NCBI GenBank assembly: GCA_016194585.1
Contig: JACQBG010000032.1
Coordinates: 1-64,000 of the forward strand
Length of the DNA stretch: 64,000 nt
Origin: Gemmatimonadota bacterium
GTDB taxonomy: Bacteria; Gemmatimonadota; Gemmatimonadetes; Gemmatimonadales; Gemmatimonadaceae
Direction: 5' to 3'
In this document: piece after piece, positions 1 to 64,000 of the stretch
Layout: every line of letters begins with the position of its first letter
Numbering within the stretch: the first letter of the stretch is position 1
Position numbers and translations under genes: made by a program
Notes under the pieces: model-generated
Told to the model about the DNA's origin: nothing
Database searches by the model: none
What the model saw: the letters and a program-made list of their open reading frames with translations, nothing else

Positions 1-1202
1 ACCATCCCCACCTCGATCGCGACCGTGAGGTCGACGAACACGGTGAGCAGGAACGTCGCGAGCAACACGATCACGTCGCTGCGCGGCGCGCGCAGCTCGC
101 TGCGGAAGGTGCGCCACTCGCTCATGTGGTACGACACGACGAGCAGGATCGCCGCCAGCGTCGCCATCGGGATGAGCGAGGCCCACCGCCCGAAGAAGAG
201 CGTGATGAGCAGGAGCGTGAACGCGTGCACGAGCCCGGCGACGGGGGTGCGGCCGCCGCTCTTGATGTTCGTCGCCGTGCGGGCGATGGCGCCCGTCGCC
301 GGGATGCCGCCGAAGAGCGGCGACACGACGTTCGCGACCCCCTGCGCCACGAGCTCCATGTTCGAGCGGTGCCGCCCGCCGATCATGCCGTCGGCGACGA
401 CGGCCGACAGGAGCGACTCCACGGAGCCGAGAATGGCGATCGTGAACGCCGGGGCGATGAGCGAGCGGAGGTCGAGCGCACCGAAGTGCGGCAGCTGGAA
501 CGCGGGGAAGGACGACGAGATGGCGCCGAACCGGCTGCCGATCGTCTCGACCGGGAGGTGCAGCGCCTGCACCAGCGCGGTGGCCGCGACGAGCGCGACG
601 AACGGCCCCGGCACCTTGCGGCTGATCGTGAACCGCGGCCACACCAGGACGATCGCGAGCGAGAAGAGCCCGACCAGCGTCGCCGTGAGGCTCGTGCTCT
701 GGAAATTGGCGGCGTACGACACCCACTTGGCGGCGAAATCGGCGGGGACCGCGCCCATCCTGAGCCCGAGGAAGTCCTTCACCTCCGTCGAAGCGATGAT
801 GACGGCGATGCCGCTCGTGAACCCCGTGACGACGGGCTGCGGGACGTATTTGATGACGGCACCGAGCCGCGCCACGCCGAGCACGATCAGGAAGAGGCCG
901 GCGAGCATCGTCGCGGCGAGGAGGCCGTCGACCCCGTACTTCTGCACGATGCCGTACACGATGACGACGAACGCGCCGGTCGGTCCCCCGATCTGCACGC
1001 GCGAGCCGCCGAGCAGGGAGATGAGCGCGCCCGCGATGATCGCCGTCCAGAGGCCGCGATCCGGCGTCACGCCGCTCGCGATGGCGAAGGCGATGGCGAG
1101 GGGGAGCGCGACGATGCCGACGATGACGCCGGCCTGCAGGTCGGCCAGCGCCTGGGCGCGCGTGTAGCCGCGGAGGGTGGTGACGATCTTCGGGACGAGC
1201 AC
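1..1202 (-). CDS. SulP family anion permease (partial, C-terminus outside window)
   Basis: Inner-membrane SulP/SLC26-type transporter, probably sulfate or bicarbonate. About 400 residues are visible on the minus strand; the gene runs off the window start, so the usual C-terminal STAS domain is not seen. The visible part is a chain of hydrophobic helices with family motifs near the N-terminus ([14 protein letters not shown], then GPTGAFVVI) and further in ([16 protein letters not shown]). The frame is open through the whole stretch. The start is uncertain: GTG at 1202 gives a normal N-terminus, but no clear ribosome site precedes it and an in-frame GTG lies upstream near 1268. It is transcribed divergently from a TetR gene, and its promoter carries an operator palindrome. 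Substrate is inferred only from the family. Confidence 0.85.
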
Positions 1203-1273
1203 GAGACGGCCTGCCGGCGTGGACGGGAAGGGGCGCGCCCGGCCATCCGCGGCCGGCGCAGCACACACATCGA

Positions 1274-1302
1274 AGTCTATTGTGTATTGACTGAACAGTC
1301 AA
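1274..1302 (-). promoter_or_regulatory. Sigma-70-type promoter of the SulP gene
   Basis: Reading the minus strand, TTGACT (1302-1297) is followed by 17 bases and TAGACT (1279-1274). The -35 lies inside the TetR operator palindrome, so repressor binding would block polymerase. Confidence 0.55.
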
Positions 1303-1306
1303 TACA
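1283..1306. promoter_or_regulatory. TetR-type operator palindrome
   Basis: Perfect inverted repeat with 11-bp arms: TGTATTGACTG at 1283-1293, spacer AA, then CAGTCAATACA at 1296-1306. The core TTGACTG-N2-CAGTCAA is a typical TetR-family operator. It sits between the divergent SulP and TetR genes, 30 bp before the TetR start, and covers the SulP -35, which suggests TetR autoregulation and control of SulP. The regulator-site match is inferred from position and symmetry. Confidence 0.75.
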
Positions 1307-1336
1307 TTCCCGGCGGTCGTTCGCTGGGAGGGCGCG

Positions 1337-1987
1337 ATGCCGGGCACGAAGGAACCACAAGCCGAACGCCGCCGGCAGATCCTCGCGGCGGCCTACCGGG
1401 TCGCCGCCGAGCGCGGCCTCACCGGGCTCCGCATCGGCGAGATCGCCGCGCGCGCCGGCGTGAGCCACGGGCTCGTGCTCTTCCATTTCAAGTCGAAGCG
1501 CGGGCTCCTCCTCGCGCTCCTCGACTGGCTCCTCGCCTCGACGACGGTGCTCCACGTCGGGCCCGACATCCTCGCGCTCGAAAGCCCGTTCGATCAGCTC
1601 CGCGCCCTCCTCCGGCAGGAGATGGACCGCCTCTCGAGCGAGCCCCAGCGCACGCGCCTCACCTTCGACTTCTGGAGCGCGAGCATCCGCGACGCGACGA
1701 TCCGGTCGAAGATGCGCACGGAATTCGACCGTTACCGGGCCGCGTTCCGCCCGCTGGCCGACGCCGTGATCGCCGCCCATCCGGCGCGGTTCCGCGGCGT
1801 CACGGGCGCCGCGCTCGCCGCCGTGAGCGTGAGCTTCATCAAGGGGTGCGCCGTGCAGTCGATGATCGCCGTCGGCCAGTTCGACATCGCCGAGTACCTC
1901 GTCGCCGCCGAGCGCCTCATCCTCGAGGCGCCGGCGCGATCTTCGGCGCGACCGCCGTCGCGAGTGCGGGCCGCGTCGCGGCGTTGA
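1337..1987 (+). CDS. TetR family transcriptional regulator
   Basis: DNA-binding repressor of 216 residues, normal length for the family. The N-terminal helix-turn-helix lies around residues 33-52 (IGEIAARAGVSHGLVLFHF); the rest is a helical ligand and dimer domain resembling the BetI-type C-terminal class. The ATG is preceded by GGGAGG with 5-nt spacing. It is divergent from the SulP permease with a perfect palindrome between them, so the likely targets are its own gene and the permease. The effector is unknown. The last 15 residues are Arg/Ala/Ser rich and look disordered. Confidence 0.88.
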   Translation: MPGTKEPQAERRRQILAAAYRVAAERGLTGLRIGEIAARAGVSHGLVLFHFKSKRGLLLALLDWLLASTTVLHVGPDILALESPFDQLRALLRQEMDRLSSEPQRTRLTFDFWSASIRDATIRSKMRTEFDRYRAAFRPLADAVIAAHPARFRGVTGAALAAVSVSFIKGCAVQSMIAVGQFDIAEYLVAAERLILEAPARSSARPPSRVRAASRR

Positions 1988-2049
1988 TTTCACCACCGGC
2001 GCGTGGCGCCGATGGCGCGAGGGGCGCCGGCGCCCGTTAGCGTGGCCGC

Positions 2050-3567
2050 ATGCTCGCCACCATCCACTCCGCCGCCGTGCTCGGCGTCGAGGCCTACGAC
2101 GTCACGGTGGAAGTGGACGTCGCCGCCGGACTCCCCGCGTGGACCATCGTCGGCCTTGCCGGCGCCGCCGTGCGCGAGTCGCGCGAGCGCGTCACCGCCG
2201 CGTTGCAGAACTCCGGCTTCGACCTCCCGTCACGGCGCATCGTCATCGGCCTCTCGCCGGCGGACGTGAGGAAGGAGGGCACCGCGTTCGACCTGCCGAT
2301 CGCGCTCGCGCTCCTCTGCGCCACCGGGCAACTGGCGCCGGAGTCGATCGCCGGCCTCGTCGTCGCCGGCGAACTCGGCCTCGACGGCGCCATCCGCCCC
2401 ATCCGCGGTGCGCTGCCACTCGCGCGCGCGGCGAGTCGCGACGGCGCGCGGGCGCTGGTGCTCCCCGAGGCGAATGTCGCCGAATCGTCGCTCGTCGCCT
2501 CGGTGCGTGTCGCCGCGGCGCCGACGCTCGCCGCGCTCGTCGACGCGCTGCGGCGCGGCGCGCTCCCCGCGACGGACGTCGTCGCGCGGCCGCCGAACGA
2601 CGAGGCCGCGCTCGATCTCGCCGACGTGGTCGGGCAGGGAGCGGCCAAGCGCGCGCTCGAGATCGCTGCCGCGGGCGCGCACAATCTGCTGATGATGGGC
2701 CCGCCCGGCGCCGGCAAGACGATGCTCGCGCGGCGACTGCCCGGCATCCTCCCCGCACTCACCGAGGACGAACTGCTCGAGGTCGTCGCCGTGCACTCGG
2801 TGGGCGGCACGCTCGTGCCGGGCACGATCCCCTCGCGCACGCCGCCCTTCCGCGCGCCGCACCACACGATCTCGCTCGCCGGGCTCATCGGTGGCGGGCC
2901 GGGCCCTCGCCCCGGCGAGGCGAGTCTTGCGCACCGCGGAGTGTTATTCCTGGATGAGCTCCTGGAGTTGCCTCGCTACGTGCTCGACGCGATGCGGCAG
3001 CCGCTCGAGGATGGCCGCGTCGTCATCGCCCGCGCCGCGCACTCCGTCGCCTTTCCGGCGCGCTTCCAGTTGATCGGTGCCGCGAATCCCTGTCCTTGCG
3101 GCAAGGCCGGCGATCCGGGCGCGACCTGCACCTGCTCCGTCGCCGACATCGAACGCTATCGGGCGCGGCTCTCCGGCCCGCTCGCCGACCGCATCGACCT
3201 GCACGTGCACGTCGGCGCGGTGCAGGTCGCCGCGCTCGGCTCGCCGTGTACCGAGGAACGGTCAGCCGACGTCCGCGCGCGCGTGACCGCCGCGCGCGAG
3301 CGGCAGCGCGAGCGCTATGCGAAGGTGGATGGCGTGCATACGAACGCGGAGGCGCCGGGGCGTTGGTTGCTCGCGCGCGGCGGCATCACGGCCGAGGCGC
3401 GGTCCGCGCTCGAGCAGGCGTCGCGCACGCTCGACATCACGGCTCGTGGGTACCATCGCGCGCTGCGTGTGGCGCGGACGATCGCGGATCTCGACGGTAC
3501 TGACCGCGTAGGCGAGGCGACGATCCTCGAGGCGCTGCGCTACCGCGCGGTGCGCGTCGCGGCGTAA
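2050..3567 (+). CDS. comM: ComM/YifB-type Mg-chelatase-like AAA+ ATPase
   Basis: Cytoplasmic AAA+ protein of 505 residues, the full length of the YifB/ComM family. In naturally transformable bacteria ComM promotes branch migration of incoming DNA. Domains in order: N-terminal ChlI/Lon-C-like fold (1-170), Walker A GPPGAGKT near 218-225, Walker B region VLFLDEL near 299-305, the family cysteine cluster NPCPCGKAGDPGATCTC near 345-362, and the C-terminal Mg-chelatase helical domain. Despite frequent annotation as magnesium chelatase there are no chlorophyll genes nearby. It converges on the PII gene with only 10 bases between stops. Confidence 0.93.
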   Translation: MLATIHSAAVLGVEAYDVTVEVDVAAGLPAWTIVGLAGAAVRESRERVTAALQNSGFDLPSRRIVIGLSPADVRKEGTAFDLPIALALLCATGQLAPESIAGLVVAGELGLDGAIRPIRGALPLARAASRDGARALVLPEANVAESSLVASVRVAAAPTLAALVDALRRGALPATDVVARPPNDEAALDLADVVGQGAAKRALEIAAAGAHNLLMMGPPGAGKTMLARRLPGILPALTEDELLEVVAVHSVGGTLVPGTIPSRTPPFRAPHHTISLAGLIGGGPGPRPGEASLAHRGVLFLDELLELPRYVLDAMRQPLEDGRVVIARAAHSVAFPARFQLIGAANPCPCGKAGDPGATCTCSVADIERYRARLSGPLADRIDLHVHVGAVQVAALGSPCTEERSADVRARVTAARERQRERYAKVDGVHTNAEAPGRWLLARGGITAEARSALEQASRTLDITARGYHRALRVARTIADLDGTDRVGEATILEALRYRAVRVAA

Positions 3568-3577
3568 GTCCGCCCGC

Positions 3578-3940
3578 CTACGCCTTTGCTTCCCCCACCG
3601 GCGTCACCGCCGCCACATCCTCCTCCCCCGTCCGGATCCGCACCACCTTCTCCACCGGCAACACGAAGATCTTCCCGTCGCCCACGTCGCCGGTGCGCGC
3701 GCCGGCGACGATCGCGTCGATCGTCCGCTGCACGAACGGCTCGCTCACCCCGATCTCCAGCCGCACTTTCTGCTGCAGGTCGACCTTCACCGTGGTGCCG
3801 CGGTAGTTCTCGACGTGCTCCACCTCGCCACCGTGCCCCTGCACTTTGCTCACGGTGAGCCCGCGCACCTCGGCGCGGTACAGCGACTCGAGCACACCGT
3901 TCAGGCACTCCGGCCGGATGACGGCGACGATGAGCTTCAT
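3578..3940 (-). CDS. glnK: PII nitrogen regulatory protein (GlnB/GlnK)
   Basis: Trimeric signalling protein of 120 residues that senses 2-oxoglutarate and ATP/ADP and controls the AmtB channel. The PII signatures are present: YRG at 46-48 and GDGKIFVLPVEKVVRIRTGE in the C-terminal half. Aligned by YRG to E. coli GlnB, the T-loop position 51 is Val rather than the uridylylated Tyr51 (YRGTTV instead of YRGAEY), so control by GlnD-type uridylylation is unlikely. Its ATG overlaps the amtB stop by one base (TGATG), which implies translational coupling; linkage to amtB favours GlnK over GlnB, but the two cannot be told apart by sequence alone. Confidence 0.94.
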   Translation of the reverse strand: MKLIVAVIRPECLNGVLESLYRAEVRGLTVSKVQGHGGEVEHVENYRGTTVKVDLQQKVRLEIGVSEPFVQRTIDAIVAGARTGDVGDGKIFVLPVEKVVRIRTGEEDVAAVTPVGEAKA

Positions 3941-5250
3941 CAGGCCGCCTCCTCGCTGAGTCGGGGCGCCGCTGCGTGCGCCGCAACGCTCGATGGCGCC
4001 ACCGTCGACGCGAGCACGAGGATCGCCCCCTCGCCGTCGGTGTAGCCCTCTTCGCCGTGCTCCGAGACGTCGAGCCCGCTCGCCTCATCCTTGCCCGAGG
4101 CGCGTGTGCCGACGAGCGCGTTCACGATCGTGAGCAGGAGCCAGGTGCCGGCCACGGTCCACACGACGGTCGCGCCGACGGCGACGGCCTGCTTCCATAC
4201 CTGTTCGGCGTGGCCGGCGATGAGACCGTCGGTGCCGCCCCACGCCTTCTGCGCGAACACGCCGGTGAGCAGCGCGCCGGTCACGCCACCGGTGCCATGC
4301 GCGCCGAGCACGTCGAGCGAATCGTCGAGCCGCGTGCCGGCACGCTTGAGGATCGCGTAGTAGCAGGGGAGCGCCGCGATCGCGCCGATGGCGAGCGCGC
4401 TCGCCGGACTCACGAAGCCGCAGGCCGGCGTGATCGCCACGAGACCGACGACGATCGCCGTGCCCGCGCCCACCGCTGTCGTGCGTCCGGTGCGCGCCGC
4501 GTCGATCGCCATCCAGGTGGCGAGCGTCGCCATCGGCGCGAGGATCGTGTTCACCGCGGCCTGCACGGCGATGCCGTTCACGGCGAGCGCGCTCCCGCCG
4601 TTGAAGCCGAGCCATCCGAACCAGAGGAGACTCGCGCCGGTGAGCATCATCGGCACGTTGTGGGGAAGGAATGCCTGGCGTCCGTGCGAGCGACGCCGAC
4701 CTACCATCACCGCGGCGACGGCCGCCGCCGATCCGGCGGTGATGTGCACCACCGTGCCCCCCGCGAAGTCGAGCACGCCGAGCGTGCCAAGCCACCCGCC
4801 GCCCCACACCCAGTGCGCGACCGGCGCGTACACGACGAGCGACCAGAGCGCGATGAACAGCAGGTACGCCGTGTACTTCATCCGCTCGACGATCGCACCA
4901 CTGATCAGCGCCGCGGTGATCACCGCGAACGTCCCCTGATACGCGAAGAAGAGCAGCTGCGGGATGGTGGTGTCTCGCCGGAGATCGAGTCCGACGCCAC
5001 GCAGTCCGAGGTGGTCGAGTCCGCCGAGCCACGCGCCGCCGGGCGCGAAGGCGAGGCTGTAGCCGGCGAGCGCCCACACGATGCCGACCACGCCGAGCGC
5101 GCCGACCGACATCATCATGGTGTTGAGGATGTTCTTGGTGCGCACGAGCCCGCCGTAGAACAGCGCGAGGGCGGGGGTCATGAGCAGCACGAGCCCGGTC
5201 GCGATGAGCACCCAGAGGGTGTCGACGGCGTTGAAGGATGGGGTCGGCAC
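3940..5250 (-). CDS. amtB: Ammonium transporter AmtB
   Basis: Inner-membrane ammonium channel, about 436 residues from the chosen GTG at 5250. It has the eleven-helix Amt pattern with motifs FYGGLVRTKN near the N-terminus, FAGGTVVHITAG and GWLGFNGGSAL in the centre, and DVLGAHGTGGVTGALLTG carrying conserved histidines. It is followed without a gap by the PII gene, the usual glnK-amtB regulatory pair in reversed order. The open frame continues upstream to 5355, but that part is AT-rich and encodes unconvincing residues, so the later GTG was preferred; no strong ribosome site is seen. An N-terminal cleavable signal is not evident with this start. Confidence 0.92.
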   Translation of the reverse strand: MPTPSFNAVDTLWVLIATGLVLLMTPALALFYGGLVRTKNILNTMMMSVGALGVVGIVWALAGYSLAFAPGGAWLGGLDHLGLRGVGLDLRRDTTIPQLLFFAYQGTFAVITAALISGAIVERMKYTAYLLFIALWSLVVYAPVAHWVWGGGWLGTLGVLDFAGGTVVHITAGSAAAVAAVMVGRRRSHGRQAFLPHNVPMMLTGASLLWFGWLGFNGGSALAVNGIAVQAAVNTILAPMATLATWMAIDAARTGRTTAVGAGTAIVVGLVAITPACGFVSPASALAIGAIAALPCYYAILKRAGTRLDDSLDVLGAHGTGGVTGALLTGVFAQKAWGGTDGLIAGHAEQVWKQAVAVGATVVWTVAGTWLLLTIVNALVGTRASGKDEASGLDVSEHGEEGYTDGEGAILVLASTVAPSSVAAHAAAPRLSEEAA

Positions 5251-5406
5251 GGTGATTGGACGGGGGGTGGCTGGCGATGAGCAGTTTCCAGTTGCTCCTG
5301 AAAACGTGCTAAAAATGTAATTCAGCCACCGCAGAATGCAAATAACCACCATCAAAGTTCCAAAATGCCATCATACTCGTGCGTAAAATGCACAATTCTG
5401 GTTAGG
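5251..5406. promoter_or_regulatory. AT-rich upstream region of amtB
   Basis: A 156-bp intergenic segment; 5285-5400 is strikingly AT-rich for this genome and contains several T-tracts (read on the minus strand: GTGCATTTTACGCAC, GCATTTTGG, TTGCATT, ACATTTTTAG). It probably holds the nitrogen-responsive promoter and binding sites for amtB-glnK. A sigma-54-like element TGG-N9-TTGC-type match is one base short of the strict spacing, so the promoter class is unresolved. Confidence 0.45.
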
Positions 5407-6438
5407 CTACTCTGTGGCGCTGCCCCCTGCCTCGCCGGCACCCTCGCGTCGCAACTCCAGCGCCTCCGTGAACAACCGCACGATGAGCGGGCCGAGGATC
5501 GCACCCCAGGGACCGAACGCGACCAGCCCGCCGAAGATCGACACGAACAGCAGCAGCATCGGCAGCTTGAGCGCGCCCCACCGGGCGTAGATCGGATTCA
5601 GCACGTTGTCGACGGACCCGATCACCGCGAGACCGAGCACGACGAGGATGCCGGCCTTCACCGAGTGCCCCAGCAGAAAGAACCCGACGGCGATCGGCGC
5701 CCACACGAGCGCCGACCCCACCATCGGGATCATCGAGGCGACCCCCGTGATCGGGCCCAGCACCCACCACCGCGGCACGTCGAGCGAGAGGTAGATGATC
5801 GTGGCGACCAGCCCCTGCGTCGCGCTGGTGAGGCCGACGCCGATCAGCAGGCCACGCCCCGTCTCCTGAAAGGCCGCCGCGAAGCGCGCCAGGTGCTGCG
5901 GCGCGAGCAACGCCTGCCGCTCGATCCAGCGCCACAGCTCGGCGCCGTCGAGCAGGAACACGAACACGCCGCCGAAGTAGATGAGCAGCCCCACCAACCC
6001 GCTCGTCGCGGCGCCGGCGACGGTGGAGAGCAGGCTCATCCCCTGCGTCCCATAGTTCTGCACGAGCGACACCACCGCGGAGAGGCTGGTCGGCAGCTGC
6101 CCGCTCGGCGCCCCCGCGCTCTCGGTGGCGATGGTCTCGAGCGCGCTCTTCACCGAGGGCGACTGCGCGACCACCAGCCAGAGTTCCTGCGCGCCCGACA
6201 CGACCCCGACGACGATGAGCCCCAGCGGCAGCGAGACGAGGAGGAACAGCAGCATGGCGAGCGCGGCGGCCGCGCGGCGGCGACCGTTGAGCCCCCGCTC
6301 GAACCGCACGAGCAGCGGCCGCGCGATCGCGGCGGTCCACGCCGCGAGCACGAGCGCCGGCGCGAGCGGCCAGCAGACGTACAGCGCGGCGGCGGCGAGT
6401 CCCGCGGTGATCCAGCGCAGCGTCGCGCCCTCGTTCAC
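5407..6438 (-). CDS. AI-2E family (PerM/YdiK-like) membrane permease
   Basis: Polytopic inner-membrane protein of 343 residues, within the usual family range. Hydrophobic helices run from residue 8 to the C-terminus, and the family core is visible in the segment from GRGLLIGVGLTSATQGLVA through DVPRWWVLGPITGVASMIPM to VWAPIAVGFFLLG. Members export small molecules or ions; the substrate cannot be read from sequence. The start was set at GTG 6438, eight bases past the stop of the nuclease gene, because the frame upstream of it overlaps that gene and lacks family character. Possibly co-transcribed with the nuclease. Confidence 0.87.
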   Translation of the reverse strand: MNEGATLRWITAGLAAAALYVCWPLAPALVLAAWTAAIARPLLVRFERGLNGRRRAAAALAMLLFLLVSLPLGLIVVGVVSGAQELWLVVAQSPSVKSALETIATESAGAPSGQLPTSLSAVVSLVQNYGTQGMSLLSTVAGAATSGLVGLLIYFGGVFVFLLDGAELWRWIERQALLAPQHLARFAAAFQETGRGLLIGVGLTSATQGLVATIIYLSLDVPRWWVLGPITGVASMIPMVGSALVWAPIAVGFFLLGHSVKAGILVVLGLAVIGSVDNVLNPIYARWGALKLPMLLLFVSIFGGLVAFGPWGAILGPLIVRLFTEALELRREGAGEAGGSATE

Positions 6439-6445
6439 CGCGCGC

Positions 6446-7375
6446 TCAGCGCAGGATGCGATTGAGCGCGGTCGCGAGCCGGTAGCCGGCCAGCGCGATG
6501 CGCCGCTCCGCCGCCACATCGGCGAGCTTGCGGTATTCGTCACTCGGCGTCGAACGCTCGGCGAGCGACGCGGGGTACAGCACGTGCTCCGACAGGTCGA
6601 GACTCTCCTTCGCCCACACGTCGACGCCCGCGCCGAGCTCGGACGCCTTGAAGCCGTTCATCGGCAGCCGCTGTTCGATCTGCGCGGCCCAGCGATCGAC
6701 GTCGGCCGCGCGGTCGCCGGTGGGCGGGTCGACGAGGTCGAGGATGCGGTCCCAGTACGAGTGCAGGTTGCTCACGTTCCCGGCGAGCTTGAAGTCGTTG
6801 CCGCCCTTGTCGCCCTTGGGCGATTCGGGAGTGACGCGCGCGCTCGCGTGCAGCGGCTGATGGATGTCGCCCACGAGATGCTCCATCCACGCCAGCGCCA
6901 GGGCGCGCGTCGAGTCGGGACCGCTCCCGGCGAGCGTGCTCTCCATCACGCCGATGCGCTCGACGGCGTTCTCGAGGTCGGGCTTCATCTCCGGCACGGG
7001 CTCGATCTTGCCGTCCTTCTCCTTCCAGAAGGAGTCGGAGTAGTGCCAGGTGCCGTGGTCGTAGGCGTGCTGCGCGATGTTCCGGTCGCGGATGAGGTCG
7101 CTCCACGTCGACACGAGCACGAACAGCTCGCGCGCGCGGGCATCCGGCGCGCCGCTCGACGGCTCGAGGTCGCCGAGGTGCGCCTGCGGCGGGCCGTTGC
7201 GAAGGAGCGCGACCGCTTTCGCGCGCGCCGTCGGGGTCATGTGATTCCACGCGATGGCGGCGATCACTTCGTGACCGGTCGCATTCCAGCGGCGGGCGGC
7301 GAGGTTGGCGGGGCGGGGGACGAGCGTCGACGCGGCAGCGACGACGGTGAGCAGCAGGCGCGCGGCGAGCAGCAT
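6446..7375 (-). CDS. Secreted S1/P1-type nuclease
   Basis: Zinc-dependent nuclease of about 309 residues that cleaves single-stranded nucleic acid outside the cytoplasm. The ATG at 7375 has a good ribosome site (GAGGA) and opens a signal peptide (hydrophobic stretch MLLAARLLLTVVAAA). All zinc-ligand motifs of the family are present: WNATGHEVIAAIAW near the mature N-terminus, STWSD, HYSD, EHLVGDIHQPLH, and GGNDFKL followed by NLHSYWD. In an active enzyme the mature chain often begins at the tryptophan. It is divergent from larE with a 103-bp gap and is followed closely by the AI-2E permease gene. Confidence 0.93.
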   Translation of the reverse strand: MLLAARLLLTVVAAASTLVPRPANLAARRWNATGHEVIAAIAWNHMTPTARAKAVALLRNGPPQAHLGDLEPSSGAPDARARELFVLVSTWSDLIRDRNIAQHAYDHGTWHYSDSFWKEKDGKIEPVPEMKPDLENAVERIGVMESTLAGSGPDSTRALALAWMEHLVGDIHQPLHASARVTPESPKGDKGGNDFKLAGNVSNLHSYWDRILDLVDPPTGDRAADVDRWAAQIEQRLPMNGFKASELGAGVDVWAKESLDLSEHVLYPASLAERSTPSDEYRKLADVAAERRIALAGYRLATALNRILR

Positions 7376-7478
7376 GTGGCTGGTCCTCGGGATGGGTGCT
7401 ACGACGGCGAAATCTACCCCTCGAGAGCGGGCCACGGGGTGGCGGCAGAGCGCAGGGCGGCTCGCTAGCTTTCTCTAT

Positions 7479-8351
7479 ATGGTTGCAGACGTAACCCCTC
7501 ACGCCGCTCCTGGTGGCGACGCCTGGGCGAAGGAGTCGGCGCTCATCGCGTGGTTCCGCGAGCGCGGCTCGGCGCTCGTGGGCTTCAGCGGCGGCGTCGA
7601 CTCGGCGTATCTCGCGTGCGTCGCCGTCGACGCGCTGGGGAGCGACCGCGTGCTCGCCGTCATCGGCAAGAGCGCGAGTTACCCGATGGAGCAGTGGAGC
7701 CGCGCGCGCGAGGTGGCCGACCGGTTCGGCGTGCCCGTACTCGAGCTCGAGACGCATGAGATGGACGACCCGCGCTACGCGGCCAATCCGGTGAACCGCT
7801 GCTACTTCTGCAAGACGGAGCTCTGGTCGCGGCTCGTGCCGGTGGCGCGGGAGCGCGGACTCGCCTGCGTGGTCGACGGCACCAACGCCGATGACCTCTC
7901 CGACCATCGCCCGGGGCGGCAGGCCGCCGTCGAGCATGCGGTGCGCTCGCCGCTCGCCGAGCTGGGCTTCACGAAGGACGACATCCGCGCCCTCTCGAGA
8001 GCGCGCGACATCCCGACGTGGGCACAGCCGTCGTCCCCCTGCCTCTCGTCGCGGCTGCCGTACGGCACGGCGGTGACGCCGTTGCGACTCGCCAGGGTCG
8101 AGGCCGCCGAGCGGGCGTTGCGCGCCCTTGGGATCGCCGGCGACCTGCGCGTGCGGTTCTACGGCGAGACGGCGCGCGTGGAACTCGGCGCCGCCGAGCT
8201 CGTACAGTGGCAGACGGCCGATCGGCGCCGCGCGTTGCACGATGCGGTGACGGGCGCCGGATTCCGGACCGTGGAACTCGACCTGCGCGGTTTCCGCTCC
8301 GGGTCGCTCAACCGTGCGGGCGAACCGCCGTCCGTGGAGGTGCTGGCCTGA
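7479..8351 (+). CDS. larE: ATP-dependent sacrificial sulfur transferase LarE
   Basis: PP-loop ATPase of 290 residues that adenylates a pyridinium dinucleotide and gives it sulfur during nickel-pincer cofactor synthesis. Residues: PP-loop SGGVDS near 35-41, RCYFCK near 107-112, and SPCLSSRLPYG near 187, where the cysteine matches the sacrificial cysteine of Lactobacillus LarE. The ATG at 7479 was chosen over a much longer upstream frame that overlaps the divergent nuclease gene. An AT-rich CTATAT sits just ahead of the ATG, so the transcript may have almost no leader. larB and larC are not in this window. Confidence 0.92.
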   Translation: MVADVTPHAAPGGDAWAKESALIAWFRERGSALVGFSGGVDSAYLACVAVDALGSDRVLAVIGKSASYPMEQWSRAREVADRFGVPVLELETHEMDDPRYAANPVNRCYFCKTELWSRLVPVARERGLACVVDGTNADDLSDHRPGRQAAVEHAVRSPLAELGFTKDDIRALSRARDIPTWAQPSSPCLSSRLPYGTAVTPLRLARVEAAERALRALGIAGDLRVRFYGETARVELGAAELVQWQTADRRRALHDAVTGAGFRTVELDLRGFRSGSLNRAGEPPSVEVLA

Positions 8352-9009
8352 TGTTCGGTTGCATCGGTCGCCTGGGGTGCCTGCTCGTGCTCGCCATCGC
8401 CGGCGCCATCGGCTGGTACACGCATGACGCGTGGTGGCCGAAGGTGCGCGGCTACGTCACCTCGACGCCGCCGGCGGCCACGGCCGTGAGCCAGTGGGAG
8501 CCGCTCACCGCGGCCGGCGCCGAGAAGGCGCGCACGACGGTGGCGCAGTTGTCGCAGCGGAACGGTCCGGTGTACGTGAACGTCGCCGCCGGCGACCTCG
8601 CGGCGTTCGTGCTCGACAGCGTGCTGCACGGCTTCAGCCCCGCCGCCACCGACGCCAAGGCGATGGCGCGCGACGAGCGGCTCTACCTGCGGGCGCAGGT
8701 GAGCGTGGCCGACCTCGGTGGCCCGAAGACGCTCGGCCCGCTCTCGGGGATGGTGTCAGGCAAGCAGGAGCTGACGGTCGGGGGCAGGCTCGAGGTGCTC
8801 AAGCCCGGCCGCGCACAGTACGTGGTGGACGAGATCCTGATCGGCGAACTGAAGCTCCCCGCGGCGGCGATCCCCAAGCTGGTGGGACGCATCGGCGTGA
8901 GCGCGCGCGACACGTCGGTGTCGCCGGCGGCGATCCCGCTGCACGTGCCGCGGGAGCTCGGCGACGTCCGCATCTCGAAGGGGAAGGTGACGCTCTACAA
9001 GGTGGTGCC

Positions 9010-9013
<4 letters not shown>
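8351..9013 (+). CDS. Conserved hypothetical membrane-anchored protein
   Basis: Not assigned to a family. 220 residues with one N-terminal hydrophobic segment (about 6-22, LGCLLVLAIAGAIGWY) and an extracytoplasmic remainder rich in short beta-prone stretches, with lipid-binding-like or scaffold character but no catalytic motif. The ATG overlaps the larE stop as TGATG and its own stop overlaps the GTG of the response regulator, so the three are one translation unit. A role connected to envelope sensing by the regulator is possible but is only inferred from position. Confidence 0.75.
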
Positions 9014-10373
<1,360 letters not shown>

Positions 10374-10377
<4 letters not shown>

Positions 10378-10817
10378 GCGAGCGCGACTGGGACGCGGAG
10401 CTGAAGAAGATCGACCGTCACCTCGAGACGGTGAGCGACGAGGCGATGTTCCCGGCGAAGAACGCGAAGAGCGCGCCGTAGAAGGCGCAGGCGCAGGCCG
10501 CGCAGGCGGGGACGTCGACGCTCGGCGTGTTCCTGCGGCTCACGCTCTCGGTGGCGCTCGGCGTCGCGCTCGCGTTCTGGCCCTACAGCGCGCGCTGCGG
10601 CCTCGGGCTCGCCGGGTTCCTCGGCGCGGTGGCGACGCTCGTCGTCGCCGGCGGATGGAGCGCGGTGTGGACGTGGCGCCATCGCGCGCCGAAGGGGCAC
10701 ATCCTGTCGCTGTTGCTCGTGTTGTGGGGGCTGGTGCTCGCCGGCCTCGACGTGTTGCCCAGGGTCGGATATGCGAAGCCGTCGGCGGCGCATCCGGCGC
10801 TCTGGTCCTGTTCCTGA
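10374..10817 (+). pseudogene. Small membrane protein gene interrupted by in-frame TAG
   Basis: The ATG at 10374 overlaps the response-regulator stop and opens a 35-residue acidic/basic cytoplasmic segment (MSERDWDAELKKIDRHLETV) that ends at TAG 10479-10481. The same frame then stays open to 10817 and encodes an Ala/Gln linker plus three hydrophobic segments (TLSVALGVALAFWPY, LAGFLGAVATLVVAGGW, HILSLLLVLWGLVLAGL). One base change (for example TAG from CAG) would restore a 147-codon gene. It is therefore either a fresh pseudogene, a sequencing error, or two separate products. No family was recognised. Confidence 0.6.
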
Positions 10818-10831
10818 TCTCACACCATTCC

Positions 10832-12313
10832 ATGACGACCTTCAAGAATTTCATCGGCGGCCAGTGGGTCGCCCCCGCGAGCGGCGAACACTTCGACGAT
10901 ATCAACCCGGCCGACACGCGCGACATCGTGGGCCGTTTCCCGAAGTCCGGCGCGGCCGACGTGCAGGCGGCGGTCGAGAGCGCGAAGCGTGGTTTCGACC
11001 TCTGGCGCCGCACGCCGGCGCCGGCGCGCGGCGACGTGCTGCGGCGCGTCGGCGAGATCCTCGTGGCGCGCAAGGACGAGTTGGGCGACCTCATGACGCG
11101 CGAGATGGGGAAGCCCGTCGCCGAGACGAAGGGGGACGTGCAGGAGGGGATCGACACCGCGTTCTACGCGGCCACGGAGGGACGCCGCCTCTTCGGCCAC
11201 ACGGTGCCGAGCGAACTGCGCAACAAGTGGGCGATGAGCTTCCGCCGCCCGATCGGCGTGGCCGGGCTGATCACGCCGTTCAACTTCCCGCTCGCCATCC
11301 CGACGTGGAAGATGTTCCCGGCGCTGGTGTGCGGGAACGCCGTCATCTTCAAGCCGGGCGAGGACGTGCCGCACGCCGGCACGGTGCTCGTCGAGGCGCT
11401 GCTCGAGGCGGGGCTCCCCCCCGAGGTGATCCAGCTCGTGCACGGCGACGGCGCGGCCGGCAAGGCGATCGTCGACCATCCCGACGTGCCGCTCATCTCC
11501 TTCACCGGGTCGACGGAGACCGGGAGCAAGGTGGGCGAGACGTGCGGGCGCATGCACAAGCGCCTCTCGCTCGAGATGGGGGGGAAGAACGCGCAGACGG
11601 TGCTCGACGACGCCGACCTCGACCTCGCGCTCGAGGGGGTGCTCTGGGGCGCCTTCGGCACCACGGGGCAGCGGTGCACGGCGACGAGCCGCCTCATCCT
11701 GCAGGCGGGGATCCACGACGAGTTCCTCGACATGCTCGAGAAGCGCGCCGCGACGCTCGTGCTCGGCGACGGGCGCAAGAAGGGGACCGACGTGGGGCCG
11801 CTCATCCACGCCGAGTCGGTGGCGAAGGTGGAGCGCTACGTGGAGATCGGCACGAAGGAAGGGGCGACGCTCCGGCTCGGCGGGAAGCGCGCCACGGGCG
11901 GGGCGCTCGACCACGGCTTCTTCTTCCAGCCGACGATCTTCTCGGGCGTGAAGGCCGGGATGCGAATCGAGCAGGAGGAGATCTTCGGGCCGGTGCTGAG
12001 CGTGATCAAGGTGAAGGACGCCGCGGAGGCGTTCCGCGTGAACAACGGCGTGAAGTACGGGCTCTCGTCGAGCGTGTACACGCGCAACGTGAACGTGGCG
12101 TTCCAGGCGCTGCAGGAGCTCGACAACGGCATCACGTACATCAACGCCCCGACGATCGGCGCCGAGGCGCACCTCCCGTTCGGCGGGGTGAAGGCGACGG
12201 GCAACGGCCACCGCGAGGGCGGGTGGGAGGTCTACGAGTTCTACTCGGAGACGAAGGTGGGATACGTCGACTATTCCGGCGCGCTGCAGCGCGCGCAGAT
12301 CGACAACTACTGA
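10832..12313 (+). CDS. NAD(P)-dependent aldehyde dehydrogenase
   Basis: Cytoplasmic aldehyde dehydrogenase of 493 residues, full length. Catalytic residues are visible: general base Glu248 in SLEMGGKN and nucleophile Cys282 in GTTGQRCTATS, with the normal 34-residue spacing, and the NAD-binding region near TPFNFPLAIPTWK. The C-terminus has EEIFGPVLSVIKV and PFGGVKATGNGHREGG. It resembles alpha-ketoglutaric-semialdehyde (2,5-dioxovalerate) dehydrogenases, but the substrate is not fixed by these motifs. It stands alone and is followed by a strong terminator hairpin. Confidence 0.92.
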   Translation: MTTFKNFIGGQWVAPASGEHFDDINPADTRDIVGRFPKSGAADVQAAVESAKRGFDLWRRTPAPARGDVLRRVGEILVARKDELGDLMTREMGKPVAETKGDVQEGIDTAFYAATEGRRLFGHTVPSELRNKWAMSFRRPIGVAGLITPFNFPLAIPTWKMFPALVCGNAVIFKPGEDVPHAGTVLVEALLEAGLPPEVIQLVHGDGAAGKAIVDHPDVPLISFTGSTETGSKVGETCGRMHKRLSLEMGGKNAQTVLDDADLDLALEGVLWGAFGTTGQRCTATSRLILQAGIHDEFLDMLEKRAATLVLGDGRKKGTDVGPLIHAESVAKVERYVEIGTKEGATLRLGGKRATGGALDHGFFFQPTIFSGVKAGMRIEQEEIFGPVLSVIKVKDAAEAFRVNNGVKYGLSSSVYTRNVNVAFQALQELDNGITYINAPTIGAEAHLPFGGVKATGNGHREGGWEVYEFYSETKVGYVDYSGALQRAQIDNY

Positions 12314-12325
12314 GATTCCCGGCCA

Positions 12326-12356
12326 CCGCCGTCAGGGGACCGTGACCTGACGGCGG
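12326..12356 (+). terminator. Hairpin terminator after the aldehyde dehydrogenase
   Basis: Perfect 11-bp stem (CCGCCGTCAGG / CCTGACGGCGG) with a 9-nt loop, 12 bases past the stop. No long T-run follows, as is common at this GC content. Confidence 0.6.
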
Positions 12357-12367
12357 CGCTTCGCCGG

Positions 12368-12396
12368 TTGACGCGCCCCCGTGGGCGACCTTTAAT
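12368..12396 (+). promoter_or_regulatory. Sigma-70-type promoter of lepB
   Basis: TTGACG (12368-12373), exactly 17 bases, then TTTAAT (12391-12396). Transcription would begin around 12402-12404, at the start codon itself, which suggests a leaderless lepB mRNA. Confidence 0.7.
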
Positions 12397-12400
12397 CCAT

Positions 12401-13162
12401 ATGGTGACCGACCCGACGCCCGAAGTCCCTCTCGTCACGCCGCAGCGTGAACGGCGCCGCCGCCATCCCGCGGCGCTGTTCGTGCGCGCCATGTACGAGT
12501 GGACGAAGTCGCTGTCGCTCGCCCTGCTGCTTTTCGTGTTCGTGCGGGCGTTCTTCGTCGAGGCGTTCAAGATCCCCAGCGGGAGCATGGAGGGGACGCT
12601 GCTCGTCGGCGACTTCCTGCTCGTGAACAAGCTGGTGTACGGCGCCGAGGTGCCGATCACGGGGCAGCGGCTGCCGGCCGTCCGGAAACCGGCGTACCGC
12701 GACGTCCTCGTGTTCCAATGGCCCGAGGATCCGACGAAGAACTTCGTGAAGCGCCTCGTCGGGCTCCCCGGCGACACGCTCGCGATGAACGACGGCGTGC
12801 TCGTGCGGAACGGCCAGCCGCAGGTCGAGCCGTACGTGACGCACTCCGAGCCGGGGAGCGACCCGATCGCGGAAGAATTCCGCTGGCAGCGCAACTTTCT
12901 GGTGCGATACGCGGCGGCCGCGCCGAGCTATCATCCCTCGCGCAACAACTGGGGGCCGATCGTGGTGCCGGCGCACGATTACTTCGTGCTGGGCGACAAT
13001 TGCGACAACTCGCTCGACAGTCGCTACTGGGGCTTCGTGGCCGACACGCTCGTGCGCGGCAGCCCGCTCTTCGTGTACTACAGCTTCGACCCCGACAGCG
13101 CCGTCGCCTTCGACTGGCTGCGCCGCATCCGCTGGCGCCGTCTCGGCGAACGCATCCACTGA
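12401..13162 (+). CDS. lepB: Signal peptidase I
   Basis: Membrane-bound peptidase that removes Sec signal peptides. 253 residues with one N-terminal membrane helix (about 34-50, SLALLLFVFVRAFFVEAF). The Ser/Lys dyad is Ser62 in PSGSMEGTLL and Lys117 in NFVKRLVGLPGD; box E is GDNCDNSLDSRYWG. Start: ATG 12401 lies just behind a good promoter, so either this ATG or the next codon, GTG, may begin a leaderless message. It has the short loop arrangement normal for the family and precedes the sigma factor gene. Confidence 0.94.
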   Translation: MVTDPTPEVPLVTPQRERRRRHPAALFVRAMYEWTKSLSLALLLFVFVRAFFVEAFKIPSGSMEGTLLVGDFLLVNKLVYGAEVPITGQRLPAVRKPAYRDVLVFQWPEDPTKNFVKRLVGLPGDTLAMNDGVLVRNGQPQVEPYVTHSEPGSDPIAEEFRWQRNFLVRYAAAAPSYHPSRNNWGPIVVPAHDYFVLGDNCDNSLDSRYWGFVADTLVRGSPLFVYYSFDPDSAVAFDWLRRIRWRRLGERIH

Positions 13163-13249
13163 CCTTCCGCTTCCCCCTGCCGACCCCCACATTCCCGCAC
13201 GAAAGCCCGCATGACCGCAGGACCTCACGGACGCAGGAGCGCAGGATCC

Positions 13250-14107
13250 ATGGCTGGTGTGCCGCACAAGCGCCACGGCTACGAAGAGGGGTCGCTCGAC
13301 CAGTACCTGCGCGACATCAGCGTGTACCCGCTGATCACGCGGGACCAGGAGGTCGAGCTCGCCAAGCGGATCCGGCAGAACGACCAGGAGGCCCTCGACA
13401 CGCTCGTCCGCTCGAACCTGCGCTTCGTCGTCTCGGTCGCGAAGAAGTACCAGAACCAGGGCGTCTCGCTGAGCGACCTCATCAACGAGGGGAACCTCGG
13501 ACTGATCCGCGCCGCCCACAAGTTCGACGAGACGAAGGGGATCAAGTTCATCTCCTACGCCGTGTGGTGGATCCGGCAGGCGATCCTGCAGGCGCTCGCC
13601 GAGCAGAGCCGCATCGTGCGCGTGCCGCTCAACCGGGCGGGCACGCTGCACCGCATCGGCAAGCGCGCGAGCGCGCTGCTGCAGGAGCTGGGGCGCGAGG
13701 CGACGCACGCCGAGATCGCCGAGGGGATGGAGCTGACGGAAGAGGAAGTCGCGAAGACGATGTCGATCTCGCAGACGCACCTCTCGCTCGACGCGCCGAT
13801 GTCGCCGGGGGAGGACAACCGGCTGCTCGACTACCTCCCCGACACGACCAACGCGACCCCCGACGAGCAGACCTTCGAGAAGGCGCTCACCGAGAGCATC
13901 CACCAGGCGCTCGCCGGCCTCAAGGAGCGCGAGGCGAAGATCCTGCGCCTCTACTTCGGGCTCGACGAGTCGGAGCCGATGACGCTCGAGGAGATCGGCG
14001 AAGTGCTGAACATCACGCGCGAGCGGGTGCGGCAGATCAAGGAGAAGGCGCTGTCGCGGCTGCGCCACGTGAGCCGCGCGCGCGCCCTCGAGAGTTACCT
14101 CGGCTAG
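13250..14107 (+). CDS. rpoD: Primary-type RNA polymerase sigma factor, short form
   Basis: Sigma-70 family factor of about 285 residues. It lacks region 1.1 and the large non-conserved insert, as in the short housekeeping factors of Bacteroidota and relatives. Regions: 1.2 (GSLDQYLRDISVYPLITRDQE), 2 (NLGLIRAAHKFDETKGIKFI, YAVWWIRQAI), 3 (EATHAEIAEGMELTEEEV) and 4 (TLEEIGEVLNITRERVRQIKEKALSRLR). ATG 13250 has an AGGAT-type ribosome site; an in-frame ATG at 13211 would add 13 unconserved residues. Whether this is the main sigma factor of the cell cannot be shown from one window. Confidence 0.92.
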   Translation: MAGVPHKRHGYEEGSLDQYLRDISVYPLITRDQEVELAKRIRQNDQEALDTLVRSNLRFVVSVAKKYQNQGVSLSDLINEGNLGLIRAAHKFDETKGIKFISYAVWWIRQAILQALAEQSRIVRVPLNRAGTLHRIGKRASALLQELGREATHAEIAEGMELTEEEVAKTMSISQTHLSLDAPMSPGEDNRLLDYLPDTTNATPDEQTFEKALTESIHQALAGLKEREAKILRLYFGLDESEPMTLEEIGEVLNITRERVRQIKEKALSRLRHVSRARALESYLG

Positions 14108-14709
14108 TGCCGGCCCCGATCGATCCCAACCACATCGCCCCGGTCACGCTGACGGGGCGTTTCGTTCGCCTCGAGCCGCTCACCCTCGGCCACCTCGACG
14201 CGCTGCTCCCGCTGGCGGCGGAACTCGCCATCTGGCGCTGGATGCCCTCGCCGGCGGCCGACCGTGCGTCGCTCACGCGCTGGATCGAGGTGGCGCTCGA
14301 GGGCGCGGCCGCCCGCACCGCCATCCCCTTCGCGACCGTCTCGCTCGCCGACGGCCAGGTCGCCGGGAGCACGCGGTTCATGAACATCGGCGCCCACGAC
14401 GGCCGGGTGGAGATCGGGGCGACCTGGCTCGGCGCGGCCTACCGCCGCACCCCCGTGAACACCGAGGCCAAGCTCCTCATGATGGCGCATGCCTTCGAGG
14501 TGATGGGGGCGACGCGCGTCGAACTCAAGACGCACGCGCTCAACGCCCAGTCGCGGGCCGCCATCGAGCGCATCGGCGGCCGGTTCGAGGGGATCCACCG
14601 GAAGCACATGCGGATGGCCGACGGGACGATGCGCGACACCGCCTGGTACTCGATCGTCGACGACGAATGGCCGGCCGTGAAGGGTCGCCTCGAAGCCCGG
14701 CTCGGTTAG
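14107..14709 (+). CDS. GNAT family N-acetyltransferase (RimJ/RimL-like)
   Basis: Acetyl-CoA-dependent acyltransferase of 200 residues. The beginning PVTLTGRFVRLEPLTLGHLDALLPLA and the central IGATWLGAAYRRTPVNTEAKLLMMAHAFE-type segment, followed by RVELKTHALNAQSRAAIERIG, match the RimJ/RimL/Acetyltransf_3 class that acetylates protein N-termini or small amines. The GTG overlaps the sigma-factor stop by one base and is in turn close to yajQ. The real substrate is unknown. Confidence 0.87.
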   Translation: MPAPIDPNHIAPVTLTGRFVRLEPLTLGHLDALLPLAAELAIWRWMPSPAADRASLTRWIEVALEGAAARTAIPFATVSLADGQVAGSTRFMNIGAHDGRVEIGATWLGAAYRRTPVNTEAKLLMMAHAFEVMGATRVELKTHALNAQSRAAIERIGGRFEGIHRKHMRMADGTMRDTAWYSIVDDEWPAVKGRLEARLG

Positions 14710-14718
14710 ATTCCGGCC

Positions 14719-15219
14719 ATGGCCAAGGACGCATCGTTCGACATCACCACGGGGGTCGACCTGCAGGAAGTCGACAACGCCGTGAACCAGGCGCAGAAGG
14801 AGATCGCGCAGCGCTACGACTTCAAGGGCGCGAAGGTCGAGCTCGAGTTCAAGCGCGCCGAGGGGCTCATCGCCCTGCACGCCGACAACGACATGCGCAT
14901 GCGCGCCATGATCGACATGGTGCAGGGGAAGCTCGTGAAGCGTCACGTCTCCCTGAAGAACGTCGAGTTCGGCGACCCGACCCCCGCCGGCGGCGACACC
15001 CTCCGCTGCGAGGCGAAGCTCAAGCAGACGCTCGACACCGAGACGAGCAAGAAGATCGTCGCCGCCATCAAGGAGCAGAAGTTCAAGAAGGTGCAGGCGA
15101 GCATCCAGGCGGAGCAGGTGCGCGTCACCGCGCCGAGCCGCGACGAGCTGCAGGCGGTGATCCAGTTCGTGAAGAGCGGCGACTACGGCGTCGAACTGCA
15201 GTTCGGCAACTACCGCTAG
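14719..15219 (+). CDS. YajQ family nucleotide-binding protein
   Basis: Cytoplasmic protein of 166 residues, the standard YajQ length; a homologue in Xanthomonas binds cyclic di-GMP. It starts with the family signature SFDITTGVDLQEVDNAVNQA and shows RYDFKGAKVELEF and the repeated KRHVSLKNVEFGDPTPAGGD-type segment; both RRM-like halves are present. It sits between a GNAT gene and rimO, with the rimO GTG overlapping its stop. A signalling role would fit the HD-GYP protein also present in this window, but that link is inference. Confidence 0.9.
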   Translation: MAKDASFDITTGVDLQEVDNAVNQAQKEIAQRYDFKGAKVELEFKRAEGLIALHADNDMRMRAMIDMVQGKLVKRHVSLKNVEFGDPTPAGGDTLRCEAKLKQTLDTETSKKIVAAIKEQKFKKVQASIQAEQVRVTAPSRDELQAVIQFVKSGDYGVELQFGNYR

Positions 15220-16577
15220 TGCGCGTCGCCCTCATCACGCTCGGCTGCGACAAGAACACCGTCGACTCGGAGCGCTACCTCGCCCAGCTCGTCGACCACG
15301 GCGCCGTGCAGGTGGCCGACGCCGCCGACGCCGAGTTGATCATCGTGAACACCTGCGGCTTCATCGACGCGGCCAAGGCCGAGTCGATCGACGCCATCGT
15401 GCAGGCGGGGCGGATGAAGTCGGAGGGGGCCGCGCAGGCGGTGGTCGCCGTCGGCTGCATGGTCGAGCGCCACAAGGACGAGCTCGCCGAAGCGCTCCCC
15501 GAGGTCGACCTCTTCCTCGGCGCCTCGGAGATGGAGCAGCTCGTGCCGCGGTTGCGCGAACGCGGTCTCATCGGCGATCCGGTCACCGAGCATCCGGGCG
15601 TGCGCCTGTACGCCGGCGCCACGCCGGCGGTGCGCTACCTCAAGATCAGCGAGGGGTGCGACCACGGCTGCGCCTTCTGCGCCATCCCGCTCATGCGCGG
15701 CCGGCACCGCTCGTTCGCCATCGCCGACATCGTGCGCGAGGCGCAACTGCTCGAGCTGCAGGGGGCCCGCGAGCTGAACCTCGTGGCGCAGGACCTCGCC
15801 CACTACGGCCGCGACCGGCAGGATGGCGTGCGCCTCCCCGAGCTGCTCGAGGCGCTGGTGCGGGAGACGTCCATCCCGTGGATCCGGAACATGTACCTCT
15901 ACTCCGCCGGCATCACGCCGCGGCTGCTCGAGGTCATCGCGCGCGAGCCGCGCATCGTGCGCTATCTCGACATGCCCATCCAGCACGCCTCCGACGCGGT
16001 GCTCGAGCGGATGCGGCGCCCCGAGCGCGAGCAGACGATCCGCGAGAAGGTGGCGCGGTTCCGCGACGCGGTGCCCGAGCTGGCGATCCGCACGACGTGC
16101 ATCGTCGGCTTCCCCGGCGAGTCGGCGGGCGATTTCGAACGCTTGCTCGAATTCCTCGAGGAGATGCAGTTCGAGCGGGTGGGCGCGTTCACCTACTCGC
16201 CGCAGGAGGGGACGCGCGCCGCGACGCTCGTCGACGACGTGCCCGAGGACGTGAAGCGGGAGCGCCTCGAGCGGCTCACCGAGCTCCAGCGCGCCGTCAC
16301 GGCGGAGCGGTACGAGCGGCGCATCGGGCAGCGCGTGCGCGCGCTCGTCGAAGACGGACGGCGCGCCCGCCTGCCGTGGCAAGCCGACGACATCGACGGC
16401 ATCACGACGCTCGACGTCCCCGCGCCGGCGGGCGCGTTCGTCGAGGTGGAGGTCACCGACGTGGTGGACGACTACGATTTCGACGCGCGCGTGCTCGAGG
16501 TGCTCCCCGCGCCGGCCGCGCCCAGGACCGAGCGCTCGCGCGAGTTGCCGATGGCCGGCGCGAGCTTCGGCCGGTGA
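15219..16577 (+). CDS. rimO: Ribosomal protein S12 methylthiotransferase RimO
   Basis: Radical SAM enzyme of 452 residues that adds a methylthio group to the conserved aspartate of ribosomal protein S12. The N-terminal MTTase domain opens with ALITLGCDKNTVDSE and carries the three cluster cysteines (GCDK, NTCGF, VGCM); the radical SAM motif CDHGCAFC provides Cys147, Cys151 and Cys154. A TRAM domain ends the chain. The NTVDSE opening is typical of RimO rather than MiaB. The GTG overlaps the yajQ stop and its TGA overlaps the next GTG. Confidence 0.94.
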   Translation: MRVALITLGCDKNTVDSERYLAQLVDHGAVQVADAADAELIIVNTCGFIDAAKAESIDAIVQAGRMKSEGAAQAVVAVGCMVERHKDELAEALPEVDLFLGASEMEQLVPRLRERGLIGDPVTEHPGVRLYAGATPAVRYLKISEGCDHGCAFCAIPLMRGRHRSFAIADIVREAQLLELQGARELNLVAQDLAHYGRDRQDGVRLPELLEALVRETSIPWIRNMYLYSAGITPRLLEVIAREPRIVRYLDMPIQHASDAVLERMRRPEREQTIREKVARFRDAVPELAIRTTCIVGFPGESAGDFERLLEFLEEMQFERVGAFTYSPQEGTRAATLVDDVPEDVKRERLERLTELQRAVTAERYERRIGQRVRALVEDGRRARLPWQADDIDGITTLDVPAPAGAFVEVEVTDVVDDYDFDARVLEVLPAPAAPRTERSRELPMAGASFGR

Positions 16578-17956
16578 AGGGGGTCGGCGGCGCGACGCTG
16601 TTGGTCGCCGCGCTGCTCGTGGGATGCGTCACCAAGCGGATCCGCGAGGAGCCGCCGGTCATCCGGGTCGATGCGCCCCCCGCCGGGGCGACGAGGGCCG
16701 CGGGGGCCACGCGCGACACCGCGTCGCGCGTCGAGGCGACCGACATCCCGCGCGATGAGGCGCCCCGCGTGCGCGTCGAGGGGCCGCGCGACGTGCGCGT
16801 GGCGCTCGCCACGGCCGCCCAGGGCGCCATCCTCGAGGCCACAGGCGGCTGGCGCCTCTACGACGCGCACAACGCCGTGCTCGTGCGCGCCAGGGCCGGC
16901 GACTCGTGGTCGGTCGAGCGGCGCGGCCGGTTGCTGCGCGCCACCGCGCCCCGCGGCGGCGCGACGCCGTGGAGCGAGGGTCCCCTCACCGTGCGCCCTG
17001 ACGGCGACTCCTTCGTGCTCTTCGCCCAGCGCCGGTACCGCGGCGCGCTGCGCGTGACCTCCACCGACAGCACCCTGGTCGTGGTGAACGTGCTCCCCGT
17101 GGACGCCTACCTGCGCGGCGTCGTGCCGCTCGAGATCGGCGGCCCGCGCGCGGCGAACGAGCAGGCGGCCGTCGAGGCGCAGGCCATCGCCGCGCGCAGC
17201 TACACCTTCGTGCGCCTCGCCGCCGCGGAGGGGAGCGCGTCGCGCAATGCGGCGTACGACATGCTCTCCGGCGTGAGCGACCAGGTGTACGGCGGTGCCG
17301 ACGCGGAACGCCCGTTCTCCGACCGCGCCGTCGCCGCGACCACGGGACAGGTCATCACGTACGGCGGGCGCATCGTGAGCGCGCCGTACCACTCCACCTG
17401 CGGCGGCGAGACGGCGTCTCCCGACGAGGTCTGGCGCGCGGGGCCCGAGCCGTACCTGCGGCGGGTGAGCGACCGCATACCGGGTACCTCCGACCGGTAT
17501 TACTGCGACATCGCGCCGCGTTTCGCCTGGACCCGCACCTTCACGAGCGCCGAACTCGACGCCGCGGTGCGCGCGAACCTGCGGAACTACGTGACGGTGC
17601 CCTCGGGGGGACCGGGGCACGTCCGGTCGGTCGCCGTCGACCAGCGCACGCCAAGCGGGCGCGTGGCCCGGCTCGCCATCGCCACCGACCGGGGGACGTT
17701 CGTGCTGCGCGGCAACGACACCCGCTATGTGCTCCGCCTCAATGGTGGCGAGATACTGAACAGCACCTATTTTACGGTCGAGAGCGAGACCCGCCGCGAC
17801 GGCGGCCTCTCGCGGCTGGTGGTGCGCGGCAACGGTTATGGACACGGCATCGGCATGTGCCAATGGGGCGCGATCGGCCGGTCCCGCGCGGGGCAGACGG
17901 CCCGCATGATCCTCGCCACGTACTATCCAGGGACCACCATCGGCACGGTCAACTGA
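16574..17956 (+). CDS. SpoIID/LytB domain lipoprotein
   Basis: Predicted lipoprotein of 460 residues: hydrophobic leader LLVAALLVGC gives a lipobox with cysteine around residue 17. The C-terminal two thirds is a SpoIID/LytB domain with VDAYLRGVVPLEIGG, EAQAIAARSYTF, the STCGGETASPDEVW loop and the closing GNGYGHGIGMCQWGA. SpoIID is a peptidoglycan lytic transglycosylase in sporulating bacteria; in non-sporulating diderms such proteins probably act on cell-wall glycans during growth or division. The GTG overlaps the rimO stop. Confidence 0.9.
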   Translation: MKGVGGATLLVAALLVGCVTKRIREEPPVIRVDAPPAGATRAAGATRDTASRVEATDIPRDEAPRVRVEGPRDVRVALATAAQGAILEATGGWRLYDAHNAVLVRARAGDSWSVERRGRLLRATAPRGGATPWSEGPLTVRPDGDSFVLFAQRRYRGALRVTSTDSTLVVVNVLPVDAYLRGVVPLEIGGPRAANEQAAVEAQAIAARSYTFVRLAAAEGSASRNAAYDMLSGVSDQVYGGADAERPFSDRAVAATTGQVITYGGRIVSAPYHSTCGGETASPDEVWRAGPEPYLRRVSDRIPGTSDRYYCDIAPRFAWTRTFTSAELDAAVRANLRNYVTVPSGGPGHVRSVAVDQRTPSGRVARLAIATDRGTFVLRGNDTRYVLRLNGGEILNSTYFTVESETRRDGGLSRLVVRGNGYGHGIGMCQWGAIGRSRAGQTARMILATYYPGTTIGTVN

Positions 17957-17957
17957 C

Positions 17958-18985
17958 GTGAGACCAAGTCCTGCGGGCGGCACGGCGCGCCCTGTGATCC
18001 GAGTGGCCGTCGTCGGCCTCGGCGCCATCGCGCAGACCGCGCACCTCCCCGTGCTCAGCAAGATGCGCGGCGTGCAGGTCGTCGGCTTGTGCGACAACGA
18101 CGAAGGGAAGGCGCGGGCGCTCGCGCAGCGGTTCAGCGTTCCCGACACCTACACCGACATCGAGTACGTGCTCGAGTCCGACGACGTCGACGCCGTGATC
18201 GTGACGACGCCGAACCACCTGCACGAGCCGCACGTGCTGAGCGCGCTCCGCGCCGGCAAGCACGTGCTCGTCGAGCGGCCGCTCGCGCTCTCCTCGCGCG
18301 GCGTCGACCGCCTGCTCGCGGCGGCGACCAAGGCCGACTGCAAGCTGTTTGTGGCGAACAACCACCGGTTCCGCAGCGACGTGCAGTTGCTGCACACGTT
18401 CATCCAGAATGGCGAGCTGGGCAGACTCCACACGGTGCGCGCCGGCGCGTATCGCGCCAAAGGGACGATGGCCCCGTGGCGCCAGCGGCGCGCCGAGGCG
18501 GGCGGGGGCGCCTTCCTCGAGCATGGTCTCCCGCTGCTCGACCTCGCCGCCTGGATCGCCGACTTCCCCGACGCCGTGCGCGCCTCGGCGACGATGAGCC
18601 GTGCTCGCGGCGCCAACACGGTGGAGGATTCGCTGTTCGTCTTCGCCGAACTCGCCGGCGGACTCAACGTGACCATCGACGTGAGCTGGAACTACATCGG
18701 CGGCGACGACCGCTGGTGGTTCGAGGTGCAGGGCACGAAGGGCACGGCACGCCTCTCGCCACTGCGAATCGTCAAGGACATCAACGGCAATCCGACCGAC
18801 GTCTCGCCCACCGGCGCGTCGCAGCGCGAGACGCCGTTCATCCAGTCGTACCGCGCCGAGCTGGCGCACTTCGTCGCCGTGCTGCGCGACGAGGCGGCCT
18901 ACGAGGCGCCCGACGACCAGTCGAAGGTGTACTGGGCGCTCGAGGGGATCTACCAGGCGGCCGAGGACGGCAAGGAGATCCGGCT

Positions 18986-18989
<4 letters not shown>
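17958..18989 (+). CDS. Gfo/Idh/MocA family oxidoreductase
   Basis: NAD(P)-dependent sugar or inositol oxidoreductase of 343 residues. The N-terminal Rossmann fold begins VAVVGLGAIAQTAHLPVLSK; the dinucleotide-binding and catalytic region shows VIVTTPNHLHEPHVLSAL followed by GKHVLVERPLA, where the usual catalytic EKP is VERP, so the family lysine is replaced by arginine. The C-terminal domain contains EAGGGAFLEHGLPLLDLAAW with the expected histidine. The change at EKP may mean an altered or lost activity. It is one base past the SpoIID-like stop, and its TGA overlaps the following GTG. Confidence 0.9.
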
Positions 18990-20295
<1,306 letters not shown>

Positions 20296-20299
<4 letters not shown>

Positions 20300-22182
20300 G
20301 CGCGAGCGTCGGGATCGACGTCGGCGGCACGTTCACCGACCTCGCCTCGGTCGGCGCCGACGGCCGCGTCGAAGCGCGGAAGGTGCTCTCCACCCCCTCC
20401 GACCAGAGCGTCGGGGTGGCGGCGTCGCTGGCCGCGCTGGGCGCTAGCGGCCGTTCCGTGGCACGCGTGGCGCACGGGACGACCGTCGTCACCAACCTCC
20501 TGCTCGAGCGCCGCGGCGCCCGCGTGGCGCTGTGTGCCACGGCGGGTGCGAGCGACCTGCTCGAACTGCGCCGGCAGGACCGGGCGTCGCTGTACGACCT
20601 CTCGGCCGACCACCCGCCGCCGCTCGTGCCGCCCGAGCGCGTCGTGGCGGTGCACGAGCGCCGCGACCCGCGTGGCGTGACACTGGCGCTCACGGCGCAC
20701 GAGGCGGAGCGCGTGGCCGACGAGATCGCGGAGATCGCGCCGGAGATCGTCGTCGTGTCGCTGTTGCACGCCTACGACGACGACGCGCACGAGCGGCTGC
20801 TCGCCGAGGCGATCGCGCGCCGGCTGCCGGGCGTCGACGTCGTCTGCGGGGCAGCGGTGCTCCCTGAGATCCGCGAATATGAGCGCACGGCGACGGCGGT
20901 CGCCGAGGGATATGCCCGGCCACGCGTCGCGACCTATCTCGACCACCTCTCGCGCCGGCTCGCCGGGGGAGGATATCCCGCGCCCGAAGTGATGACCTCC
21001 GGCGGCGGGATGCGGACGGCGGCCGAAGCCGCCGTGTCGGCGGCGTCACTCGCCCTCTCGGGCCCGGCCGGCGGCGTCGTCGGAGCGGCGGCGGTGCTGC
21101 GCGCCGCCTCGCTCGACCGCGCGCTCACGATCGACATCGGCGGCACGAGCGCCGACGCCGGGCTCATCCTCGACGGGGAACCGCTCGTCGAGCCGGGCGG
21201 TGCCGTCGCCGGCGTGCCGATCGCGCTCCCGCGCGTGCTCGTCGAGACGGTCAGCGCCGGCGGTGGCAGCATCGCGTGGGTCGACGACGGTGGCGCGCTC
21301 CGCGTGGGGCCGCGCAGCGCCGGCGCCGTGCCCGGCCCGGTCGCGTTCGGCCGCGGCGGCACGCAACCGACGGTCACCGACGCGCACATCGTGCTCGGCA
21401 ACCTCGACGCGACGCGCCTCTCCGGCGGCGTGCAGCTCGACGTCGAGGGGGCGCGGCGCGCCGTCGCCGCGCTGGCCGACACGCTCGGCGCTTCGCAGGA
21501 GCGCACGGCCGAAGCGATCGTGCTCATCGCCGACGCCGAGATGGCGCGCGCCCTGCGGCGCGTGAGCGTCGAGCGCGGCATCGATCCCCGCAGCTGCGCC
21601 CTCGTCGCCTTCGGCGGCGGCGGCCCGCTGCACGCCTGCGCCCTCGCCGGCCTCCTCGGGATGCGTACGATCCTCGTGCCGCCGCACGCCGGCGTGCTCA
21701 GCGCGCTCGGCCTCGCCATCGCCCCCGAGCGGCGCGATGCCGCGGTGAGCGTCATGCGTCCAGCTGCGGAGATCGACGCCGCGTGGTTCGCCCACGCGCT
21801 TCCGGCGCTGGCCGATCGCGCCGTGGGATCGCGCGCCGCGGTGCGGCACACGTGGCACGCGCGGGTGCGCTACGCGGGGCAGGGGCATGAGCTCGACGTC
21901 CCCTGCGCGCCGTCGGACGACGGCGCCGAGCTCGCGGCGCGCTTCACGCACGTGCACCGCGCGCGCTACGGCTTCACGCTCGAGCGGCCCGTCGAGGTCG
22001 TCGCGCTGCGCGTCGCCGCGATGGGCGAGCCGGTGCGCGTCGACTTCAGCGCGCCGTTGCCCGCCGAATCGACCTTCACCGGCCCGCGCGTCGTCACCCT
22101 CGCCGACGCCACGATGGTCGTCGCCGCCGGCTGGAGCGCCCGCGCGCTCCCCATCGGCGGCTGGCTCCTGGAGCGCGCATGA
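20296..22182 (+). CDS. hyuA: Hydantoinase/oxoprolinase subunit A
   Basis: ATP-dependent amidohydrolase subunit of 628 residues, acting on hydantoins, 5-oxoproline or N-methylhydantoin-like rings. The N-terminal domain has VGIDVGGTFTDLASVG (ASKHA phosphate-binding loop), the middle has LSGPAGGVVGAAAVL and TIDIGGTSADAGLI, and the later VAFGGGGPLHACALA motif is typical of HyuA. Its ATG overlaps the DUF4105 stop and its stop overlaps the hyuB ATG, so A and B form a coupled pair. The exact ring substrate cannot be deduced. Confidence 0.92.
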
Positions 22183-23714
22183 CCGACGTGCCGTTCGACC
22201 CGCTCGACCTCGCCGTGATGGGGCACGCCGTCGCCATGATCGCCGAGGAGATGGGGACCGTGCTCGAGCGCGGCGCGCTCTCGCCAAACATCCGCGAGCG
22301 GCGCGACGCCTCGTCCGCGCTGTTCGACGCCAAGGGACGGATGGTCGCGCAGGCCGCGCACATCCCCGTGCACCTCGGCGCGATGCCCGAGTCGGTGCGC
22401 GCCGTGCGTGCCCGCGACCCGGAGCCGGGCGACCTGTTCATCCTGAACGACCCGAACCATGGCGGGTCGCATCTTCCCGACCTCACGATGGTCGAGGCGA
22501 TCGGCCACGGCGGCGACGTCGTCGGCTACGCGTCGGTGCGTGCGCACCACGCCGACGTCGGCGGGATGAGTCCCGGGTCGATGCCGCAGGGCGCGACCGA
22601 GCTCGTGCAGGAGGGGTTGATCCTCCCGCCGGTCCGCCTCGCGCGCGGCGCCGAGACGAACCACGACGTGCTCGAGATCATTCTATCGAACGTTCGTACG
22701 GGAGCCGAGCGGCGCGGTGACCTGGCCGCGCAGCGCGGCGCGTGCGCGGCGGGCGCCGCCGGCTGGCGCGCCCTGCTCGAGCGCGAAGGCGCCGCGCGGC
22801 TCGACGCCGCGACGAGCGCGCTCCTCGACTACGCCGAGCGCCGCGCCCGCGCCCGGTTGCGCGAGATCGGCGACGTGGCCGGCGCCGCCGAGGACATGCT
22901 CGAGGGGGACGGCGCGAGCGACACGCCCGTGCCGCTGCGCGTGGCGCTCACCGTCTGCGACGGCGCGCTCACGCTCGACTTCACGGGGAGTTCGCCGCGC
23001 GTGCGGGGGAACGTGAACGCGCCGCTCGCCGTCACCCGGTCGGCGAGCCTCTTCGTGCTGCGGTCGCTGCTCGACGACGACGTCCCCACGAACGACGGCA
23101 TCGCGCGCCCGATCGGCATCGTGACGCCCGACGATTGCGTGCTCAACGCGAAGTGGCCGTCGGCCGTCGCCGCCGGGAACGTCGAGACGTCGCAGCGCGT
23201 CACCGACCTGCTCTTCGCCGCCTTCGCCGACGCCGGCGTCCCCGTGCCGGCGCAGGGGCAGGGGACGATGAACAACATCACCTTCGGTGGCGAGGGGTGG
23301 ACGTTCTACGAGACGCTCGGTGGCGGCCAGGGGGCGAGCGCGAAGGGGCCCGGCCCCAGCGCGGTGCACGTCGGCATGAGCAACACGCGCAACACGCCCA
23401 TCGAGTCGCTCGAGCGCAGCTATCCCATCGTCATCGACGAGTACGCCGTGCGGCGCGGGTCGGGAGGCGCCGGCGCGAACCGCGGTGGCGACGGCATCGT
23501 GCGCCGCTATCACGTGCTCGAGCGGTGCACGGTCACGCTGCTCACCGAGCGGCGCGCCCGCGCCCCCCGCGGCGCGATGGGAGGCGCCGACGCGCTCGCC
23601 GGACGCAACTCGCTCAACGGCTCGCCGCTGCCGGCGAAGTGCCGCGTCGAGTTGCAGGCCGGCGACGTCGTGGCGATCGAGACGCCGGGAGGCGGTGGGT
23701 GGGGGAAGCGGTAG
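22179..23714 (+). CDS. hyuB: Hydantoinase/oxoprolinase subunit B
   Basis: Partner subunit of 511 residues, the normal length for HyuB. Family segments are clear: ERGALSPNIRERRDASSALF, HLGAMPESV, LNDPNHGGSHLPDL, a VRAHHADVGGMSPGSMP motif, and the C-terminal GGDGIVRRYHVLE and ETPGGGGWG. With HyuA it forms the ATP-dependent ring-opening enzyme. The reading frames overlap by four bases (ATGA). The gene converges on the HD-GYP gene with 16 bases between stops. Confidence 0.92.
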   Translation: MTDVPFDPLDLAVMGHAVAMIAEEMGTVLERGALSPNIRERRDASSALFDAKGRMVAQAAHIPVHLGAMPESVRAVRARDPEPGDLFILNDPNHGGSHLPDLTMVEAIGHGGDVVGYASVRAHHADVGGMSPGSMPQGATELVQEGLILPPVRLARGAETNHDVLEIILSNVRTGAERRGDLAAQRGACAAGAAGWRALLEREGAARLDAATSALLDYAERRARARLREIGDVAGAAEDMLEGDGASDTPVPLRVALTVCDGALTLDFTGSSPRVRGNVNAPLAVTRSASLFVLRSLLDDDVPTNDGIARPIGIVTPDDCVLNAKWPSAVAAGNVETSQRVTDLLFAAFADAGVPVPAQGQGTMNNITFGGEGWTFYETLGGGQGASAKGPGPSAVHVGMSNTRNTPIESLERSYPIVIDEYAVRRGSGGAGANRGGDGIVRRYHVLERCTVTLLTERRARAPRGAMGGADALAGRNSLNGSPLPAKCRVELQAGDVVAIETPGGGGWGKR

Positions 23715-23730
23715 CCGCCGCTCGGCGCCG

Positions 23731-25725
23731 TCAGCTCAGCCGCAGCCCCGCCGTGGGCGTGGGTTGCCGCTTCACGAGCTCGAACACGCGCGCCTCGACG
23801 AAGGTCGCGAGCAGCGACTTGTCGATCGCGCCGTGCGCCGCCTCGTCCTCGAGGATCTCGATCGCCCGCTCGGCCGGCACGGCGCGCTTGTACGGCCGGT
23901 CGGTGGCGGTGAGCGCGTCGTAGATGTCGGAGATCGTCATCATGCGCGTCTGCACGGGGATCGCGTCGGCCGTGACCTGCCGCGGGTAGCCCTGTCCGTT
24001 GAGCTTCTCGTGGTGCCCGTAGGCGATCGTCGGGATCCCCCGCAGCTCGCTCGTCCACGGGATGTGCTCGAGGAAGCGGAACGTGTGGGTGACGTGCGAT
24101 TCGATCTCGCGCCGCTCGCGTGAGTCGAGGTTCCCCTTGTTGATCATCAGGTAGCGCAGCTCCTCGTCGGAGAGCAGCGGCTTCTCCACGCCGTCGAAGT
24201 CGACGAAGGTGCGCGCGTTGATCTCCTCGAGCTCCTCGAACGTCCCTTCGGGGAGGATCGTCGGCTCGTTCGCGCGCACGATCGAGTCGAGGAAGCGCTG
24301 CAACTGCTCCCGCTCGCCGCGCCGCGCCTGGTCGAGCTGGCCGAGCGCCTCGGTGTACCGGTCGGTGCCGTGCGCGTAGAGGAACTCGGCCCGTTCGCGT
24401 TCGTACTGCAGGTCGGCGCGCTGGAGCAGGAACTGGAAGCGGTGCTTGATGATCGCGAGGTCGCTCGGATACAGCTTCTTCTGCTTCACGAGCACCTGCT
24501 CGCGCACGCCCACCTTGCCGAAGTCGTGGAGGAGCGACGCGTAGCGGATCTCGCGCATCTGCTCGCGGCTGAACCGCAGCCCGCGGTACGCGCCCCCGCT
24601 GCCGCCGCGGTCGATCGCCTCGGCGAGGCCGCAGGTGAAGGTCGCCACGCGCGCCGAGTGGCCGCTCGTCGTCGGGTCGCGCGACTCGATGGCCGTGACC
24701 GACGCCATCACGAACCCCTCGAACAGCCGTTCGATGTCCTCATACAGGCGGCTGTTCTCGATCGCCACCGCGGCCTGCGACGCGAGCGCGTTGACGAGGT
24801 CCACGGCGCGCTGGTCGAACGGGAGCACCTCGGCGTCGACGACCGCCGGCGAGGTCAGCCGCGCGGCGGGATCGCGCTTGCGGTTGATGAGCTGCAGCAC
24901 GCCGATCACCTCGTCACGATGTGTCCGCATCGGGATGACGAGCATCGACTTCGTGCGGTAGCCCACCGATTCGTCGAACGAACGGTTCTGCTTGTACGAG
25001 ACGTCCTCGGGGAGCAGGTACACGTCGGGGATGACGAGCGGCTCGTTCGTCGCGGCGGCGTAGCCGGCGAGCGAGGTGTGGTCGAGCGCCATCTCCGTCT
25101 CCCGGAAGGGGAGGTTCGGGAGCGTGAAATTCTGTGCGAGCTTGAACTGCAGCACGTCCGGCGCGCCGCCCCCCTGGTGGCGCACCAGGTAGAGGGAGCC
25201 CGCGTCGGCGCTCGAGAGGCGGCGCGCCTGCACGAGGATCGTGTCGAGCAGCGTCATCAGGTCGCGCTCGGTCGAGAGCGCGACGCCGATGCGCGTCATC
25301 TCCTGCAGGTCGGCCGTGCTCCGCTCCTCGAGGCGCGAGGCGCGGTGCGCGGCGACGAGCGCCGCGGCGTGACGGAGCGCGCCCTGCAGCGTGACGCGGG
25401 CCGGCGCGTCGGCGCGGTCGGCGGCGAAGAACCCCGAGAGCGCCTCGGCCGGCAGCGCCTCGTCGGGCTCCGTCGCGCCGGGCTCGCCCACGGCGACCAC
25501 GGCCGCCTGCTCGGCGAGCCGAGAGACCGCCGCCGCGTCCTCGCCCGCGCTCTGGAACAGCGTGCGGTCGAGCAGCACCACCGTGGGGCGCTCCGCGTCG
25601 AGCGCCGCCGGGGTGGGGAGGAGCGGTTCGCGCCGCACCTCGAACCGGTCGCCCGCGCGCGCCGTCGCGAGCGCGTCGAGCGCCGGCAGGGCGCGTCCCA
25701 TCGGGACGATCACGAGTGGCTTCAC
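23731..25725 (-). CDS. GAF and HD-GYP domain protein, probable cyclic di-GMP phosphodiesterase
   Basis: Signalling protein of 664 residues. Order: a receiver-like N-terminal fold (1-125) with no clear phosphoacceptor arrangement, a coiled linker, a GAF domain (about 145-330), and a C-terminal HD-GYP domain with the metal motif SLLHDFGKVGV and the family signature HHEKLNGQGYP. Between those two motifs is an enlarged insertion of roughly 150 residues rich in Arg/Glu/Gln, so the HD domain is longer than usual. HD-GYP enzymes degrade cyclic di-GMP; activity here is inferred from intact metal motifs. Upstream is a short intergenic with the palindrome GTAACGTTAC at 25798-25807. Confidence 0.9.
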   Translation of the reverse strand: MKPLVIVPMGRALPALDALATARAGDRFEVRREPLLPTPAALDAERPTVVLLDRTLFQSAGEDAAAVSRLAEQAAVVAVGEPGATEPDEALPAEALSGFFAADRADAPARVTLQGALRHAAALVAAHRASRLEERSTADLQEMTRIGVALSTERDLMTLLDTILVQARRLSSADAGSLYLVRHQGGGAPDVLQFKLAQNFTLPNLPFRETEMALDHTSLAGYAAATNEPLVIPDVYLLPEDVSYKQNRSFDESVGYRTKSMLVIPMRTHRDEVIGVLQLINRKRDPAARLTSPAVVDAEVLPFDQRAVDLVNALASQAAVAIENSRLYEDIERLFEGFVMASVTAIESRDPTTSGHSARVATFTCGLAEAIDRGGSGGAYRGLRFSREQMREIRYASLLHDFGKVGVREQVLVKQKKLYPSDLAIIKHRFQFLLQRADLQYERERAEFLYAHGTDRYTEALGQLDQARRGEREQLQRFLDSIVRANEPTILPEGTFEELEEINARTFVDFDGVEKPLLSDEELRYLMINKGNLDSRERREIESHVTHTFRFLEHIPWTSELRGIPTIAYGHHEKLNGQGYPRQVTADAIPVQTRMMTISDIYDALTATDRPYKRAVPAERAIEILEDEAAHGAIDKSLLATFVEARVFELVKRQPTPTAGLRLS

Positions 25726-25831
25726 GTGGGCAGCGACGGGCGGGGGGAGAAGGGCGCGGAAACGCGACGACCGCCGGCCCGCGAGGGGCCGACGGCCGTA
25801 ACGTTACCGCGAAGCGCGCGCGACGCCAGAG

Positions 25832-26524
25832 TTACTTCGCTCCGAGTCTCGCCATCGCCTTCTGCGACCCGTCATGCTCGGGGAACTTGGCGAGCGTCTG
25901 CCGGTAGAGGTCGATCGCCTCGGACTTGTTCCCCGCGTCCTCGGCCGCGATGGCGCGCGAGTAGAGCAGCACCGCCTGGTACGGCATCTTCTCGGCCTTC
26001 TGCACGCGCGCCTCGCCCAACTGCTTCGGGATCTCGGGAAGCTTCATCCCGGCGTTCAGCTTGTGCGCGACCTTCGTCACGAGCGCCATGAAGTTGTCGG
26101 TCTTGTCCTTGTCGCTCGTCGTGAACTCGATCTCGGTCGTCTCGGTGTTGATGACGCGCGACGTCAGCACCATGTTGCCCGACCGGTCGGTGACGAACGT
26201 GCCGACGATCATGTGCCGGGCGCCGAGGACCTTGCCGATCTTCGCCGCCGTGGCGGCGTCGACGCGGCCACCGGCCGCGAGGTCCTGCTCCTTGAGTGCG
26301 GCGTTGAGCTGGTCGCGGTCGACGAGCCGGATCCCCGTGTTGACGGCGAGCTCGCCCGTCATCAGGTCGGCGATGCCCTTCGAGAGCGGATCGAGCTCCT
26401 CGTGCGCCTTGCCGATGGCGGAGTTGGTGTACGGGATCACCGCGACGGTCGGCTTGGACTGCGCGACGAGCACGGGGCCGGCCAGCATGAGCGCGGCGAC
26501 GGCGGCAAACAGTTTCGACTTCAT
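25832..26524 (-). CDS. CsgG/HfaB-like secreted protein with TPR-like tail
   Basis: Periplasmic or outer-membrane-associated protein of 230 residues. The ATG at 26524 has a perfect AGGAGG ribosome site and opens a signal peptide ending near VLVAQSKPTVAV. The body follows the CsgG-type pattern: TVAVIPYTNSAIGK, ADLMTGELAVNTGIRLVDRD, and AAKIGKVLGARHMIVGTFV. The last 60 residues look like a tetratricopeptide pair (YSRAIAAEDAGNKSEAIDLY). Proteins of this kind form or regulate outer-membrane secretion pores; no curli gene is nearby, so the role is open. Confidence 0.82.
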   Translation of the reverse strand: MKSKLFAAVAALMLAGPVLVAQSKPTVAVIPYTNSAIGKAHEELDPLSKGIADLMTGELAVNTGIRLVDRDQLNAALKEQDLAAGGRVDAATAAKIGKVLGARHMIVGTFVTDRSGNMVLTSRVINTETTEIEFTTSDKDKTDNFMALVTKVAHKLNAGMKLPEIPKQLGEARVQKAEKMPYQAVLLYSRAIAAEDAGNKSEAIDLYRQTLAKFPEHDGSQKAMARLGAK

Positions 26525-26572
26525 CGAACCTCCTGGGTTCCGTTCGGTGATTCCCACTTCGACCATCGCCCG

Positions 26573-27445
26573 CTAGACCACGAACGACAGCCCTTCGGCC
26601 GCCGCCACGACGTCGAGCGTGCCACCCCGTTCCTGCACCAGCGCGCGGCACTCCACCACGCGCCGGTCCAGATCCTCATCCGTCCGGCGCGGCTCGTGAT
26701 GGAACAGCACGAGCATCTGCGCGCCGGCCTCGAGCGCCAACTCCACGCCATCACGGAAGGTCGAATGCCCCCACCCGCGATGGTGATCGTACTCCTCCGT
26801 CGTGTACGTCGTGTCGTGCACGAGCACCGTGGCCCCCTGCGCGAACGCGACGAGCCGCTCCCGCCAATCGCCGGGCGCGCCATACCGCTCGGCGTTGCCC
26901 ACTTCGTTGTCCGAGACATACACCAGCGAATGCGTCGAGCCGGGTTCGCGGAACCGGTAACCGAGGGCACCCCCCGGATGCCGGACCTCGAACGCCGTCA
27001 CCTCGTATCCCTTCCCCTCGCACCGTTCGCCCTCGGCGATGTGCCGGAAGTCGATCGTCGCCGCGAGTTCCTCGAAGCTCACCGGGAACACCACCGGCGA
27101 CATCTGGTCGCGCACCACGCGGTCGATGTTCGTCTCGAGCGACTTCGAACCCCAGATCGTGAAATGGTTCCCGTGCTGGAAGATCGGTGCGAAGAACGGC
27201 AGTCCCTGGATATGGTCCCAATGCGCGTGCGTGAGGAAGATGTCCCCCGTCACCGGCCCCCCGTTCGCGCGCTCCATGAGCGAGCGACCGAGCTCCCGGA
27301 TGCCGGTGCCGGCGTCGAGGATCACGAGCCACCCCGAGGAGGTGCGCACCTCGATGCACGGCGTGTTGCCGCCGTATCGCACGGTGCGCGGGCCCGGACT
27401 CGGGATCGATCCACGCGTGCCCCAGAACTGCACGCGAAGACTCAT
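26573..27445 (-). CDS. MBL-fold metallohydrolase
   Basis: Metallo-beta-lactamase-fold protein of 290 residues. It begins VQFWGTRGSIPSPGP, contains the metal motif THAHWDH at 72-78, and has later ligands in VYVSDNE and VLVHDTTYTTEEY followed by HSTF. The GTRGSIP opening groups it with cyclic-nucleotide phosphodiesterase and PhnP/RNase-Z-like MBL proteins, so a phosphodiesterase role is likely but not certain. It lies downstream of a Crp/Fnr gene with a CRP-like palindrome in the 97-bp gap. Confidence 0.88.
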   Translation of the reverse strand: MSLRVQFWGTRGSIPSPGPRTVRYGGNTPCIEVRTSSGWLVILDAGTGIRELGRSLMERANGGPVTGDIFLTHAHWDHIQGLPFFAPIFQHGNHFTIWGSKSLETNIDRVVRDQMSPVVFPVSFEELAATIDFRHIAEGERCEGKGYEVTAFEVRHPGGALGYRFREPGSTHSLVYVSDNEVGNAERYGAPGDWRERLVAFAQGATVLVHDTTYTTEEYDHHRGWGHSTFRDGVELALEAGAQMLVLFHHEPRRTDEDLDRRVVECRALVQERGGTLDVVAAAEGLSFVV

Positions 27446-27518
27446 GGCGTCATCCTCGTCACCATTGACGATACGTCCCCGAGGGTGCCTGAGGAAAGGC
27501 GGATGGTCACCCCCGGGA

Positions 27519-27534
27519 TGTGACCTGCGTCACG
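27519..27534. promoter_or_regulatory. CRP-like palindromic site
   Basis: TGTGACCTGCGTCACG matches the CRP consensus TGTGA-N6-TCACA with one mismatch. It lies 74 bases ahead of the MBL hydrolase start and just past the 3' end of the Crp/Fnr gene, so that regulator may control the hydrolase. Confidence 0.55.
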
Positions 27535-27542
27535 CCGCACCG

Positions 27543-28217
27543 TCAGAGTCGCTGCTGCGAGCGCCGGTCGAGGGCGCTCCGGTCGGTGATCCGGATGCGA
27601 CGCCGGTCGATGGCGATCCACCCCTGATCCTGGAACTCGCGCATCGCCCGCGACACCGTCTCGCGGCTCGCGCCGATCACGTGGGCGATCGTCTGGTGCG
27701 TCAACGGCTTCTCGATGAGCGGCGCGCCACCCTCGTCCGCCGCGTCGAGCAGCATGCGGGCGATGCGGCCGGGCACGTCGAGCAGGACGAGCGATCCGAT
27801 CTTCTCGTCGGCGCGCCGCAGCCGGCGCGACAGTTCGGTGAGCAATGACCACGCCACCGACGGGCTCGCCTCGACGCGGCGCCGGAAGTCGTCGCGGCGC
27901 AGCACGAGCAACGTCGAGTCCTCCATGGCGATCACGTGCGCCGAGCGCGGCTGGTCGTCGATGAGCGAGAGCTCCCCGAAGTGCTCGCCGACCCCGAGGA
28001 TGCCGAGGATCACCTCGCGCCCGTCCTCGGCCACCAGCACGACCTTCACGCGTCCGTCGCGCACCACGAACAACGAGTCGCCGGGGTCGTCCTCGAACAG
28101 GATGACGCTTCCCTTCGGATACGTCTTCTCCCGCACCATCTCGCCGAACCGGGAGAGCTCCGCGGCGTCGAGCGATTTGAACAGCGGGACCGTGGCGAGG
28201 AAATCGGGCACGTTCAT
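27543..28217 (-). CDS. Crp/Fnr family transcriptional regulator
   Basis: Regulator of 224 residues. An N-terminal cyclic-nucleotide-binding fold (about 10-125) includes GEHFGELSLIDDQPRSAHV, where the Glu and the Arg-Ser pair match the ligand pocket of CRP-type proteins. The C-terminal winged helix-turn-helix has THQTIAHVIGASRETVSRAM, with the recognition helix RETVSR typical of CRP, so a CRP-like TGTGA target is expected. No cysteine cluster for an FNR iron-sulfur centre is present. The MBL gene is directly downstream. Confidence 0.92.
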   Translation of the reverse strand: MNVPDFLATVPLFKSLDAAELSRFGEMVREKTYPKGSVILFEDDPGDSLFVVRDGRVKVVLVAEDGREVILGILGVGEHFGELSLIDDQPRSAHVIAMEDSTLLVLRRDDFRRRVEASPSVAWSLLTELSRRLRRADEKIGSLVLLDVPGRIARMLLDAADEGGAPLIEKPLTHQTIAHVIGASRETVSRAMREFQDQGWIAIDRRRIRITDRSALDRRSQQRL

Positions 28218-28335
28218 TGCCGACCGGCGTGGGGGGGACGCGAACCGACTGCCCGCGACCCCGAGGGGCGGGGCAGGACCTTGACTATCGATGCGAAGTT
28301 ACGACGGCGCAGCGCCGAGTGTCAAACGGCGCCGC

Positions 28336-29208
28336 TCAGAACCGGAGCGCGAATCCCACCCAGGGGAGGCCGGGGAAGATCGGCGTCGCGTCGCGCCCCG
28401 CGAAGTTGACGAGGCCGAGGTCGGTGGTGATGCGGTCGCCGACGAATCGCACGCCGTACATCGGGAGGACGTAGCCGCCCGCCGAGCCCGTGAACACGTA
28501 GTCCTCCGTCATCAGGGCGATGTGGCGCGAGACGCGCTTGGTGCCTCCGAGCAGCAGCGTGGCGTCACCCTTCAGCCGGTCGCCACCGTAGGCCCACCCG
28601 GCGCCATAGGTGAACGACGCGTCCGGCCCGCCGTTCGTCGCGGCGGCGTACACCATCCCCGCGCTCCCGGTGGTGTGGCCGGCGAAGCCCGCCAGCGCCC
28701 CCACCGACACGTTGAAGGCGTCGCCGCGCACGAGCGACACTTTCGGCGTGAGGTAGTAGACGTTGTTGCCGAAGAAGTCGCCCGACGGGAAGACCGACAT
28801 CCCGGCCCCGATCATGAAGCGGTCGGTGACGCCGACGGCGGCGTTGACGAAGAACAGGTAGAGGTCGGAGAAATACCCCTCCCCCTGCGCGAGCGTGCGC
28901 CCCGTGGGGCCGAAGAACAGGCGCGTGCCGTGCGGATCCTCGGGCCAGTACTCGCCGTCGTGCAGTTCGCGCGCGTGCACGAGCCGGACCTCACGCACCG
29001 ACGCGCGGGCCATCGCCATCCGCCCCGCCGACGTCACGAGCTGGAGCGTGTCGGCGCTCTGGGCGACGAGGCGGCCGACCAGCGTCGAGCCGTCGCGCAG
29101 CCGCAGCGCGTACGTGGAGTCGATGGGGAGGGCGGGCGGGAGCGCGGGGGCCTGCGCCACGGCGGCGCAGAGCGGCAGCCAGAGCACGAGCGAGCACACG
29201 AACCGCAT
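28336..29208 (-). CDS. Predicted outer-membrane or secreted beta-barrel-like protein
   Basis: No family assigned. About 290 residues with a signal peptide ([16 protein letters not shown]), a short domain with [20 protein letters not shown] typical of small beta folds seen in surface proteins, and then alternating aromatic beta-strand-like segments ([33 protein letters not shown]) that end in GFALRF. A terminal phenylalanine and repeated glycine/aromatic strands suit an outer-membrane barrel. ATG 29208 was preferred to a TTG at 29223. It runs opposite to rpmE. Confidence 0.72.
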
Positions 29209-29327
29209 CGAGCGACGCCGCAAAGGGGCTCCCGTGTCGTGGTGAGGGGCGAGGGGCGCGTGACACGTGGCGCCGGGGTGCGTACACGTTCGGTCCCGCC
29301 GCAGGGGGGCGCAAGGCGGCCCGCCAC

Positions 29328-29356
29328 TTGAGGCCGGAGGCCGCCCCCGCTATACT
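29328..29356 (+). promoter_or_regulatory. Sigma-70-type promoter of the rpmE-prfA operon
   Basis: TTGAGG (29328-29333), 17 bases, then TATACT (29351-29356). Transcription would start about 30 bases before the rpmE ATG. Confidence 0.75.
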
Positions 29357-29393
29357 TAATGGCTCGCCACGAAATCAAGCCGAGGGTCAGCTC

Positions 29394-29603
29394 ATGAAGG
29401 CCGAAATCCATCCCGTGTACGCCACCGCGACGGTCATCTGCGCGTGCGGCAACACGTTCCAGACGCGCTCGACGCAACACGAGATCCATCTCGACATCTG
29501 CGCGGCCTGCCACCCGTTCTACACGGGCAAGCAGAAGCTCATCGACACGGCCGGTCGTGTGGAGCGCTTCCGCCAGAAGTACGCCACCAAGGCCAGCAAC
29601 TGA
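29394..29603 (+). CDS. rpmE: 50S ribosomal protein L31
   Basis: Ribosomal protein of 69 residues. It has the zinc-type L31 pattern: [20 protein letters not shown] near the start and [16 protein letters not shown] with two more cysteines, giving a CxC...CxxC set. Its TGA overlaps the CTG proposed as prfA start. A good promoter lies directly upstream, and this gene leads an operon for translation termination and DNA precursor supply. Confidence 0.96.
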
Positions 29604-30670
29604 GCCTTCGCAGTCTCCTCGCCGAAGCGCTCGAACGCTCGGCGACCGTTGCCCGAGAGCTTCTCGACCCGAAGACCCTTCGGGACGCGAAGCTCTTGGC
29701 GTCTCTGGGTCGCGAGCGCCAGCGCCTCGATCAGGTCGTCGAGCGGGCCGAACGATTGGCCAAGTGCGACGCCGAGCTCGCCGACGCCCGTGAGCTCGCC
29801 GCGGGGGGCGACGCCGAGATGGCGGCCGAGGCCCAGGCGGAGATCGCCCGGCTCGAGGCGGAGATCGTGCGCATCGAAGGAGAGCTGAAGCCCCTCCTCC
29901 TGCCGCACGACCCGCTCGACGACCGCAACGCCATCGTCGAGATCCGCGCCGGAACGGGCGGGGACGAGGCCGCGCTCTTCGCCGCCGATCTCTACCGCGC
30001 CTACACCCGCTACATCGAGAAGAAGCGCTGGAAGATCGAACTGCTCTCGTATTCCGAGGGGACGCTCGACGGCGTGAAGGAGGCGGTGTTCAAGGTGCAG
30101 GGGCCGGGCGCCTTCGGCGAGCTGCGCGGCGAGAGCGGCGTGCACCGCGTGCAGCGCGTGCCCGCGACCGAGGCGGCGGGGCGCATCCACACCTCGGCGG
30201 CCACCGTCGCCGTGCTCCCCGAGGCCGAGGAGATCGACCTCAAGATCGAGGACAAGGACCTGCGGATCGACGTGTTCCGCTCGAGCGGCCCGGGTGGCCA
30301 GAGCGTGAACACCACCGACTCGGCCGTGCGCATCACGCACCTCCCGAGCGGGCTCGTCGTGAGCCAGCAGGACCAGAAGAGCCAGCTGCAGAACAAGCTC
30401 AAGGCGATGGAAGTGCTGCGCGCCCGCCTGCTCGACATGAAGGTCGCCGAGCAGGAGGCGGAACGCTCGCGGCTCCGGCGCTCGCAGGTGAGCACGGGCG
30501 ACCGCTCGGCGAAGATCCGCACGTACAACTATCCGCAGAACCGCGTCACCGACCACCGCATCAACTACACGACGCACGACCTGCCGGCCGTGATGAACGG
30601 GGAGTTCGGCGGGCTGATCGACGCGCTGAAGCTGGCCGACATGGAAGAGCGGTTGGAGGGTGGGTTTTGA
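29600..30670 (+). CDS. prfA: Peptide chain release factor 1
   Basis: Class I release factor that reads UAA and UAG stop codons. From the CTG at 29600 it has 356 residues, the normal RF1 length. The GGQ catalytic loop is in [15 protein letters not shown]; the RF1-type tail includes [26 protein letters not shown]. No ATG, GTG or TTG exists at a suitable place in this frame: the nearest TTG would delete about 32 residues. The CTG overlaps the rpmE stop (CTGA), which would couple the two. The codon-recognition PxT-type motif was not examined in detail. prmC, its methyltransferase, follows. Confidence 0.93.
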
Positions 30671-30687
30671 ACCACCACTGCGGGTCG

Positions 30688-30728
30688 TCGGTCCACGGTT
30701 GACCGTCCAGGGTCGACCGTGAACGGCG
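30688..30728. repeat. Intergenic ACGGTT/AACCGT-type repeat, copy 1
   Basis: Several degenerate CCGT/ACGG units (CCACGGTTGACCGTCC, GACCGTGAACGGCGG) in the gap between prfA and prmC. Similar stretches lie near 49.1, 49.2 and 60.6 kb. Confidence 0.5.
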
Positions 30729-30777
30729 GTGCGCGGATGACGCCGTGCGCGCCTCACCTCTCGTGCGCAACGTCACC

Positions 30778-31635
30778 GTGACTCTCGGCTCCCTCCTCGA
30801 CGACATCGCGCGCCACCTCGGCACGGCGGGACTCCCCGCCCGCGCCGACGCGCGCGACCTGATCGCGGCGGTCCTCGACAAGCCGCGGTTCTGGCCGAGC
30901 GCGCACCCCGAGCTGGAGGTCGACGCCGCCGTCGCCGGCCGCGTGCGCGAGGCGGCGGAGCGGTTCCGCACGGGGATGCCGATGCAGTACGCCGTCGGGC
31001 GGGCGGCGTTTCGCGGGCTCACCCTCGACGTCGACCGGCGCGTGCTCATCCCGCGGCCCGAGACCGAGCTGCTCGTCGACATCGTGCTCTCGGGGGACAG
31101 GCCCGGCGGGACCGTGGCCGACGTGTGCACGGGCTCGGGGGCCATCGCGCTCGCGCTGGCGACCGAGGGGCGGTTCGAACGGGTGATCGGCACCGACCTG
31201 TCGACCGACGCGCTCGACGTGGCGCGGGCGAATCACGCCGCCCTGGCGGCGCGCGGGCTCACCACGGCCGTCGAGTGGCGGCAGGGGGATCTGCTGGCGC
31301 CGCTGGCCGGTGAACGGCTCCGAGCGCTCGTCGCGAATCCCCCATATATTGCTCCCGTTGAAGGGGTCGATCTCCCTCCGGCCGTACGCGATTGGGAGCC
31401 CCACCTTGCCCTCTTCAGCGACGACGATGGCATGGCGGCGATCCGCGCGATCGTGCGCGGGGCGGCCGACCTGCTCGAACCTGGCGGATTGCTGGCCGTC
31501 GAGATCGACGCGCGGCGAGCCGGCCTGGCGCGCGCGTGCGCGGACGCCGATCCGCGCTGGCGCGGCGTCGCGATCCGGATGGACCTGACCGGCCGCGAGC
31601 GATTCCTCGTGGCGCAACGGAACGATGCCCCCTGA
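30778..31635 (+). CDS. prmC: Release factor glutamine methyltransferase
   Basis: SAM-dependent enzyme (HemK) of about 285 residues that methylates the glutamine of the release-factor GGQ motif. The N-terminal helical domain is followed by a Rossmann core with VADVCTGSGAIALALA, and the catalytic NPPY motif is in LVANPPYIAPVEG. Start: GTG 30778 gives the usual N-terminus MTLGSLLDDI; another GTG at 30745 is in frame. Position right after prfA supports the assignment. Confidence 0.94.
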   Translation: MTLGSLLDDIARHLGTAGLPARADARDLIAAVLDKPRFWPSAHPELEVDAAVAGRVREAAERFRTGMPMQYAVGRAAFRGLTLDVDRRVLIPRPETELLVDIVLSGDRPGGTVADVCTGSGAIALALATEGRFERVIGTDLSTDALDVARANHAALAARGLTTAVEWRQGDLLAPLAGERLRALVANPPYIAPVEGVDLPPAVRDWEPHLALFSDDDGMAAIRAIVRGAADLLEPGGLLAVEIDARRAGLARACADADPRWRGVAIRMDLTGRERFLVAQRNDAP

Positions 31636-31659
31636 GTGGGGCGCGGGAGACGCAACACG

Positions 31660-32013
31660 ATGCTGTCCGAAAAGGCGACGGAGCTTGGCCGATTGATCGG
31701 CCAGAGCAGCGAATACCAGGCCGTGAAGCGCGCCAACGACGCGCTGAGCGACGACAAAGGCGCGATGGCGCTGCTCGAGCGCATGGAGCAGCTGCGGCAG
31801 AGCGCGCAGCGCATGATCGAGCAGGGCGCGCAACCGACGCCGGAGATGGAGACGGAGCTCGACGGCCTGCTCGGGCAGGTGCAGACGAACGCGACGTACC
31901 AGCGCGTCATCGTGGCGAACGAGAACTTCGACAAGGTGATGGTGCAGGTGAACCAGTGGATCCTCGACGGCATCCGGAAGGGGTCGGCGAGTCCCATCAT
32001 CACGCTGGGCTGA
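31660..32013 (+). CDS. YlbF/YmcA family protein
   Basis: Small helical protein of 117 residues. The opening LSEKATELGRLIGQSSEYQAV and the central QLRQSAQRMIEQG fit the YlbF/YmcA (DUF964) family, which in Bacillus takes part in RNA processing and competence control. The ATG has a GGGAGA ribosome site. Its stop overlaps the tmk ATG. Function in a diderm is unknown. Confidence 0.83.
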   Translation: MLSEKATELGRLIGQSSEYQAVKRANDALSDDKGAMALLERMEQLRQSAQRMIEQGAQPTPEMETELDGLLGQVQTNATYQRVIVANENFDKVMVQVNQWILDGIRKGSASPIITLG

Positions 32014-32687
32014 TGACGGCGAGCGGCCGGCTGGTCGTGTTCGAGGGGGGCGAGGGAGCGGGGAAGAGCACCCAACTCGCGCGGCTCGCCGCGCGGCTCA
32101 CCGTGGCCGGCGTGCGCGTCGCGACGTTCCGCGAGCCGGGAGGGACGCCGCTCGGCGACGAGATCCGGCGGCTGCTCCTCGATCCGGCGTCGCACATCGC
32201 GCCGCGGGCCGAGGCGCTGCTGTTCATGGCGTCGCGCGCCGAGCTCGTCGAGCGAGAGGTGCGGCCGGCCCTCGAGCGCGGGGCGGTGGTGCTGCTCGAC
32301 CGGTTCTTCCTCTCGACGTACGCGTATCAGGTGGCGGGGCGCGGGTTGCCCGACGCCGACGTGCGCGCGGCGAACGGCGTCGCCACGGGCGGGCTCGTGC
32401 CCGACGTGACGCTCCTGCTCACGGTGCCGCCGGCGGAGGGGTTGAAGCGCGCCGCGCAGCGCGGCGACACCGACCGCATGGAGCGTTCGGGTGACGCGTT
32501 CCACGAGCGTGTCGCGCAGGCGTTCGAGCGGTTCGCGACCCCGGCGTGGCAGGCGATGCATCCGGAGTGCGGGCCGGTGGTGGCGATCGACGGCGCCGGC
32601 GCCGCGGACGACGTCGCCGTGCGGGTGCTGGCGGCCGTGCTCGCGGCCTGCCCCGATGTGCGCGCCGCGCTCGAGGTGACCGCCTGA
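32013..32687 (+). CDS. tmk: Thymidylate kinase
   Basis: Phosphorylates dTMP to dTDP. 224 residues with the P-loop FEGGEGAGKSTQL near residues 9-21, the dTMP-binding FREPGGTPLGDEIR, and the DRF motif VLLDRFFLSTYAYQ (the more common DRY has Phe here). The LID region is in DTDRMERSGDAFHERV, where arginines are not clustered as in type I enzymes. ATG overlaps the YlbF stop and the TGA overlaps the ATG of the protease gene. Confidence 0.94.
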   Translation: MTASGRLVVFEGGEGAGKSTQLARLAARLTVAGVRVATFREPGGTPLGDEIRRLLLDPASHIAPRAEALLFMASRAELVEREVRPALERGAVVLLDRFFLSTYAYQVAGRGLPDADVRAANGVATGGLVPDVTLLLTVPPAEGLKRAAQRGDTDRMERSGDAFHERVAQAFERFATPAWQAMHPECGPVVAIDGAGAADDVAVRVLAAVLAACPDVRAALEVTA

Positions 32688-34279
32688 TGCGCCGCTCCTT
32701 CGCCATCGTGTTCGCGCTCTTCGTCGCCGTGATGTTCCTCGGCGGATGGCTCGTGCGCCGCGGCCTCGCGACGCCGGCGAGCCGGTCCACCCTCACGGCG
32801 GCGCAGGGGCAACGGCTCCTCGGCGACGTGATGCGGCAGGTGCAGGACCACTGGGTCGACACGCTCGACGGCGACGAGCTGTTCCGGCGCGCGGCGCTGG
32901 GCCTCGTGCGCGAGCTGGGCGACCCGAACACGTCGTACCTGCCGCCCGACCGGTTGAAGCGGCTGCGGGAGGCGACGACGGGACAGTACACGGGGATCGG
33001 CACGACGATCGACGTGCGCGAGGGATGGATCGCCGTCGTGTCGTCGCGCACGGGCTCGCCGGCCGATCGGGCGGGGATCCGCCCCGGCGACCGGCTGGTC
33101 GAGGTGGACGGGCAGTCGATGCGCGGCTGGACGATCGAGGAGGCGCGCAACGCGTTGCGTGGCGCGCCGGGGAGCCCGCTCACGCTCACGATCGACCGCA
33201 ACGGCAACCACATCCCGATGCACCTGGAGCGCGGCGACATCCACGTGAGCAGCGTGTCGCGCGCGATGCTGCTCGAGCGCGGGGTCGGCTACTTCGCCAT
33301 CACGTCGTTCAGCGACTCGACGGCGAAGGAGACGGCGGCGACGGTGGATTCGCTCGTGCGGGCGGGGGCGACGTCGATGGTCATCGACCTGCGCGGCAAT
33401 CCCGGGGGGCTGCTCGCGCAGGGGGTCGCCGTGGCCGACCTGTTCCTCGACGCGGGGCAGCGGATCGCCTCGACGCGCGGCCGGGTGAGCGCCGCGGTGC
33501 AGACGTTCGACGACAAGGCGCCGCAGCGCTGGCCCTCGCTGCCGCTCGTCGTGCTCGTGAACAACTACACGGCGAGCGCGGCTGAGATCGTCGCCGGCGC
33601 GCTGCAGGATCACGACCGCGCGGTGGTGATGGGGCGGCCCACCTACGGCAAGGGGAGCGCGCAGCAGGTCATCCAGCTCGCCGACGGTGGCGCGCTGAAG
33701 ATCACGAACGCGCTCTGGTACACGCCGGTGGGGCGGAGCATCGACCATGCGCACCTGAAGACGGCCGACGCCTCGGCGGACACGACGCGGCCGAGCTACA
33801 AGACCGACCGTGGCCGCGTGGTGAAGGGCGGCGGCGGCATCGTGCCCGACCTGCTGGCGGGGGACAGCGTCGTCTCGCCGGCCGAGCGCGCCTGGGTGGC
33901 CGCGGTGGGCGCGCGGGTGCCGCAGTTCCGCCTCGCACTCAAGGACTACGGCGCCGAGGTCACGCGGCGCAAGCTGGTGTTCGACGCGGAGTTCGTCGTG
34001 ACGCCGGAGATGCGCGAAGGATTGCGCCGTGCCATGCACGCGCACGGACTCGACGTGCCGGCCGCCGTCTACGCCGACGCGCACGACGCGATCGACCGCG
34101 TGATCGGCGCGGAGATCGCGTTGCAGGCGTTCGGGGTGCCGGGGGCGCAGCAGCGCGCCGTGCGGCACGACCCCGTCATCGCGCGGGCCGTGAAGCTCGT
34201 CGCGGGGGTGCCGGCGCCAGGGGTGCTGTTCGACCGCGTCGCCGCCGACGCGGATGCGGGCGCGGGCACCCGCAAGTAG
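32687..34279 (+). CDS. S41 family C-terminal processing peptidase with PDZ domain
   Basis: Periplasmic or membrane-anchored protease of 530 residues. One N-terminal helix (IVFALFVAVMFLGGWLV) anchors it; a PDZ domain lies near 95-175 (GSPADRAGIRPGDRLVEVDG), and the catalytic core has Ser297 in TASAAEIVAG and Lys322 in PTYGKGSAQ, spaced 25 residues as in CtpA/Prc. The C-terminal 110 residues are extra relative to minimal CtpA. Last gene of the rpmE operon, closed by a strong terminator. Confidence 0.92.
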   Translation: MRRSFAIVFALFVAVMFLGGWLVRRGLATPASRSTLTAAQGQRLLGDVMRQVQDHWVDTLDGDELFRRAALGLVRELGDPNTSYLPPDRLKRLREATTGQYTGIGTTIDVREGWIAVVSSRTGSPADRAGIRPGDRLVEVDGQSMRGWTIEEARNALRGAPGSPLTLTIDRNGNHIPMHLERGDIHVSSVSRAMLLERGVGYFAITSFSDSTAKETAATVDSLVRAGATSMVIDLRGNPGGLLAQGVAVADLFLDAGQRIASTRGRVSAAVQTFDDKAPQRWPSLPLVVLVNNYTASAAEIVAGALQDHDRAVVMGRPTYGKGSAQQVIQLADGGALKITNALWYTPVGRSIDHAHLKTADASADTTRPSYKTDRGRVVKGGGGIVPDLLAGDSVVSPAERAWVAAVGARVPQFRLALKDYGAEVTRRKLVFDAEFVVTPEMREGLRRAMHAHGLDVPAAVYADAHDAIDRVIGAEIALQAFGVPGAQQRAVRHDPVIARAVKLVAGVPAPGVLFDRVAADADAGAGTRK

Positions 34280-34295
34280 TCCGTGTCAGGCAAGC

Positions 34296-34328
34296 GAAAG
34301 GGCCGGCGCATCGCGCGCCGGCCCTTTC
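34296..34328. terminator. Bidirectional terminator between the S41 and M28 genes
   Basis: Perfect 14-bp stem (GAAAGGGCCGGCGC / GCGCCGGCCCTTTC) with a 5-nt loop. CTTTC/GAAAG edges give T-rich tails on both strands, suiting the two converging genes. Confidence 0.88.
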
Positions 34329-34346
34329 GTCATTCCCCTCGCGTGC

Positions 34347-35915
34347 TCAGGGCACGACGCGCGGGGCCGGCTTGCGCGGCAGCTTCGCGTCGCGCTCGGC
34401 GGCCTGCCACGCGAACGACGCGACGACCGCGGCATTCCACTTCATGTCGTCGGCCTGGATGCGCTCGTAGACGTCGGCGTTCGAGTGGTGCGTGCGGGTG
34501 CCGTATTCCACCGGGTCCTGGATGAACTGGAACCCCGGGATGCCGACGGCGTCGTACGACAGATGGTCGGTGCCGCCGGTGTTCGAGATCGTCAGCGTCT
34601 TCATGCCGCCCTCCTTGAACGGTCCCATCCACGCGTCGAAGATCGGTGCCACCTCGGCGTTCCCCTGCTCGTACACGCCGCGGATCTTCCCCGTGCCGTT
34701 GTCGACGTTGAAGTAGGCGGCGAGCTTCGCCTGCTCGGGCTTCACGCCGGTCGAGTCCTGGAAATGCCGGCGCACGTACGCGCGCGAGCCGAGGAGCCCC
34801 TGTTCCTCGCCTGTCCACAGTCCGATGCGGATGGTGCGGCGCGGCTTGAGGCCGAGCGACTGGAGGAGGCGCATCGCCTCCATCATGACGGCCGAGCCCG
34901 CGGCGTTGTCGGTGGCGCCGGTGCCGGCGTGCCACGAATCGAAGTGGCCGCCGATCATCACGACCTCGTCCTTGAGGGCCGGGTCGGTGCCGGGGATCTC
35001 GGCGAGCACGTTGAACGAGTTCGGGTCGTTGTCGTAGAACGTGTTCGCCATCTCGAGTTCGAGCGTGACGGGGAGCTTCTTCTCGAGCGTGCGGTAGATG
35101 CGGCCGTAGCTCTCCGCGGCGACGTGCACCACCGGCAGCTGCGGGTCGTTCTTGCTCGCGTGCGGGTTGCCGTTGTCGGTGAAGACGATGCCGCCGTCGC
35201 CGCGGGCGCGGAGCAACAGCGCGGCGATCCCCTCGTTCTGCAGGAAGCGCATGGCGGCCGTGTCACGGGTGACGCTGAACGGGAAGCGGAACGGACCGCC
35301 CGGGCGCCCCGGGCCTCCCTGACGGCCGGCGCCGGGCTCGGGCGGCTTGGCGGCGGCCATCGCGGCGAGTTGCTCGTCGGTGAGGCGCGAGCCTTCGGCC
35401 GTCATGTGCGGCTTCACCTCGACGAGCGTGTCGACGAGGAGGAACTTCCCCTTGAGCGAGCCGGCCAACTTCTTGAGGTCGGCGAACGAGTCGACGCGCA
35501 CGAGCATCGCCTCGCCCGTGACCTTCCCCTTGGTGCTGGCGCTCCAGGCGCGCGGCGCCGCGACGATGGGGAAGGGGTGCGGCGTGAGGGCGCGGAAGGC
35601 GAACTTCTCGTTGGTCCAGCCGCGGCCGAACGGTCCCCACGTCTCGAAATGGACGTTCTGCAGCCCCCAGCCCTTCATCGTCGCCGCGGCCCAGTCGCCG
35701 GCGGCCTTGGTGATCGGCGAGCCGGTGAGGCGCGGGCCGTGCACGTCGGTGAGCCAGCTCATGATGTCCATCACCTGCGACCGGGCCATCTCCTCGGACT
35801 TGAGGCGCTCGATCGTGGCGTCGTCGACCTTCTCCTGCGCGCCCAGCCCGGCGGCGAACGCGCCGAGCGCGGCGGCGATGGTGGTGGCGCGGCGCGCGAC
35901 AGCGAACATGCTCAT
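34347..35915 (-). CDS. Secreted M28 family zinc metallopeptidase
   Basis: Exported aminopeptidase-like enzyme of 522 residues. Signal peptide RRATTIAAALGAFAAGLGAQ; a protease-associated insert (residues about 130-270) carries a Gly/Pro-rich loop GRQGGPGRPGGPFRFP; the M28 core has GGHFDSWHAGTGATDNAAG and GLWTGEEQGLLGS with His, Asp and Glu-Glu metal or catalytic residues, and a final HHSNADVYERI. The ATG has a GGAG ribosome site. It may release amino acids from peptides outside the cell. Confidence 0.92.
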   Translation of the reverse strand: MSMFAVARRATTIAAALGAFAAGLGAQEKVDDATIERLKSEEMARSQVMDIMSWLTDVHGPRLTGSPITKAAGDWAAATMKGWGLQNVHFETWGPFGRGWTNEKFAFRALTPHPFPIVAAPRAWSASTKGKVTGEAMLVRVDSFADLKKLAGSLKGKFLLVDTLVEVKPHMTAEGSRLTDEQLAAMAAAKPPEPGAGRQGGPGRPGGPFRFPFSVTRDTAAMRFLQNEGIAALLLRARGDGGIVFTDNGNPHASKNDPQLPVVHVAAESYGRIYRTLEKKLPVTLELEMANTFYDNDPNSFNVLAEIPGTDPALKDEVVMIGGHFDSWHAGTGATDNAAGSAVMMEAMRLLQSLGLKPRRTIRIGLWTGEEQGLLGSRAYVRRHFQDSTGVKPEQAKLAAYFNVDNGTGKIRGVYEQGNAEVAPIFDAWMGPFKEGGMKTLTISNTGGTDHLSYDAVGIPGFQFIQDPVEYGTRTHHSNADVYERIQADDMKWNAAVVASFAWQAAERDAKLPRKPAPRVVP

Positions 35916-35941
35916 GCGAAGGACTCCGTGGTGAGGGTCGT

Positions 35942-36667
35942 TCAGGGGCGTGGCGGCCCCGCCCGTCCACCGAGCAGTGCCGCCTGATCAATCACGCGCG
36001 TCCCGGGCGGAATGCTGAACCGGAGTTGCGTCCGCGGGAGCGCGGCGCCGGGCCGGATGTCGATGAAGCGCACGCGACGCACCATCCCGCCCACCTCGAC
36101 CGTCTCGACCTGCCAGAGCAGGGTGTCGGCACGGCCGATCCACACGCGGGCCCGCGTGAAGGGGGCGTTCGCCTCCTTCGGCACGAGGTCGAAGGCGGCG
36201 GTCTCGTGCCCGGGGACTGGCGCGCCGGCCGCGGCGTGCACCGTGTAGTGCGCCCGCGGCGCCGAGAGGAGGTGCGAGAGGAAGTCGAACCCCGCTCCCG
36301 CCGCGCGCGGCAGCTTGAGCACCTGGCCCGGCATGGTGCTCGGGAGGTAGACCCAGAGCGTCGAGTCGTCGCTGACGATGGCGTCGCCGGCGGGGTCGCT
36401 GTAGCGGAGGGCGAACTGCCACGCGCCGCGCTGGAAGAGTTCCCCCTTGGCGGTGCGGGTGCCGCTCGTGCCGGGGTTGGTGAGCGTCTGCTCGAACGTG
36501 GCGCGGAGCGTGCGCATGGCGCCGTAGCGCCGCGCGGCGCGATCGAGCAGTGCCGTGGAGTCGCGCTGTGCCGTCGCCGTCGGGGCGGCGACGCAGGCGC
36601 AGGCGCAGACGACGAGGGCGCGCCGCACGGCGCGCCCCCAGTCGTCCGCCGGCGCCGCGATCGTCAC
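35942..36667 (-). CDS. LolA-like outer-membrane lipoprotein carrier
   Basis: Periplasmic protein of 241 residues. A signal peptide ([20 protein letters not shown]) precedes a LolA-type half-barrel: [64 protein letters not shown], and a last strand pair ending [15 protein letters not shown]. LolA carries lipoproteins across the periplasm. The GTG overlaps the DAHP synthase stop, an unusual neighbour; the pairing appears to be only transcriptional. Confidence 0.85.
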
Positions 36668-37707
36668 GCGCGACGGGTGGCTGGTGCGCCGGCGATGGCG
36701 CGATCGACCGCGCTGGCGATCCGTCGCAGCTGGTGCATCAGGTCGCCGAACTGGTCCACGGTGAGCGACTGCGCGCCATCGGAGAGGGCGCGGTCGGGAT
36801 GCGGGTGCATCTCGATGAGGAGTCCGTCGGCGCCGCAGGCCACGGCGGCGCGCGCCATCGGGATGACCTTGTCGCGCCGTCCCGTGCCGTGGCTCGGGTC
36901 GGCGACGATGGGGAGGTGCGAGAGCTGGTGCACGACGGGGACGGCGGTGAGGTCGAACAGGTTGCGCGACGTGGTGTCGAAGCTGCGCAGCCCGCGCTCA
37001 CAGAGGATGACGTTCGGGTTCCCCTCGCTCAGCACGTACTCGGCGCTCAGGAGCAGGTCCTGGATCGTCGCGGCCATGCCGCGCTTGAGGAGCACCGGCT
37101 TGCCGAGGCGCCCGACCGTCTTGAGGAGCGAGTAGTTCTGCATGTTGCGGGCGCCGATCTGGATGCAGTCGGCGACCTCGGCGACGAGGTTCGCCCCCTC
37201 GTCGTCCATCGCCTCGGTGACGATGGCCAGCCCCGTCTCGCGCTTGGCGAGCGCGAGGAGTTCGAGTCCCTGCTTGCCGAGACCCTGAAACGAGTAGGGC
37301 GAGCTGCGGGGCTTGAACGCGCCGCCGCGGAGCGCGACGCCGCCGGCCGCCTTCACGGCGCGCGCCGACTCGAGGATCTGCTCCTCCGACTCCACGGAGC
37401 ACGGGCCGGCGACCACCGGCACGTCGTTGCCGCCGAAGGAGACGCCCGGCGCGATCGTCACGATCGTGCTCTCAGGGCGCCACTCGCGGGAGACCTGCTT
37501 GTACGGATTCGAGACGTGGATGATCTTCGCGACGCCCGGGAGCTCGGCGATCAGCGAGTCGTCGACGCGGCCGTCATTGCCGACCAGGCCGACGGCCGTG
37601 CGCTGCGCGCCGGGCATCGGGGCCGGGGTGTATCCCATCGCCTTGATGGCGGCGCACACGCCGTTGACGTCGTCCTGCGTCGCCGTGTGCGACATCACTA
37701 CCAACAT
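36664..37707 (-). CDS. aroF: 3-deoxy-7-phosphoheptulonate synthase, type I-beta
   Basis: First enzyme of the shikimate pathway, joining phosphoenolpyruvate and erythrose 4-phosphate. 347 residues with an N-terminal ferredoxin-like (ACT-like) regulatory domain of about 75 residues as in Thermotoga DAHP synthase, followed by the barrel: [44 protein letters not shown] and [16 protein letters not shown]. The N-terminal domain suggests feedback control by an aromatic amino acid. Gene symbol follows the enzyme, not a proven paralogue group. Confidence 0.94.
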
Positions 37708-37776
37708 GTGGAACGGTCCTGTGCAGAGGGAACGGAAACCTGAAATATAGCGGTTCAGGGGCTCCGGATGTTCCGC

Positions 37777-38811
37777 TCAGTGGCCCTTCCACACCGCCAG
37801 TCGCTGGATCGTCTTGCCGTCGCCGTGGAAGCGGATGACGTAGATCCCCGGGGGCACGAACCGTCCGTCGTCGGCGCGGCCGTCCCAGGTGAGCCGGGGG
37901 TCGCAGCCGGTGTCGCTTCCGACCTCCGCCCGGCCGTAGCGGGCCGCCGCGAGCGACGACACCAGTCCGTTCCCCGGGAGGATGTGCTTCACGTGGTTGC
38001 CGCGGATGTCGTAGATGTCGAGCGAGACCTCGCTCACCGCCCGCAGGTCGAACCAGATGCACGTGACCTGCGTCCGCGCATTGGGGAACGGGTTCGGGAA
38101 GTTCTGGAAGAGCGTCGTCGAGATCGGCGAGTTCGGGTCGGAGATCACGAACGTCGACTGGCTCTTGACCGTGATGCTGTCACCCGTGGGGAGCGTGGCC
38201 GTCACCTGCCAGCGATACGAGGTGTTCGCGTCGAGCACCAGGGTGGCCGTGGCCTGGGTGAGCGGCGTCACCTGGGAGATCACGGACGCCTGGGTCGCCG
38301 TACGGAAGACCTCGAGGTGGTACCGCCACGGTTGCACCGGGGGCTGCACGCGGGCGCTCGACCAGGTGAAGGTCGGTTGCCGCGTGTCGACGGTGGTGCT
38401 GAGGACCCCGTTCGGCGAGAGGAGGGTCAGCCAGTTCGACGTCGTGCGCGGGCCCGTGGATTCACTGAGCACGAGCGCGCCGAGCGCCGTCTGGGCGCGC
38501 ACGCGCCACCAGATGGTGATGTGCTCGGGGAGGAGGCGCGGCACGACGATCGTGGCGGAGGAGCCCGTGACCGTGGTGTCGGCGAGCAGGGCGCCGCCGA
38601 AGTCGGCGCGCGTCGCGATCTGGAGCGTGAGCTTCAGCGGCAGTTCGGCCGCCTGGAACCCCGACGTGGTGACGTTGAACGCGGCGACGCCGTCGACGAG
38701 CGGATTCCCGTCGGGGCCGCTCACGTTCACGAAGCCCGACGTCTGCGCGCGCGCGGCCGCGGGGAGCGCCGCGAGGAGGGCGAACGCGACCGCCGCGACG
38801 CGGCGCGTCAC
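37777..38811 (-). CDS. Secreted protein with FlgD-Ig/T9SS-like C-terminal domain
   Basis: Exported protein of 344 residues. Signal peptide VAAVAFALLAALPAAARAQ; then two fibronectin-like beta domains (LTLQIATRADF, TWSSARVQPPVQPWRYHLEVF). The last 95 residues have FQNFPNPFPN, VSLDIYDIRGNHVK, WDGRADDGRFVPPGIYVIRF, which is the pattern of FlgD-Ig or type IX-like sorting domains in several diderm phyla. A T9SS machinery is not visible here. The GTG overlaps the smc stop. Confidence 0.8.
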   Translation of the reverse strand: MTRRVAAVAFALLAALPAAARAQTSGFVNVSGPDGNPLVDGVAAFNVTTSGFQAAELPLKLTLQIATRADFGGALLADTTVTGSSATIVVPRLLPEHITIWWRVRAQTALGALVLSESTGPRTTSNWLTLLSPNGVLSTTVDTRQPTFTWSSARVQPPVQPWRYHLEVFRTATQASVISQVTPLTQATATLVLDANTSYRWQVTATLPTGDSITVKSQSTFVISDPNSPISTTLFQNFPNPFPNARTQVTCIWFDLRAVSEVSLDIYDIRGNHVKHILPGNGLVSSLAAARYGRAEVGSDTGCDPRLTWDGRADDGRFVPPGIYVIRFHGDGKTIQRLAVWKGH

Positions 38812-41800
38812 ACGGCGGCCGCCGGCGCCGCGGTGGCGTCGACGGCGGGGCCGCGCATCCGCACGCTCACCAGCGAGCTCACGCCCGGCTCCTGCATCGT
38901 CACGCCGTACACCGCGTCGGCGGCCTCGGTGGTCGTGCGCGGGTTGTGCGTGATGACGATGAACTGCGTGTTCGCCTTGAACTGGTTCAGCATGCGCACG
39001 AAGCGTCCGATGTTCTGGTCGTCGAGCGGCGCGTCGACTTCGTCGAGCAGGCAGAACGGGCTCGGCTTGGTGAGGAAGATGCCGAACAGCAGCGAGAGCG
39101 CGACGAGGGCGCGCTCGCCGCTCGACAGCAGGTGGATGCGCTGCGTCTTCTTGCCGCGCGGCGAGGCGTGGATCTCGATGTCGCAGTCGAGCGGCGCTTC
39201 GGGGTTCTCGAGACGCAGGTCGCACTCGCCGCCGCCGAACAGCGTGAGGAAGATGTGGCGGAAGTGGTTCCGCACCTCCTCGAAGGTCTTCAGGAACATC
39301 TCGCGGGCCGTCACGTCGATCTCGCGGATCGCCTGCTGCAGCGACTGCTGCGCCTGCGCGAGGTCGTTCCGCTGTCCCTGCAGGAAGTCGAGCCGCTTGA
39401 CCTCCTCCTCGTGTTCCTCGATCGCGAGCGGGTTCACGGGACCGAGCGCCTCGAGCTGCGAGCGCAGCTGCTCGGCCTCGGCGGCGAGCGCGTCGTCGTC
39501 GAGTTCCACCGGCACGTAGTTCGCCAGCAGATCGTCGAGCGGGCGCCGCCACTCGGTCTCGAGGCGCTCCTTGATGGCGCCGCGCTTGCCCGAGAGCTCG
39601 GTGTGGCGCAGTTCCGCGTGGTGCAACGCGTCGGCCGCCGCCACCGCCTCGCGTCGGATGGCGTCGAGCGCATGGTCGGCGCCGGTGAGCGCGGCGTCGG
39701 CGGCGCGCACGGCGGCTTCGCTCTCGGCGAGCGCCGACTCGGCGCCCTGCAGCGTCTGCTGGCGGCCCGCGAGCTCGTCGCGCCAGCCGAGCATCTGGCG
39801 CTCGAGCACGGCGTCGTCCTCGGCGAGCGCGAACAGCTCGCGCTGCAGCGTCTCGAGACGGGCCGTGGCGCTGTCGCGCTCCCGCTCGAGGCGCACGCGG
39901 CGTTCGGCGGCCACCTCGCGGCGGGCCTGCGCCTGGGCGTGCGCGACCTGCGCGGCGGCCCGCGCCTCGCGCGCGGCGTCCTGCCGGCGGTCGGCGTCGG
40001 CGAGCGCCTCGCGCGTGCCGCTCACTGCCTGCTCGGCCGCCGTGAGCGCGGCGCTCTCGCGCTCGATGGCGGTGATGCACTCGGTGATCTTCGCGCCGAG
40101 CTCGGCGCGGCGCCCGCTCAGCCGTTCGCTCAGCGCGACGGCGTCGGCGAGCTCGCGCGTGGCGCGCTGGTGCGTGCGCTCGCGGTCGGCGCGCACGGCG
40201 GCCGACTGCTGCACCCGCTGATGGGCGGCGGTGGCCGCGTCGGACGCGGCGGCGGCGGCCGCCTCCGCCTTCACGAAGTTCTCGTGCACGACCTGCAGCG
40301 TCGCGGCGGCCTGCGCCCGCGTCGCTTCGCTCGCGGCGACGGCGCTGCGCAGCTCGAACAGCTCGGCCCGGCGGCGCAGCGGCCCCGCGCCCGACTGCGT
40401 GCCGGGGAGCCACACCGCGCCGCGTGCGTCGATGAACGCGCTCCCGTCGTCGATCGACCGGACGTGCCCGAGGAGCGACCGCACCCACGAGCGCACGGGT
40501 CCTTCCGTCTGCACCTGCGACGCCAGCTCGCCCGCCTCGGCGCCGTCCTGGAGGTCCTGCAGCGCGTCGAGCGGGAGGAGGAGGAGCGCGCCGGGGTTGG
40601 CCGTCGCGTGCCAATGCCGCACCGCGTCGGCCGTGGCGCGGTCGCGCACGACCACGGCGTGCACCGTGGGGCCGAGGAAGCGCTCGACGAGCAGTGCCGT
40701 CGCCGCGTCGGCGCCGATGAAGTCGGACAGCGGGCCGAGCACCGCGCCCTCGCCGAACTGGTCCCGGTCGCGGAGCAGCCGCGCCGCGGCGGGGGCGAGC
40801 CCCACGCGCTCGCGCTCGAGTCCCTCGAGCGCCGAGAGCTTGCCCTGCACGGCGGCGTGCTCCTCGTCGATGCGCCGCACGTCGGCGCGCGCGATGGCAT
40901 CGTTGTCGCGCCACTCCTTGGCCGTCTCGCGCGCGTCGTGCGCGGCGGCGTCGGCCTCGGCGGCGGCGCCCTTCGCGAGGGCGAGCGCCTCGTCGGCGGC
41001 CGCGAGCTCGCGCTCGGCGAGCCGCTGCTGCGCGGCGAGCTGCTCGTGTTCGGCGGCGAGCGAATCGCTCTGCTGCGCGACGGCCGCGAGTTCACGCTCG
41101 GCGCCTTCGCGCTCGAGCTCGATGCGGCGCATCGCATCGCGGAGCTCGCGCACGTGGCGGTCGGCGCGTTCGAGCGCCTCGCGCGCCGCGGCCACGCCGC
41201 CCCGCGCGTCCTCCTCGGCGCCGACGTGCCGCTGGAGCGCCTCGGCGGCCTCGCGCAGCGCGACGGTGGTCTGTTCCTCGTCGACCCGCGCCGCGTCCCA
41301 CTCGGCGACGACGCGCTCGCCGAGAGCGGCTCCTTCGCTGCGCTCGGCCTCGGCGCGCTGGCGCCGGTCGAGCGCGTTGCGATGCCGCTCCTCGGCGACG
41401 GCGATCTCGCCCTGCAGCGTGAGCGCGGCCTCGCGCGCCTCCGCGGCGGCGAGGGCGCGCGCGCTGCGCGCGGTGTCGGCGGCGGCGCGGGCCGCGTGCG
41501 CCGCGTCGCGCAGCTGTTCCGCCTCGCCGACGCGCACCTGCGCGGCGGGGGCGTCGGCACGGAGCGCGCCGAGGCGGCCGTCGAGTTCGCCCAGTTCCTC
41601 GTGCCACGCCGCCATCTCGCGCGACGCCAGCGTGAGGTCGACGGCGAAGCGACGCGTGGTGATCTCGGCGTGGCGCTCGGCGCGCTTGCGCTGTCGCGAC
41701 AGGCTGCGCACCTGGCTCGTGACCTCGTTGATGAGGTCGTCGAGACGCGCGAGGTCGGCCGATGTCTGCTCGAGGCTGCGCTCGGTCGCGCGCCGCCGGT

Positions 41801-42314
41801 CGCGGTACAGCCCCACGCCGGCCGCTTCCTCGAACAACTCGCGCCGGTCGTCGGGGCGGTCGGAGAGCAGGGCGTCGATCATCTTGCTCTCGATGACGAC
41901 GCCGCTGTCGGCGCCGAGCCCCGTGCCGCGCACGAGGTCGTGGATGTCGCGCAGACGGCAGGGCGCGCGGTTCAGGAAGTACTCGCTGTCCCCGGCGCGC
42001 GTGAGGCGCCGCGTGAGCACGACCTCCTTGAACGGCACGGGGAGCCCGCCATCGTCGTTCGAGAAGTGCAGCGACACCTCGGCGAGCCCCACGGCGCGGC
42101 GCGCCGACGAGCCCTGGAAGATCACCTCTTCCATCTTCGCGCCGCGCATCACGCGCGCGCGCTGCTCGCCGAGCACCCAGCGCACGGCATCCGACACGTT
42201 CGATTTCCCGCAGCCGTTCGGGCCGACGATCGCCGTCACGCCCGAGTCGAAGAGCATCTCCGTGGGATCCGCGAACGACTTGAAGCCGTGCAACTCGAGT
42301 TTCGTCAACTGCAC
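38808..42314 (-). CDS. smc: Chromosome segregation protein SMC
   Basis: Chromosome condensation ATPase of 1168 residues, the standard SMC length. N-terminal head MQLTKLELHGFKSFADP with P-loop VGPNGCGKSNVSDA near 30-43, a long coiled coil rich in Ala/Glu/Arg, a hinge around 510-650, a second coiled coil, and the C-terminal head with LLSSGERALVALSLLFG signature and FCLLDEVDAPLDD Walker B. It starts at GTG, directly after the TAA of the preceding gene with no gap. No scpA or scpB is present in this window. Confidence 0.95.
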   Translation of the reverse strand: MQLTKLELHGFKSFADPTEMLFDSGVTAIVGPNGCGKSNVSDAVRWVLGEQRARVMRGAKMEEVIFQGSSARRAVGLAEVSLHFSNDDGGLPVPFKEVVLTRRLTRAGDSEYFLNRAPCRLRDIHDLVRGTGLGADSGVVIESKMIDALLSDRPDDRRELFEEAAGVGLYRDRRRATERSLEQTSADLARLDDLINEVTSQVRSLSRQRKRAERHAEITTRRFAVDLTLASREMAAWHEELGELDGRLGALRADAPAAQVRVGEAEQLRDAAHAARAAADTARSARALAAAEAREAALTLQGEIAVAEERHRNALDRRQRAEAERSEGAALGERVVAEWDAARVDEEQTTVALREAAEALQRHVGAEEDARGGVAAAREALERADRHVRELRDAMRRIELEREGAERELAAVAQQSDSLAAEHEQLAAQQRLAERELAAADEALALAKGAAAEADAAAHDARETAKEWRDNDAIARADVRRIDEEHAAVQGKLSALEGLERERVGLAPAAARLLRDRDQFGEGAVLGPLSDFIGADAATALLVERFLGPTVHAVVVRDRATADAVRHWHATANPGALLLLPLDALQDLQDGAEAGELASQVQTEGPVRSWVRSLLGHVRSIDDGSAFIDARGAVWLPGTQSGAGPLRRRAELFELRSAVAASEATRAQAAATLQVVHENFVKAEAAAAAASDAATAAHQRVQQSAAVRADRERTHQRATRELADAVALSERLSGRRAELGAKITECITAIERESAALTAAEQAVSGTREALADADRRQDAAREARAAAQVAHAQAQARREVAAERRVRLERERDSATARLETLQRELFALAEDDAVLERQMLGWRDELAGRQQTLQGAESALAESEAAVRAADAALTGADHALDAIRREAVAAADALHHAELRHTELSGKRGAIKERLETEWRRPLDDLLANYVPVELDDDALAAEAEQLRSQLEALGPVNPLAIEEHEEEVKRLDFLQGQRNDLAQAQQSLQQAIREIDVTAREMFLKTFEEVRNHFRHIFLTLFGGGECDLRLENPEAPLDCDIEIHASPRGKKTQRIHLLSSGERALVALSLLFGIFLTKPSPFCLLDEVDAPLDDQNIGRFVRMLNQFKANTQFIVITHNPRTTTEAADAVYGVTMQEPGVSSLVSVRMRGPAVDATAAPAAAV

Positions 42315-43598
42315 TTAGTACGATCTCCCCGTTCTGATGGCCATCACCGGCGCCGTGCCCGCGTCGCGAACCGACGCGGCGAGCGGCGCCGCCTGGGACG
42401 GTGTCTCGAACGCGCCCGCGAACACGCGCACGCGTCCATCGTCCTGCAGCAATCCGTATGCACCCACTCCGCGACCGACCCATCCCCGCACGAGCGCGTC
42501 GGCCGAATCCCGCGACACACCGTCCGCGAGCAACAGCGCGAACGGCACCCGCACCACCACGCCCGCTCCGCTGCGCAACGTGCCGCGCGCGCGCAGCGCC
42601 GCCAGCAACGAATCGGCGCCCGACCGTCCGTGCCACGCACCGACGATCGCCTTGTACCACACCGTCGAGCCACCCAGCACGACCGGCGAGACGGTGGGGG
42701 CGGGAAGCGTCCCCGCGGCGACGCCATCCCGAATCACAGAATTTGCACCACTGACCGTGTTCGCCGCTACGACTTCGACGGCGAAAGGTGCGGCACTTGC
42801 CGAGTCGGAGGTATTGACAGGATCGCCGAGACGTATGGTGTCCGCGGCGACCGGCGGGGCGACCGCCGCACGCGGCGGTGCTCGGGGCACCGTCAACGCG
42901 GGACGCTCCGGCGGTCGCGCGCCGCGCCGCGACCACGCGTACCAGCCGCCGGCACCCGCGAGTGCGATAGCGAACAGCGCCGCGACGCCCATCCACGTCC
43001 GCCGACCACCGCGTGCGCCGCGGGCGGTGGTCGGCACCGCGGGCGGTTCCGGCGCGTCCACCGTCGCGAGCACCGTGAACGCGCGCACCGCGGCCGGGGG
43101 CGTATCGACGACCACCACGCCCTGCGCCGCGCCCACCAGCACCTCCACTCCCGGCGCGCCGAGCGGCGCGACGAGGACGAGCAGCGCGCCGGCCTCGGTG
43201 AAGCCGCGTACGAGCTTCGGCCATCGATCGTGGGCGAGCACCGCCCGCGTCGCCACCGGCGGCGAGCCCGCCGGGAGCACGAAGATCGCGTCACCCGACA
43301 GCGCGCGACGCGCGATGTCGTTCAACGGCAGCCCCTCGTGGAAACAGTCGGTGAGCCCGACCGCGTCTTCACCGCCGGCGAGCGCGTAGAGCGGCTCGAG
43401 GTCGCCGACGAGGTCGGCGAGCACCACCTGCCGGCGCGCGCACTCGGCGAGCGCGATGCCGACGGCGACGCGGGCTGCCCGCGAGGGGTCGCGCCCCATC
43501 ACGACCACCGCCGCCACGTCGTGCAATCGTTCCGTGACCCGCCGTCCCTCGTCCTCCCACGCGGGCTGCGTCGCCGGCCGCATCGCCGGCGCAGACAT
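42315..43598 (-). CDS. Membrane protein with degenerate ParA/CpsD-like domain and SPOR-like tail
   Basis: 427 residues. The N-terminal part (about 20-200) follows the CpsD/ParA order: VVVMGRDPSRAARVAVGIALAE in place of a P-loop, VLADLVGDLEPLYALAG at the Walker A' position, and IFVLPAGSPP. The P-loop has no GKS/T, so ATP binding is doubtful. A single helix (WMGVAALFAIALAGAGGWYAW) crosses the membrane, then a linker and a SPOR-like domain with VWYKAIVGAWHGRSGADSLL. Likely binds peptidoglycan outside. The ATG overlaps the stop of the upstream SPOR gene (TGATG). Confidence 0.72.
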   Translation of the reverse strand: MSAPAMRPATQPAWEDEGRRVTERLHDVAAVVVMGRDPSRAARVAVGIALAECARRQVVLADLVGDLEPLYALAGGEDAVGLTDCFHEGLPLNDIARRALSGDAIFVLPAGSPPVATRAVLAHDRWPKLVRGFTEAGALLVLVAPLGAPGVEVLVGAAQGVVVVDTPPAAVRAFTVLATVDAPEPPAVPTTARGARGGRRTWMGVAALFAIALAGAGGWYAWSRRGARPPERPALTVPRAPPRAAVAPPVAADTIRLGDPVNTSDSASAAPFAVEVVAANTVSGANSVIRDGVAAGTLPAPTVSPVVLGGSTVWYKAIVGAWHGRSGADSLLAALRARGTLRSGAGVVVRVPFALLLADGVSRDSADALVRGWVGRGVGAYGLLQDDGRVRVFAGAFETPSQAAPLAASVRDAGTAPVMAIRTGRSY

Positions 43599-45160
43599 CA
43601 CGGCGCGCCCTCGTACACCCAGTAGGGGAGCCCGCTGCGCTTGCCCGCCTTCTCGGCCTCGTCGCGCGTGTCGAACGGTCCGAAGACGATGCGGAACACC
43701 GGCGTCCCGTCGCGGACCCCCGGAACGACGCGCACGGGCTTGCCATCGAGCTTGATCGTGGCCGCGAGCGACTTGGTGCGGTCCTCGTTGAGCAGCGCGG
43801 CGAACGAGAGGGTGAACGTCGCCTTGCGCGCCACCGTGGGGGTGGGCGCCGCCGCGGGTGCGGCGGCGCGAGCTGGCGGGGACTGCGGCGGGCGTGCCGG
43901 CGCGATTCCCGGCGCGACCGTCGCACCGGCGGCACTCGGCGCCGCCGCGCTCACGGCCGCGGGGAGCGGGGCCGCGCTCACCCGTGCGGCGAGCGCGCTG
44001 TCGCTGGTCGCCGCCGCGGCGGCGGCCGAGTCGGTCGAATCGAGCGCGAAGGTGACCGGCTGGTCCAGACCCGCGGCGCGCGGGCGGAACCCGTTCCATC
44101 GGATGAGCGCCCAGAGGTCCGCGGCCCCATCGGGGAAGCGGAGGCGCTCCTGGCGCGTGAGCGCGTCGACGAGCACCACGTCGCGGTCCTGCACCACGGC
44201 GAGTCCGCCGTCGGGCGCCACCACCGGCAGGTCGGCCCGCCAGAGCGTGCGCACGCTGCCGACGTAGCGCGACGTGCCGACGGCGATGATGCGCGTCGAG
44301 TCGCCCGCCGCCGAGCGCGCCAGCACGAACTGGCCGTCGGGATCCATCCGCAGCGCGGCGGGCTCGTCGGGGAGGCTCACCTTGCGGTCGACCGATTCGG
44401 TGTAGCGATCGATGATCGTCACCGTGCGCTCGCCCTGCAGCGCGACGAAGATGCGGTCGCCGCTCGGCGTCGCCACCGCGTCGGTGATCGGCTCGCCGAG
44501 CCGGATGTTCTTCGTTCGGGCGAGGTCGCGCACGCGGACGCCGGAGAGGCCGGAGTCGCTCGCGAAGTAGAGCCGGTCGCCGATGTCGGTGCGGACGACG
44601 AGCTGCGCGTGCGGCACCGGCGTCGTCTGCGTGACTTTCGACTCGGGAGGACGCAGGCGGCGCACGACGCTGTGCGCGCCGTCGTCGGAGAGCATGACGA
44701 GCGAGCCGTCGGGGAGCGGGATGAGGGCGCGCGGCAACTGCTCGGGGAGGAAGCTCCACGTGCCGCTCGGCGTGAGACGGCTCACGCCGCGCTTCGCGTC
44801 GAGGCCGTAGATGGCCCACCCGTCGGCGGTGACGAGTCCGGCGAGGGGACGCTCGCTCGCCGGCGTCGCGCTCCCGACGCGCAGATCGAGACGTCCGGGG
44901 ATCCCTTTCGCGTCGACGAAGGCGAGCGCACCCTGCTCGTCGTCGAACGCCAGCAGGCGGCCGAGCGCGGGGACGCGGCCGCCCGATTGCCAGATGACGG
45001 AGTCCTTCCCCCACCGGTAGGCGCGCGCCGTGCCCCCGACGCGCGGAAGGCGGAGGAGGATCGCGTCGGGGCCGCTCCCGCCGGGGCCGCCCGGGCGCAG
45101 GGCGTGATCCCCGCCGCCACAGGCGGAGAGCAGGAGGGCGAGAGCGAGGGCGCGGCGCAC
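43598..45160 (-). CDS. Lipoprotein with beta-propeller and SPOR domain
   Basis: 520 residues. Lipobox ALLLSACGGG near residue 15; then a repetitive six- to seven-bladed propeller-like region (ADGWAIYGLDAKRGVSRLTP, TPSGDRIFVALQGERTVTIID, MDPDGQFVLARSAAGDSTRI); an Ala/Pro/Ser-rich linker; and a C-terminal SPOR domain (FRIVFGPFDTRDEAEKAGKR, YWVYEG) expected to bind denuded peptidoglycan. It pairs with the next gene, which also ends in a SPOR-like domain. Not an enzyme by any visible motif. Confidence 0.8.
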   Translation of the reverse strand: MRRALALALLLSACGGGDHALRPGGPGGSGPDAILLRLPRVGGTARAYRWGKDSVIWQSGGRVPALGRLLAFDDEQGALAFVDAKGIPGRLDLRVGSATPASERPLAGLVTADGWAIYGLDAKRGVSRLTPSGTWSFLPEQLPRALIPLPDGSLVMLSDDGAHSVVRRLRPPESKVTQTTPVPHAQLVVRTDIGDRLYFASDSGLSGVRVRDLARTKNIRLGEPITDAVATPSGDRIFVALQGERTVTIIDRYTESVDRKVSLPDEPAALRMDPDGQFVLARSAAGDSTRIIAVGTSRYVGSVRTLWRADLPVVAPDGGLAVVQDRDVVLVDALTRQERLRFPDGAADLWALIRWNGFRPRAAGLDQPVTFALDSTDSAAAAAATSDSALAARVSAAPLPAAVSAAAPSAAGATVAPGIAPARPPQSPPARAAAPAAAPTPTVARKATFTLSFAALLNEDRTKSLAATIKLDGKPVRVVPGVRDGTPVFRIVFGPFDTRDEAEKAGKRSGLPYWVYEGAP

Positions 45161-45242
45161 GGGAGGAAGCTAACCCCGAGCGCCGCCGCTGTAGAGTCGT
45201 CGCCCGCCGTTGCGCCCACGCCGGCGCGCGAGCGCCGAACGA

Positions 45243-45276
45243 CGCGCGGCCCGGGCGTCGAAGCCCGGGCCGCGCG
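45243..45276 (-). terminator. Terminator after the peptidase/Omp85 fusion gene
   Basis: Perfect 14-bp stem (CGCGCGGCCCGGGC / GCCCGGGCCGCGCG) with a 6-nt loop, 18 bases past the stop on the minus strand; no T-run. Confidence 0.65.
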
Positions 45277-45294
45277 AGTGCAGAACAGGGTGGA

Positions 45295-48200
45295 TCAGAA
45301 CGACGGTCCGAGCGTCCACCACCAGTAGCCCTTCTTGGAGAACGAATCGAGCGGCACCGAGTAATCCATGCGCAGGATCGCGAAGTTGAAGAGGTTCACC
45401 CGGAAGCCGTAGCCGTACGAGCGTAACGGATACCGCTGCGTGGTGTAGTCGTAGTTCGCCGGGCGCGACATTGTGACGGACTGGCCGCCGCTCCACGCCA
45501 TGCCGGCGTCGTAGAAGAAGAGGCCATCGATCGGCGGCAGGCTGATGGGCAGGAAGCCCAGGTCGAACCGCCGAACGAGCGGGAATCGCATCTCCGCGTT
45601 CACGAGCGCGACGCGACTCCCGAGCAGTTGCAGCGCCGCGTTGCAGTCGGTGTTCTGCACCTGCGTGCAGTCCGACTGGAGGTACGCCTCCCGGTCGTAT
45701 CCCCGGATGTATTGCGGGATGCCGATGTAGCGCGGGAAGGTCTGCTCGCCCGGCCCGACCTGCATGTCGAAGTAGGCGCGCGTCGCCAACGTGAGGAAGC
45801 TGAACACCACCGCGTCGTACCGGCGCAGGTCGGCCATGTACTCCATGAACCCCTGCTTGCCGATGTTCGCCTGGGCGCTCACCCGGTAGCGGTGGCCGTA
45901 GATCGGGCCCGTGTAGCCGAAGAGTGCGTTGTCGCTGACGTACGCGGCGCTCGGTTGCACCCAATCGAGACTGCCGAGGCCCTTGATGCTGTCGACGTAG
46001 AACCCGGTCGAATAGCCGGTGGTGTAGTCGATGCCGCGGCTGATGTACTCCGAGGCGATGTCGATGTTCGTGAATCCGGTGCCGAACTCGAATCGGTCGA
46101 ACCGGTTCAGCGGATAGATGCCGGTGAACCACGCGTTGCGCATCAGATAACGGTTCAGCGCCTGCTGCTCGAGCACCTGTCCCGCGCCGACGGGGGCGAG
46201 GTTGTAGTAGTTGCTCGGCATGAAATACGGCATCTGCGAGGCACCGGTCGAGTAGTTGATCCGGTTGGCGAAGTTCGTGTACTGCACGAGCAGCTGCGCT
46301 TCTTCGATGCGGCCGTTGATGCTCGCCATGGTGACCAGCTGACGGTTGCCGAGCAGGTCGCCGAAGATGATCGCGGTGCCGCCGTACACGCCCTGGCCGT
46401 AGTTGTCCTGTGCATAGCCGATCGACGGGCGCGAGATCGCCTCGGGACGGAGCGTGGGGTGGTAGACCGCGTCCTTGAGCGTCGAATCGGCGGGGAGCGA
46501 CATCGACGTGCTGTCGAGCAGCGCGGCGACCGAGACCGGATTCTGGGCGCCGGCGGGAAGATCGGCGGAGGGGCGCAGTCCGCCCACGCCGCGGTACACC
46601 GAGGCGCGCCGTCCAGAGGTCGTGTCCTTCTTCACCGGCGTACCCTGCGCGGCGAGGTCGGCGACGGCACGCGCGGCGCGCGCCGCGCTGACGGCGGCGC
46701 TGTCGGCCGCCGACATCACGCCCGGTGCGCCAGGCGCACCGCTCACCCCGGCGGCGGCCAGCGTCGCCGGCGTCTCACGGTACGGCTGCCCCTTGAGCTG
46801 CCGCGGGTTGGCGAGCGACCAGATGGTGTAATCGCCGTGGTCGAAATACACGAAGGCGATCTTGTCGGCCTGTCGCGCCCAGCTCATCGCCGGGCTGTTC
46901 TCGGTCACCGACTGCACACCGCCGATCATCTTCGTGAGCTGGTAGTGCTGCTTGTCGGTGAAGTCGTACAGGAAGAGCTGCGTGATCCCCGTGCGGTCGG
47001 AGAGATACGCGAGCGACTGGCCGTCCGGCGCCCACATCGGGTTGAGGTTCTTCCCCGCCTGCCCGGGGATGGTCGACACCTCCCCCGTCTCGAGGTCGAG
47101 GATGTTGATCTCCCACTTGCCGAACTTGAGCAGTGCGAGGTCGGTCGCCGGGCCGCGGTCGCTCACGAACGCGACCTTCTTCCCGTCCGGCGACCACTGC
47201 GGCATCAGCCCCGCGTACCACCCCTTGGTGAGCTGGCGCAGGTTCCGGCCGTCGGCGTCGATCATGTAGATGTTCGTGAGGCCGGCCTTGCTGCCACTGA
47301 ACACGAGCTTCTTCCCGTCGGGGCTCCAGCTCGGCCCCACCATCGCGTCGAGCCCCGTGTCGAACCGCCGCACCATGTTGCGCGACTTGATGTCGAGGAT
47401 GTCGATGACGTCCTTGCCCTGGGTGTACGCCGTGTACGCCAGCTCGCGGCCGTCGGGGGAGAACGCGCTCTGCGAGTACGCGTAGCGCAGTTCCTCCGTC
47501 TCGGGGTTGAGGGTGCTGTTCGTGAGCCGCTTCAGCCGCTTGCCCGTGGTCGCGTCGGCGAGGTACAGGTCGAGGAACACCTCGGCGCGGAGCAGGCTGC
47601 CGGTGGAGATGTACGCGATCTGGCGGCAGTCGCTCGAGAGGGCGGGCGCGACGTACACCGGGATGATGCCGCCCGTGCGCTTCTCGTTCAACAGCGGCAG
47701 CGCGTACTTGCGCGGCCGGTCGAGGTTGGCGATCCCCGGGAGGTACTGCGTCTGGATGGCGTCGTGCCACTCGTCGCCCAACTCGTCGAGGTCGAACCCC
47801 GTGTGCCGCTTGAAGGCGCGGTCGAGGCTCGAACTGGTCGCCGAGACGAGGATCTCGCCGATGATCTCGTCCCCCCACCGCTGCCCGATGTAGCGCCAGA
47901 ACGACTCGCCGTACCGGTACGGGAAGTACTGGTCGGGGCGCTGCGTCATCTGTTCGATGGTGGGGATGCGGCCGTTCAGGGCCGCGTCGCGCATGATCGC
48001 GTCGGTAGCCGGGTGGTCGGGACCGATCGACAGGTACTCCGCCATCCCCTCGATGAACCACGACGGCAGCTGCGCGCCCGTCAGCATCTGCTCGCCGGCC
48101 GCCGCGCCGGTGCGTCCCTTGAACTGGATGTCGTACTGGAACTGGTGCACCATCTCGTGCGTCATCACGTGCTCGACTTCGGCGAGGTCCTGGCCGAAGA

Positions 48201-48579
48201 AGAACATGTTGCGCTGGCGGAGGGCGTCGGTCACGCCGCCCGTGCCCTCGCCGAGGTCGCCCGTGACGTTGTTCTGCGCGAAGTCACCGCGCGAGGCGAA
48301 CACGACGATCGGCTTCTTCTCGCGGAACTGGTAGTTCAGGAGCCGCGAGAGGCGCGCGTAGGAGCGCTCCGCCATGCGGGCGGCGATGCGCGCGCCCTCG
48401 GCCATCTCGGGGTAGTAGTGCACCTCGAAATGCTCGGTGGTGAGCACCTTCCAGTTGAGCTTCTTGTACTGCACCTGGTTCTGCCCGAAGTACTGGTACT
48501 GCGCGCGGGCTTGCGGCGCGGCCACGACGAGCGCGAACGCGACGGCGGCGGTGCGGATGAGGGCGGACGGAAGGCGCAT
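45295..48579 (-). CDS. Peptidase-like/TolB propeller/Omp85 barrel fusion protein
   Basis: Large outer-membrane protein of 1094 residues. Signal peptide ends at APQARAQ (27). Around residues 30-260 is a gluzincin-like domain with HEMVHQFQYD (HExxH), preceded by EHFEVHYYPEM. A TolB-like propeller follows (about 300-640), with repeats of the form WSPDGKKLVFSGSKAG, WSPDGKKVAFVSDRG, WAPDGQSLAYLSDRTG. The last 330 residues form an Omp85-type barrel: YIRGYDREAY corresponds to the VRGF/Y lid-lock motif, with LVNAEMRFPLVRRF and DGLFFYDAGMAW, ending in terminal Phe. It probably cleaves or handles substrates at the membrane. ATG 48579 has a GAGGGG site. Confidence 0.85.
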   Translation of the reverse strand: MRLPSALIRTAAVAFALVVAAPQARAQYQYFGQNQVQYKKLNWKVLTTEHFEVHYYPEMAEGARIAARMAERSYARLSRLLNYQFREKKPIVVFASRGDFAQNNVTGDLGEGTGGVTDALRQRNMFFFGQDLAEVEHVMTHEMVHQFQYDIQFKGRTGAAAGEQMLTGAQLPSWFIEGMAEYLSIGPDHPATDAIMRDAALNGRIPTIEQMTQRPDQYFPYRYGESFWRYIGQRWGDEIIGEILVSATSSSLDRAFKRHTGFDLDELGDEWHDAIQTQYLPGIANLDRPRKYALPLLNEKRTGGIIPVYVAPALSSDCRQIAYISTGSLLRAEVFLDLYLADATTGKRLKRLTNSTLNPETEELRYAYSQSAFSPDGRELAYTAYTQGKDVIDILDIKSRNMVRRFDTGLDAMVGPSWSPDGKKLVFSGSKAGLTNIYMIDADGRNLRQLTKGWYAGLMPQWSPDGKKVAFVSDRGPATDLALLKFGKWEINILDLETGEVSTIPGQAGKNLNPMWAPDGQSLAYLSDRTGITQLFLYDFTDKQHYQLTKMIGGVQSVTENSPAMSWARQADKIAFVYFDHGDYTIWSLANPRQLKGQPYRETPATLAAAGVSGAPGAPGVMSAADSAAVSAARAARAVADLAAQGTPVKKDTTSGRRASVYRGVGGLRPSADLPAGAQNPVSVAALLDSTSMSLPADSTLKDAVYHPTLRPEAISRPSIGYAQDNYGQGVYGGTAIIFGDLLGNRQLVTMASINGRIEEAQLLVQYTNFANRINYSTGASQMPYFMPSNYYNLAPVGAGQVLEQQALNRYLMRNAWFTGIYPLNRFDRFEFGTGFTNIDIASEYISRGIDYTTGYSTGFYVDSIKGLGSLDWVQPSAAYVSDNALFGYTGPIYGHRYRVSAQANIGKQGFMEYMADLRRYDAVVFSFLTLATRAYFDMQVGPGEQTFPRYIGIPQYIRGYDREAYLQSDCTQVQNTDCNAALQLLGSRVALVNAEMRFPLVRRFDLGFLPISLPPIDGLFFYDAGMAWSGGQSVTMSRPANYDYTTQRYPLRSYGYGFRVNLFNFAILRMDYSVPLDSFSKKGYWWWTLGPSF

Positions 48580-48592
48580 CGGCGGGTGCCCC

Positions 48593-48970
48593 TCAGGAGG
48601 GCGAGACGGCGAGCGCCGGGGCATCGCCCCAGAGGCGCTCGAGTTGGTAGAACTCGCGCAGCGACGGATGGAACACATGGACGACGAAATCGACGTAATC
48701 GAGCAGCACCCAGCGCCCCTGGGTCAGCCCTTCGACCGACGCGGGGCGCACCCCCTCCCGGCGCAGCGCCTCCTCGACGTGCTGCGCGACGCTGCGCACG
48801 TGCGTATCCGACGTGCCCGAGGCGATCACGAAGTAGTCGGTCATGTCGGTGACACCGTGGAGGTCGAGCACCACGACGTCGTTGGCCTTGTTGTCGAGGC
48901 AGAGGGCGGCGGCACGCATCGCCTGCTCACCGTGCGACGGGAGGGCGGGGGGTCTGCCTGCTGACGGCAT
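48593..48970 (-). CDS. rsfS: Ribosome silencing factor RsfS
   Basis: Protein of 125 residues that binds ribosomal protein L14 and blocks subunit joining in starvation. Family motifs: ALCLDNKANDVVVLDLHGVT, DYFVIASGTSDTHVRSVAQ, and GRWVLLDYVDFVVHVF. The ATG has GGAG four bases upstream. The gene is followed 13 bases later by the outer-membrane fusion gene, perhaps co-transcribed; nadD, the usual partner, is not beside it. Confidence 0.94.
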   Translation of the reverse strand: MPSAGRPPALPSHGEQAMRAAALCLDNKANDVVVLDLHGVTDMTDYFVIASGTSDTHVRSVAQHVEEALRREGVRPASVEGLTQGRWVLLDYVDFVVHVFHPSLREFYQLERLWGDAPALAVSPS

Positions 48971-49110
48971 TGCACTCCGTAGGACGCCGGGCGCGCACAT
49001 AATCACAATACTATGGCGCCGGCTGATGGAAAGTTCCCGGGCCGTGACGGGCCGGGCGTGAGGAAACGATAACGCCGCGCGGGGCGGGGAGGAACTGCCG
49101 CGACTAGCAA

Positions 49111-49150
49111 GTGAACCGTGTACGGTGGACGGTGAACGGTGCCCTGTCCA
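49111..49150. repeat. Intergenic ACGGTT/AACCGT-type repeat, copy 2
   Basis: GTGAACCGTGTACGGTGGAC and following ACGGTGAACGGTG units between rplI and rsfS. The 285-bp gap holds this, copy 3 and a terminator; no gene was seen. Confidence 0.5.
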
Positions 49151-49160
49151 CAAACGAACC

Positions 49161-49186
49161 GCGGCCCCGAGATGACTCGAGGCCGC
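49161..49186 (-). terminator. Terminator of the rpsF-rplI operon
   Basis: Stem GCGGCC-x-CGAG / CTCG-x-GGCCGC with one mismatch and a 4-nt loop; on the minus strand it is followed by GGTTCGTTTGTGG. Confidence 0.6.
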
Positions 49187-49201
49187 GACAAGTGGCGAGT
49201 C

Positions 49202-49250
49202 GTTACCGGTAAACCGTTTACCGCGAACGGTTAACCGTGAACGGCGTTCG
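49202..49250. repeat. Intergenic ACGGTT/AACCGT-type repeat, copy 3
   Basis: Contains the palindromes CGGTAAACCGTTTACCG and AACGGTTAACCGT right after the rplI stop. Confidence 0.55.
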
Positions 49251-49256
49251 TTGTTC

Positions 49257-49703
49257 CTAGGCCTTGATCACCCACACCTTGATCTCGGGCTTCACGTCGG
49301 CGTGCAGCTTGATCGGCACCTTGTACACGCCGAGCGCGCGGATCGGCTCGTGCAGGTCGATCATGCGCTTCTCGACGTCCGTGAACCCCTGCGCCTCCAG
49401 CTGCTGCTGGATGTCGCCGGCCGTCACCGAGCCGAACAGCTTGCCTTCCTCGCCGACGCGGGCCGAGAAGGTGAGCGAGACCTGCTCCAGCTTCGTCGCG
49501 AACTCCTGCGCGGCGGCGATGCGGGTGTTCTCCGCCTGCTGCAGCCGGTCCTTCTCCTGCGCGATGCGCTTCTTGTTGCCGGCCGTCGCCTCGTACGCGA
49601 TGCCGCGCGGCAGCAGGAAGTTGCGCGCGAAACCGGTCGACACCTTCACGATGTCGCCCGGATGGCCGAGCTTGTCGACCGATTCCCTCAGAATGACTTC
49701 CAT
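49257..49703 (-). CDS. rplI: 50S ribosomal protein L9
   Basis: 148 residues. The L9 N-terminal domain is complete: MEVILRESVDKLGHPGDIV, GFARNFLLPRGIAYEAT; a long connecting helix follows and the C-terminal domain ends VPIKLHADVKPEIKVWVIKA. The ATG has GAGG five bases upstream. Last gene of the rpsF operon. Confidence 0.96.
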   Translation of the reverse strand: MEVILRESVDKLGHPGDIVKVSTGFARNFLLPRGIAYEATAGNKKRIAQEKDRLQQAENTRIAAAQEFATKLEQVSLTFSARVGEEGKLFGSVTAGDIQQQLEAQGFTDVEKRMIDLHEPIRALGVYKVPIKLHADVKPEIKVWVIKA

Positions 49704-49718
49704 TGCAACCTCGATCGT

Positions 49719-50750
49719 TCAGGTTTTCGGCCTGGCCCGGCGTCGCCAGTCCAGCCACGTATCGCCGAGGCCTAACCCCAGGGCGAGCACACCGACCACG
49801 TTGTAGAACAGCAGGGAGAACCCCACGAGCAGCACCATCAGCCATCGCCCGGGGGCGAGGAAGTACAGCGCGACACCCATGCCGCGCAGCGCGTAGATCG
49901 CGCCGAAGAACATCAGCAGGTTGGCCCCCACGGCGCGGAGCGGGGCGAACCCCGGCACCACGACGAGCGCCAACCCCGCCACCAACCCCCACACCAGCTG
50001 ATCGCTGAAGCGGAAATCCCGCACCCGCGCCAACGGCGGGCCGAGTCGCGCCCGCCCGAACCGGTGGTAGAGGGCCCACGCCAGCGCCAGCGCGGCCAGC
50101 GATTCGAGCGCGAGCATCGCCGGGAAGAGCGTGACGCTCGCCGCCGGCGTCGCCTGGATCTGCGCCGTCATCTGCTGTGCCAGCGAATCCGCGGTCGGGT
50201 TGGCGGTGACGAACTGCTTCCACTCCGGCGTCGCGGTCATCGTATTCCAGTCGCGAAGCGCGGCGTCGGCGCGACGCGAGAACTCGGCCGTCGCCTCCGT
50301 GCGCGTCTGCGTCGGCCCTCCCGGGGCCGCGAGCACGGCGGCACCCGCCAGGAGGAGGGTGACGCCGAGCGCCGAGAGCGCCCGCGGGAAGAACGGCGGC
50401 GCATGCGCCGCCCGGCGCAGACTCAACGCGCCGAACGAGGCGCCGAGCACCAACGCCCACCCGGCGAGCAGGAGGCTGTACGTGCCCACCTGCGATTCGC
50501 GCCACACGACCCACCCGGCGAGCGTGGTCCAGAGCACGGCCAACCCGAGCCGGCCGCCGGACCACCACCCCACCACCGCGCACGCCGCGAGGGCGGTCAC
50601 GACGAGCACCAGAGTGTGCTCCACCGGGAGGAACAGCCGCATGCCCGGCACGGTCGGCACGACGAGGAACGCGAGGGCGCCGATGACCACCGGCCACCAC
50701 CCACGTTCCCTCTCGACGGCCGGCGCGTCGGGCGCCGCGGCCACGGTCAT
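49719..50750 (-). CDS. DUF2232 polytopic membrane protein
   Basis: Inner-membrane protein of 343 residues with about eight helices (VVIGALAFLVVPTVPG, LVLVVTALAACAVVGWW, DQLVWGLVAGLALVVVPG, NLLMFFGAIYALRGMGVALYFL, LVGFSLLFYNVVGVLALG). The C-terminal half from RFSDQLVWG onward matches DUF2232, and its place between rpsR and rplI is typical of that family in several phyla. A 70-residue soluble loop lies between helices five and six. Its function is unknown. Confidence 0.87.
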   Translation of the reverse strand: MTVAAAPDAPAVERERGWWPVVIGALAFLVVPTVPGMRLFLPVEHTLVLVVTALAACAVVGWWSGGRLGLAVLWTTLAGWVVWRESQVGTYSLLLAGWALVLGASFGALSLRRAAHAPPFFPRALSALGVTLLLAGAAVLAAPGGPTQTRTEATAEFSRRADAALRDWNTMTATPEWKQFVTANPTADSLAQQMTAQIQATPAASVTLFPAMLALESLAALALAWALYHRFGRARLGPPLARVRDFRFSDQLVWGLVAGLALVVVPGFAPLRAVGANLLMFFGAIYALRGMGVALYFLAPGRWLMVLLVGFSLLFYNVVGVLALGLGLGDTWLDWRRRARPKT

Positions 50751-50769
50751 TTGAGAAACAGCGTCCCGC

Positions 50770-50991
50770 TTACGGCGTGTGCCCGCGGGTGTACGGCAGC
50801 AGCGCGAGATAGCGGGCCTTCTTGATGGCCTTCGCCAGCTGGCGCTGGTGACGGGCGTCGACGCCGCTCAGCCGGCTCGGGAGGATCTTCCCGTTGTCGG
50901 TGATGAAGCGGGCGAGGAAGCGCTCGTCCTTGTAATCGACGAAGCGGATCCCCGCTTCGGTGATGGGGCAGGTCTTCTTGGGGCGGCGCAT
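50770..50991 (-). CDS. rpsR: 30S ribosomal protein S18
   Basis: 73 residues beginning [20 protein letters not shown], with the RNA-binding core [20 protein letters not shown] and ending [13 protein letters not shown]. The ribosome site GAGGA lies in the last codons of rpsF, four bases before this ATG, so the two are translated together. Confidence 0.96.
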
Positions 50992-50995
50992 GCGG

Positions 50996-51358
50996 TTATT
51001 CCTCGTCGTCGTCGTCATCGTCGCTCCGCTTCCGCGCAGCGAGCTGCTCTTCGGTCATCGGCGGGGCGCCGAGCTCGTGCTCGTGCACCGACACCAGGTA
51101 ACGCACGACGCCGTCGTCGAGCTTGAGCGACCGCTCGAATTCCGGGAGCGCCTTGCCGTCGGCGGTGAAGCGGGCGACGACGTAGTAGCCCGTCTCCTTG
51201 GAGCCGATCTTGTAGGCGAGCTGGCGGCGGCCCCAGTGGTCGAGGGTGATCTCACCCGTCGCACCGAGGAGCGCGTGATGCTTCGCGATCTTTTCGTTGA
51301 TGGCGGCGTCTTCGAGTGCAGAATCGAAGATGTACACCGCCTCGTAGGCACGAGACAA
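50996..51358 (-). CDS. rpsF: 30S ribosomal protein S6
   Basis: 120 residues from the TTG at 51358, which has a strong GGGAGGA ribosome site eight bases upstream; no ATG is usable. The chain begins [16 protein letters not shown] and includes [19 protein letters not shown], both standard for S6. The C-terminus is an acidic run (SDDDDDDEE). First gene of the operon rpsF-rpsR-DUF2232-rplI. Confidence 0.96.
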
Positions 51359-51479
51359 TGCGGCAATCCTCCCTTTGGTCTGGATCCGCCCCCCGCGGGT
51401 TGCCGACGCGGGAGGAGAGTGGCCCCGGCACGGCAGGCGCCGTGCACGTTCAACAAAGGCCATGTTTTGACAGCCTCGC

Positions 51480-51508
51480 AAGTTACGTGATCCGGGGCGG
51501 TGGGTCAA
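51480..51508 (-). promoter_or_regulatory. Sigma-70-type promoter of the rpsF operon
   Basis: On the minus strand TTGACC (51508-51503), 17 bases, TAACTT (51485-51480). The -35 is good and the -10 is weak. The leader to the TTG start would be about 115 nt. Confidence 0.45.
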
Positions 51509-51562
51509 GGCGGGGGGCGGAGCGGGGTGCCGGGGCGGGGCTGAGCACGCCGGGCACCGCGC

Positions 51563-51632
51563 GCCGGGCTCTGCCTGCCGGGCTCTGCCTGGCGGGCTCT
51601 GCCTGCCGGGCTCTGCCTGCCGGGCTCTGCGC
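51563..51632. repeat. 14-bp tandem repeat, about five copies
   Basis: Unit GCCGGGCTCTGCCT repeated in direct orientation, with one G change in the third copy and a diverged end in the fifth. The unit length is not a multiple of three, and the region does not code. Confidence 0.85.
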
Positions 51633-51662
51633 GCGAGGGAAGGAATCGTCCCGGCGAATTTC

Positions 51663-51709
51663 TGAGGGGATCAGGTCTGATCAGAGGATGATCAGTTCTG
51701 ATCCCCTCA
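51663..51709. repeat. Nested 47-nt inverted repeat upstream of the lasso cluster
   Basis: Outer arms TGAGGGGATCAG / CTGATCCCCTCA (12 bp), a 2-nt mismatch on each side, and inner arms CTGATCA / TGATCAG (7 bp) around loop GAGGA. It is more AT-rich than its surroundings. Could be a leader structure, a terminator for incoming transcription, or a small mobile repeat. Confidence 0.75.
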
Positions 51710-51783
51710 AGCGTTCGCCGGCTGCGAACCCCCGGAACGCTCCCGTGTTGCGAGACCCGTTTCGCGCCACGTAGACTGCTCCC

Positions 51784-52083
51784 ATGCCCACCTCACTCTC
51801 GCCGAGTTCCCGCGTCGTCGTCAGCCGCGACCAGGTGTCGACGAACCTGTCGGGCGAGGAGGTGATCCTCTCCGTGAAGGACGGCGTCTACTTCGGACTC
51901 GACCCGGTGGGCGCGCGCATCTGGGCGCTGCTGCAGGAGCGGCGCACCCTCGACGACGTCGCCGACGCCGTCGCCGCCGAGTACGAGGTCGACCGCGCCC
52001 GCGCGCTCGCCGACCTGCTCGCCCTCGCCGCCGAGTTGCTCGACGCCGGACTCATCGAGGTCGTGCCTGAGCCGGCTCGGTAG
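51784..52083 (+). CDS. PqqD-like leader-peptide-binding protein (lasso B1)
   Basis: Small RRE (RiPP recognition element) protein of 99 residues. The body reads STNLSGEEVILSVKDGVYFG and LDPVGARIWALLQERRTLDD, then a winged-helix-like end (VDRARALADLLALAAELLDAGLIE). In lasso pathways B1 binds the precursor leader at its YxxPxLxxxG motif and delivers it to the protease. The gene opens an eight-gene cluster, and the B2 protease starts ten bases after its stop. Confidence in the lasso role comes from context. Confidence 0.9.
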   Translation: MPTSLSPSSRVVVSRDQVSTNLSGEEVILSVKDGVYFGLDPVGARIWALLQERRTLDDVADAVAAEYEVDRARALADLLALAAELLDAGLIEVVPEPAR

Positions 52084-52093
52084 CTTCGTCGCG

Positions 52094-52501
52094 TTGCCGC
52101 GCGCCGAGCGGCGGCTCGCCCTGCGCGCCCTCGGCTGGCTCGCGCTCATGCGGATCGCGTTGCGCGTCGTGCCGTTCGCGTGGATCCGCGGCTGGATCGA
52201 CCGCACGGCCCGGCCGCCCGCGCCTCTGCACGACGGCTGGCCGCTCGCCGTGCGGCGCGCCGTGCAACGCGCGGCGCGCACCTTCCCGGGGAGCCGCTGC
52301 CTGGCGCGCGCGCTCGCCGCGGAGAAGCTGCTGCGCGAGGGCGGACATGAGACGACGCTCACCATCGGCGTGGCGAAGGGTGACCCGGGATCGCCGCCGC
52401 TCGACGCGCACGCGTGGGTCGAGTCGCGCGGGTTCGTCGTCGCCGGCGACGGTGAGCTCGAGCGCTACGCGACGCTCGTGCGCTTCGAGTCGGGGGCGTG
52501 A
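52094..52501 (+). CDS. Lasso peptide leader protease B2 (transglutaminase-like)
   Basis: Cysteine protease of 135 residues that removes the leader from the precursor using ATP-independent thiol chemistry in concert with B1 and the cyclase. Catalytic residues appear as Cys69 in FPGSRCLARAL and His106 in PLDAHAWVESRG, with Asp104 next to it; this is the pattern of the McjB C-terminal family. No ATG or GTG fits; TTG 52094 is the best start, with no obvious ribosome site. Its stop overlaps the cyclase GTG. Confidence 0.9.
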   Translation: MPRAERRLALRALGWLALMRIALRVVPFAWIRGWIDRTARPPAPLHDGWPLAVRRAVQRAARTFPGSRCLARALAAEKLLREGGHETTLTIGVAKGDPGSPPLDAHAWVESRGFVVAGDGELERYATLVRFESGA

Positions 52502-54330
52502 GCGCCTTCGCCGCGGTCGTCGGGCGACGCGACGGCGAGGCGCTGCCGCGCACGTTGCGCGCGATGGCGGCGACCTGGGGAGCGGAGGCGCCGCACGGCC
52601 TCGCGCAGCGCTGCTTCGGCGCCGACGCCGCCGTGTTGCCTCTCGAGCTGTCGGAGGGCGCGCCGCGCGCCGCCGCCGCGGGGCTCGCGCACGGGCTGCT
52701 CGTCGCGCGCGACGGCGCCACGCTCGGCCCGCACGCGCTCGGCGACCGGCTGTGGCTCGCCGGCGACATCCGCCTCGATGCGCAGGGCGCGCTCACGCAG
52801 GCGCTGCGCGACGCCGGCGCCGCGCTGCGCGGCGACGAGTGCGACGACCAGCTGGTGCTGCAGGCGTACGCCGCGTGGGGCGACGCGTGCGTCGCGCGGC
52901 TCATCGGCGATTTCAGCTTCGCGCTCTGGGACGGTGAGCGGCGCACGCTGCTCTGCGCGCGCGACGGGGCGGGGGTGCGGCCGCTCTATTTCGCCGACCT
53001 CGGCGACGCCTTCGTGTGCAGCAACGTGCTGGCGGCGGTGCGCGCGCACCCGGGCGTGAGCGCGTCGCTGCACGAGCCGGCCATCGTCTCGTTCCTGCAG
53101 TGGGGATTCAACGTCGACGCGGCGCGCACGACGTTCGCCGACGTGCGCCGGCTGCCGGCGGCGCGGCAGTTCCTCGTGTCGGCCTCGCGCGGCGTGCACC
53201 AGGAGTGCACGCACTGGACGTATCCCGATCCCCCGCCGCTGCACTATGCCGACGACCGCCAGTACGTGGAGCGGTTCCGCGAGGTGCTCGGCGAGGCGGT
53301 GCGCGACCGGCTGCGGGTATCGCGGGTCGCGATCCAGTTGAGCGGCGGTCTCGATTCGCCGTCGATCGCGGCGACGGCGCGGCGGGTGGCGCCGGGGGTG
53401 GCGCTGGAGGCGTTCACGTTCAGGCTCCCACCGGAGATCGCGTACGACGAGCCACGACTCGCCGCCGAGGTGGCGCATCGACTCGGCGTCGCGTATCACG
53501 AGGCCGACGGGTGGGGGGAACCACTCGCGTACTCGGACGAGCCAGGCCTCGTGCTGCCGGAACCGATCGACGAACCGGAATTCGCGGTGACGCGCGATGG
53601 CGCGGCGCAGATGGCCGCTTGCTCCCCCGTTCTGTTGAACGGCGAGGACGGCGACGCGCTCCTCAGCCCGCCCGGACTGCTCCGCATGTTGCGCATGTGG
53701 TCCGTCTCGCAGGTCGCGCGGCGCGCCGCGCGCTACACGTGGGCCCATCGACGATTTCCGCACACGGGGCTCTGGGTGCGGCGCCGGCTGCGCGACCTGT
53801 TGCACGATCCGCTGCCGGGGGTGCCGTCCGTCGTCCGCGCGGACGCCGCGCGGCGCAGCGGCGACCAGCACCCGATCGCGGCGGCGAATCATCGCACGCA
53901 TCCCGAGGCGCACGCGGACCTGGCCGGGGGCGCCTGGCTGCCCGTGCTCGAACGCTCGAGGCCGGCGTGGACCGGCGCGTCGCAGGAGACGGCATGGCCG
54001 CTGCTCGACGCGCGGCTCATCGCGTTCGTCTGGTCGATCCCGCCCATCCCGTGGTGCCAGCGCAAGGAGATGCTGCGCGTGGCGTTCCGTGGCGAACTGC
54101 CCGACGAGGTGTTGCGGCGGCCCAAGACACCCGTGCGAGGCGACGCGGCCTTCGTTTCGGATGCGCTGCGCCGACGGGTGCGGCGGATGCCCGTGCGACT
54201 AACCGCAGCAACCGGACAATTCATTGACGCCGACGCGTTTCTGGATATGTTGAGTGTATGCCGAACCGACGACCTGCCGATGCTCGTGAGGGTGGCGCAA
54301 CTCGACTGGTGGCTCCGCCGCTGGACGTGA
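52498..54330 (+). CDS. Lasso peptide macrolactam synthetase C (asparagine synthetase-like)
   Basis: 610 residues. An N-terminal glutamine-amidotransferase-like fold (1-200) has lost the catalytic Cys2 (starts MSAFAAV), so no glutaminase activity is expected, as in other lasso cyclases. The C-terminal synthetase domain has the ATP pyrophosphatase loop SGGLDSPSIA at 282-291. It would adenylate the Asp side chain of the core and let the Gly1 amine close the ring. The GTG overlaps the B2 stop, and the precursor GTG overlaps its TGA. Confidence 0.92.
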   Translation: MSAFAAVVGRRDGEALPRTLRAMAATWGAEAPHGLAQRCFGADAAVLPLELSEGAPRAAAAGLAHGLLVARDGATLGPHALGDRLWLAGDIRLDAQGALTQALRDAGAALRGDECDDQLVLQAYAAWGDACVARLIGDFSFALWDGERRTLLCARDGAGVRPLYFADLGDAFVCSNVLAAVRAHPGVSASLHEPAIVSFLQWGFNVDAARTTFADVRRLPAARQFLVSASRGVHQECTHWTYPDPPPLHYADDRQYVERFREVLGEAVRDRLRVSRVAIQLSGGLDSPSIAATARRVAPGVALEAFTFRLPPEIAYDEPRLAAEVAHRLGVAYHEADGWGEPLAYSDEPGLVLPEPIDEPEFAVTRDGAAQMAACSPVLLNGEDGDALLSPPGLLRMLRMWSVSQVARRAARYTWAHRRFPHTGLWVRRRLRDLLHDPLPGVPSVVRADAARRSGDQHPIAAANHRTHPEAHADLAGGAWLPVLERSRPAWTGASQETAWPLLDARLIAFVWSIPPIPWCQRKEMLRVAFRGELPDEVLRRPKTPVRGDAAFVSDALRRRVRRMPVRLTAATGQFIDADAFLDMLSVCRTDDLPMLVRVAQLDWWLRRWT

Positions 54331-54467
54331 CCACCCGTCCGGACGGGCGCGCCTACGCGGCCCCGCGTCTGACCCGGTTCGGAAGCCTCGCCACGTGGAC
54401 GAAGCGTGTCGGCGTGACGTCGACGCTCAGGGACAAGTTCGGCGCCGGAAACAACAAGACGCGGTGA
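54327..54467 (+). CDS. Lasso peptide precursor (A)
   Basis: 46-residue precursor, missed easily because it starts at a GTG that overlaps the cyclase stop (GTGA). The leader has the B1-binding pattern YxxPxLxxxGxxxxxT: Tyr10, Pro13, Leu15, Gly19 and Thr25. The predicted core is residues 29-46, GVTSTLRDKFGAGNNKTR, with Gly1 and Asp8 suited to an 8-residue macrolactam. Oddity: the usual rule places Thr at -2 of the cut, but here Thr25 would be at -4 relative to Gly29, so the cut site needs mass-spectrometric proof. A longer in-frame start at 54258 exists but lies wholly inside the cyclase gene. Confidence 0.87.
   Translation: MTTRPDGRAYAAPRLTRFGSLATWTKRVGVTSTLRDKFGAGNNKTR
54411..54464 (+). other. 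Predicted lasso core peptide
   Basis: Codes for 18 residues: ring Gly1-Asp8, then a 10-residue tail. Arg7 and Arg18 are possible substrates for the PRMT-like enzyme; Thr17 is the nearest hydroxyl to the C-terminus for the kinase. Bulky plugs for locking the thread are not obvious except Phe10, Asn14-Asn15 or Lys16. Confidence 0.65.
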
Positions 54468-54503
54468 GCGTCCGCGGTCGGGTCGCCCGCGCCTGAGGGT
54501 TGT

Positions 54504-54520
54504 GCGCGCGGGCCGCGCGC
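54504..54520 (+). terminator. GC-only hairpin after the precursor gene
   Basis: GCGCGCGG-G-CCGCGCGC, 37 bases past the precursor stop, in the 163-bp gap before the methyltransferase. It may attenuate transcription so that precursor mRNA exceeds that of tailoring genes; no T-run, and such GC hairpins are frequent here. Confidence 0.3.
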
Positions 54521-54630
54521 GTCCGTCGTACCCTGAGGGATGGCGCGTCGGTCCGGCGTGCGCCCACGGCGCCTGGGACGCACGAGCCGTCCGGCGTCCT
54601 GCGACTGATCGCGGGGAGGATTGACCGGCC

Positions 54631-55617
54631 GTGTACGATCTGCGCGACTACGACACGATGTTCGCGGATCCGCTCCGCACGACCGCAGTGCTCGCGGCGA
54701 TCCGCGCCGCGGTGCGGCCCGGCGACGTGGTCGTCGAGATCGGCACGGGCACGGGATATTTCGCGGTCGCGGCGGCGCGCGCCGGCGCGCGCCACGTCTA
54801 CGCCATCGAGCGCGACGACGTGGCCGTCGTGGCGCGGGAGGTCGTCGCCGACAACGGCGTCGCCGACCGCGTGACGGTGATCCATGGGGACGCCTCGACC
54901 GTCACACTCCCCGAGCGCGGTACCGTGTTGCTCGAGGACACGCGCGGCATCCTGCCGTTCAACGACGGGCGCATCGCGCTGCTCCGCGATGCGTGGGCGC
55001 GTCATCTCGTCGAAGGCGCGCGGTGCGTCATCGCGAGCGACGAGCTGTGGGCCGCGCCGAGCGTGCGCCCCGCGCCCGACGGCGACGCGCTCGTCGTGCT
55101 CGAGTCCACGGTGCACGGCATCGACCGCCGCGCGGTGGAGCGGCGGTTGCGCGACCAGTGGCGGCGGGTGCGCCTCGATGCCGGCGCGCTCCTCGGCGCG
55201 CCGGCGCGGCTGCTCACGCTCGATGTCGCGACGGTCGTCGATGCCGACGCCGAGGCGCGGGTGGCGTGGACCGCCGGACGCGACGGGACGCTCGACGGCA
55301 TCGCGGTCTGGTTCGACGCCGCATTGGCGGGGGGCGGCCGGCTGTCTAACGCGCCGGCGGCGCCGCGTCTGCTTTACGGTCAGGCCTATTTCCCGCTCAC
55401 GCATCCCGTGCCGGTGCGCGCTGGCGACACGATCAGACTCGACTGGCGCGCGATGCTGGTGGATGGGTCGTACCTGTTCGCGTGGCACACGCGCGTCGCG
55501 CCGCGCGACGGCGGGGAGGCGGTGGAGTTCCGGCAGTCGTCGCTCGCCGCGCATGCGCCGGCGCTCGGCACGCTGCTCGCCGCCGGGGCGACAGCGGGGA
55601 GCCGCGGTCATTCCTGA
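54631..55617 (+). CDS. PRMT-type SAM-dependent methyltransferase in lasso cluster
   Basis: 328 residues with the fold order of protein arginine methyltransferases. SAM motif VVEIGTGTGYFAVAAARAGA near 34-53, post-motif acidic residue in YAIERDD near 60, a substrate-loop segment LLEDTRGILPFNDG corresponding to the double-E loop (first Glu kept, second replaced), and a C-terminal beta-barrel with VWFDAAL and PVPVRAGDTIRLDW. The THW loop of PRMTs reads LLYGQ here. The likely substrate is the lasso peptide, perhaps Arg7 or Arg18; this is inference. Start GTG 54631. Confidence 0.8.
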   Translation: MYDLRDYDTMFADPLRTTAVLAAIRAAVRPGDVVVEIGTGTGYFAVAAARAGARHVYAIERDDVAVVAREVVADNGVADRVTVIHGDASTVTLPERGTVLLEDTRGILPFNDGRIALLRDAWARHLVEGARCVIASDELWAAPSVRPAPDGDALVVLESTVHGIDRRAVERRLRDQWRRVRLDAGALLGAPARLLTLDVATVVDADAEARVAWTAGRDGTLDGIAVWFDAALAGGGRLSNAPAAPRLLYGQAYFPLTHPVPVRAGDTIRLDWRAMLVDGSYLFAWHTRVAPRDGGEAVEFRQSSLAAHAPALGTLLAAGATAGSRGHS

Positions 55618-56569
55618 CTACGCGATCTACGGACTCACCCTCGCCTGCGACCAGCCGCTCGCCGGATTGCGCGCCGCGCCGCCGGGCGCGGCGGCCGACG
55701 TGACGGTGCATCTGCAGGCCCGCCCACCGTGGCACGACGGCCCCGTGTCCGAGGGCGGGCAGATCCACCGGTCGCGCGACGGCGCTGACGACCTCGCGAC
55801 GGTCGACGTCGCGTGGATCGGCGCGCGCGACGGCGTGCGGATCGCGTACGTCGACGGCACGACGTTCCACGTGCGCGCCGACTCGCGCGAAGTGTGGGCG
55901 TCGTGGGTGCCCCCGTACACGGTCGAGGATGCCGCCGTCTACCTGCTCGGACCGGTGCTGAGCTGGGTGCTGCGCTCGCGCGGCGTGCTCTCCCTGCACG
56001 CGAGCGCCGTGGTGATCGACGGGCGCGCGATGGCGTTCTGCGGACCGCACGGCGCGGGGAAGAGCACGATCGCAGCGGCGCTCTCGGCGCGCGGGTTCCC
56101 GCTGCTCACCGACGACGTGCTCGCGCTCGCCGAACGCGACCGCGTCGTGACGGCGTGGCCGGCGTTCGCGCAGGTGCGGCTGTGGAACGACTCGGCGCGG
56201 CTGCTCGTCGGCGACGCGTCGCGGCTCCCGCGCATCACGCCCAACTGGGACAAGCGCGCGTTCGCGGTGGCGACGCATGGCGCGGGGCTCGCCGCCGAGG
56301 CGGCGCCGCTCGGCGCCGTGTTCCTGCTGGCGCCGCGGCGGCGGGGCGACGCGCCGCGCATCGAGCGCGTCGAGGGGGCGGCGACGTTCGTCGCGCTCGT
56401 GAAGGAGACCTCGGTGAACTACATGCTCGACGCGGCGATGCGCGCCGAGGAATTCCGTCTGCTGTCGCGGCTGATGGCGCACGTGCCGATGTTCCGGGCC
56501 ACGCCCGACGACGATCCCGCACGCCTCGACGAGTTCCTCGACAAGGTGATCGAGGTCGCGCGTGGCTAG
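55610..56569 (+). CDS. HPr-kinase-like serine/threonine kinase (lasso tailoring)
   Basis: 319 residues, related to HprK-type kinases such as that of the paeninodin cluster, which phosphorylates the C-terminal serine of a lasso peptide. The P-loop is FCGPHGAGKSTIAA near 144-157, preceded by LSLHASAVVIDGRAMA with the family histidine, and followed by LLTDDVLAL. No ATG, GTG or TTG is available near the true N-terminus; ATT at 55610 has GGGGAG eight bases upstream and overlaps the methyltransferase stop. The next possible GTG (near 55699) would cut into the conserved fold. Confidence 0.85.
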   Translation: MPDYAIYGLTLACDQPLAGLRAAPPGAAADVTVHLQARPPWHDGPVSEGGQIHRSRDGADDLATVDVAWIGARDGVRIAYVDGTTFHVRADSREVWASWVPPYTVEDAAVYLLGPVLSWVLRSRGVLSLHASAVVIDGRAMAFCGPHGAGKSTIAAALSARGFPLLTDDVLALAERDRVVTAWPAFAQVRLWNDSARLLVGDASRLPRITPNWDKRAFAVATHGAGLAAEAAPLGAVFLLAPRRRGDAPRIERVEGAATFVALVKETSVNYMLDAAMRAEEFRLLSRLMAHVPMFRATPDDDPARLDEFLDKVIEVARG

Positions 56570-57731
56570 TGCTTCAGCGTCGGGCGCCGCGGCGGGCGCG
56601 CGCGGGGCGTTGCGCGAGATCGCGCGCGCGATGGTGACGGGCGACGACACAGGCGTGGCGCGCGCCTGCGAGGGCGTCGATCATGCCCTCCTGCTCGCGC
56701 TCGCGGCGGAGCACCGGATGGTCGGCGTGGCGGGGGTGGTGCTGGATCGCGTCGGCGCCGGGGTACTGCCGGCCACGTCGTGGGCGCAGTGGCAGGCCGC
56801 GCGTCGCGACGCGGCCGCGTCGGCGCTCGTCGCGGCGGGGGAGCTGTCGCAGCTCTTCGCGATGTTCGCGGCGGCCGGCGTGCCGGCGATCGCCTACAAA
56901 GGGCCGGCGCTCGCGCTCGAGGCCTACGGCGACCTCGGCTTGCGCCCGTGCGTCGACCTCGACGTCGTCGTCGCGCCGTCGCACTTCACGTTGGCGCGGG
57001 CGGCCCTGCTCTCGGGTGGTTACGCGTCGAGGCTGGGCATGGGGCTCGTGCAGGAAGCGGTGGTGTTCGCGGGGCAGGGGCACGCCGAATACGCGCTGCC
57101 GAGCGCGGGCTTGCCGTTCGTGGAGCTGCACTGGCGGTTCGCCGCGCAGCGTCTGCCGTGGAGCCCGAAGGTGGAGGACGTGATCGCGCGGGCGCGGCGC
57201 GTGGGGATCGCGGGTCACGACGTGCCCATCCCGTGCGACGAGGATCAGCTGCTGCTGCTCGCCTGGCACGGGACGCGGCACGCGTGGGCGCAGCTCGAGT
57301 GGCTCGTGGCCCTGGGCGTCTTTCTCGCGCGGCCCATCGATGCCGCCGCGGTGCTGCGCCGCGCGGAGCGCCACGGTGGCGCGCGCGCGCTGCTCGTCGG
57401 GGTGTCGGCGGCGGCGGCCGTGCTCCGTGTCGCGCTTCCGGATGCGTTCGCCGTGGCGGCCGCGCGCGATGCGCGCGTGGCCCAGGCGGTACGTGCGATG
57501 GTCGCGCCATGGCTCGCTTCCGCGGACGCGACGCCGCGCGCGTCCGTCGTGGAGCGGCAACTGCTCGAGCGGCGCCGCGACGTGCTGCGCTATCACGCCG
57601 CACGCCTGCTGCTGCCGACGAAGCGCGAATGGTCGCTCGTGCGGCTGCCGGCGGTGCTCACGCCGTGCTACGTGCCGATCCGTCTCGCGCGGCTGGCGCT
57701 CCGCGGCCCCGCTCGCGAGGACGACGAGTGA
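56562..57731 (+). CDS. NTP_transf_5 family nucleotidyltransferase (lasso tailoring)
   Basis: 389 residues with the MNT/NTP_transf_5 pattern: AIAYKGPALALEAYGDLGLR followed by VDLDVVV near 132-138 whose aspartates would bind metal, and the later VELHWRF and LLLLAWHGTRHAW. Homologues accompany HprK-like kinases in lasso clusters, where they add groups to the phosphorylated peptide; one such case is pseudomycoidin of Bacillus. GTG overlaps the end of the kinase gene by 8 bases, and its own stop overlaps the ABC gene start. Confidence 0.85.
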   Translation: MASASASGAAAGARGALREIARAMVTGDDTGVARACEGVDHALLLALAAEHRMVGVAGVVLDRVGAGVLPATSWAQWQAARRDAAASALVAAGELSQLFAMFAAAGVPAIAYKGPALALEAYGDLGLRPCVDLDVVVAPSHFTLARAALLSGGYASRLGMGLVQEAVVFAGQGHAEYALPSAGLPFVELHWRFAAQRLPWSPKVEDVIARARRVGIAGHDVPIPCDEDQLLLLAWHGTRHAWAQLEWLVALGVFLARPIDAAAVLRRAERHGGARALLVGVSAAAAVLRVALPDAFAVAAARDARVAQAVRAMVAPWLASADATPRASVVERQLLERRRDVLRYHAARLLLPTKREWSLVRLPAVLTPCYVPIRLARLALRGPAREDDE

Positions 57732-59509
57732 CCGCGGTCGCGCGCACGTCGATCCCGACGTTCGCGGCCGCGCTCTGGCGTCGCCGGCGGCGCGCCATCG
57801 TCGCGTCGCTCGTGCTCCTCGTGCTCAGCTCGCTGTCCGAAGGCGCGGGGCTGCTCATCGTCGTGCCGATGCTGTCGCTCGCCGGCGTGCCGCTGGGCGA
57901 CGGGGTGATGCACGCCATCGCGGTGCGCATCGGCCAGGCGATGGCGGCGGTGGGGCTGCCGCTGACGCTGCCGTCGGTGCTCGTCACGGCGGTGGCGATC
58001 CTCGGCGTTCGGACGCTGCTCGTACAATGGGAGTCGACGCGGGCGCGGCGGTTGGCGCTCGGCGTCGTCGCCGAGGAGCGCGACCGGCTCTTCTCGGCGG
58101 TGGTCGCGATGCCGTGGTCGCGATTCGTGCGGCTCCGCGGTTCCGACGTCGTGCAGGCGCTCACGGTGCACACGGAGTCGGTGGAGTTCGCGGTGGGGGA
58201 ACTCCTGCGCCTGCTCGCCGAGGCGCTCACGGTGCTGGTCACCGTGGTCGTCGCGGCGCGCGTGTCGTGGGCGGTGACGGCGCTCGTGGGCGTCACCGGC
58301 GTGGCGTTGCTCGCCCTGCTGCGCGTGGTGCGCGCGCCCGGCAGGGACGAGAGCGAGCGCGCCGTCGCGCGCTCGGAGAGCGTGTTCCGCATGGCGACCG
58401 ACGCGGTCGGCGGAATGAAAGCGGTGAAGGGATATGGTGCCGAGGGCCGCACGGTGGCGGCGTTCGCGGAGGCGAACGCGCGGCTGGGCGACGCGCTGCG
58501 CGCGCTCGACGCGACGCGTGCCCGCGCCGCGGTGGCCCTCGGCGTGGGGATGGCGGTCGCGCTCGCGGTCATGGTGTACGTCGCCGTGGCGGCGTTCCAT
58601 CTGGCGCCGGCCGCGCTGCTCCTGCTGCTCGCGATGTACACGCGCCTCGTGCCGCGGCTCGCGTCGGCGCAACAGGCGTGGCAGCATCTTGGCGAGTCGC
58701 TGGCGTCGTGGGACGTCGTGCAGCGCCTGCGCGCGGAGTGCGAGCGCGAGGCGGCGACGCTGGCGCCGGCGGCGCCATGGCGACCGTCGAGCGCGCCCGC
58801 CGTGCGCTTCGAGCGCGTGACCTTCCGCTACGACGGGGCGGCCGGCGACGCGCTCGAGGGCGTCACCTTCGACGTGCCGGCGGGCGCGATGACCGCGATC
58901 GTCGGCCCCTCGGGAAGCGGGAAGACGACGGCAGCGGACGTGATGGCGGGATTGCTCGAGCCGGCGAGTGGGCGCGTGCTCGCCGACGGTGCGCCGCTCG
59001 ACCGGCGCGCCCTTCCGGCGTGGCAGGCGACGATCGGCGTGCTGCCGCAGGACGTGCTGTTGTTCCCGGGGACGGTGCGCGAGAACCTCCGCTGGGCGGC
59101 GCCGCTCGCGGACGACGCGGACCTCCACCGCGCGCTCGAGGCGGCGTCGGCGACGTTCGTGCGGGGGTGGCCGGCCGGCCTCGACACGCCGGTCGGCGAC
59201 CGCGGCACGCTGCTCTCCGGTGGGGAGCGCCAGCGCATCGCGCTCGCGCGCGCGCTGCTGCGACGGCCGGCGCTGCTCGTGCTCGACGAGGCGACGAGCG
59301 CGCTCGACGCGGAGACGGAGCAGGGGATCGTCACCGCGCTGCGCGCGCTCGCGCCCCGCCCGACGATCGTGATCGTGTCGCACCGGCTTTCCGTGGTGCG
59401 CGCGGCCGACCACGTGGTGGTGCTCGACGGCGGCGCGGTCGTCGCCGAAGGGCGATGGGAGGAGCTGGCGGGCTCGGTGCCGCGCGTGAGGGAGTTGTTC
59501 GCGCTGTGA
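57728..59509 (+). CDS. ABC transporter, fused permease and ATPase (lasso export, D)
   Basis: 593-residue exporter: six membrane helices in residues 20-320 followed by the nucleotide-binding domain with Walker A IVGPSGSGKTTA near 391-402, signature LLSGGERQRIALA near 495-507, Walker B LLVLDEATSALD and H-loop VSHRLS. In lasso clusters this protein exports the peptide and gives self-immunity. GTG start overlaps the nucleotidyltransferase stop. Last gene of the cluster; it converges on ychF with only three bases between stops. Confidence 0.93.
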   Translation: MTAVARTSIPTFAAALWRRRRRAIVASLVLLVLSSLSEGAGLLIVVPMLSLAGVPLGDGVMHAIAVRIGQAMAAVGLPLTLPSVLVTAVAILGVRTLLVQWESTRARRLALGVVAEERDRLFSAVVAMPWSRFVRLRGSDVVQALTVHTESVEFAVGELLRLLAEALTVLVTVVVAARVSWAVTALVGVTGVALLALLRVVRAPGRDESERAVARSESVFRMATDAVGGMKAVKGYGAEGRTVAAFAEANARLGDALRALDATRARAAVALGVGMAVALAVMVYVAVAAFHLAPAALLLLLAMYTRLVPRLASAQQAWQHLGESLASWDVVQRLRAECEREAATLAPAAPWRPSSAPAVRFERVTFRYDGAAGDALEGVTFDVPAGAMTAIVGPSGSGKTTAADVMAGLLEPASGRVLADGAPLDRRALPAWQATIGVLPQDVLLFPGTVRENLRWAAPLADDADLHRALEAASATFVRGWPAGLDTPVGDRGTLLSGGERQRIALARALLRRPALLVLDEATSALDAETEQGIVTALRALAPRPTIVIVSHRLSVVRAADHVVVLDGGAVVAEGRWEELAGSVPRVRELFAL

Positions 59510-59512
59510 CGA

Positions 59513-60613
59513 CTACACGTTGAAGCGGAAGAGCAGCACGTCGCCGTCCCGCACGACGTACTCCTTCCCTTCGCTGCGAACGACGCCCTTCTCGCGCGCG
59601 CCCTTCCAGCCGCCGTTGGCGACGAAGTCGTCGTAGCCCACCGTCTCGGCGCGGATGAAGCCGCGCTCGAAGTCGGTGTGGATCACGGCGGCGGCTTTCG
59701 GCGCGGTGTCGCCGCGGTGGATGGTCCAGGCGCGCACTTCCTTCTCGCCGGCGGTGAAGTAGGTCTGCAAGCCGAGCAGGTGGTAGCCGCCCCGGATGAG
59801 GCGGTCGAGGCCGGCCGACTCGATGCCGAGCGACTGCAGGAACTCCGCGCGGTCCTCCGGCGCGAGGTCGGCGAGCTCGCCCTCGATCTTCGCCGAGAAG
59901 GTGACAACCTCGGCGGGCTCGTGATCGTTCGCGATCGCGGCGCGGAGGGCCGTGACGTGCGCCCCCTCCTCGCCGGCGAGCTCGGCGTCGGTGACGTTCG
60001 CCGCGTAGAGGATGGGCTTGAGCGTGAGCAGTTGCAGCGTCGAGAGGAGCGCGCGCTCGTCGTCGCTGAGCGCGACGTGCCAGAGCGCCTTCCCTTCGGC
60101 GAGGGCGGCGTTGGCCTTCTCGAGCGCGCCCAGCTCCGCCTGCGCTTCCTTGTCGCCCGTGCGCGCGGCGCGCTTCGACTTGTCGAGGCGCTTCTCGACC
60201 GAGCCGAGGTCGGAGAGCGCGAGCTCGAACTCGATCACCTCGCGGTCGCGCACCGGGTCGACGCTCCCCATCACGTGCGTGACGTCGGCGTCCTCGAAGC
60301 AGCGCACGACGTGCACGATCGCGTCGGTCTCGCGGATGTTGGTCAGGAACTTGTTGCCGAGCCCCTCGCCCTGCGACGCGCCCTTGACGAGTCCCGCGAT
60401 GTCGACGAACTGGACGACGGCCGGGACGGTGCGCTCCGGCACGACGATCTTGGCGAGCGCGTCGAGGCGGGGGTCGGGCACCTCGACCATGCCGACGTTC
60501 GGCTCGACGGTGCAGAACGGGTAGTTGGCGGCCTCCGCCTTCGCGGCCGTGAGGGCGTTGAAGAGGGAGGACTTGCCGACGTTGGGGAGGCCGACGATGC
60601 CGAGCTTGAGCAT
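59513..60613 (-). CDS. ychF: Obg-like ATPase YchF
   Basis: 366 residues, the invariant family length. Starts LKLGIVGLPNVGKSSLFNAL (P-loop), has the NYPFCTVEPNVG G2 region, DIAGLVKGASQGEGLGNKFL, a coiled-coil insertion, and a C-terminal TGS domain ending EYVVRDGDVLLFRFNV. YchF hydrolyses ATP and binds ribosomes in stress responses. No ligand or regulatory site is visible in the sequence beyond a repeat block upstream. Confidence 0.96.
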   Translation of the reverse strand: MLKLGIVGLPNVGKSSLFNALTAAKAEAANYPFCTVEPNVGMVEVPDPRLDALAKIVVPERTVPAVVQFVDIAGLVKGASQGEGLGNKFLTNIRETDAIVHVVRCFEDADVTHVMGSVDPVRDREVIEFELALSDLGSVEKRLDKSKRAARTGDKEAQAELGALEKANAALAEGKALWHVALSDDERALLSTLQLLTLKPILYAANVTDAELAGEEGAHVTALRAAIANDHEPAEVVTFSAKIEGELADLAPEDRAEFLQSLGIESAGLDRLIRGGYHLLGLQTYFTAGEKEVRAWTIHRGDTAPKAAAVIHTDFERGFIRAETVGYDDFVANGGWKGAREKGVVRSEGKEYVVRDGDVLLFRFNV

Positions 60614-60626
60614 AGGACGACTGCGG

Positions 60627-60670
60627 CTAAACGGTTAACGGTCAACGGTTAACGGTTCACCGTTAACGTC
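60627..60670. repeat. Intergenic ACGGTT/AACCGT-type repeat, copy 4
   Basis: Dense run of AACGGTTAACGGT units ending CACCGTTAACG just upstream of ychF; the strongest of the four copies. Confidence 0.6.
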
Positions 60671-60757
60671 GTGCGAGACGAAATGTAATCGCGCGCGACG
60701 GGGGGATGCGCGTTCCGCGCCGCGCGGGCGGTAGGATCGTGGCAACCAGGGGGACGT

Positions 60758-61159
60758 GTGCAGGACTTCAGGAGGCTCGACGTCTGGACCAAGGCTCACG
60801 AACTGGTGCTCGAGACTCATCGCAGCCTCGGTCGGACGCAGGATCGCGCGTATCCGGGGCTTTCGTCGCAGATGCGCCGGGCCGCCGCCGCGATCCCGAC
60901 GAATATCGCGGAAGGCTGCGGGCAGCCGACGAGGCGGGAGTTCGCCCGCTTCCTCCAGATCGCCCTCGCCTCCGCCCACGAGCTCGACTATCACCTGCTC
61001 CTCGCCCACGACCTCGGCGCCCTCGCGGGTCCGCACTACGCGCGGCTCGACGCCCGCACGGCGCAGGTCAAGCAGATGCTGAGCGCGCTGCTGCGCCGCG
61101 TGCGCGAAAAGCCGGCACTCGAGGGTGCGAACGGTGAGGCGGCTCGGCGCGCCGGCTGA
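60758..61159 (+). CDS. Four-helix-bundle protein (S23/IVS-like)
   Basis: 133 residues. The opening DFRRLDVWTKAHELVLETHR, then MRRAAAAIPTNIAEGCGQPT and FARFLQIALASAHELDYHLL are the signature of the four-helix bundle family, first seen as proteins encoded inside 23S rRNA intervening sequences. No rRNA lies here, so it is a free-standing copy. GTG start with GGGGGA upstream. Role unknown. Confidence 0.9.
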   Translation: MQDFRRLDVWTKAHELVLETHRSLGRTQDRAYPGLSSQMRRAAAAIPTNIAEGCGQPTRREFARFLQIALASAHELDYHLLLAHDLGALAGPHYARLDARTAQVKQMLSALLRRVREKPALEGANGEAARRAG

Positions 61160-61326
61160 GCGCCGGCTCCGGCCATCGCCATCGCGGGGCCGGACGTGAT
61201 CGCGCGCGGAGTGGCGTCGCTCCTTGGCCGACACTAACTATACTGATACGCACGAAAGTCCGAGGCTGATCACGACGTGCCGGGCCCCCCGACGCACATG
61301 GCACTCTCGAGAAGGAGCTGGACGGC

Positions 61327-62220
61327 GTGAGCGATGCGATCCCGATGACGATCATCACGCCCTCGTACAACCAGGGGCGGTATCTGGCCGAGACGATCGA
61401 ATCCGTCCTCGCGCAGGACGTGCCCGGGCTCGAGTACATCATCGTCGACGGCGGCAGCACGGACGAGAGCGTCGAGGTCATCAAGCGCTATGAACGGCAC
61501 CTCGCGTGGTGGGTGTCCGAGCGCGACGCAGGGCAGGCCGACGCGATCAACAAGGGCCTCGCGAAGGCGCGGGGAACCTACGTGGCCTTCCTCAACTCGG
61601 ACGACACGTATCTGCCGGGCGCCTTGCATGCGATGCTTCACGCGTTCGCCGCGGGACCGCACGTGCACTGGGTGGCTGGTGGCGTGCTGGGATTCGGCAC
61701 CGCGACGGCGCCCGTCTACGAGTGGCACATGGCGCAGGTGCCGACCTCGCTGCTGGACTGTCTCACGTTACGGTTCAAGGCCGCCCAGCCGGGACACGCG
61801 TGGACTCGAGCCGTGCTACAGAGCGTGGGAGGCTGGGACGCATCGCTGCGCTGGTATTTCGATATCGAGCTGTATGCGAAGCTGCTCGCGCGCGGCGAGC
61901 GGTGCGTGCCGATCGACCGGCCGCTCGCGTCGTATCGCTTCCATCCCACGAGCAAGACGGTGGCCGAGGCCGACCAACGCGCGCCCGACTGGGAGGCGAT
62001 CCGATCGCGATACATGGGCCGGCTCACGCCACGCGAGCGCCTGATCGCGCGGCACCGGATCGGGATGCTGAAGGCAGGATCGCTGCACCGCCGTGCGGCA
62101 CGCGAAGCGGCCGCCGGGAACAAGGCGGTCGCGCGCGCGATCTATGCGCAGGCGGCACGCCAGTACGCCCCGAGCGTGCTCGGGCGGAACGGATTGGGCG
62201 CACTCCTGCGCCTCGTCTGA
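61327..62220 (+). CDS. Family 2 glycosyltransferase
   Basis: GT-A fold glycosyltransferase of 297 residues. It begins [20 protein letters not shown] (residue 7 onward), with [15 protein letters not shown] and the metal motif [12 protein letters not shown] (a DD in place of DxD), and [17 protein letters not shown], which are typical of sugar-adding enzymes for surface polysaccharide. The C-terminal 60 residues are helical and basic. GTG 61327 has GGAG ten bases upstream. It probably shares a transcript with the epimerase gene 55 bases later. A TATACT box lies at 61239-61244. Confidence 0.9.
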
Positions 62221-62275
62221 GCGGCTACCACGACCGCGCCGCGGGATCGTCGGCGCGATGGGCACGGAGCGTGTC

Positions 62276-63256
62276 ATGAAGAAGGGACTTGCGGTCGTCG
62301 CCGGTGGCGGCGGCTTCATCGGCGGTCATCTCGTCGCGGCCCTCCTGCGCGAAGGGATGGCGGTGCGCGCCGTGGATCGAAAGCCGCTCGATCAGTGGCA
62401 GCAGCGGCACTTGGCCGCCGAGAACCTCGTCGGCGACGTCTCGCTCCTCGACGGGGCGCAGACGGCTTGCGCGGGGGCGTCGGAGGTCTACCAGCTCGCC
62501 GCCGACATGGGCGGCATGGGTTTCATCGAGTCGCACAAGGCGCTCTGCATGCTCTCGGTGCTCACGACGACGCACATGCTGATCGCCGCGCGCGATCACG
62601 GCGTCGGCCGCTTCCTCTTCTCGTCGTCGGCGTGCGTGTACAACGCCGACAAGCAATCGTCCGTCGACGTGGTGCCGCTGCGCGAGGAAGATGCATATCC
62701 GGCGATGCCGGAGGACGGTTACGGCTGGGAGAAGCTCTTCTCCGAGCGGATGTGTCGACACTTCCGCGAGGACTTCGGCCTCGCGACGCGCGTGGCGCGC
62801 TATCACAACGTGTACGGACCCGAGGGCACATGGGACGGCGGGCGCGAGAAGGCCCCCGCCGCGATCTGCCGCAAGGTCATCGAGGCGAAGCACCGCGGTA
62901 CCGGGACCATCGAGATCTGGGGAGACGGACGTCAGACGCGATCCTTCATGTACATCGACGACTGCGTCAAGGGCACGCTCGACCTGATGCGCTCGGACGT
63001 CGACGAGCCGCTCAACATCGGCTCGAGCGAACTGGTGACCATCAACCAGCTCGTCGACGTCGCGGAGTCCATCGCCGGGATCAGCCTGGACCGGCGCTAC
63101 AAGCTCGACGCGCCGAAGGGAGTCAATGGCCGCAATTCCGACAACGCGCGCATTCGCGCCAAGCTCGGCTGGGAGCCGTCGATCCCGCTCCGCGAGGGCA
63201 TGGAGAAGACGTACGCGTGGATCGAGCAGCAGTGGCTCGCGTCGCGGACCGGTTGA
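62276..63256 (+). CDS. GDP-mannose 3,5-epimerase-like NAD-dependent epimerase
   Basis: Extended SDR protein of 326 residues, strongly resembling plant GDP-mannose 3,5-epimerase: GGGGFIGGHLVAALL nucleotide loop, ADMGGMGFIESHKA, active-site triad Cys120 in SSACVYN with Tyr149 and Lys153 in GYGWEK, GPEGTWDGGREKAPAAICRK, GDGRQTRSFMYIDDC, and GVNGRNSDNARI near the end. In plants the enzyme makes GDP-L-galactose; here the sugar would go to a polysaccharide. ATG 62276 has a GGAG site; an in-frame ATG at 62258 is an alternative. Confidence 0.9.
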   Translation: MKKGLAVVAGGGGFIGGHLVAALLREGMAVRAVDRKPLDQWQQRHLAAENLVGDVSLLDGAQTACAGASEVYQLAADMGGMGFIESHKALCMLSVLTTTHMLIAARDHGVGRFLFSSSACVYNADKQSSVDVVPLREEDAYPAMPEDGYGWEKLFSERMCRHFREDFGLATRVARYHNVYGPEGTWDGGREKAPAAICRKVIEAKHRGTGTIEIWGDGRQTRSFMYIDDCVKGTLDLMRSDVDEPLNIGSSELVTINQLVDVAESIAGISLDRRYKLDAPKGVNGRNSDNARIRAKLGWEPSIPLREGMEKTYAWIEQQWLASRTG

Positions 63257-63290
63257 CTGGCATCGCGCGGCGGCCGCGGCGGCGGAACGG

Positions 63291-64000
63291 TCAGCGCGGA
63301 CGATGCGCCGGCGGGAAGAGACCGACCAAGGTGACGCGGGGGGGGGCGGATTCAAGGCCGAGCAGCGCGACCGTGTCGCTGAGCACCAACTCCGGTAGAT
63401 GGAGCAGCTCGAGGCGCACGCAGCCGCGGGTCGTCGAGTCGATCGCCACGCGGTAGACGGCGTGCGCGCGATAGTCCGTACGGAATGCCACGCGAACGAC
63501 CGCCGGTGGGTCTGAGGCGTCGGGCGGTCCGACCGCGAGCAGGAGCCAGTGGCGCCGATCCGCGTCACCCGCCAGCGGCTCGGCGCCTCGGCGTACTGCC
63601 TCGCACGCGGCGGCCAGCGTGGGAGTGGCAGTCATCGGCGCGGTCGTGAAATACGCATCGCGCCACCAGCTCGGTCGGTGCAGCGCCGCTCGGAACGCGG
63701 GATCGACGACGCTCCGCATCCGCGTCACTGGGGTCGCATCGCTGGTGTCGGAGACGACGCCGTTGGCGTACGGCCCCACGACCCAACGCAAGCGCCCGCG
63801 CGGCAGGCCGCCGGCGCGCTCGTAGAAGGACAGCGGCAGATGCGGATCTTGCGTGGGGAAAGCCGCATCGAGCGACGACGACAGCATCTGCGGCACCGTG
63901 CCGCCCGGCGGGACGATCGCCGCGAGCGGCGTGAAGAGCGAGTCGCGCAGCGTCGTGAGCGCCGTCCGGCGCGCCCGCGCGTCGCGCCGTTCGCGCCACT
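63291..64000 (-). CDS. Hypothetical protein, 5' end outside window
   Basis: No family recognised. At least 235 residues are visible, with the frame open to the window edge, so the start lies beyond 64000. Visible segments include LRDSLFTPLAAIVPPGGTVP, LPRGRLRWVVGPYANGVVSD, RHWLLLAVGP, VRVAFRTDYRAHAVYRVAID and a final LELLHLPELVLSDTVALLGL. It looks like a soluble beta-rich extracytoplasmic domain. It converges on the epimerase gene with 34 bases between. Confidence 0.65.
   Translation of the reverse strand, partial: WRERRDARARRTALTTLRDSLFTPLAAIVPPGGTVPQMLSSSLDAAFPTQDPHLPLSFYERAGGLPRGRLRWVVGPYANGVVSDTSDATPVTRMRSVVDPAFRAALHRPSWWRDAYFTTAPMTATPTLAAACEAVRRGAEPLAGDADRRHWLLLAVGPPDASDPPAVVRVAFRTDYRAHAVYRVAIDSTTRGCVRLELLHLPELVLSDTVALLGLESAPPRVTLVGLFPPAHRPR

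Follow-up and report, generated by a model that had tools for sequence, protein, structure and literature searches.

The 46-residue frame at positions 54327–54467 (+ strand) of the window, by which we mean the whole 64,000-nucleotide stretch of DNA that was analysed, almost certainly encodes a real lasso precursor, and we call it gene A. We also hold, with good confidence in the whole taken together, that gene A is a precursor within the lasso cluster described below and that it sets two rules against each other: a Thr at position -2 of the leader, and a ring of 7–9 residues. Our favourite for the final N-terminus is Gly29, with Thr at -4 and an 8-residue Gly29–Asp36 ring, a choice that we rate at about even.

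The precursor gene and its cluster

Gene A starts with GTG and its translation is VTTRPDGRAYAAPRLTRFGSLATWTKRVGVTSTLRDKFGAGNNKTR followed by a stop. The original prediction had placed a GTG-started frame here, overlapping the end of the cyclase gene, and the frame is indeed there, its GTG overlapping the cyclase TGA stop in four bases (GTGA). Overlaps of the same kind occur at the B2/C and nucleotidyltransferase/ABC junctions, and this repeated style within the operon supports translation from the GTG at 54327. Translation from another in-frame ATG, at 54258, would instead yield a product of 69 residues beginning within the cyclase gene.

Residues Y10, P13, L15, G19, T25, Gly29 and Asp36 were all predicted and are all in the translation, Asp36 being position 8 when counted from Gly29. 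The leader recognition segment YAAPRLTRFGSLATWT runs from Y10 to T25 (54354–54401, +) and has the YxxPxL motif with a Thr 15 residues past the Tyr, following the published register of Tyr(-17), Pro(-14), Leu(-12) and Thr(-2) (PMC10368454). Asp36 (54432–54434, +) is the predicted isopeptide acceptor because there is no other acidic residue after T25.

Gene A lies in a split-B lasso cluster, with all genes on the + strand. B1 (51784–52083; PqqD E 3.9e-19) is a PqqD-like RiPP recognition element (RRE) with the conserved GVYFGLD tyrosine. It is followed by the B2 leader peptidase (52094–52501; Transglut_core3; lasso_biosyn_B2 E 1.3e-24, above cut-off), which is transglutaminase-like, and by C, an asparagine-synthetase-like lasso cyclase (52498–54330; Asn_synthase E 1.2e-28) that has GTGA overlaps with both B2 and A. 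After gene A come a PRMT-like methyltransferase with an altered active-site loop (54631–55617), an HprK-like peptide kinase (55610–56569, start approximate), a nucleotidyltransferase (NTP_transf_5; 56562–57731) and an MsbA-like ABC exporter (57728–59509) with a GTGA overlap with the preceding gene.

Two NCBIfam precursor profiles find gene A below their cut-offs. The lasso_cyano profile (NF033528) covers the product from its leader as far as residue 35 and scores 16.9 bits (curated cut-off 33, E 0.005), and lasso_leader_L3 reaches 13.5 bits where its cut-off is 19 (E 0.06). The gene would therefore escape profile-based calling. A search with Rfam gave no match at the locus.

Of 179 genomes in the family, 34 have relatives of the cyclase, as have 47 of the 395 sampled across the phylum Gemmatimonadota. 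The neighbourhoods of these relatives contain short frames with the same leader, mostly right beside the cyclase. The nearest homologue, locus L005, has three precursors and a cyclase 62% identical to that of the window; one of these precursors ends RRVGTNVNALRDKPGGGTNKTQ, and the window precursor ends KRVGVTSTLRDKFGAGNNKTR. In a cyclase tree, the window falls inside one clade of 30 loci. To these we added L073 and L074, which have truncated cyclases, for a clade of 32 loci and 52 precursors. The original prediction called for comparison with precursors next to homologous cyclases. Leader, ring Asp and C-terminus are conserved there, which is the opposite of a different conserved precursor with no conservation of this frame, and by this homology the identification of gene A as a lasso precursor is strongly supported.

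It is highly improbable, and already largely refuted, that the frame is a chance ORF with the true precursor elsewhere: it is short, GTG-started and under the profile cut-offs, but homologues with conserved motifs stand at the same place, and the leader pattern with an acidic residue in a short frame, found once in the 64 kb window, was found in none of 60 windows simulated with a second-order Markov model, a chance estimate that applies to simulation of this window.

We made several other observations on lasso loci in these genomes. No B2 peptidase gene was detectable beside L046, L051, L052, L054, L055, L057, L059, L068 and L070, where B1, C and precursors are present, and the L046 genome (G142) is absent among the B2 matches listed from the phylum search. 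The leader peptidase of such clade loci may act in trans or may have been replaced. Of the 395 sampled Gemmatimonadota genomes, 119 have a lasso B2 peptidase gene, and many Gemmatimonadota precursor types have a non-Gly residue after the Thr. In some clade precursors the ring segment and the tail each contain one Cys (L005 187–306 and 378–503, L036 7901–8020, L038 1070–1390), suggesting a ring–tail disulfide. One weak precursor match, on contig C31 of genome G000 (L002), was dropped; it is on the opposite strand to long frames resembling multi-CxxCH proteins, and we saw no lasso genes nearby.

Spacing between the leader Thr and the ring Asp

The Tyr-to-Thr distance in the gene A product is 15, the same as in canonical precursors. 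Since this spacing is fully canonical, the shift lies after the Thr and not within the leader. Among the relatives the constancy of this distance is partly imposed, as our precursor search pattern required it; the pattern left the Thr-to-ring-acid distance free.

T25 and D36 are 11 residues apart. Across the 52 clade precursors the Thr-to-Asp distance is 10 in 32, 11 in 17 and 12 in 3 (two in L005 and one in L035). As controls we used 60 other lasso loci from the phylum, in which an acidic residue at 8–10 was required, so that their range is partly imposed; the non-redundant controls have a distance of 9 in 30 of 39, 10 in 7 and 8 in 2. Characterised lasso rings have 7, 8 or 9 residues (PMC13352647). 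With Thr at -2, the gene A product has no Asp or Glu at core positions 7–9: D36 is T+11 (that is, 11 residues past the Thr), which is core position 10, and a core start at T+3 or T+4 is needed to bring it to 7–9. If D36, the sole acid after the Thr, is the acceptor, Thr(-2) and a 7–9 residue ring are incompatible here.

The start site fixes the ring sizes of the whole clade. A core beginning at T+2 gives rings of 9, 10 and 11 residues, T+3 gives 8, 9 and 10, and T+4 gives 7, 8 and 9, the only start that keeps every clade ring within 7–9. A start at T+5 was rejected, as it gives 6-residue rings at spacing 10.

Candidate start sites of the core

With Gly29 as residue 1, the candidate core is GVTSTLRDKFGAGNNKTR (54411–54464, +), with an 8-residue G1–D8 ring. 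The residues at T+4 favour it. Clade precursors are enriched in small residues (G/A/S) at precisely this position, and G/A/S/C occupy it in 27 of the 34 non-redundant ones, where 12.4 would be expected (permutation p 2e-4, an optimistic value since sequences in the non-redundant set remain related). Among those of spacing 11 or 12 the count is 14 of 16 against 6.3 expected. A position-1 profile built from the phylum controls scores -33 bits at T+2, +2 at T+3 and +7 at T+4, and T+4 came out best in 77% of bootstraps and T+3 in the other 23%, with T+2 never best. The mixture of ring sizes has a precedent in the caulosegnins, in which one enzyme set yields both 8- and 9-residue rings (PMC13352647).

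Other observations count against Thr(-4). It gives 7-residue rings, which are uncommon, to the 32 clade members whose spacing is 10, and a sub-group carries Asp at T+4. The controls use many residues at position 1, so that Gly is not needed there. B1 keeps the RRE tyrosine that has been suggested to contact Thr(-2) (PMC10368454), and this, with the canonical Tyr-to-Thr ruler, argues for an unshifted cut.

A Gly29 start may come from a cut moved by two residues or from a normal cut followed by trimming. We consider it a tentative possibility, somewhat short of even, that the clade has a leader peptidase cutting two residues farther from the conserved Thr, which would put the Thr at P4. We did not find this register in the open literature searched. 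The original prediction took the Thr at -4 as a possible mark of a variant cut rule of B2. This is plausible from the sequences and held up in part: residues typical of position 1 are at T+4 (or T+3) and not at T+2, but the spacing from Tyr to Thr is canonical. The displaced Thr could reflect an oversized ring, a cut that lies one or two residues further on, or a normal cut with later trimming.

A cut shifted by one residue, with Thr at -3, Val28 as residue 1, Gly29 as residue 2 and a 9-residue ring, is in our judgement rather unlikely. Paeninodin starts with Ala1-Gly2, to which a Val28-Gly29 start can be likened. Sister kinase clades have T-x-(A/I/L/Y)-G, with which T-x-x-V-G aligns given one inserted residue, and an in silico prediction for rumen precursors also has this register (PMC7533575). 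When positions 1 and 2 are scored jointly, T+3 is favoured in 94% of bootstraps, and it leaves rings of 8 and 9 in 49 of the 52 clade precursors. However, the remaining three, which are those with spacing 12, would need 10-residue rings, and position 1 alone scores higher at T+4.

The canonical Thr(-2) start is unlikely. The core would then be RVGVTSTLRDKFGAGNNKTR (54405–54464, +), beginning with Arg27 and closing an unprecedented 10-residue R1–D10 ring, with rings of 9 to 11 across the clade. In its favour are the retained Tyr(-17)/Pro(-14)/Leu(-12) register of the leader (PMC10368454) and the conserved RRE tyrosine, and the members with spacing 10 would have ordinary 9-residue rings. In other clades of the phylum, position 1 is often a residue other than Gly. 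The clade residue at T+1 looks like an ordinary -1 residue, and for this reason T+2 is the preferred start in about 95% of bootstraps when -1 is scored jointly with position 1 or when the score spans -1 to 4. Against this, 10- and 11-residue rings are not known, whereas those of 7, 8 and 9 are (PMC13352647), the position-1 profile is at its poorest at T+2 (see above), and none of the 34 non-redundant precursors has Gly there.

A further route to Gly29 is a normal B2 cut after Lys26, with a host peptidase removing Arg27-Val28 before cyclisation. It would reconcile the canonical ruler with the position-1-like residue at T+4, but we noticed no additional peptidase gene in the clusters, and leader removal and cyclisation of lasso peptides appear to be coupled (PMC10885120), and we regard it as quite improbable.

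Tailoring enzymes and the proposed pathway

Within the fetched stretches of the 32 clade loci, a kinase was present in 29, a nucleotidyltransferase in 27 and the methyltransferase in 24. The window kinase contains HASAVVIDGRAMAFCGPHGAGKS and LLTDD, so that the His, P-loop (GxxGxGKS) and Asp-Asp motif described for lasso kinases (PMC10368454) is intact, as H...GPHGAGKS...DD. In 50 of the 52 precursors, (K/R)(T/S) stands at the C-terminus with no more than two residues after it, a count taken from 50 of 54 by leaving out the L078 and L080 precursors, which do not have the motif and are outside the clade in the tree. In the window this is the K-T-R at 54456–54464 (+). The motif suggests a phosphorylated hydroxyl residue in the peptide, and by analogy with paeninodin and pseudomycoidin (PMC9266682) the clade-wide Thr/Ser is the likely kinase target.

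The methyltransferase aligns with PRMT6 across both domains (E 2e-23). Its loop is (E/S)DxRGxxP, in place of the double-Glu loop of protein arginine methyltransferases, and THW is absent. As the catalytic loop is not conserved, we rejected the assignment as a true arginine methyltransferase. PRMT-like proteins with this altered loop are inside the lasso clusters both in the window and in the 24 clade loci, and in L046 (6460–7611) and L052 (9079–10245) the methyltransferase has a C-terminal extension (DLLDAVDGARTLEEIAALL...) that looks PqqD-like by eye.

The psm cluster for pseudomycoidin in Bacillus pseudomycoides is not known to contain a PRMT-like gene. This cluster resembles that of the window in having kinase and nucleotidyltransferase genes; the C-terminal Ser receives a phosphate from the kinase, and a hexose is then added to this phosphorylated hydroxyl residue through the nucleotidyltransferase homologue (PMC9266682). 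It differs in belonging to Bacillota, whereas the window clade has the (K/R)(T/S) C-terminus, with Thr dominant, and the longer Thr-to-Asp spacing. Paeninodin is likewise kinase-tailored, with its C-terminal Ser phosphorylated (PMC9266682), but has Thr(-2), which was counted as universal in earlier precursors (PMC10368454). The Bsf cluster of Bradymonas sediminis shares B1, B2, C, kinase, nucleotidyltransferase, ABC protein and the YxxPxL register with the window (PMC10368454), but its precursor has Ile(-2) instead of Thr, a normal Gly1–Asp8 register and a phosphorylated Ser3, and the cluster is without a methyltransferase. Metanodin is a metagenomic lasso peptide with an unusual ring start, and automatic annotation failed to pick up its precursor gene (PMC12670498). 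It differs in having Asn1 with the canonical Thr(-2) and in coming from Gammaproteobacteria.

In titles and abstracts of the open literature, lasso peptides and Gemmatimonadota (or Gemmatimonadetes) were named together only in passing, and the sole match for lasso peptide with arginine methyltransferase concerned, by its title and abstract, an antimycobacterial agent. We found no description there of a kinase, nucleotidyltransferase and PRMT-like enzyme combined with a (K/R)(T/S) C-terminus.

The sequence itself shows gene A, its cluster, the homology and the Thr-to-Asp spacing; every enzymatic step and the exact N-terminus are inferred. The product of gene A would be the precursor of a tailored lasso peptide. 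The RRE of B1 would grip the YxxPxL leader, B2 would remove the leader, and C would link Asp36 to the new N-terminus. Decoration of the precursor or the product, most likely around the C-terminal K-T-R, would fall to the kinase, the nucleotidyltransferase and the PRMT-like enzyme, and the ABC protein would export the peptide. The precursor is one of a Gemmatimonadota clade with extra residues between the conserved leader Thr and the ring Asp, which makes Gly29 the most probable final N-terminus.

Thr(-2) and rings of 7–9 residues are two rules used for calling lasso precursors and predicting their masses. Many members of this well-populated clade cannot satisfy both, so their products would be missed or given wrong masses. 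The conflict would point either to a protease with a new register or to an enlarged ring. The clade also combines a kinase, a nucleotidyltransferase and a PRMT-like enzyme with a conserved C-terminal (K/R)(T/S).
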